Virus record (IMG/VR): IMGVR_UViG_3300025785_000076 | Location: 1-26,725 of that record | Reading direction: 5' to 3' (one strand) | Source of the DNA: a virus | DNA: 26,725 nt | Shown: piece after piece, positions 1-26,725 of the stretch | Numbering within the stretch: position 1 is the first letter of the stretch | Layout: every line of letters starts with the position of its first letter | Notes under the pieces: model-generated | Database searches by the model: none | The model's input: the letters and a program-made list of their open reading frames with translations, nothing else | Told to the model about the DNA's origin: nothing | Program-made: the position numbers and the translations under genes

Positions 1-646
1 ATATTGCAAGTTCAAGTTCAGCTTTTCGTGTTTTATAAACATCTTCGTATTTTCCTAACTGGCTTTGCACCACGTTGTTGGCAACAAGATAGTCATACAA
101 CTTAGTTGGGTTCTTGACTCCAGTTGCAACATCGTCAAAGATGCCTTCCAGCTCACCGATGATCTCGCTTGTGCGTTCGGCAAGTCGATCTTGAATAGTG
201 GGACGGTAGGCTACTTGTTCTGCTGTTGCAATCTCTGCAACGGGCTCGGGTTCGGCCTTGGCCACAACTTCCATCACGCTGTCGATGATGAACTCAATGT
301 GACGTCCACGGAACGGCATGCCGGCACGGTGTGCCATGATAAGGCTGCACACTGTCATGGGCAGCAAGCGATCTCCGGCACGGTTAAACGCTTTGACTTC
401 TTCAATTGAAAGTTTGCTGTTTTTTTGCAGCCACTCAACCACATACTTCTTGCAGTCTTTTTGACTGTAGTAATAATTGTAGTAGTAGAAACTCTTACGC
501 AACTTGTTGTCAAATCGCTCATTGTCCCACTCGGCTGCGTCAGCAGTCCACTCAGGTTCTGAACCTGTGTACTTTTCATCTGCGAAAGCAACTCGTGTTT
601 GACGTGGTGCTTTGGTTTTGATCTTGATGCCTGCTACTGTTGCCAT
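1..646 (-). CDS. Conserved hypothetical T4-like phage protein, 3' end beyond window
   Basis: The minus strand is open from an ATG at 646 to the left window edge, giving 215 residues with no stop. The N-terminus reads MATVAGIKIKTKAPRQTR. A tyrosine-rich segment (SFYYYNYYYSQKD, about residues 52-64) follows, then PMTVCSLIMAHRAGMPFRGRH (about 96-116) and IQDRLAERTSEIIGELEGIFDD (about 150-171). The sequence is charged and soluble-looking, with no signal peptide or membrane segment. I associate this type of protein with uncharacterised genes of T4-like phages of aquatic bacteria, but I cannot assign a function. The start is supported by AAGGAAAAC upstream. The gene follows the 66-residue gene after a 9-nt gap, so it is probably the last visible member of the small minus-strand early operon. 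Plus-strand ORFs across this region are antisense shadows. Confidence 0.85.
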   Translation of the reverse strand, partial: MATVAGIKIKTKAPRQTRVAFADEKYTGSEPEWTADAAEWDNERFDNKLRKSFYYYNYYYSQKDCKKYVVEWLQKNSKLSIEEVKAFNRAGDRLLPMTVCSLIMAHRAGMPFRGRHIEFIIDSVMEVVAKAEPEPVAEIATAEQVAYRPTIQDRLAERTSEIIGELEGIFDDVATGVKNPTKLYDYLVANNVVQSQLGKYEDVYKTRKAELELAI

Positions 647-655
647 GAGTTTTCC

Positions 656-856
656 TTAACGAATTGGGTCTGTGCCTGTGCTGAACCAGTGTGCATTTTC
701 TTGCAGTTCTACTGCCTTACAATGCAACTCAAAACTCAAGTTTTGGAAGTATGTAAGATGTCCGAGACTCTCTTGCACAATTTTGCTTGCCTTTGCGGCG
801 TATTTTTCAGCCTGCAATAACTTACGAGCAACTTGCTTGTCTGTTAGCTTTTTCAT
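656..856 (-). CDS. Small hypothetical phage protein (66 aa)
   Basis: The protein is 66 residues, starting MKKLTDKQVARKLLQAEKYAAKAS. An upstream in-frame ATG at 901 would add 15 residues, but the start at 856 is preferred. It has a good ribosome-binding site (AAGGAACGTGT just before ATG), and it overlaps the stop of the preceding gene as ATGA (853-856), the usual sign of translational coupling. The first half is lysine- and alanine-rich and probably helical. The C-terminus (WFSTGTDPIR) is polar. No catalytic motif or membrane segment is visible and I do not recognise the family. It lies in a minus-strand operon behind the 77-residue gene. Small genes of this kind in T4-like phages are often early host-takeover or accessory functions, but nothing here shows which. 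Confidence 0.7.
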   Translation of the reverse strand: MKKLTDKQVARKLLQAEKYAAKASKIVQESLGHLTYFQNLSFELHCKAVELQENAHWFSTGTDPIR

Positions 857-1086
857 ACACGTTCCTTTTTCACGCGGCCAATGCGGCCGGCTTTGTTCCA
901 ATCATACACAACGCCATCAGGGCAAAGCCCATCTTTGACACTGTCTACACCAAAAATCCCACAAACCTCAAAGTCCGCACCTTTAATGGTTACAAACTCG
1001 TCTACAAGTTTTGCGGCTTCCATTGCTGTGTCCAAGCTATCAAAAGCACCACGAACAAAACCTGTGTTATCTATTACTTTATACAT
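853..1086 (-). CDS. Small hypothetical phage protein (77 aa), probably leaderless
   Basis: The protein is 77 residues, starting MYKVIDNTGFVRGAF, with a central DEFVTIKGADFEVCGIFGVDSVKDG and a basic tail (NKAGRIGRVKKERV). I have an impression of similar small genes in T4-like phages of aquatic bacteria but know no function. The start codon at 1086 lies six bases downstream of a perfect TATAAT box (1093-1098), so there is no room for a Shine-Dalgarno site and the transcript should begin at or next to the A of ATG. The next in-frame ATG is at residue 22, inside the conserved-looking part, so 1086 is the best start. The stop overlaps the start of the 66-residue gene by four bases, which forms an operon with the genes at 656-856 and 1-646. 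Confidence 0.75.
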   Translation of the reverse strand: MYKVIDNTGFVRGAFDSLDTAMEAAKLVDEFVTIKGADFEVCGIFGVDSVKDGLCPDGVVYDWNKAGRIGRVKKERV

Positions 1087-1092
1087 GCCATT

Positions 1093-1121
1093 ATTATAAC
1101 GCAGAAACCATTTTGAGTCAA
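1093..1121 (-). promoter_or_regulatory. Sigma-70 consensus promoter for the 1086-to-1 operon
   Basis: Read on the minus strand, TTGACT (1116-1121) is followed by a 17-bp spacer and TATAAT (1093-1098). The -10 hexamer is perfect and the -35 has one mismatch to TTGACA. Six bases (AATGGC) separate the -10 box from the ATG at 1086, so the expected +1 is the A of the start codon. The element sits in the 36-bp gap behind the 1123-1389 gene. It should be read by unmodified host RNA polymerase early in infection. Function is inferred from sequence only. Confidence 0.85.
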
Positions 1122-1122
1122 G

Positions 1123-1389
1123 TTAGTACATTAGTGTGGCCATTAGGTACCACTGCTCAAACTCGTTAACACATACTTCAAATTTTGCTGTCAGTTCTGT
1201 GTACTTATGTGTTACTTTTGACAACCGCCTACATTCTACCATTTCACGATCCATGGCAATGTAGGCATCGTTGCAGTTTGAGTAGATCTTGTACAAGGTG
1301 CTACGGGCTTTGATATCTTTAGTATCCTGCACCATTTTCAAGCACTTTTGCAGGTGCTCATAGTGTTTCATGTGCGTTGGGGTTGTCAT
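1123..1389 (-). CDS. Small hypothetical phage protein (88 aa), probably leaderless
   Basis: The longest reading starts at 1395, but that ATG lies directly against the TATAAT box and would be upstream of the transcription start. The start is therefore placed at the second ATG (1389), giving 88 residues beginning MTTPTHMKHYEHLQKCLK. The protein looks all-helical and charged, with KCLKMVQDTKDIKARSTLYK near the N-terminus and ELTAKFEVCVNEFEQWYLM near the C-terminus. No catalytic motif or transmembrane segment is seen and the family is not recognised. A later ATG at 1371 is possible but also lacks a ribosome-binding site. The gene is transcribed away from gp14 from its own consensus promoter, and its stop is followed by the promoter of the next operon. 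Confidence 0.7.
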   Translation of the reverse strand: MTTPTHMKHYEHLQKCLKMVQDTKDIKARSTLYKIYSNCNDAYIAMDREMVECRRLSKVTHKYTELTAKFEVCVNEFEQWYLMATLMY

Positions 1390-1395
1390 GCCCAT

Positions 1396-1424
1396 ATTAT
1401 AAACTCTACATCATTCGTTGTCAA
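1396..1424 (-). promoter_or_regulatory. Perfect sigma-70 consensus promoter for the 88-aa gene
   Basis: Minus strand: TTGACA (1419-1424), a 17-bp spacer, TATAAT (1396-1401). Both hexamers and the spacing match the ideal bacterial sigma-70 promoter. The ATG at 1389 is separated from the -10 box by six bases (ATGGGC), which predicts transcription starting at the A of the start codon. The layout is the same as at 1093-1121. The promoter is divergent from the late-type element for gp14. Confidence 0.88.
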
Positions 1425-1428
1425 ATGT

Positions 1429-1438
1429 GGTAAATATA
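1429..1438 (+). promoter_or_regulatory. Candidate T4-type late promoter for gp14-gp15-Nudix
   Basis: GGTAAATATA lies on the plus strand 18 bp before the GTG start of gp14. T4 late promoters consist of a single TATAAATA-like -10 element, and similar TAAATA elements occur upstream of four minus-strand genes in this window. A start about six bases downstream of TAAATA would leave a leader of roughly 14 nt that still contains the AGGA ribosome-binding site at 1445-1448. It lies within 5 bp of the divergent early -35 box. Confidence 0.5.
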
Positions 1439-1455
1439 CAAAACAGGACAAAAAC

Positions 1456-2823
1456 GTGGCAAGACTCAGTTTATGGAAAGACGGCTTACACAGCAACGAT
1501 TATAAATTCTTTGATCGCCGTATCAGCGAGATGTTTACCGTCGGCGGAACTGGTATTTTGCTGCACAAATATTTGGGCCCGATCACACAGGGCACCCAAG
1601 TAACAACCACTGCACCTGCCACTGTGGTTACCAATGTATTGGCTGTGAGTGACACTGCCAACATCAATATTGGTGATACTGTGACCTGCACCAATGTGCC
1701 TACCAATGCTAGTGTGATTGCTAAAAATGCGTCAACTATTACACTCAGTGCCAATATTGCAGCCAACGTTGCCGCAGGCACTACTGTGGGCATCAGCACC
1801 TATGCTACCAAACCCAGCTACACCAATCAAAGCGAGCAAAACATTCAAGATCTCTTGTGGATGGAAAATAGAGATCGCAAGTACGACACCAGTGTCTACA
1901 AGATGCGTGGAATTTATCAGCGCCAGGATCAGGACTTTGATCTTAGTCAGTTTGGTTTATTCTTGGCTACCGGTACAATCTTTATGACTTTCCACCTGCG
2001 TGACATGGTAGATTTACTTGGTCGCAAGTTGATGAACGGTGATGTGTTGGAGCTACAGCACTTGACTGACTATGACGCACTAAATCAAGATGTTCCTGCT
2101 GCACTCAAACGCTATTATGTTGTTGGAGACGGCAGTTTTGCAAGTGAAGGTTTTAGTCCCACATGGTGGCCACACTTGTGGCGTGTCAAACTGAATCCTC
2201 TAGTAGACAGTCAAGAATACAAAGACATTCTTAACAATATTAAAGCTGGCAATAGCACAACTCCAATTGGACAAATCTTAAGTACACTAGATACTAACTT
2301 GAAGATCAACGATGCTACTGTACGTGAAGGCGAAGCCAATGTACCATTTAGTGGTTACGACACCAGCAGCCTATACGAAGTTCCACTATTACCAGATGGA
2401 CTGTTGCCTAATCAACCTGAGAAAACTGCCGACGACGTCATTGACAGTGCAGATGAAATACTTGACACTGCCGACGAAGATGTGTTGGCGCCACCGACTC
2501 CTATATACGGTTATCTATCGGGTGCTGCTGTTGCGCCAAACGATCTGGCAATGGGCGTTGGTATACAGTTCCCTATCAATGCCATTAGCGGCGACTACTT
2601 CCTGCGTACAGACTACGTGCCAAATCGTGTGTTCCAATACAATGGCAAAATGTGGGTCACAGTCAATGATGTACAACGCACAAGCCTCACACAGGGCTCA
2701 AACAATCAAACACAGTTGGGCACATTTGTCAATGCTTCAGGTACCTTTACTAATGATCAGGGTCAACAGGTTCCTGTACGACAAAGCCTTAGCACAGCTC
2801 TTACTCCGAAAGCAGATAATTAA
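1456..2823 (+). CDS. gp14: T4 gp14-like neck (head-completion) protein
   Basis: The gene product is 455 residues from a GTG start, beginning MARLSLWKDGLHSNDYKFFD. The GTG is chosen over an upstream ATG at 1348 because AGGA (1445-1448) lies seven bases before it and the upstream part overlaps the divergent gene. The conserved core runs from about residue 128 to 258: NIQDLLWMENRDRKYD, SVYKMRGIYQ, DFDLSQFGLFLATGTIFMTF, LLGRKLMNGDVLELQHL and WWPHLWRVKLNPLVDSQEYKD. This layout resembles T4 gp14, which seals the filled head at the neck before tail joining. Position directly before gp15 matches T4 gene order. Residues about 45-115 look like an inserted Thr/Ala-rich beta module, and the C-terminus carries a further domain (GDYFLRTDYVPNRVFQYNG), so the protein is longer than T4 gp14. 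The stop overlaps the gp15 start (TAATG). Confidence 0.78.
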   Translation: MARLSLWKDGLHSNDYKFFDRRISEMFTVGGTGILLHKYLGPITQGTQVTTTAPATVVTNVLAVSDTANINIGDTVTCTNVPTNASVIAKNASTITLSANIAANVAAGTTVGISTYATKPSYTNQSEQNIQDLLWMENRDRKYDTSVYKMRGIYQRQDQDFDLSQFGLFLATGTIFMTFHLRDMVDLLGRKLMNGDVLELQHLTDYDALNQDVPAALKRYYVVGDGSFASEGFSPTWWPHLWRVKLNPLVDSQEYKDILNNIKAGNSTTPIGQILSTLDTNLKINDATVREGEANVPFSGYDTSSLYEVPLLPDGLLPNQPEKTADDVIDSADEILDTADEDVLAPPTPIYGYLSGAAVAPNDLAMGVGIQFPINAISGDYFLRTDYVPNRVFQYNGKMWVTVNDVQRTSLTQGSNNQTQLGTFVNASGTFTNDQGQQVPVRQSLSTALTPKADN

Positions 2824-4211
2824 TGTCAACCCCTTCAAATTACTTTTACGACGGACAGGTACGTAAATTCATTAGTCAATTTATTAGATTGGTGTCGGAC
2901 TTTTATGTGGAGTTTGGCAAAGACCGTAACGGAATTACTAGTCTGCAACGTGTGCCGGTCATGTACGGAGATCCAAGTCGCCAGGCTGCACAGATTATCC
3001 GCAACAATAGCGAAAACACCATCAATGCTGTACCAGCCATGGCAGTCTATGTTGGCGGACTAGAATACGATCGTGATCGAGTGCTAAACCCTTACGTTGT
3101 CGAAACCATGCAGATACGTCAACGTGAGTTCGACCCCGTGACTGGTACTTATGGCAACAAACAAGGAGCATCCTATAGCATTGATCGATTAATGCCTGTG
3201 CCTTATAAACTGACACTAAAGATGGATGTGTGGACCAGCAACACTGAACAAAAACTTCAGTTAGTTGAACAGATTGGTGTGTTGTTTAATCCAGCATTGG
3301 AAATACAAAGCACAGACAACTACATTGACTGGAGCAGTTTGAGTGCCGTATTTTTAACTGACACAAACTGGGATAGCCGTAGTGTGCCCACAGGCGGCGA
3401 AGAGCCTATCAGTGTGTTTACCTACACATTTGAAATTCCTATCTGGATCAGCACCAGTGTCAAGGTCAAGAAGATGGGCGTTATACAACAGGTCATCACC
3501 AACTTCCAAGATCTCAGCACATTAGAAAGTCTAGGCACTCAACAGGTGATCTCTGTACTGAACTATGGCGTGCTGCTGAACTCCTATGTTACCGGTGGTA
3601 CTCCTTACTATACATTAAAATTACTCAAACCCGAAGACATAGCAGTTTACAATGAATACGGAGTAGATGGAGTAATTGGAACTAGACGTGCTTGGGCACC
3701 TCTACTGGACGAGTATGGTAATTTTATATCTGGGTCAACTGAGATTCGTTTAAGTCAACCAAATGGCAGCGAGATTGTAGGCACTGTGGCAACTAATCCT
3801 GCAGATCCTAGCACCTTGCTCTACACACCATTTGGTGATACACTACCTGCAAATACTCTGAATCCTATCAACGCTATCATTGATCCACAAAATGTCAATG
3901 TGGGCAGTTTCTTAACTAACCCAGCAACCGGAACTCGTTATTTGTTGATCAATGACATTGGTGATTACAGTAACTCCAACGGTGCTTTGGCTTGGCGTGG
4001 TACTGACGGACAAGATTTGGTTGCTCACGCCAATGATATTGTACAGTACAACGGAGTACATTGGACAGTATCGTTTGACAGTGCTAACGAAAATAGTTTA
4101 CAATATGTTACTAATCTAACAACCGGTATTCAATATAAATGGCAAGACATGCAATGGACAAAGAGCTACGACGGAATGTACAATCAAGGCGACTGGATGC
4201 TGGTACTCTAA
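2823..4211 (+). CDS. gp15: T4 gp15-like tail sheath stabiliser and completion protein
   Basis: The protein is 462 residues. The N-terminal half fits gp15, the hexameric ring that caps the contracted-tail sheath and joins the tail to the neck. It starts SNYFYDGQVRKFISQFIRLVSDFYVEF and has LQRVPVMYGD at about 41-50. YSIDRLMPVPYKLTLKMDVW lies at about 118-137, followed by QKLQLVEQIGVLFNPALEIQ, the counterpart of the IVEQILPYFQP segment of T4 gp15. YTFEIPIWIST is at about 201-211. From about residue 255 the protein continues with roughly 200 residues not present in T4 gp15, including TRYLLINDIGDY and DIVQYNGVHWTVSFD, which look like a beta-rich appended domain. It starts inside the stop of gp14 (TAATG), so the two are probably translated in a coupled way. 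Its 3' end overlaps the reading frame of the Nudix gene. Confidence 0.88.
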   Translation: MSTPSNYFYDGQVRKFISQFIRLVSDFYVEFGKDRNGITSLQRVPVMYGDPSRQAAQIIRNNSENTINAVPAMAVYVGGLEYDRDRVLNPYVVETMQIRQREFDPVTGTYGNKQGASYSIDRLMPVPYKLTLKMDVWTSNTEQKLQLVEQIGVLFNPALEIQSTDNYIDWSSLSAVFLTDTNWDSRSVPTGGEEPISVFTYTFEIPIWISTSVKVKKMGVIQQVITNFQDLSTLESLGTQQVISVLNYGVLLNSYVTGGTPYYTLKLLKPEDIAVYNEYGVDGVIGTRRAWAPLLDEYGNFISGSTEIRLSQPNGSEIVGTVATNPADPSTLLYTPFGDTLPANTLNPINAIIDPQNVNVGSFLTNPATGTRYLLINDIGDYSNSNGALAWRGTDGQDLVAHANDIVQYNGVHWTVSFDSANENSLQYVTNLTTGIQYKWQDMQWTKSYDGMYNQGDWMLVL

Positions 4212-4618
4212 TTGGCGCTGGTGCGTTGATTTACTGTCGAGCAACTCACAGATATCTTTTTTTACTACGCAACGATGGTGCTCACAGCGGCACCTGGGGT
4301 CTTGTGGGCGGTAAGATTGAGCCCAACGAAACTGTGGTTGCTGGATTAACTAGAGAAATAGCCGAAGAGTTAGGTGGCATTATTGCGGATGCTAAACTAG
4401 TTCCTATTGAAAAGTTCACCAGTGATACAGGTAAGTTTGAATACCATACCTATGTTATACGAGTTGACGAGGAGTTTGCTCCGGTACTAAATCGAGAGCA
4501 TAGAGGCTACTGCTGGGTACCATTGGATGATTACCCTAAGCCCCTACATCCTGGAGTATGGCGCAGTTTCAAATTTGCCAGTGTGATTGACAAGATCCGC
4601 ACCCTTGAAAGTTTATAA
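4139..4618 (+). CDS. Nudix hydrolase (MutT-like)
   Basis: The protein is at most 159 residues. It has a complete Nudix box, GX5EX7REUXEEXG, at residues 58-80 (GGKIEPNETVVAGLTREIAE, then ELG): glycine 58, glutamate 64, Arg-Glu 72-73, Glu-Glu 76-77, glycine 79. Nudix enzymes hydrolyse nucleoside diphosphates linked to another moiety, using divalent metal held by the box glutamates. The fold begins at about residue 24 (LIGAGALIYCRATHRYLFLLR). The substrate cannot be deduced. T4 also encodes a Nudix protein, and in phages these are proposed to clean nucleotide pools or act on dinucleotides or capped RNA. The start is uncertain. ATG codons at 4139 and 4154 lie inside gp15 and lack a clear ribosome-binding site, and an unusual ATT overlaps the gp15 stop at 4211. 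The 3' end overlaps a convergent gene by 6 bp. Confidence 0.9.
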   Translation: MARHAMDKELRRNVQSRRLDAGTLIGAGALIYCRATHRYLFLLRNDGAHSGTWGLVGGKIEPNETVVAGLTREIAEELGGIIADAKLVPIEKFTSDTGKFEYHTYVIRVDEEFAPVLNREHRGYCWVPLDDYPKPLHPGVWRSFKFASVIDKIRTLESL

Positions 4619-5365
4619 GTCTACTTCTAGAGTAAAGTCTCTGAAGTCAATTTGACGCAGGTTAAGTTGGTATTTCCAACTTTCGGGCATGTAGTAATCC
4701 TTAGATGGGCTTACTCGAACAAAGTCAACATCAGAATACAATTTCATGACCTGTAGCATAGTCTTTTCGAAGTAGGCTTCTGTGGTCAAACTTTCAACAG
4801 AAGGGTAGCCACGTGTGCCTGCATACACGTTGAATTGACGAGTGGTATGTCCACTGTGCTGGTCAAAGCCCATTAGATAAACTGTACGGTGTCCATCAAA
4901 GCAGGCAAGATATGCTGCGGTAGCACCCATGTCCCAGTTAGGTGCTTGCGGCACGTTGTAGAACTTGCCGGGATAGCTCAGGACCATGGCATTGGTACCA
5001 TACACAATGGTTTGGTAGTTATAGCCTTTTTCAATAATCTCTTGCGCCATTTCATCGTTGGCTACAACAAAGTCAGGTGTATAGTCACGTAAGATAGCAT
5101 TACAACCGTAAGTCTGTACTGCACCTGCTGCCAACAATCCGCCTTTGTGATTGTCTAGTAACTGGAACAAGTTGCCATTGGGATATAGTTCAGTACGGCT
5201 AGGACCATTGCCCAACACTACTGCACGGTTGGATATTTGTCGATTAGTAACTGCGCTAGGCACATATTCAGCAGTTTTGACCCATGCACCTCCGGTGTAG
5301 TTCAACTCGCGAAGTATTTCTTCACCTACATAGTTGCTACGGTACATTTGTTTAATTTTTTGCAT
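4613..5365 (-). CDS. DUF115/MptE-like Rossmann protein, possible sugar-transfer enzyme
   Basis: The protein is 250 residues. Motifs in order are AVVLGNGPSR (48-57), a glycine-rich nucleotide-binding-like loop after a beta strand; GAVQTYGCNAI (81-91); PDFVVANDEMAQE (97-109); and YLMGFDQHSG (163-172). This order (GxGPS, later NAI, then a PDxxxxxD segment) is the pattern of the DUF115/MptE-like group. That group includes archaeal 6-hydroxymethylpterin pyrophosphokinase and proteins linked to flagellin and surface glycan modification. The phage protein could therefore be a glycan-modifying enzyme acting on fibres or on host surface sugars, but the substrate is unknown. It starts within the stop of the upstream fibre gene (TAATG at 5365), so it is translationally coupled to it. 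This suggests a link to the virion. Its stop overlaps the convergent Nudix gene. Confidence 0.6.
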   Translation of the reverse strand: MQKIKQMYRSNYVGEEILRELNYTGGAWVKTAEYVPSAVTNRQISNRAVVLGNGPSRTELYPNGNLFQLLDNHKGGLLAAGAVQTYGCNAILRDYTPDFVVANDEMAQEIIEKGYNYQTIVYGTNAMVLSYPGKFYNVPQAPNWDMGATAAYLACFDGHRTVYLMGFDQHSGHTTRQFNVYAGTRGYPSVESLTTEAYFEKTMLQVMKLYSDVDFVRVSPSKDYYMPESWKYQLNLRQIDFRDFTLEVDL

Positions 5366-6078
5366 TAGTGTTTCCCAACCACCACTTCGATGGTTTCTAT
5401 TGTGTCTGTATTTATTGCGGTCAGTGCTTTACCAATTACACAGCCTGGTACAAATTTTTTATTGTCAATGGCCTGTGCAACTCCTGGAATTGTGCTGGTC
5501 ACTAATACTGCACCTTTGGCTACAGGGCCCTTTACTTGGCAGGGTACACGTCCTTGTAGAGCGATTGGCAGGCCGTTAGAGTCACTGTTCATCAAATAGG
5601 CAGGATCTGTAGATACTACTCCTGCTACTGCGCTGTCATGGTCTACTGTAGAGATAGTAACTTCTGCTGTGCCGCCAAATACAACTACTGTGCCTGGTGC
5701 ATAGGTGGCATCGGCTGTATAATTTTCTGCCAAGTCAGCGTACAAGGCATGTGTGCTTGTGCCATAAATGTTACCAAACCAGTTGGTAGTAGATCCAAGG
5801 TTAATGGTTACGTTTGAACTGGGAATAATACTGGTTGTGATAGTACCACCAGTAAATGTACCGCCACTGCTGAATGCTACACCGTTGGCGTAGAACACAC
5901 CGTTGCTGACAACCAAACTACCATTAACTGCAAACACGTTGGCACTAGGGTTGAAAGTTAGACTGGGACTAGCAAACTGGCTAGTTATTCTACCGGCAGT
6001 GGTATTATACATCCCAACGTAGAAATTGTTGGGATCTGTAACTGCTGGTAAAATCTGTGTGCTACTGGAGACCAGCAT
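5365..6078 (-). CDS. Short tail-fibre protein with C-terminal ADLAENY domain
   Basis: The protein is 237 residues. The N-terminal part is Ser/Thr/Asn-rich beta sequence (FNPSANVFAVNGSLVVSNG, VFYANGVAFSSGG), followed by the fibre motif NVTINLGSTTNWFGNIYGTS at about 89-108. From residue 110 there is a compact C-terminal domain: HALYADLAENY, GTVVVFGGTAEVT, AGVVSTDPAYLMN, GRVPCQVKGPVAKGAVL, VIGKAL and a terminal IEVVVGKH. The same domain ends the fibre gene at 18372-19538. Its order (AD-AE start, GVVS-P, RVP, G-V--GD/A) resembles the G2-type intramolecular chaperone domain found at the ends of phage spikes, but I cannot confirm autocleavage. The start is strongly supported by AAAGGAG eight bases upstream. 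The gene follows the 1034-residue virion gene after 12 bp. Confidence 0.78.
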   Translation of the reverse strand: MLVSSSTQILPAVTDPNNFYVGMYNTTAGRITSQFASPSLTFNPSANVFAVNGSLVVSNGVFYANGVAFSSGGTFTGGTITTSIIPSSNVTINLGSTTNWFGNIYGTSTHALYADLAENYTADATYAPGTVVVFGGTAEVTISTVDHDSAVAGVVSTDPAYLMNSDSNGLPIALQGRVPCQVKGPVAKGAVLVTSTIPGVAQAIDNKKFVPGCVIGKALTAINTDTIETIEVVVGKH

Positions 6079-6090
6079 TGCGGTCTCCTT

Positions 6091-9000
6091 TTAGGCCTGT
6101 GCCTCAGTCCAGCTTAAACGTGCAACCAAGTTAGCAGGGAAACCTGCACCAGCTGCTGGCAACTGTGTCAAGTTAGTAGCAACAATGGTCATAACGTCTG
6201 GACCGTCTGGGTAGACTGAGACGTTACCTGCAATTTGTCCGCCACTCAAAATACTTGTACCCAAGTCCTTAACTTGCGAAAAGTCTTGCTGTGTAGTATT
6301 GTAGGTTGTTCCAACGCCAGGGCCCGCAGACTGTTGAGAGCCTGTGGTGTTCATGTAGAAACCAAACACAGTTTCGCCGCCGTTGACTGTGGTATTGGCA
6401 GCATGGAATTGGTATTGGCTCAAGCTAGAACCACCAACGTTTTGCCAACCTGGCAAGCTGCTGCTGACTGTTCCGTTTAGTACAACGCTCATCAAGAACG
6501 ATCCGTTGCTGTATGCGTCAAGTTCAAAAGGAACAAACTGCATACGGTTGATAACTTCACGCAGACCTATTGTACTACCAGGCTGACCTTGACTTGCGCT
6601 AGGCGCTAGGCGGAAGCTCATAACCGCAGTTGACTGTCCTGGCCAAACGTTGGCAAATGTAGTCATGCCTTTGGTAAAGATGTACTGTTTATCGTTTGTA
6701 AACTGTCCATCCATGATAGCACTTGTGCCCCAATGATTGACTTCTGGGCTGTAGCTTGGGCCATGGAATTCAACTACTGTTGGGCTAGATGTAGGCCCGC
6801 TCGATGCTGTGTTTGCAACAAATGTTTGTGCTGTTTGCCCCATTGGTGCAAAAATCAGTGCCTGTGTGTTGGCGTAGAATGGTGCTACACTCAATGTAAT
6901 GCTGCTGTTGGCAGCAATACTGCTGACATAGGCTTGTGCAGGAATACCGTTGCCAGTCACGTACATGCCAGGTTGCAAGAACAAGGTGTTGGCTGTTGTA
7001 ACAACTGCATTGCCCACTGTGTAGGTACAGGTCTGTGTTGCGCCAGGCTGTCCACGTGTCAAACCGGTTAAGAATGCACTACCATTACTGTTGATTGTGT
7101 TGCCAGTAAAGTAAACATATTCTTGTTGGTTGGTGTTGCGAATTACTGCAATACCAGTCTGTGGCCAAGGTTGTGGCAAACTTGTTAACAAGATGCTGGT
7201 ATCTGCGGGTGCCACGTTGCCCAACAACACTGTGCTGTTGGCAAATGTGTTGGTTTCGTAACGTGCAGGCAAGTTACCCGAACGCATATAAGCAACTTGG
7301 TTAACGTTGTTGTTCAGTAGTGTGTGGCAGTAAATAATCTTGCCGTCTGATCCACGGAATCCAAAACGTATAAAACCTGCGCCGTACCATGAATAGTCCA
7401 GGTAGCACATCTGAATCTTGGTTAAGTCAATACGGTATCCGCTTGGGCCTGTGCCATCACAACGGTCAATGTTCCATTGGCTTTGCGGAATACGTGTGTC
7501 AACTGTTCTGCTGTAGGTAGCATTGGTAATGTTAACCAGGCCACGATATTGCGGAGTAATAGTCATTACCGTATCGCTGAGAATGTTCACAATACGATAT
7601 GTCATACCTCTGATCACAATAAAATCATTTGGAACTAGCTGTTTAGAGAACGCTGTGTTAGTACCTGTAACAATGTTGCTACCAACGTTAACTGCAATAG
7701 TACCACTCAAGTTGTAGGTACTGCTGCGACGAACTGCATATAGTGTTTGTCCATCAAATTCAAAGAACATGCCGTTTTGGCTGTCAAACATACCAACACG
7801 AATTGTACCGCTGTACCAACTGTTTACTGCCGCTGTATAGTTACCGCTGGCCTGTAGAATAGTTGGAGCAACACCTGTTGATGTTGTATTCTGTAGCGGA
7901 TTGTAGGTAAATGTGTAGGGATCAACAACTGTGATGTTAGGGAATGTGCCGTTATAGCCAGATTCGTTACAGTTGAAGATAGTTATGTAAACACCAGCAA
8001 TGGTAATATTGTGTGGGTCTTTGGTTTTAACAGTTACTAAACCTGTAGCAGCGCTGTAGGTAATCGAGTCAATGAACATGTTTGACTTGAATGTAGTTCC
8101 TGTCGACATCTGGATACCTTTACCAGATTGATAACGGAAGTAACGTCGAGTTTGACGAATGTACTGATGATTGTGACTTGAACTGTTAGTTGAAAAACGC
8201 ACACCGGCCTGTGTTGGACGATGTAGAGTCAAGCCCAATGGACGTACATAAAGGCTAGCCGCTGTGCTGGTAATGGAGCCAGTGGGAACACTGGTTGCAT
8301 AGTAGCTGAATGCTGTACTGTTGGCAACTGTGGCCACTGTCCAAGATCCATTAGGTGGGTTAGTACTAGCTGTCAAGCCAGTTATACCAATTTCGTTACC
8401 AAGGCTAAGTCCGTGTACGTTACCTGTAAGAACTGTTACCAAGTTACCTGTATAGGCCACGCTGCTGATTGCGATTGCTGCGTTACTGTAAGGGGTTGCA
8501 GAATAGGCCTGTGTAACACCAGTGTTCATAATACTACCGGTTGTGTTGGCGTAGAAACGTCCTGTATAGGCAAAGGTGTTGGTGGTTGGATTGCTGTCAA
8601 TGATGTAGGTACCGTCGGCACCGCCATACAAGCTGTCTGTAACAGTTACAGCGTTACCTGCTAGAGGAGCAGTTGCAGGGAATACGTTACCGGTATAGGT
8701 TCTTGAGTTGGTGTTGGCCTGTATATCAATCAAGGCCAAGGTGTTGTTAGTAACCAAATACCAAGCATACGGGCGATTGTTGATCATGTTCAACTGTTCC
8801 CATTTGGTCTGCTGTGTTGAGTATTCGTAGTCAGTGTCAATCAAACTCTGTGGCTGGCTCACACGTAGTTTGTTAACCGGGTCCATCATGGTTTCTGCAG
8901 GAGTAAACTTCTCGTCATACTCGTCAACCACAATTTGCAGTTTATCTGTACTGCTCAAGTTTGTGGTGTTGTAGGTTAAAACAATGGTGGTTGTGGTGAA

Positions 9001-9195
9001 AGCGCCAGTAGAGTCAGTAGCAATCGTGTAACTACTAGTGGTCAGTGTGGGGTCGCTGAAGTTGTAGATGACCTGGTTGGTGGTCACGTCGGTGATTAAG
9101 ATCAGACGCTCTTTTGGCACTGCGTGAGGAATCACGATGGTGCGTGTGCTGGGACTAAAGGTGTAGTAAGCGTCTAAAATGATTTTTCTTGCCAT
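6091..9195 (-). CDS. Large virion structural protein, baseplate or fibre-associated (1034 aa)
   Basis: The protein is 1034 residues, starting MARKIILDAYYTFSPSTRTI. Conserved-looking landmarks are MDPVNKLRVSQPQSLIDTDY (104-123) with YEYSTQQTKWEQLNMINNRP (123-142), IRQTRRYFRYQSGKGIQMST (346-365), QSQWNIDRCDGTGPSGYRID (571-590) and CYLDYSWYGAGFIRFGFRGS (597-616). I associate these with a large structural protein of T4-like aquatic phages. It is usually left as a putative virion or fibre protein, so the exact position is inferred. Between them lie small beta modules of a repeated type, with an HGLSLGNEIGITGL...NGSWTV pattern at about 261-287 and HNITIAGVYITIF...NGTFPN at 395-420. A Thr-rich module around 723-790 resembles the insertion in gp14. 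The start has a GGAG ribosome-binding site and an upstream GGATAAATAT late-type element. Confidence 0.75.
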   Translation of the reverse strand: MARKIILDAYYTFSPSTRTIVIPHAVPKERLILITDVTTNQVIYNFSDPTLTTSSYTIATDSTGAFTTTTIVLTYNTTNLSSTDKLQIVVDEYDEKFTPAETMMDPVNKLRVSQPQSLIDTDYEYSTQQTKWEQLNMINNRPYAWYLVTNNTLALIDIQANTNSRTYTGNVFPATAPLAGNAVTVTDSLYGGADGTYIIDSNPTTNTFAYTGRFYANTTGSIMNTGVTQAYSATPYSNAAIAISSVAYTGNLVTVLTGNVHGLSLGNEIGITGLTASTNPPNGSWTVATVANSTAFSYYATSVPTGSITSTAASLYVRPLGLTLHRPTQAGVRFSTNSSSHNHQYIRQTRRYFRYQSGKGIQMSTGTTFKSNMFIDSITYSAATGLVTVKTKDPHNITIAGVYITIFNCNESGYNGTFPNITVVDPYTFTYNPLQNTTSTGVAPTILQASGNYTAAVNSWYSGTIRVGMFDSQNGMFFEFDGQTLYAVRRSSTYNLSGTIAVNVGSNIVTGTNTAFSKQLVPNDFIVIRGMTYRIVNILSDTVMTITPQYRGLVNITNATYSRTVDTRIPQSQWNIDRCDGTGPSGYRIDLTKIQMCYLDYSWYGAGFIRFGFRGSDGKIIYCHTLLNNNVNQVAYMRSGNLPARYETNTFANSTVLLGNVAPADTSILLTSLPQPWPQTGIAVIRNTNQQEYVYFTGNTINSNGSAFLTGLTRGQPGATQTCTYTVGNAVVTTANTLFLQPGMYVTGNGIPAQAYVSSIAANSSITLSVAPFYANTQALIFAPMGQTAQTFVANTASSGPTSSPTVVEFHGPSYSPEVNHWGTSAIMDGQFTNDKQYIFTKGMTTFANVWPGQSTAVMSFRLAPSASQGQPGSTIGLREVINRMQFVPFELDAYSNGSFLMSVVLNGTVSSSLPGWQNVGGSSLSQYQFHAANTTVNGGETVFGFYMNTTGSQQSAGPGVGTTYNTTQQDFSQVKDLGTSILSGGQIAGNVSVYPDGPDVMTIVATNLTQLPAAGAGFPANLVARLSWTEAQA

Positions 9196-9230
9196 GTTTT
9201 CTCCGAATGGGAACTATCTTGTGTTATTAG

Positions 9231-9240
9231 ATATTTATCC
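9231..9240 (-). promoter_or_regulatory. Candidate T4-type late promoter for the 1034-aa virion gene
   Basis: The minus strand reads GGATAAATAT, 35 bp before the ATG at 9195 and in the 49-bp gap behind the 150-residue fibre gene. It matches nine of ten bases of the element at 18321-18330 (GGATAAATAC) and fits the single-box T4 late promoter model. The short leader would contain the GGAG ribosome-binding site. Confidence 0.55.
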
Positions 9241-9244
9241 CAGA

Positions 9245-9697
9245 TCAACTGCCCAGTACGAGATCAACAGGTTTGAATGGATAGAATTTGGTAGTAGACG
9301 GGGCGCCGCCTGTTACCGCACGTATGGTAATTTGACTACCCATGGGCGGAGCGTCGGCAAAGCGTAGCTGATTGTTAGGATCTAGAGTGTAGCCACGGTT
9401 GGCGCTCAGCACATAGCTGGGCCAAGTTAGGTCGCCGTTGTACTTGAAGGCGGGTTGATATACCCCGTTCAGCATGACTTGTATGCTCCAGGGACTGGTA
9501 AAAATCACTGGTGATCCGTTGTAGTTGGTGGGGAAAGTGTTGGTATAGCCGTCAACCAGGTTGGAGATGTCGTCCAAGTCGTAGATGGCGTTGCTGCCCG
9601 CAACACGGGTCCAACTGTTGCTGGTGCTGTTGTAGCTGTACAGCGTGTTGTTGACTACACTCTGCTGTCCGTTTGAGGGGTTTGCTGGAAATGACAT
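9245..9697 (-). CDS. Short fibre-related structural protein with MSFP N-terminal module (150 aa)
   Basis: The protein is 150 residues. Residues 1-32 (MSFPANPSNGQQSVVNNTLY, then SYNSTSNSWTRV) are the same N-terminal module that starts the fibre proteins at 10247-11647 and 12030-13874. The rest is a separate domain: YDLDDISNLVDGYTNTFP (39-56), PWSIQVMLNGVYQPAFKYNG (69-88), SANRGYTLDPNNQLRFADAP (98-117) and FYPFKPVDLVLGS at the C-terminus. This second domain looks like a small beta-sandwich structural module of T4-like aquatic phages. The protein is far shorter than the other two MSFP proteins and lacks a glycine-rich tip, so it may be a cap or adaptor. It has an AGGAT ribosome-binding site and a CTAAATACCC element upstream. 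No enzymatic motif is seen. Confidence 0.75.
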   Translation of the reverse strand: MSFPANPSNGQQSVVNNTLYSYNSTSNSWTRVAGSNAIYDLDDISNLVDGYTNTFPTNYNGSPVIFTSPWSIQVMLNGVYQPAFKYNGDLTWPSYVLSANRGYTLDPNNQLRFADAPPMGSQITIRAVTGGAPSTTKFYPFKPVDLVLGS

Positions 9698-9710
9698 GGG
9701 TTATCCTATT

Positions 9711-9720
9711 GGGTATTTAG
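9711..9720 (-). promoter_or_regulatory. Candidate T4-type late promoter for the 150-aa fibre-related gene
   Basis: The minus strand reads CTAAATACCC, 14 bp before the ATG at 9697. It overlaps the stop codon of the cupin gene. The TAAATA core and the following AATAGGATAA ribosome-binding region closely resemble the sequence before the fibre gene starting at 13874. The short distance leaves a leader of only about 10 nt. Confidence 0.45.
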
Positions 9721-9998
9721 TACTTGCCTTCTGCAAATACATTGACAAATACTGTGCCATCCTCCAATGCTTCAATCTCATGCCATTCAGCAGCAACCAA
9801 GTTAGCTGGCTGCGTGTCTTTGGTAAACACAACTTCTTTGCCTTCTTTGCGAACAACAAAAGACCCTGCGTGGCACATGGTTAGGTGGGCATAAGCGTGT
9901 TCATGACGTGGTAAACCTTCACCTTTATTGGCGTGATAGACGTTTAAAGTTGCGCCATCATATGTGACAGAGTGAACTGGATTAACTGAGATGGTCAT
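9717..9998 (-). CDS. Small single-domain cupin-fold protein (93 aa)
   Basis: The protein is 93 residues with a recognisable cupin core. Motif 1 reads GEGLPRHEHAYAHLTMCHAG (26-45), that is G-X5-H-X-H-X3-H-X6-G, with histidines 32, 34 and 38. The usual glutamate of G(X)5HXH(X)3-4E(X)6G is replaced by histidine 38. Motif 2 supplies proline 64 and histidine 73 (PANLVAAEWHEIEAL), and the end strand is TVFVNVF. Four histidines could bind a divalent metal. Cupins range from dioxygenases and isomerases to plain sugar-binding folds, so no reaction can be named. The start overlaps the stop of the upstream 79-residue gene as ATGA (9995-9998), and the gene lies among fibre genes. It may be a small virion-associated or sugar-related function. 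Confidence 0.75.
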   Translation of the reverse strand: MTISVNPVHSVTYDGATLNVYHANKGEGLPRHEHAYAHLTMCHAGSFVVRKEGKEVVFTKDTQPANLVAAEWHEIEALEDGTVFVNVFAEGKY

Positions 9999-10234
9999 AG
10001 TGTTTGTGCGCCATTAGAAACAGGTTGATTGCCTGCTGGGGTTATTGCTACAGTAGGTACGTCTTTGATTGTATTGTCTACAGGATCATACCAGTGTTGA
10101 TCTGCCACAATGTGATCAGCACAATCAGCCCAAAACATGTCATCCGCCACTGGAAATATCTTGTCATCAAGTTCTACTTGTGCTATGCGCCAACCTGTTT
10201 CACGAGGTTCAATCTTTGATATCAATGCTTTCAT
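9995..10234 (-). CDS. Small hypothetical protein of the fibre region (79 aa)
   Basis: The protein is 79 residues, starting MKALISKIEPRETGWRIAQV. A compact core contains FPVADDMFWADCADHIVADQ (27-46) and HWYDPVDNTIKDVP, followed by a Pro/Ala-rich tail (TPAGNQPVSNGAQTL). I believe similar short proteins occur beside fibre genes in T4-like aquatic phages, but I know no function. Tryptophan- and aspartate-rich cores of this size suggest a small binding or chaperone-like fold. The start is backed by AAGGAACAACAA before ATG. It sits 12 bp after the fibre gene at 10247-11647 and overlaps the following cupin gene by four bases, so the trio is co-transcribed and the last two are translationally coupled. 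Confidence 0.7.
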   Translation of the reverse strand: MKALISKIEPRETGWRIAQVELDDKIFPVADDMFWADCADHIVADQHWYDPVDNTIKDVPTVAITPAGNQPVSNGAQTL

Positions 10235-10246
10235 TTGTTGTTCCTT

Positions 10247-11647
10247 TTACCATTCAAAAATAACTACGCCTTGGTAGCCTGCGCCACCACTTGCTCCATA
10301 ACCGTTTCCGCCTCCTCCACCAGCCCCAAAAGCACCAGCAGCACCACCATTAGTACCATTATTTGCGCTGCTTGTACCGCCGCCACCAAAAATAGAATTA
10401 GCGCCAGAACCAGATACAAAAATAATACCCGTGCTACCTGCTGCTGATACGCCAGCGCCACCAGTGCAATTTATTGTTCCACCAGAAGCTGCCCCACCAG
10501 CGCCACCAGAACCGCCACCGTTACCAGTACCTACTCCTCCACTACCACCACCAGTAGCAGTGATTGTAGAAATACTTTGCGTTCCAGAAGCAACAGATGA
10601 AGTGCTTGCAGCAGCTCCAACAGTAACGGAAAGTGTATTTCCAGGTGTTAATCCCGTTAAATAAGAAATTGCCAACCCGCCAGCGCCTCCACCACCAGCA
10701 CTTCCATAATTACCTCCTTGTGATCCACCAGCACCACCGCCGCCAATAACTGTGGCTTTAATTGCAGTTACCCCAGATGGGATGGTAAAAGTTTGTCCCG
10801 ATCCAGTTGTTGTAAATGCTTGACCAAACACACCAGCAAGACCTGCTGTTGCCGCGGTACTCTGACTTGAGCCATCAGCAAAGTATAGTTTATTACCTGC
10901 ACCCGATACTGTCAAATTTCCTGTATGAACTGTGTTGCCTGTTGTTGTTAGGTTGCCACCAACATTTAAGTTACCTGCAATACCAGCTCCGCCGGCTACA
11001 ATTAGCGCACCAGTAGTAGTTGATGTGGATGTGTTAGTTGATTTAATATTAACCACATTGGCGCTGGTAACACGCATTACTTCATTGTTTTTTTGAGTCC
11101 CGCCTGTGGCAAATATGATATCGTTTGCTTGATATGTGTTCAATATCAAGTTGCCGCCTCGAGTAATAGTATTCCCCGACACAATCAAATAACCGTCGTT
11201 TGGATTATACAAATTATAGGAAGCCTGGCTATAACCTGAACCAACAATACCCATGTCAACATAGGTGTCGTTGTCACTGCCGTTGTTGGCTATGGCTGCA
11301 ATATCTGTACTTGCATTGTTACCAGTGTTGGCATTTTGAATACTGAACTGGCTATAGTTGTTGATATTAAAACCAACTTGTACTGGTGCATTAGCAGGAA
11401 CATAATTTAATGCAGTTCCAAATACACCTGTGCCACCAATATACAAATTACCTGCGGCAGTTATATTGGTCAAGTTGCCGTTCATGGTCAAGTTGCCAAT
11501 TGTGATACTGCTGTTGGCAGTCAAGTTGGCAAGATAGGTAGGCAGGCTTGTTAGTTTAGTCCAAGTATTGGTCGCGCTGCTGTACTGATAAGTTATTTTA
11601 TTAACTATGGCTGCTTGACCGTTTGAGGGATTTGCTGGAAATGACAT
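10247..11647 (-). CDS. Tail-fibre protein with MSFP N-terminus and glycine-rich tip (466 aa)
   Basis: The protein is 466 residues. The N-terminal module (1-32) is MSFPANPSNGQAAIVNKITY followed by QYSSATNTWTKL. Residues about 40-90 are Asn/Thr-rich fibre beta repeats (TIGNLTMNGNLTNI). Residues about 115-200 form a module with NDTYVDMGIVGSGY, NPNDGYLIVSGN, GGNLILNTYQANDIIFATGG and VMRVTSANVV that is also found in the two giant fibres to the right. TGALIVAGGAGIAGNLNVGG lies at 212-231. From about 280 the tip begins (FTTTGSGQTFTIPSGVTAIK), leading into a glycine-rich domain (about 300-466) that ends in GYQGVVIFEW. Such polyglycine-type domains form receptor-binding tips in some T4-like phages (for example the adhesin of Salmonella phage S16), so host recognition is a fair inference. 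The start has an AAGGAT ribosome-binding site. Confidence 0.85.
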   Translation of the reverse strand: MSFPANPSNGQAAIVNKITYQYSSATNTWTKLTSLPTYLANLTANSSITIGNLTMNGNLTNITAAGNLYIGGTGVFGTALNYVPANAPVQVGFNINNYSQFSIQNANTGNNASTDIAAIANNGSDNDTYVDMGIVGSGYSQASYNLYNPNDGYLIVSGNTITRGGNLILNTYQANDIIFATGGTQKNNEVMRVTSANVVNIKSTNTSTSTTTGALIVAGGAGIAGNLNVGGNLTTTGNTVHTGNLTVSGAGNKLYFADGSSQSTAATAGLAGVFGQAFTTTGSGQTFTIPSGVTAIKATVIGGGGAGGSQGGNYGSAGGGGAGGLAISYLTGLTPGNTLSVTVGAAASTSSVASGTQSISTITATGGGSGGVGTGNGGGSGGAGGAASGGTINCTGGAGVSAAGSTGIIFVSGSGANSIFGGGGTSSANNGTNGGAAGAFGAGGGGGNGYGASGGAGYQGVVIFEW

Positions 11648-11656
11648 TGTATATCC

Positions 11657-12019
11657 TTATTCTATTGCTACCCAGCTGGTTGTTGTTTCGTCCCAGTGAT
11701 AAGTTCTGCCATCTGTAGGCGCCGGAGTTGGCGGTGCCCATAGCCAATTTGTTTCTGCACTGATTGTCCAACTTGGATAGGGCTGCGGCGGATAGAATAC
11801 ATCATTTGTACTATCGTATGTATAACCTATACCAGCATAGTTACCCCGTAAAGCTGCTCCACCATCGGGTTCATTGTCAGAACCGTGATGTACATTGCCT
11901 TTTGTATTGTAACTAGTCTGTATCCAAGTGCCTGGTAAGATGCCTGAATTAATAAAATCTGCTTCTGCTACAATAACTTCAGTTACTCTACCATCTACTA
12001 TTTTTGCAAAGTGGCTCAT
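11657..12019 (-). CDS. Small fibre-associated protein, MSHFA family (120 aa)
   Basis: The protein is 120 residues, with MSHFAKIVDGRVTEVIVAEA (1-20) and WIQTSYNTKGNVHHG (32-46). ALRGNYAGIGYTYDSTNDVF lies at about 55-74, followed by PPQPYPSWTISAETNWLWAP (76-95) and a WDETTTSWV end (108-116). This is a familiar but functionally undefined small protein of T4-like aquatic phages, found close to fibre genes. A structural or assembly role is likely but unproven. It is paralogous to the 84-residue protein at 13886-14140, which stops soon after the YTYDPVNDVF segment. Each paralogue directly precedes an MSFP-type fibre gene, so the two form repeated gene pairs. The ribosome-binding site is AAGGAATAAGAA before ATG, and it lies 10 bp after the preceding fibre gene. 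Confidence 0.82.
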   Translation of the reverse strand: MSHFAKIVDGRVTEVIVAEADFINSGILPGTWIQTSYNTKGNVHHGSDNEPDGGAALRGNYAGIGYTYDSTNDVFYPPQPYPSWTISAETNWLWAPPTPAPTDGRTYHWDETTTSWVAIE

Positions 12020-12029
12020 TTCTTATTCC

Positions 12030-13874
12030 TTATGCTGTGTATGTTCCGCTGCTGTTAAAAGTATGCACCCAGTATTTGACTCCATACCAATTTGTCCAAT
12101 TGGTAACAGTACCACCAGTACCAAGTTGATTAGCACTTGCATAGGTAATAATAACCACTCCTGATCCGCCAGCTGCCCCATAGTAATACGTAGTGGCAAC
12201 GTTTTGGCCAACCCCTCCGCCGCCGCCGGTCCCAGTATTTGCAGTTCCTGTAGTTGGAGCCACAGTACTCGTCGCACCGTTACCGCCATTACTTACTACA
12301 CCATTACTGCCTACACCTGCTGTGCCACCTGTACTGCTAACGCCACCACCACCACCGCCAGCATAATATGAAGCTACGCCAGACAATCCAATATAAACCG
12401 GGTTACCACCGTTACCTGCTGCCCCCGATCCAGTTCTTGCAAACCCAGTACCTCCAGCTCCGCCTCCGCCTGATCCAGCACGCCAATTTGTATTACTTGT
12501 TATTGCATCTCCACCTGCTTGGCCTTGAAGATAAATGCCTCCACCGCCGGGATGGCTAGTCCCGTAGTCGTTCCCTGCGCCACCGCCAGATCCTCCCCAA
12601 GTTGGAATGCCACCGTTGCCATCGCCCCCTCCGCCACCGCCAATTGCAGTTAGTCCATTAAATGTTGAATTTCCACCGTTTCCGCCTGGTGCATTAACTG
12701 TTCCATTTGGCCCTGTCTGTCCACCAACACCGCCAGCGCCAACGATTACTGCATAAGCAACACCCGGAGTTACTGTAGTAGCAGTCATTAATATACCACC
12801 GCCGCCGCCACCTCCGGCTCCGTCACCACCAGGATTAGATTCGCCACCACCACCGCCACCACCTCCTCCAACTAGCGCACAAGTTACGCTATAAGAGTTG
12901 GCTGTTGTACTAAACACTGTTGGCGATAATATACCGCCTGTGGTATTTGCTGTTGTTATTGCGCCGCTGGGGCTGATCAAAGTAGCAATAGGATTTGGTA
13001 CATTAGCAGTTGGTACAGGGATAAATGCAACTAGTCCCGAAGTAGCATCACTTTTAATAACTGCACCACCTAAGTCGATTGTGTTACCACTCAGATACAA
13101 ACTTCTAAAACGTTGTGTTGGTGTTCCTAAATCATATGTGATGTTGGCTGTTGGTGTAATGTGTGAACTGACAAAGATATTGCCAACAGTTGACGAAATA
13201 TTTGCCAATGTTATACCCGAACTAAACACTGTTCCGTTGGCCCACAAAATGTTAACATTAGATGCAAGCACAAGATTTGCTGTTAAAGATACATTGCCAG
13301 TTACAGCATTAGATCCAATGTCGCTGCTGACGTCAACCCAATAGGTACCTACGCCGTCAGTGATATATTCGTAGATGATATCTGTTGTGGTATTGTACCA
13401 TTGGCTTCCAATTGGCGGATTGGTTGGTGCTGTTGCACTGGTCGTATAACTAGGTGCAGTGCTGACTCCGTTGGCATAGAATACACCGTTGGCCACATAG
13501 ATATTGGCAAATGTTCTTGATGTTGACCCTAGGTTATAGGCTGCATTGGTAGTTGGGGTGATGTTGCCATAGGCGGTGGTTTCACCCAAGTAAGTCTGTG
13601 CTTGCCCAACTGTGGTTGTGCTTGACGCACCTGTAATGTCAACCCAGTAACTGGCTGCGCCATCAAAAGTATAACGATACAGTGTGTCAGTTGTGGGGTT
13701 GTACCATTGATCTCCAGCAACAGGAGTGGGGTTAACTGGTGCTACAGTTGATGTAGTAGTACGACTGTACGACTGTGGAACTCTGCTCCAGGCCGTGGTG
13801 GTGCTGCTGTATTGGTATGTAATACCGTTTACAACTGCTGTTTGACCGTTTGTGGGGCTTAATGGAAATGACAT
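12030..13874 (-). CDS. Tail-fibre protein with MSFP N-terminus and glycine-rich tip (614 aa)
   Basis: The protein is 614 residues. The MSFP module (MSFPLSPTNGQTAVVNGITY) covers residues 1-32. Two copies of a QWYN module follow: PTPVAGDQWYNPTTDTLYRY (49-68, ending YWVDITG) and NPPIGSQWYNTTTDIIYEY (152-170, ending YWVDVSS). Between and after them are fibre repeats such as TPTTNAAYNLGSTSRTFANI (106-125) and TPTANITYDLGTPTQRF (240-256). From about 328 there is a large glycine-rich domain, with many GGGGG runs, to about residue 580. It has GVAYAVIVGAGGVGG-type strands, and the chain ends WVHTFNSSGTYTA. A trimeric fibre with a glycine-rich receptor-binding tip is the likely role. The start has AGGATAAGC upstream and a GGTAAATACA element. 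It directly follows the 84-residue MSHFA gene. Confidence 0.85.
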   Translation of the reverse strand: MSFPLSPTNGQTAVVNGITYQYSSTTTAWSRVPQSYSRTTTSTVAPVNPTPVAGDQWYNPTTDTLYRYTFDGAASYWVDITGASSTTTVGQAQTYLGETTAYGNITPTTNAAYNLGSTSRTFANIYVANGVFYANGVSTAPSYTTSATAPTNPPIGSQWYNTTTDIIYEYITDGVGTYWVDVSSDIGSNAVTGNVSLTANLVLASNVNILWANGTVFSSGITLANISSTVGNIFVSSHITPTANITYDLGTPTQRFRSLYLSGNTIDLGGAVIKSDATSGLVAFIPVPTANVPNPIATLISPSGAITTANTTGGILSPTVFSTTANSYSVTCALVGGGGGGGGGESNPGGDGAGGGGGGGILMTATTVTPGVAYAVIVGAGGVGGQTGPNGTVNAPGGNGGNSTFNGLTAIGGGGGGDGNGGIPTWGGSGGGAGNDYGTSHPGGGGIYLQGQAGGDAITSNTNWRAGSGGGGAGGTGFARTGSGAAGNGGNPVYIGLSGVASYYAGGGGGGVSSTGGTAGVGSNGVVSNGGNGATSTVAPTTGTANTGTGGGGGVGQNVATTYYYGAAGGSGVVIITYASANQLGTGGTVTNWTNWYGVKYWVHTFNSSGTYTA

Positions 13875-13885
13875 TGCTTATCCTA

Positions 13886-14140
13886 TCATGTATTTACCGG
13901 TGCCACAAACACATCATTAACAGGGTCGTAGGTGTAGCCAATGCCAGCGTAAGTATATCGTAATGCTACACCACCGTCGGGTTCGCCATCGGGACCATAG
14001 TGTACTCCGTTGCGAGTGTTGTAGCTGGTCTGTATCCAAGCAGCAGGATCACCCACTGCGCCGCTGTCGATGAAGTCTTGTTCGGCAACTATGACTTCTA
14101 CCACCACATTGTTTTCGTTGATTCTTGCAAAGTGACTCAT
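13886..14140 (-). CDS. Short MSHFA-family fibre-associated protein (84 aa)
   Basis: The protein is 84 residues: MSHFARINENNVVVEVIVAE (1-20), WIQTSYNTRNGVHYGPDGEP (34-53) and RYTYAGIGYTYDPVNDVF (61-78), ending VAPVNT. It is clearly paralogous to the 120-residue protein at 11657-12019. It lacks the PYPSW and WDETTTSW segments that form the C-terminal third there, so it is either a natural short form or a truncated duplicate. The reading frame is intact with a clean stop, and the start has GGAAC before ATG. It lies 10 bp behind the double-glycine-rich fibre gene and 11 bp ahead of the next MSFP fibre gene. The function is unknown; an assembly or fibre-associated role is inferred only from position. 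Confidence 0.8.
   Translation of the reverse strand: MSHFARINENNVVVEVIVAEQDFIDSGAVGDPAAWIQTSYNTRNGVHYGPDGEPDGGVALRYTYAGIGYTYDPVNDVFVAPVNT
13889..13898 (-). promoter_or_regulatory. Candidate T4-type late promoter for the 614-aa fibre gene
   Basis: The minus strand reads GGTAAATACA, 14 bp before the ATG at 13874 and overlapping the 3' end of the 84-residue gene. The order TAAATAC, then a few bases, then AGGATAA, then ATG is nearly the same as before the gene starting at 9697. It is supported by recurrence in the window rather than by strength of the single match. Confidence 0.45.
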
Positions 14141-14150
14141 ACTTGTTCCA

Positions 14151-16235
14151 TTAGAAAGTTATTGTGCCAGAAGTAGTAAAGGTATAATAGATATAGCCAT
14201 CGCCTGGCACTGATGTAGACGCGCCTGATACCGATGCTGGTGCCGCAATATTGGCATACATTCTAAAAATACTCACACCACTACCACCGTTGGCACCGTA
14301 AGTACGATTAAAAGGACTTCCGTTAAGTTGCGTTCCGCCGCCGCCGCCACCGCCAGTAAATGCGTTGCCAGCAACTGCAAAAAGACCATATTGACCTGCT
14401 GTTGTAGAATACGTACCTCCATTACCGCCACCGCCTGTACCCCCAACACTTGCAGTTTGAGTGTTACTACCTGCACCGCCACCTCCTGCATAACTATTAC
14501 CATTTACCCATTGTAGACCATTGCCACCAACACCGCCCTGGTTGCCTGTGCCAGACCCGTTGGCTCCCGCTTGACCTGCTCCGCCGCCACCGCCGGCTGT
14601 AAGGACGGCGTTTTGGTCGCCTTTTCCTGATCCACCAGCATATCCCGAGATGACTATGTTGCCAAATAATGTTGTTTGGCCCTGAGTTGTAGCACCGCCG
14701 GCCTGAACAGTGTTGGTATTGTTGCTGCCGCCGCCGCCGCCTGAGCCGCCTGCGCCTCCGGTACTGTTAGTATCACCGCCTCCCCCTGCGCCTCCACCGT
14801 AGGCAGTGACAGTGATTGTTCCTGACACAATGTTTGAGTTACTGCCAATGTTTCCTGCGCTGCCGCCATGGTTAGCTGCATTGCCGGCTCCATTACCGCC
14901 TGCGCCAATGGTAATAGTGTAAGAAGTTCCCCTAACTATAGGCACTTGTGCTTGCGCTACATATCCGCCGCCACCTCCGCCGCCACCACCGGCGCCAGCA
15001 CCGCCACCTCCGCCACCACCAACTAATAAGAAGTCAAACGTCGACGATATTGTTGGACTCGAGCTGCTACCCGAAGATCCAACTGCTACTAATTCTGGGA
15101 TCAGCACAACAAGTCCGTCTCCGCCTGTTTGTAGGCTTGATGATCCTGATGTAAGTCCTGCACCACCAATAGCAGCATTGGGATACAGTGATAGATTGAC
15201 ATCACCAAATGCAGCTGGAACTGTGGCAACAACGGATGATGCACTGTATCCCTGATAAGTGATACCTCCCGGGGACAATGATGGAGTTCCTTGATAGGTA
15301 GTAGTACCAAAAGACACTGCGGCATTGTTGATAAATCCACTGCCGCCCGAGCCACCAGAACCATTTCCCCCACCAGTTGCAGGGCCACCATATCCACCGT
15401 AATAGCCTCCACCGCCGCAGCCACCTCTTGCACCACTGGCAACTGTGCCTGGACCGCCCTGTAATGCTGCGTAACCGCTTGTTTGTGTTGCAACAGCAGG
15501 AGCACCAACACCAGTAGCACTACTGCCAGCAATACTTACCATACCGCCTCCGTTGCCTCCAGGGTATGGCCCGCTTGAAACCCCGCCACCTCCGCCGGCT
15601 ATTAGTACAGCGTTGGCCTGTGTGTAGTTACCACCTTGATACAAGTTTCCAAAAAATATACCCGACAAGCCGCCGCCGCCACCTACTCCAACTAAACCAG
15701 CACCGCCGCCAATTACACTGGTTGCGTTACTGAATCTTCCACCTTGCCCAACGCACACTGTGTAGACGTTGCCGGCAGTTAATGTCATAAGTCCCGAACT
15801 GAATCCTCCAGTTCCTCCGTATGCTGGACTTGTTCCAATTAGGCCTGCTCCGCCTGCTCCCCAGGATTTGACATAAATAGGCATACTAGTCAATACTGTA
15901 ATAGCGTAGAATCCATTGGCACTAAAAGCCAAGTTGCCGTTGGTAAAACTCCAACTGCCGGGAGCGCCTGCTACGTTAGAGTATATTGATATATTAACAC
16001 CTGTTGGTACTACGTTTGCACCTGACCCGCCTGTGCCGCCACCACCTGTTGTAGTAGTACCAGAACTGGCATTGGCACCTGGGGTAACTACCACGGTGGT
16101 AATCACACTGTTGGCTGTCAAACTGGTACCTGAAATACTGGCGTTGCCTGTGGTAGCGTTGTTGAATGCCACAAGGTCACTGCTCTGAGCACTACGGGCT
16201 TGAGTAAAACGTGCGCTGGCTGTTTTAAATCCCAT
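14151..16235 (-). CDS. Tail-fibre tip protein with two glycine-rich domains (694 aa)
   Basis: The protein is 694 residues. The N-terminus (MGFKTASARFTQARSAQSSD) differs from the MSFP fibres and probably attaches elsewhere. Residues about 120-380 form a first glycine-rich domain that includes ARGGCGGGGYYGGYGGP (268-284) and GGSGGSGFINN (294-304). It closes with GGDGLVVLIPE, a pattern like the ALK/LTK-type glycine-rich domain. A Ser-rich linker (385-398) leads to a second glycine-rich domain (about 400-694). This second domain starts FDFLLVGGGGGGG, contains GTSYTITIGAGGNG, and ends DGYIYYTFTTSGTITF, of the kind found at phage fibre tips. Most codons in these parts are GGN, giving C/G-rich tracts on the plus strand. 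The gene starts inside the stop of the upstream 109-residue gene (TAATG). Receptor binding is inferred. Confidence 0.82.
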   Translation of the reverse strand: MGFKTASARFTQARSAQSSDLVAFNNATTGNASISGTSLTANSVITTVVVTPGANASSGTTTTGGGGTGGSGANVVPTGVNISIYSNVAGAPGSWSFTNGNLAFSANGFYAITVLTSMPIYVKSWGAGGAGLIGTSPAYGGTGGFSSGLMTLTAGNVYTVCVGQGGRFSNATSVIGGGAGLVGVGGGGGLSGIFFGNLYQGGNYTQANAVLIAGGGGGVSSGPYPGGNGGGMVSIAGSSATGVGAPAVATQTSGYAALQGGPGTVASGARGGCGGGGYYGGYGGPATGGGNGSGGSGGSGFINNAAVSFGTTTYQGTPSLSPGGITYQGYSASSVVATVPAAFGDVNLSLYPNAAIGGAGLTSGSSSLQTGGDGLVVLIPELVAVGSSGSSSSPTISSTFDFLLVGGGGGGGAGAGGGGGGGGGYVAQAQVPIVRGTSYTITIGAGGNGAGNAANHGGSAGNIGSNSNIVSGTITVTAYGGGAGGGGDTNSTGGAGGSGGGGGSNNTNTVQAGGATTQGQTTLFGNIVISGYAGGSGKGDQNAVLTAGGGGGAGQAGANGSGTGNQGGVGGNGLQWVNGNSYAGGGGAGSNTQTASVGGTGGGGNGGTYSTTAGQYGLFAVAGNAFTGGGGGGGTQLNGSPFNRTYGANGGSGVSIFRMYANIAAPASVSGASTSVPGDGYIYYTFTTSGTITF

Positions 16236-16564
16236 TAAGTTATCTCGCTTCCAAATACGTTAAATGCCACGTTACCACTAGCAGCATTGCCACTCAGCAC
16301 ATCAGTGTTGCCCAGGGTCATGCCCAGTGTCAATGTGATAGTGTCATTGGCTGGTAAAGGTGTGTTAAAGTTGATATAATGCTGTCTGGCCAATGCAGCA
16401 CCTTGTGGCTGCACTGCCAAGCTAAATGTAGTAGCCAAGCTGTTGGTATTACAAATGCTCACTGTACTCACGATAGTACTAGTGGCGGCTGGCACCGTAT
16501 AGATAGTAGTTTGTGTGTTTGCTGCGGGATTAATTTGTCCCAATACTCGATATGTTATTGCCAT
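16235..16564 (-). CDS. Small beta-rich virion accessory protein (109 aa)
   Basis: The protein is 109 residues: MAITYRVLGQINPAANTQTT (1-20), IYTVPAATSTIVSTVSICNT (21-40), ARQHYINFNTPLPANDTITL (59-78) and a FNVFGSEIT end. The whole protein reads as alternating beta strands with a NDTITLTLGMTLGNTDVL core and looks like a single small sandwich domain. I associate this type with small structural proteins next to fibre genes in T4-like aquatic phages, but its position in the particle is not known to me. It has a strong AAGGAAACATA ribosome-binding site and follows the 575-residue fibre gene after nine bases. It is coupled to the double-glycine fibre by TAATG, which suggests the two are made in fixed proportion. 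Confidence 0.78.
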   Translation of the reverse strand: MAITYRVLGQINPAANTQTTIYTVPAATSTIVSTVSICNTNSLATTFSLAVQPQGAALARQHYINFNTPLPANDTITLTLGMTLGNTDVLSGNAASGNVAFNVFGSEIT

Positions 16565-16573
16565 TATGTTTCC

Positions 16574-18301
16574 TTAACTTGCACCCATCAACATGAATGG
16601 ATGCGGTATGTTATATTCAATTCTAGTCACTGTGCCTGCTGCTGCATTACTAGAGACAAAAAGATTACCTCTCACAGTGGTGTTGCCAGTTGTGATCAGT
16701 GTTGTAACTGTTTGTGTTCCAGAAACAAAACTGTTACCCAGATAAGTGTTGGCTGTTACTGTCAAGTTGCCGTTTACTGTCAAGTTACCAGCGGTGGCAT
16801 TGCCAACACCTGCACTGGTTGGACTAGACTGCACATCAACCCAAACCAACTGTGTTCCATCGTTGATGTATTCGTAGAGAGTGTCTGCTGCCTGATAGTA
16901 CCATTGGTCGCCCACGTGAGCAGATGCTGGTACTGTGTTACTGGCCGTGTAAGTAATACCCGAGCCTGTTCCACTGCCGCTACTGTAGGCATTACCGTTG
17001 GCCCAAAACACACCGCCGGTGGTGATTACATTACCAACTGTTGCAGTTCCTACAATTGAGATAGTATTACTATAGGTAAATTCGTTGGTTGTTGTATTGT
17101 AGGTTACAATATTGCCAACGTTACTGGTATCATTGCGTACAGCACTTACAATAAATCCAGCGCGGCCGCCATCGTTCAAAGGATTGCCGCTGGAATTCAA
17201 TATGATACTTGGTGCAGACTGTACTACACCGGCACTGTTACCAATTGCTATTGCGTTGCTTGCTTGGTTGTTGGATCCAGCATTTGGGCCAACTGCCACT
17301 GCACCTTGACCTTGGTATTGAGTACCAGCATAAGAACCAATAGCAACCACATTGCCGTTACTGCTGTTAAAACCAGCATTGTAACCAATCAATACGCTTT
17401 GGGCGCCAGCTGTGTTTTGTCCGGCCTGACCACCAATTACAACACTGTATGCACCTTGTGTATTATAACCGGCATAGGTACCAATACCAATAGCATAAGT
17501 GCCTTGACTGATTGCTCCAGCACTTGCACCCAGTGTGACTGTTGTTTGTGTGGTCTTTAGACTGCTGAATGTTGCTGCACCCGGGGTAGTTCCACCAATA
17601 GTGCCAGGGCTTGCTGGGTTAAAGTTACTACTGACAAATGGTGCACCGTTGGCATAGAAAAATCCTGTGGCTAGCACATTGCCTGATGTTGTATTACCAC
17701 TGACTGTTAGTACGTTGGCTGTTAGTACGTTAGCAGTTTCTGTGTAAAGAACTGTTTCGTAGTTGATTGTGGTAATGTTCCCAGTAACTGCCAAATTACC
17801 AACTGTTAAGTTACCACCATAACTTGGCAAATATGCTGCCACGTTGGCATTGGTATATACTTGCCCTTGTAGTGTTGCAATTTGACTACTTTGGATGGTA
17901 TTGGCCGCATCAACATAGGCCTTCATTGCTGTGTTGGCTGTGACTATAGCGGCATTAGCGCCAGCAATTTGACTCTGTAAAGAAACAACATTGGTGGTAA
18001 AGTCTACGCCGCTAACAGAAATAGCCGAGGCTACAATGTTACCAGTTGTAATGTTGGCATAACTGGTCACAGCTATGTTGGTGTTGGTAGTGCCGTCACT
18101 GCTGGTATAGGCTGTTACAAAACTCTGCGAGCTTTCGTTCCAATACAGAGCCACGTTTGATACCAGCCCGTTGGCACGATTAAACAAGAATCCAACATCT
18201 ACGTTGGCCAGTGTAGATGCTTGGTGTAAGACCGTAATGGGATCCACAAACCATTCAACGTTCGTATCAATGTCCCAAATTTTTGGTCTAGTTAATGCCA
18301 T
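16574..18301 (-). CDS. Tail-fibre protein with coiled coil and YadA-head-like repeats (575 aa)
   Basis: The protein is 575 residues. The N-terminal head (1-65) has EWFVDPITVLHQASTLANVD and VALYWNESSQSFVTAY, probably for virion attachment. Residues about 103-155 (VSLQSQIAGANAAIVTANTA and TIQSSQIATLQGQVYTN) look like a trimeric coiled coil. Fibre beta repeats follow. Residues about 255-362 form a run of repeats with the AIGxxAGxxxxGxxSVxIGxxAG pattern (IGIGTYAGYNTQGAYSVVIG, VLIGYNAGFNSSNGNVVAIG), like the left-handed beta-roll head of trimeric autotransporter adhesins. A QWYY module (PASAHVGDQWYYQAADTLYE, 458-477) and more GNLTVNGNLTVTAN repeats precede a hydrophobic end (HPFMLMGAS). It follows a terminator and a GGATAAATAC promoter, so it leads its own transcription unit. 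Adhesion is the likely role. Confidence 0.82.
   Translation of the reverse strand: MALTRPKIWDIDTNVEWFVDPITVLHQASTLANVDVGFLFNRANGLVSNVALYWNESSQSFVTAYTSSDGTTNTNIAVTSYANITTGNIVASAISVSGVDFTTNVVSLQSQIAGANAAIVTANTAMKAYVDAANTIQSSQIATLQGQVYTNANVAAYLPSYGGNLTVGNLAVTGNITTINYETVLYTETANVLTANVLTVSGNTTSGNVLATGFFYANGAPFVSSNFNPASPGTIGGTTPGAATFSSLKTTQTTVTLGASAGAISQGTYAIGIGTYAGYNTQGAYSVVIGGQAGQNTAGAQSVLIGYNAGFNSSNGNVVAIGSYAGTQYQGQGAVAVGPNAGSNNQASNAIAIGNSAGVVQSAPSIILNSSGNPLNDGGRAGFIVSAVRNDTSNVGNIVTYNTTTNEFTYSNTISIVGTATVGNVITTGGVFWANGNAYSSGSGTGSGITYTASNTVPASAHVGDQWYYQAADTLYEYINDGTQLVWVDVQSSPTSAGVGNATAGNLTVNGNLTVTANTYLGNSFVSGTQTVTTLITTGNTTVRGNLFVSSNAAAGTVTRIEYNIPHPFMLMGAS
17216..17539 (-). repeat. YadA-head-like protein repeats inside the 575-aa fibre gene
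   Basis: About six imperfect units of 14-20 residues carry the motif (S/A)(V/I)xIGxxAG: YAIGIGTYAG, SVVIGGQAG, SVLIGYNAG, VVAIGSYAG, AVAVGPNAG and AIAIGNSAG. The periodic glycines and alternating strands predict a left-handed beta roll. The repeats have diverged at DNA level, so this is an old protein repeat and not a recent tandem duplication. Confidence 0.75.
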
Positions 18302-18320
18302 CTTTTTCTCACTCTATCAC

Positions 18321-18330
18321 GTATTTATCC
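18321..18330 (-). promoter_or_regulatory. Candidate T4-type late promoter for the 575-aa fibre gene
   Basis: The minus strand reads GGATAAATAC, 20 bp before the ATG at 18301. It lies immediately downstream of the hairpin terminator, where a new transcription unit would be expected. The same element occurs at 9231-9240. A start about six bases after TAAATA leaves a leader of about 15 nt that contains the GTGAGA ribosome-binding region. Confidence 0.65.
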
Positions 18331-18356
18331 AAAACAAAAGGGGCCTCGGCCCCTTT
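18331..18356 (-). terminator. Rho-independent terminator after the 388-aa fibre gene
   Basis: Read on the minus strand, a 9-bp perfect stem (AAAGGGGCC paired with GGCCCCTTT, 18337-18356, two-base loop) is followed by TTTTGTTTT. It begins 16 bp after the stop at 18372. The T tract follows the stem only on the minus strand, so it serves the fibre genes to the right. Confidence 0.88.
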
Positions 18357-18371
18357 ACGGAGTGTGTTGAT

Positions 18372-19538
18372 TTAGAATCTACCCACAACCACTTCAATGA
18401 CACCTTTGCTGTTCATTGGGAAATCTTGTAGTGCTTTACCAATCACTTGTCCAACGCCTGCACCGTTGTTGGATTTGGCATAGCCCCAACCTGCACTGAC
18501 CATTAGATCACCTTTGGCAACTGGTCCTACTACCATGCAGGGCACACGTCCTGTCAGTGCCAGTGCGGTGACATTGGGCCCAGATAATGCGCCATTCATC
18601 AGATGTGCTGGGTTAGTAGAAACTACTCCTGCTACACGGGTTGTATCAGCATCAGCTAGTGTAACTTCTGCTGTGCCTCCAAACTGCAATACAGTGCCCG
18701 GATTGTAGTATTTGTCTGCTTGATAGTTTTCTGCCAAGTCAGCATATAGTGCGTGGGTTGATGTACCGTAGATGGTGTTGTACCAAGCTGAGGTTGAACC
18801 CAAGTTATAGGTAACGTTAGCACTAGGCTGAACTGTTTGTGTATTGGTTGTGCCCGCAACTGTTAGACCAGATAGTGTACCAACTGCTGTGATGTTTGTT
18901 TGACTAGCTGTTTGTAGTGTACCTGTTAATGTTGTTGCACTACTAGCACCAATTGATGTAACACCAGCGAGTGTTGTGATGTTTGGTTGACTAGCTGTTT
19001 GTAGTGTACCTGTTAATGTTGTTGCACTACTAGCACCAATTGATGTAACACCAGCGAGTGTTGTGATGTTTGGTTGGCTTGCACTAGAACTATTCAGTGT
19101 ACCATACAATACTGCACTTGCATTACCAATGGTAGCACCGTACACGTTTGTGGCTGTCACTGTACCAAACTGACCACTTGCGCCTGCATTGCCAATGGTG
19201 GCAGCATTGACTGTAGTAGCGGTGATAAAAGTAGCAGTTTCTGTGTTAATTGTGGTTGTAGTACCGTTGACTGTGAAGTTGCCAGGAATAGTTAGTCCTG
19301 TAGAAGTAAATGTGGCAACGTTGGCCCCACCTACCCCAACTGTAACAGATGCAGAGTTGACGTTTACGTTGCTGGTGCTCTGATATATTTGATTACTGCT
19401 CAAGCCACCAAAGCTGCCGCCGCCGGTGACTGTGATGTTACCGCTTGTAATGACGTCGCCGTTACCGGCAAAAATTGTTGCTGGTCCTGCTGTAAGACCG
19501 TTTTGTACTATGAAGTTTGTATTTACGCTTGCTACCAT
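18372..19538 (-). CDS. Tail-fibre protein with AATIGN repeats and C-terminal ADLAENY domain (388 aa)
   Basis: The protein is 388 residues. The N-terminus reads MVASVNTNFIVQNGLTAGPA. Residues about 108-148 hold two AATIGN units like those in the giant fibres to the right. Residues about 155-212 hold two nearly identical 29-residue repeats (ITTLAGVTSIGASSATTLTG, then TLQTASQ). TYNLGSTSAWYNTIYGTSTH (243-262) leads into the C-terminal domain (262-388): ALYADLAENY, GTVLQFGGTAEVT, AGVVSTNPAHLMN, GRVPCMVVGPVAKGDLM, VIGKAL and IEVVVGRF. This domain is paralogous to the end of the 5365-6078 protein and may act as a trimerisation or chaperone domain. The ribosome-binding site is AAGGAAACAAA before ATG. 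The gene ends in front of the clear terminator and so closes the transcription unit running in from the right. Confidence 0.82.
   Translation of the reverse strand: MVASVNTNFIVQNGLTAGPATIFAGNGDVITSGNITVTGGGSFGGLSSNQIYQSTSNVNVNSASVTVGVGGANVATFTSTGLTIPGNFTVNGTTTTINTETATFITATTVNAATIGNAGASGQFGTVTATNVYGATIGNASAVLYGTLNSSSASQPNITTLAGVTSIGASSATTLTGTLQTASQPNITTLAGVTSIGASSATTLTGTLQTASQTNITAVGTLSGLTVAGTTNTQTVQPSANVTYNLGSTSAWYNTIYGTSTHALYADLAENYQADKYYNPGTVLQFGGTAEVTLADADTTRVAGVVSTNPAHLMNGALSGPNVTALALTGRVPCMVVGPVAKGDLMVSAGWGYAKSNNGAGVGQVIGKALQDFPMNSKGVIEVVVGRF
18904..19077 (-). repeat. Two tandem 87-bp direct repeats in a fibre gene
   Basis: The stretch beginning ctagctgtttgtagtgtacc at 18904 recurs at 18991 after exactly 87 bp. 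By eye the two copies differ only at the last base (a at 18990, g at 19077). The unit encodes 29 residues in frame, so copy number can change without breaking the gene. Near identity, including silent positions, points to recent duplication. Confidence 0.9.
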
Positions 19539-19581
19539 TTTGTTTCCTTGGTTCCATATTCCCCAAAAGGATTAGAAGTCA

Positions 19582-19598
19582 GGGTAGACCATCTACCC
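19582..19598 (-). terminator. Possible weak hairpin between fibre genes
   Basis: A 7-bp perfect stem with a three-base loop (GGGTAGA, loop, TCTACCC) lies in the 67-bp gap after the stop of the 1491-residue gene. On the minus strand it is followed by TGACTTCTAATCCTTTT, with no immediate T run, so termination would be weak. It could instead be an RNA-processing or stability element. No late-type promoter was found in this gap. Confidence 0.35.
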
Positions 19599-19605
19599 CA
19601 ACCAA

Positions 19606-22600
19606 TTAAATTGCCATGTAATCTCGTTTGATTCTCAAGATTGTGTTGGCGTTTGTTGTAGTAGCCTGCAATTGAGCAATGTTACCACTTGTTGATCCAC
19701 TGTAGGTTACTAGTGTGTTACCCGCAGTGTTGATTCTACCATAGGCTGTTAGGTACACGGATCCAGCACCTGCACCGTTACCAGTATGTACCATGTGTAC
19801 TTCAGTCATTTCACGAATGTTTGTACCTTGTAGTGTTGCTGTGATAGTGTATTTTGCACTGCTGTAGCTGTTAGCAAACAAGTTGTCAACGACACTGGTA
19901 CCAGCACTGGCAATAGTCACGTTTGAACCATTGGTTACGAAACCACCGTTGGTGTCAATAGTATACTGTGTAGTCTGTGATGATGTACCAGTTGTAAATG
20001 TTACACCAGTTCCTGTGATCACGTTGACTGTGTTGTAGCCACTGGTATCGCTCAATCCAGTAACTGTGGTAGTTGTAGTCAACATACGAACGTCAATCAC
20101 GTCACCGTTAGCTGGATTTTCAGTGAATGTTAGTGTTGTACCACTTACTGAGTAGGCCAATGTTGGGATCTGTACCACACCGTTGATAGACACAATACAA
20201 CTGTTGGTTGTTTGGCTACTTGGCAATGTGAATGTTGCAGTAGATCCTGTTCCAGTAAATTGTGCATCAGCAATAACTGTAAAGTTACTTGAAGCTGTTT
20301 GCCAACTTGTACCGTTGTACCATTCAATTGCGTTGGCAGTTGTACTGTAACGGAACATACCAGCAACGTCACTATAACCTGAGCTACCTGGACGTTGTGC
20401 GTTAGTACCAACTGGCAACAAGATACTGTCTGTGGTGTTGATGTTTAGTTTAGCACCGTTGACCACTGAGCTTGCTGTTGCGCTGTTACCAATAATAACT
20501 GTATCGTATGTGGCATTTGGACGTGCCCAAATCAATGTGCTGTCGTTTTTGCCTTTAACTACTACATCGTTACCTGCTGCTTGGTTACCGTTCAAGAAGA
20601 CTGCGCCGCCTAAGAATACGTTGCTGCCAAAACTTGCTCCGCCCCAAACTTGCAACGCACCTGTGTTGGCTGCTGGGCTTGCGTTAGTTGGCAATTTGAT
20701 TGAGAATGTACCGCTGGTACTTGCGTTGCCATGGAAGCGAGCAACTTCACTGTTTGAGTAGAAGCTGCCAACACCAATTACAATGTCATTGTAGCTGCCG
20801 GTCCAGTCTGTGCTCAATACCAAGTTGCCGCCCACTGTTGAGTTGGCAGCGCTGGCAAACAAGTAACCATCGTTGGCTTTGGTTATTGAGTATACTGGGT
20901 CACTAAACGCATCGCCAGTGAAGCCCATGTCCATCCAACCGTGATCGTTTGATGGGCCAGGGTAGTTGTTGGCGTAAGCAATAAAGTCACTGGAACCAGA
21001 GTTGGTTGCGTTGATCAGTGCGTCTTGTGTGTACTGTGTGCCTGGGCCTGTTGTACTTGTTCCACGTTTAACTGCAATAGCTCCAGTCAATACTGTTGCT
21101 TGTGCGCTGGTGCCAACAAACATTTGTCCACCAATGTTGATGTTACCAGTTATTGCTGTACCACCCGAGACTTGCAACGCACCAGTGGAGTTGTTCGTGG
21201 TAGCTACACCACTACCAGCAATGATTGCACCGCTGGCACTCAACTGTCCGTTGACTTGTAGTGTTTGGATATAAGAAGTACCTGAGCCGTTAAATGCTGT
21301 TGCACTCAATGTACCAGTGTTTGGTACATAGCTCAAGCTACCGTTGACCTGTGCTTGTGTGTTACCAGTTGTTGACTGACCACTCAACATTGGGTAGTAT
21401 GTACCACCGCTGGTGTTGTTGGTTACGCCTGCATAGATTGATGCGTTGGCTGTTGCAACTGAACCAATACTACCAGGGTTGATGTTAGTTAAGTATGCAC
21501 CAGATCCAACAAAGGCTGTTGCATACAAATTACCACTACTTGGGTTGACGTTAATTGTGCTTACTGCACCCAATGTACTGTTACCGTTGGTAACGTTGGC
21601 AAAAGGAATATAGTAGGTTTGATTGTTGCTCAGTGGTATGATCTGTTCATACACAGCCACGTTGGCTGTTGCCACTGTACCAACCACGTTAGCAGCCGAC
21701 AAGTTACCAACCAGTGTAGTTGCAAATACTGTATTAACGCCACTGATGTTGCCGTTTGATCCAGCAGTTGTGATGTTACCGGCAGTAATGTTACCAGCAA
21801 ATGTAGCAGTATTGCCGCTGAATTGAGCACCAGTGTTGCCAATGGTGGCTGCGTTTATGGTAGTAGCAGTTACAGTACCAAATTGACCACTTGCTGCTGC
21901 ATTACCAATAGTGGCAGCGTTTACTGCGTTGGCTGTTACTAGCCCAGTTATTGTAACACTTGAACCACTGAAGTTGGTGCTGGTATTACCAATTGTGGCG
22001 CCATAAACGTTGGTTGCTGTTACTGTACCAAACTGACCACTAGCACTTGCATTGCCGATTGTAGCTGCATTGACAGTAGTGGCAGTCACAGTACCAAACT
22101 GTCCACTAGCACTTGCATTACCAATTGTAGCTGCGTTAACTGTTGCGGCTGTCAATAGTCCAGTTAGCGTTGTTGTAGCACCGCTTAGAGCAGCACCAGC
22201 GTTACCAATCGTTGCGGCATTGACTGTACTGGCTGTTACCAGTCCAGTTAGTGTAATGCTGGAGCCACTGAAGTTGGTACTTGTATTACCTACTGTGGCA
22301 GCATTAACTGTGGTTGCTGTTACTGTACCAAATTGACCACTAGCACTTGCGTTACCAATCGTAGCAGCATTAACTGTAGTTGCTGTGATAAATCCAAATT
22401 GCCCGTTGGCGCCTGCATTGCCTACTGTGGCTGCATAAACGTTAGTAGCTGTTACTGTACCAAACTGTCCGCTTGCTGCGGCATTACCTATAGTAGCCGC
22501 GTTAACTGCACTGGCTGTCAGCAAACCAGTTAAAGTTGTAGTAGCACCACTCAACGCTGCTCCGGCGTTACCAATGGTTGCAGCATTAACAGTAGTAGCT

Positions 22601-24081
22601 GTTACTGTACCAAACTGTCCGCTTGCTGCGGCATTACCAATAGTTGCTGCTTGAACTGTACTTGCTGTCAATCCACTGGCAGCATTCAATGATGTAAATG
22701 AACCAGTACTGGCCGTAGTTGATCCAACGGGAGTGTTTTGAATACTACCAGCGTAGACGGCACCAGCAATACCAGCGCCGCCTGCTACATATAGTGCGCC
22801 GCCTGTGGCCTGTGTTGTGCCTGTGGCAGCAGTAGTATTGGCTACAATCAAGTTACCAATCTGCAATGCTTCCCAAGTGCTGTTGGTAAAGTTGACTGTG
22901 CCGCCAGCGGGTTCTGGAGTATTGGCAAACAGTTTCCAAATACCTGCTGTGTGATCACGTACAAATCCAGTGTGTTGATATGGAGTACTACCAAATGGGC
23001 CAAAGTGACTATAAAAACCAATTTCGTAGTTGTAGTTACTTGGTGTATTGGCATTCAAATATAGTAAAGGATCTGTTACTTCAAGAATCTGTGTTGTTGT
23101 GCTGATCAAGTTACCAGCATACACGTTGCCGGCAACATACAAGTTGCCGCTGATGCCTGCGCCGCCAACAATTTGCAGTGCGCCGCTATTGTATTGAGAT
23201 GCGTTGTTGTCTGGACCAGTTAAAGTGATGCTGGTGCCATTAAATGTACCAGCACTGATTGTACTTGTGCTTGGGTTCACGTTGACTGTTGTGACTGCAC
23301 CAGTTATGCTGTTGCCTACGGTTAAGTTGGCAAACTCCAAGTAATATGTTTGGTTGTTGCTAAGTGGGGTAATTTGGCTATAGTAACTGACGTTGCCAGC
23401 ACCTGCTGTGGCAATACCAGTCAAGTTTGAACCGTTACCGTAGTATGCACCGTTGGTCAATACAATGTTACCGTTGACGCTGGTAACGTTACCAATGATG
23501 CTAAGGTTAGCATAGTTGGCAATACCAAGTGTACCAGTGTAAACGGCACCCATTGCATACACTACGTTTGACACGTTGGCCGCGGCTGCTGGAACACTAG
23601 TATCAGCAAAGTTTACAATACCAGCTTGGTAGTCAAAGAACCAGCTGTCGTTGGCACCTGAACCTGCTACTGGCAACTGTGTAAAGTTTGCTACCTGTGC
23701 AGCACTTGCACCTGGAGGACCTGCATACAGTTTGAGTTGGTATCCAGATCCAAAGCTGGGAGGAATCCAGTTTGTAATGCCTGTGTTCCAAGTTTCTTGG
23801 CTAACACTTTCGCTAAGTGAAGTAGACTGTACCACTGCACTTGTACTGGTATTATACACAGCAACAATCGTGCTGCCGTTGACTACTGTGTTAGCGCTGG
23901 GTGCAGACGACACACTTGGAATATAGTAATCCTGTTGCCAAACATATTGACCCGGAGTCAATAGTGGACTAGGTATAGATTCGTTAAACGGATATTTCGC
24001 AGTCGAAACATCGGTTTTGGCGATGCTATATCCAACCTTTTTATTTAAGTAGTCAACAATTTGTGTTTGTGATATTGCCAT
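19606..24081 (-). CDS. Giant tail-fibre protein with AATIGN repeat shaft (1491 aa)
   Basis: The protein is 1491 residues and the largest in the window. The N-terminal attachment-like domain (about 1-190) reads MAISQTQIVDYLNKKVGYSI, LLTPGQYVWQQDYYIPSV and NDSWFFDYQAGIVNFADTSV. I associate this type of N-terminus with fibres of T4-like aquatic phages. The shaft (about 190-1020) is Asn/Thr/Gly-rich beta repeat. It holds four TGAL-type GG modules and, near residues 474-764, twelve AATIGN units. A module with NDHGWMDMGFTGD and KANDGYLFASAAN (about 1025-1110) matches the neighbouring giant fibre. The C-terminal part (about 1260-1491) has ATFTLPSSQTTNSCIVSING and GDVIDVRML, and ends in ANTILRIKRDYMAI. 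Long distal or side fibre function is inferred. The start has AAGAG upstream and lies 16 bp from the preceding gene. Confidence 0.85.
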   Translation of the reverse strand: MAISQTQIVDYLNKKVGYSIAKTDVSTAKYPFNESIPSPLLTPGQYVWQQDYYIPSVSSAPSANTVVNGSTIVAVYNTSTSAVVQSTSLSESVSQETWNTGITNWIPPSFGSGYQLKLYAGPPGASAAQVANFTQLPVAGSGANDSWFFDYQAGIVNFADTSVPAAAANVSNVVYAMGAVYTGTLGIANYANLSIIGNVTSVNGNIVLTNGAYYGNGSNLTGIATAGAGNVSYYSQITPLSNNQTYYLEFANLTVGNSITGAVTTVNVNPSTSTISAGTFNGTSITLTGPDNNASQYNSGALQIVGGAGISGNLYVAGNVYAGNLISTTTQILEVTDPLLYLNANTPSNYNYEIGFYSHFGPFGSTPYQHTGFVRDHTAGIWKLFANTPEPAGGTVNFTNSTWEALQIGNLIVANTTAATGTTQATGGALYVAGGAGIAGAVYAGSIQNTPVGSTTASTGSFTSLNAASGLTASTVQAATIGNAAASGQFGTVTATTVNAATIGNAGAALSGATTTLTGLLTASAVNAATIGNAAASGQFGTVTATNVYAATVGNAGANGQFGFITATTVNAATIGNASASGQFGTVTATTVNAATVGNTSTNFSGSSITLTGLVTASTVNAATIGNAGAALSGATTTLTGLLTAATVNAATIGNASASGQFGTVTATTVNAATIGNASASGQFGTVTATNVYGATIGNTSTNFSGSSVTITGLVTANAVNAATIGNAAASGQFGTVTATTINAATIGNTGAQFSGNTATFAGNITAGNITTAGSNGNISGVNTVFATTLVGNLSAANVVGTVATANVAVYEQIIPLSNNQTYYIPFANVTNGNSTLGAVSTINVNPSSGNLYATAFVGSGAYLTNINPGSIGSVATANASIYAGVTNNTSGGTYYPMLSGQSTTGNTQAQVNGSLSYVPNTGTLSATAFNGSGTSYIQTLQVNGQLSASGAIIAGSGVATTNNSTGALQVSGGTAITGNINIGGQMFVGTSAQATVLTGAIAVKRGTSTTGPGTQYTQDALINATNSGSSDFIAYANNYPGPSNDHGWMDMGFTGDAFSDPVYSITKANDGYLFASAANSTVGGNLVLSTDWTGSYNDIVIGVGSFYSNSEVARFHGNASTSGTFSIKLPTNASPAANTGALQVWGGASFGSNVFLGGAVFLNGNQAAGNDVVVKGKNDSTLIWARPNATYDTVIIGNSATASSVVNGAKLNINTTDSILLPVGTNAQRPGSSGYSDVAGMFRYSTTANAIEWYNGTSWQTASSNFTVIADAQFTGTGSTATFTLPSSQTTNSCIVSINGVVQIPTLAYSVSGTTLTFTENPANGDVIDVRMLTTTTTVTGLSDTSGYNTVNVITGTGVTFTTGTSSQTTQYTIDTNGGFVTNGSNVTIASAGTSVVDNLFANSYSSAKYTITATLQGTNIREMTEVHMVHTGNGAGAGSVYLTAYGRINTAGNTLVTYSGSTSGNIAQLQATTTNANTILRIKRDYMAI
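21790..22662 (-). repeat. Twelve-unit AATIGN repeat array in the 1491-aa fibre gene
   Basis: Twelve units begin VNAATIGN or a close variant (VYAATVGN, VYGATIGN, INAATIGN). Two forms alternate irregularly: a 22-residue form continuing (S/A)ASGQFGTVTATT and a longer form continuing with SGxxTTLTGLLTA. Many 66-bp units are close at DNA level (gtagctgcattgac-type cores, accaaactgtccact-type spacers) but differ at scattered third positions. This suggests repeated duplication followed by drift or gene conversion. A beta-solenoid shaft is likely. Confidence 0.85.
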
Positions 24082-24097
24082 TTTATATTTCTCTTAA

Positions 24098-26725
24098 TTA
24101 TGCAGCGATGCTCAATGCAGTCAACGATTGTGCGCTTGTCAGTTTGACCCTGACATAAATCTCATTGCTCTTATTACCAGCACTTGATGTACTTGCTGAA
24201 CCCAATGTTACTTGAATACTGTAAGTACCTGGCGAGTTCAGTGTTGCGTTGCCACCAACTGCACAGCCCGCAGTACCGTTACCACCAGTACCTGTACCTG
24301 GAACGCCAGCGCCGCCATAAGCAGAGGCAGCGTTCAGCCATCCATTGGTTGGACTTGCTGGAGTATCTGTTACCCCAGGGCATGCCATCCACAAGCCAGC
24401 CAGTGTGCCTGTATAGTTGATGTGGAATGTGGACAATGCAGCCTGTGAAAACTTGAATGTGAAGTATTGGCTAGCACTACGTCCTGAACTCAAGTTTGGT
24501 CCAACTGGGTAGTAGCCAGTTGAGTAGTTGGTTACATCATACTGTAGTTTTGCAGCCACAACCGTAGCATCTGTTGCCAACAAGGTGCTGGTTGCACTGT
24601 TGAATGTGGTTTCTGTTCCAGTGTATGCAGGGTTATCAGCAGCAGTACCGCCGTCTGGATTGGTAATACGTGCGGCTGTGCCGTATGCAGTTGTCAAACT
24701 GGTTTCTTCAATCTGTGTGGTTGTGCCTGTTTTATACAAGATAATGCTACCTGGTGCAAATTGTCCACTACCACTAGTTGCATATGGTGTTGAAACGCTC
24801 AGTGTTGGGCCAGTTGCTGCACTAGCACTACCAAATCCAGTTGTCACGTTTGATGTGGTTGAGAACGAGTAAGCACTGGTGTTGTTGCGTGTTAGCGGTA
24901 CTGGTACACCTACTTGTGACAATGTTCTATTGGCTGGTGCTAGTAGTGCACCACCTGCACCAAGACTTGAGAAGAAGTTAGCACTAGTGCTGGTCCATGC
25001 TGCATAGTACAAATCTCCGCTCAAGTTTTGTACTGTACCGTTTAGTGTAAAGCCAGCGCTTGAGTTTAAATGCGGAATTGTACTTGAGTAAGTAACTGTG
25101 TTGCTAGTCAATGCTATACTGGTTGCACTGAATGCTGGAGCAGTTGGGCTAGAACTATCATAGTACCAAGTTAATGTTGGTGTTGCTGCGGCATCACCTG
25201 TGTAATAAATGTTGGCTCTGTTCCAACCAGCGGGTATGCTTGTTGCTGCAATTGATGCTGAAAATACGTTCCAGAAGCCAGCTGCCACTGTACTCACAAT
25301 GTTGTGATAATCTTGTACACCTGATACTACCAAGTTACCATAAGTGCCGTTGTCTGCGCTGGTTGGAGTTGATGTCAGTGCATGGAAATTGCTTGGCGGC
25401 ACTACGCCATTTATGTATAACTGAATGTTACCGCCACTAGGGGTAGTTCCCGAGTTGGTCACTGTACTGGTTGCAAAAACTGCACTTCTTACTACGTTTA
25501 CTGCGGTTCCGCCACTAACGCTTAGGTTGCCCCATCCTGAATTGTCAGTCTGTGCAAAGTTTGACATCAATCCTGAGATAGTACCAGTGGATTGAGTCAG
25601 TGTTGTTGCTGGGAAGTTAGGAGGACTTGATGGTGTCAATTTACCTAAAATTGCGTTTAGCTGTGCAATAGCATCTGTCAAGTCTGTCGTAGTAGTCAAT
25701 GCTACTGCATTAGATACCAACTGTCCGCTTACATTGGAGCCTAGTAGAATACTGTTACCCAACAGTGATGAAAAGCTCAAGTTACCTGCGCCATCAGTTA
25801 CAATAGTATAACCACTAGATCCACCTGTGATCTGTACGTTGCTGATGCTGCCAAGTCCAATCTTGCCAGTGTTGCTGGTAATCGAATTACCGTATAGTAT
25901 TAGGCTACCTGTTGCACTATTGGCATAGATATTGCCCAGTGTATTGACAGTTGTGAATACTGCTGATCCTGGAGTCACGTTGCCAATGGCTGCTGCCTGT
26001 AGGCCACCAAATGTAGCAGTACTACCTGTCACTGCTGCACCAGTGTTGCCAATGGTGGCTGCATTGACTGTGGTTGCTGTTACAGTGCCAAATTGACCTG
26101 CTGTGGACGCATTACCAACGGTGGCAGCATTGACTGTTGTCGCTGTAACAAATCCAAATTGTGCATTTGCGCCTGCGTTACCTATAGTGGCTGCGTTGAC
26201 TGCACTGGCAGTTAATAGACCAGTTAGTGTTGTAGTAGAACCGCTTAGTGCAGCACCAGCATTGCCAATTGTAGCTGCACTCACTGTACTTGCTGTCAAT
26301 CCAGAAGCTGCATTCAATGAAGTAAAGTTACCTGTGCTGGCTGTGGTTGATCCAACGGGAGTGTTCTGAATACTACCAGCATAGATTGCGCCTTGCACAC
26401 CTACACCGCCTGCTACTTGCAATGCACCACTGGTGGTGTTGGTTGCCGCATTGGTTGATTTGATTGCTACCACGTTGCCGCTGGTGATACGCATCACAGT
26501 GTTGTTTTGGTTGATGCCGCCTGTGGCAAATACAATATCGTTTACAGCACCAGTACCAAGTACCAAGTTGCCGCCACCTGTTGTGGCATTTCCCCAGTTA
26601 AACAAGTAAGCATCGTTGGGCAAAATTAAACTAAAGCCAGGATAGTTGTAGGTGCTGCTGGCAATACCCAAGTCAAGGTAGCCGTCGTTATACGTTCCGT
26701 TGTCTGGACTCAAGAAAATGTCTGT
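24098..26725 (-). CDS. Giant tail-fibre protein, N-terminus beyond window
   Basis: The frame is open to the right window edge. A TTG at 26713 is not a credible start because homologous sequence continues upstream of it (TDIF before LSPDNGTY), so at least 875 residues are visible and the true N-terminus is outside. A module with DGYLDLGIASSTYN, NDAYLFNWGN and NDIVFATGGINQNN resembles modules in the 466- and 1491-residue fibres. TSGALQVAGGVGVQGAIYAG and NTPVGSTTASTGNFTSLNAA follow, then four AATIGN-type units. The C-terminal domain (about the last 130 residues) has YFTFKFSQAALSTFHINYTG, LAGLWMACPG, NGWLNAASAYGGAGVPG and SIQVTLGSAS, ending LTALSIAA. I associate it with ends of T4-like aquatic phage fibres. 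It ends 16 bp before the 1491-residue gene. Confidence 0.85.
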   Translation of the reverse strand, partial: TDIFLSPDNGTYNDGYLDLGIASSTYNYPGFSLILPNDAYLFNWGNATTGGGNLVLGTGAVNDIVFATGGINQNNTVMRITSGNVVAIKSTNAATNTTSGALQVAGGVGVQGAIYAGSIQNTPVGSTTASTGNFTSLNAASGLTASTVSAATIGNAGAALSGSTTTLTGLLTASAVNAATIGNAGANAQFGFVTATTVNAATVGNASTAGQFGTVTATTVNAATIGNTGAAVTGSTATFGGLQAAAIGNVTPGSAVFTTVNTLGNIYANSATGSLILYGNSITSNTGKIGLGSISNVQITGGSSGYTIVTDGAGNLSFSSLLGNSILLGSNVSGQLVSNAVALTTTTDLTDAIAQLNAILGKLTPSSPPNFPATTLTQSTGTISGLMSNFAQTDNSGWGNLSVSGGTAVNVVRSAVFATSTVTNSGTTPSGGNIQLYINGVVPPSNFHALTSTPTSADNGTYGNLVVSGVQDYHNIVSTVAAGFWNVFSASIAATSIPAGWNRANIYYTGDAAATPTLTWYYDSSSPTAPAFSATSIALTSNTVTYSSTIPHLNSSAGFTLNGTVQNLSGDLYYAAWTSTSANFFSSLGAGGALLAPANRTLSQVGVPVPLTRNNTSAYSFSTTSNVTTGFGSASAATGPTLSVSTPYATSGSGQFAPGSIILYKTGTTTQIEETSLTTAYGTAARITNPDGGTAADNPAYTGTETTFNSATSTLLATDATVVAAKLQYDVTNYSTGYYPVGPNLSSGRSASQYFTFKFSQAALSTFHINYTGTLAGLWMACPGVTDTPASPTNGWLNAASAYGGAGVPGTGTGGNGTAGCAVGGNATLNSPGTYSIQVTLGSASTSSAGNKSNEIYVRVKLTSAQSLTALSIAA
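25979..26284 (-). repeat. Four AATIGN-type repeat units in the partial giant fibre gene
   Basis: The four units are SAATIGNAGAALSG, VNAATIGNAGANAQFG, VNAATVGNASTAGQFG and VNAATIGNTGAAVTG, with the same two continuation forms as the array at 21790-22662. The flanking sequence (NTPVGSTTASTG, SLNAASGLTAST) is also shared between the two genes, so a whole shaft segment has been copied between them and not only single units. Confidence 0.85.

What the first reader, a model, noticed from the sequence alone, without database searches (positions are those of the whole stretch)
1084..1424. Two consensus sigma-70 promoters that place +1 on the start codon: leaderless early phage genes
Both minus-strand early genes share one layout: TTGAC(A/T), 17 bp, TATAAT, six bases, ATG. 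With the usual -10 to +1 distance the transcript starts at the A of ATG. No ribosome-binding site can exist upstream, because the -10 box occupies that place. By contrast the downstream operon genes (starts at 856 and 646) have clear AAGGA sites. Two independent occurrences with the same six-base spacing argue against chance. A phage using leaderless mRNAs for its first transcripts could bypass or exploit altered ribosomes early in infection. Leaderless genes are known in several bacteria, but I do not know of this arrangement described for T4-like phages.
Basis: partly seen in the sequence, partly recalled or inferred. Interest (0 to 1): 0.75.

Follow-up and report, generated by a model that had tools for sequence, protein, structure and literature searches.

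The report
Leaderless phage genes, conserved across relatives
Two small genes of an uncultured giant phage have their host-type promoter placed so that the mRNA should start on the start codon itself, leaving no room for a ribosome-binding site, and this exact layout is kept in dozens of distant relatives and recurs at other genes in them.

Summary
TTGACA-17-TATAAT-6-ATG and TTGACT-17-TATAAT-6-ATG precede two minus-strand genes, A (1389-1123) and B (1086-853). The window holds only these two TTGAC/TATAAT promoters (0.06 expected). Leaderless transcription is well supported by comparison. Of 45 distinct gene-B homologue sequences, 35 keep the promoter with exactly six bases to the ATG; all 15 gene-A homologues examined do. 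In promoter-bearing gene-B sequences, spacer and flank have diverged to chance identity. Across 15 phage contigs (1.1 Mb), 38 of 152 consensus promoters have ATG at offset 6, against about 1.6 at other offsets. SD-led promoters in the same contigs show a C(-1)A(+1)T(+2) initiator at offsets 5-7, which puts +1 on the A of the ATG. Cultured jumbo phages show the layout at 5 of 96 promoters. Corrections: the phage is a PA5oct/Munch/Atu_ph07-type jumbo myovirus, only loosely T4-like; 'early' is inferred; exploitation of altered ribosomes is untested. Many relatives encode an initiator-like tRNA, a factor reported to favour leaderless translation. N6-ATG alone is not proof: about a third of such sites open no real ORF. 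No RNA or protein data exist here.

The parts
1419..1424 (-). -35 box TTGACA of gene A
   Evidence: invariant TTGAC in 15 distinct gene-A homologues
1396..1401 (-). -10 box TATAAT of gene A
   Evidence: conserved in homologues
1390..1395 (-). six-base discriminator ATGGGC between -10 and start codon (contains an in-frame ATG at 1395 that homologues do not share as a start)
1123..1389 (-). gene A, 88 aa, predicted leaderless; predicted three-helix protein of unknown function
   Evidence: pLDDT 92.6; no Pfam or PHROG family
1116..1121 (-). -35 box TTGACT of gene B, beginning just after the stop codon of gene A
1093..1098 (-). -10 box TATAAT of gene B
1087..1092 (-). six-base discriminator AATGGC; length kept in 35 of 45 distinct gene-B homologue sequences
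853..1086 (-). gene B, 77 aa, predicted leaderless; conserved from residue 1 (MYKVI...), found in viral contigs only in these searches
863..867 (-). AAGGA ribosome-binding site of gene C (contrast)
656..856 (-). gene C, 66 aa, SD-led, start overlaps the stop of gene B (ATGA)
653..657 (-). AAGGA ribosome-binding site of gene D (contrast)
2..646 (-). gene D, at least 215 aa, SD-led, runs off the window (phrog_11903, unknown function)

Best explanation
Genes A and B are each transcribed from a near-consensus sigma-70 promoter whose +1 is the A of the start codon, giving mRNAs without a 5' leader. Ribosomes would start on the 5'-terminal AUG (the 70S/initiator-tRNA route known for lambda cI). The B promoter fills the 36-bp gap between A and B, so an A-B-C-D message and a B-C-D message are expected, A and B entered at a 5' AUG and C and D through AAGGA sites. 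In this phage clade about a quarter of consensus promoters have ATG at +1, on small unknown genes and on enzymes such as UvdE, an AAA/Zeta-like kinase and a FabA-like protein. Shown by sequence: layout, conservation, genome-wide enrichment in relatives, initiator register. Inferred: actual 5' ends, translation route, timing (probably early or middle).
For: Two promoters against 0.06 expected. 35 of 45 distinct gene-B homologue sequences and 15 of 15 gene-A homologues keep TTGAC-17-TATAAT-N6-start; TTGAC at 2.0 bits and -10 at 1.4-2.0 bits, while median pairwise identity of the gene-B spacer and upstream flank is 0.29 and 0.30, i.e. about chance (0.41 and 0.40 for gene A). 38 of 152 strict promoters with ATG at offset 6 against a mean of 1.6 at other offsets, binomial P 2e-40. 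Gene-centred count: 28 genes at offset 6, 0-2 at most offsets below 20, then an SD-led hump at 20-35. SD-led promoters in the same contigs have C at offset 5 (47%), A at 6 (54%), T at 7 (63%), which places +1 at offset 6 independently of start codons. No SD motif upstream of the 27 predicted leaderless genes. Gene B is conserved from residue 1 (M1, Y2, K3, I5 nearly invariant). The first 40 nt of the leaderless set are less structured than controls (-1.4 against -3.9 kcal/mol).
Against: No mapped 5' ends or protein data. The initiator AT at +1/+2 makes ATG at +1 partly a by-product: ATG 42, ATA 36, ATT 11 at offset 6, and 15 of the 42 ATGs open ORFs under 30 aa, including tRNA-array leaders. 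Nine of 45 gene-B homologue sequences have no such promoter, so leaderless expression is not obligatory for the gene; one (L033) has N7. The contigs were recruited through gene B, which inflates the count somewhat: without the 10 gene-A/B sites, 32 of the 42 remain. The structure control set may contain internal ATGs and differs in GC.
Confidence: 0.86

Rival explanations
1. The promoters are real but the genes are translated mainly from longer read-through messages (for B, from the A promoter), and the start codon at +1 is incidental.
For: B lies 36 bp downstream of A on the same strand; nine homologue sequences lack the promoter and must use another route, two of them with a clear SD (L094, L095).
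Against: On a read-through message B would have no SD; the exact N6 spacing is conserved while everything else drifts; gene A has the same layout.
Confidence: 0.1
2. ATG at offset 6 is a by-product of an AT initiator preference of the polymerase; most such ATGs are not start codons.
For: AT at offsets 6-7 is favoured at leadered promoters too; 15 of 42 N6-ATGs open short ORFs, among them ATGTTAAG.AATTAA at tRNA-array leaders.
Against: Among the 79 SD-led promoters the commonest triplet at offset 6 is ATA (22) and ATG is rare (4), whereas 27 promoters have ATG opening an ORF of at least 40 aa. In other IMG/VR phages, N6-ATG opens ORFs of 60 aa or more in 79 of 129 cases against 24 of 116 for an N3 control (P 1e-10). 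Genes A and B are conserved protein families starting at that ATG.
Confidence: 0.04
3. The layout is adaptive for infection: leaderless messages are favoured once the phage raises initiator-tRNA supply or alters ribosomes.
For: Nine relatives encode a CAT-anticodon tRNA with an unpaired 1:72 position, C:A in eight, a hallmark of initiator tRNA; extra initiator tRNA is reported to enhance leaderless translation strongly (PMC9031893); one relative encodes bS21.
Against: Phages of this size often carry broad tRNA arrays, so the initiator tRNA may be unrelated; bS21 was found in 1 of 25 records; no tRNA in the window itself; no timing data.
Confidence: 0.15
4. The layout simply reflects what the unknown host does: the host lineage may be rich in leaderless mRNAs and the phage follows. 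(Compatible with the best explanation; it concerns why, not what.)
For: Leaderless genes with a -10 box next to the ORF are common in some bacterial phyla (PMC12340547).
Against: Most genes in the window and many promoters in the clade use strong SD sites; TTGAC/TATAAT with both boxes is unlike the -10-only Deinococcus type. Host unknown, so not excluded.
Confidence: 0.35

Closest known systems
Leaderless cI mRNA of phage lambda (PRM promoter)
   Same: Phage gene transcribed from a sigma-70 promoter with the 5' end at the AUG; the standard natural leaderless mRNA (PMC4965119).
   Different: Single repressor gene of a temperate phage; here many unrelated genes in a clade of large phages, with both promoter boxes near consensus and the spacing fixed.
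TANNNT-type leaderless genes of Deinococcus-Thermus
   Same: -10 box a few bases upstream of the ORF with a specific spacing requirement (PMC12340547).
   Different: There about one third of D. radiodurans genes, defined by the -10 motif, with an added -35 only enhancing; here a phage clade with a strong TTGAC -35 at 17 bp and SD-led genes beside it.
5'-terminal AUGs on SD-led mRNAs of E. coli (5'-uORFs)
   Same: Promoter puts AUG at +1 (PMC4965119); the clade's short N6-ATG ORFs (e.g. tRNA-array leaders) resemble this.
   Different: In genes A and B the +1 AUG is the start of the conserved gene itself.
T4 early sigma-70 promoters
   Same: Host-type promoters used by a large myovirus.
   Different: T4 had no match to the strict pattern; T4 early genes are, from general knowledge, SD-led with leaders.

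Membership tests
Leaderless gene (AUG at the mRNA 5' end) | Promoter geometry places +1 on the start codon | tested here: met
   TATAAT-N6-ATG at both genes; initiator register at offset 6 from SD-led promoters
Leaderless gene (AUG at the mRNA 5' end) | No SD upstream of the start | tested here: met
   none in 27 predicted leaderless genes, A and B included
Leaderless gene (AUG at the mRNA 5' end) | That ATG is the true start of a protein | tested here: met
   N-terminal conservation and common start in homologues
Leaderless gene (AUG at the mRNA 5' end) | Mapped 5' end at the AUG | not testable with these tools
   no RNA data; uncultured phage
Host sigma-70 promoter | TTGACA/TATAAT-like boxes 17 bp apart, more often than chance | tested here: met
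   2 against 0.06 expected; conserved in homologues
Early gene of a T4-like phage | Expressed first in infection | not testable with these tools
   only indirect hints: host-type promoter; late-like NATAAATA precedes SD-led genes
Early gene of a T4-like phage | Virus belongs to T4-like phages (Straboviridae) | tested here: inconclusive
   closest structural relatives are jumbo phages Atu_ph07, PA5oct group and Munch at 29-36% identity
-10-only (TANNNT) leaderless genes of Deinococcus-Thermus | -10 next to ORF, no -35 needed | tested here: not met
   TTGAC -35 invariant in the homologues that have the promoter

The most novel reading that the evidence does not exclude
A clade of giant phages has made leaderless expression a standing second mode of gene expression, marking a subset of host-RNAP-transcribed non-structural genes by a fixed N6 promoter-to-ATG spacing, and supplies its own initiator tRNA (in one relative also bS21) so that these messages are favoured as infection proceeds.
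Probability: 0.15. Interest if true: 0.8.

Novelty: new variant of a known kind. Interest (0 to 1): 0.56.

Why it matters
Leaderless mRNAs are known, but in phages mostly as single cases such as lambda cI. Here a whole clade places about a quarter of its consensus promoters on an ATG, kept through deep sequence divergence at two gene families, and a weaker signal runs through other IMG/VR phages. It means that RBS-based annotation of phage genomes can miss or mis-start such genes, it gives a simple motif for finding them, and it makes testable whether phage-supplied initiator tRNA tilts host ribosomes towards leaderless messages.

Tried and rejected
Start of gene A at 1395: rejected, homologues start at 1389. 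N6-ATG as proof by itself: rejected, because of the AT initiator and short ORFs at tRNA-array leaders. T4-type late promoter reading of TATAAT: rejected, TATAAATA-like sites are not enriched in the window and the -35 is invariant in promoter-bearing homologues. bS21 as a general partner: 1 of 25 records, rejected as general. Function of A and B: no Pfam/PHROG family, no solved relative, Foldseek on A gave only weak helical-bundle matches, the B model is poor (pLDDT 65). Cultured phages or bacterial genomes with gene B: none. Host by the tRNA-array leader sequence: no hit. Counting N6 against N7 over all of IMG/VR: the scans stop at 120 rows, so only ORF fractions could be compared. Literature searches for this arrangement in phages found nothing matching in the open library.

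Full report
What is there. On the minus strand two short genes follow one another. Gene A (1389-1123, 88 aa) is preceded by TTGACA-17-TATAAT-ATGGGC-ATG and gene B (1086-853, 77 aa) by TTGACT-17-TATAAT-AATGGC-ATG. The B promoter fills the 36-bp gap between A and B. Genes C (856-656) and D (646-2, cut) follow with AAGGA sites. The pattern TTGACN-15..19-TATAAT occurs only at these two places in the window, against 0.06 expected in shuffles. The window is a whole IMG/VR record of 26,725 bases. Its structural genes resemble those of jumbo phages such as Atu_ph07, the PA5oct group and Munch (29-36% identity), and a 300-kb contig (G001) matches its structural block at about 44%. G011 has D, B, A and the divergent structural gene in the same order.

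Conservation. Homologues of A (25 loci) and B (80 kept of 135) were fetched. Of 45 distinct B upstream sequences, 35 have the promoter in exactly the same register, one (L033) has it one base further off, and nine have none; two of those nine have a clear SD site, the rest were not studied further. All 15 distinct A homologues examined have it. In promoter-bearing B homologues TTGAC carries 2.0 bits per base and TATAAT 1.6-2.0, while the median pairwise identity of the 17-bp spacer is 0.29 and of the flank 0.30, about chance; for A the figures are 0.41 and 0.40. So the boxes, the 17-bp spacing and the six-base gap are what is kept. The rows are related to one another, but saturation of the spacer shows that recent common descent does not explain the constant gap. 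The gene-B proteins are conserved from residue 1 (M1, Y2, K3, I5 nearly invariant), so the ATG is the start codon. For A, homologues start at 1389, not at the in-frame ATG at 1395 that an ORF list picks.

Genome-wide. Fifteen contigs or contig pieces, the window included (1.1 Mb), were read. Among 152 strict promoters, ATG begins at offset 6 in 38, against a mean of 1.6 at other offsets. With a slightly relaxed pattern the count is 42 of 194; taking away the ten gene-A and gene-B sites leaves 32. A gene-centred count gives 28 genes at offset 6, 6 at 5, 4 at 7, 0-2 at most others below 20, then a broad SD-led group at 20-35. Predicted leaderless genes include UvdE, an AAA_33/Zeta-toxin-like kinase, a FabA-like and a cytidylyltransferase-like protein, and several unknown families. 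A GIY-YIG-like pair (named by eye; no Pfam hit) in G001 and L095 and the MTYTV family in G003, G007 and G009 show N6 recurring at other conserved genes.

Where transcription starts. In 79 promoters that lead to SD-led genes in the same contigs, offset 5 is C in 47%, offset 6 is A in 54% and offset 7 is T in 63%. That is a C(-1)A(+1)T(+2) initiator, and it fixes +1 at offset 6 without reference to start codons. In the leaderless set the A of ATG sits in exactly this place. None of the 27 leaderless genes has an SD motif upstream. Their first 40 nt fold more weakly than a control set of ATGs behind SD-like sites (mean -1.4 against -3.9 kcal/mol); the control may include internal ATGs and is GC-richer, so this is supporting only.

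Limits. The AT initiator makes ATG at +1 easy to come by: 15 of the 42 N6-ATGs open fewer than 30 codons, among them a recurrent ATGTTAAG-AATTAA at the start of tRNA-array transcripts. The pattern alone therefore does not identify a leaderless gene; conservation does, for A and B. There are no RNA or protein data, no host is known, and early timing is not shown. NATAAATA motifs precede SD-led ORFs in G001 (13 of 34) and other contigs (26 of 158) against 1 of 6 and 3 of 125 for one control motif, which suggests a separate T4-late-like class without the leaderless layout.

How special it is. In seven cultured phages (Atu_ph07, Phosso, a PA5oct relative, SCTP-2, Munch, T4, phiKZ) 5 of 96 strict promoters have N6-ATG (Fisher P 3e-5 against the clade). 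In other IMG/VR contigs fetched by control patterns, 10 of 136 promoters have it, and N6-selected sites open ORFs of 60 aa or more in 79 of 129 cases against 24 of 116 for N3. So leaderless promoters appear to be a low-level feature of phages at large and a common one in this clade. Nine relatives carry a CAT-anticodon tRNA with an unpaired 1:72 position (C:A in eight) and a full acceptor stem otherwise, as in initiator tRNA. Extra initiator tRNA is reported to enhance leaderless translation (PMC9031893). This is a link worth testing, not evidence of a mechanism; phages with many tRNAs may carry it for other reasons.

Verdict. 'Early', 'T4-like' and the altered-ribosome idea remain inferences. 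The kind is known (lambda cI, PMC4965119; -10-adjacent genes of Deinococcus, PMC12340547); the extent and conservation in a phage clade are new as far as the open library shows, which does not cover most subscription journals.

Noticed in passing
G014 (L113), G003 (L125), G019 (L111); also L042, L079, L092: tRNA arrays of relatives start from TTGAC-17-TA(T/C)AAT-N6-ATGTTAAG-AATTAACATACGCTCTTTAA; the GCTCTTTAA stretch looks like the boxA of rRNA-operon leaders, as if the phage tRNA array used an antitermination signal.
   Followed up: partly
G001 292917-292990, G019 9549-9624, G003 48381-48456, G006 44374-44447; also G005, G007, G008, G011, G022: Initiator-like tRNA-Met genes (unpaired 1:72, C:A in eight of nine, full 2-7 stem) in contigs with up to 40 tRNAs.
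   Followed up: partly
G001 151592-151747: bS21 ribosomal protein gene in the 300-kb relative; not found in the other 24 records.
   Followed up: partly
gene B homologues, codons 1-5: The first five codons are nearly fixed at the nucleotide level (ATGTATAAAGTAATA), with ATA for codon 5 in 27 of 29 although ATA is 24% of Ile codons; seen in homologues without the promoter too.
   Followed up: partly
window 4139-4211: The Nudix gene (4139-4618) overlaps the end of the tail sheath stabilizer-like gene (2823-4211) in another frame by 73 bases.
   Followed up: no
window 19606-24081 and 24098-26713, minus strand: Very long fibre-like proteins with repeated TVNAATIGNA-like units.
   Followed up: no
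window 9232-9239 and 18322-18329, minus strand: GATAAATA upstream of two structural genes, resembling T4-type late promoters.
   Followed up: partly
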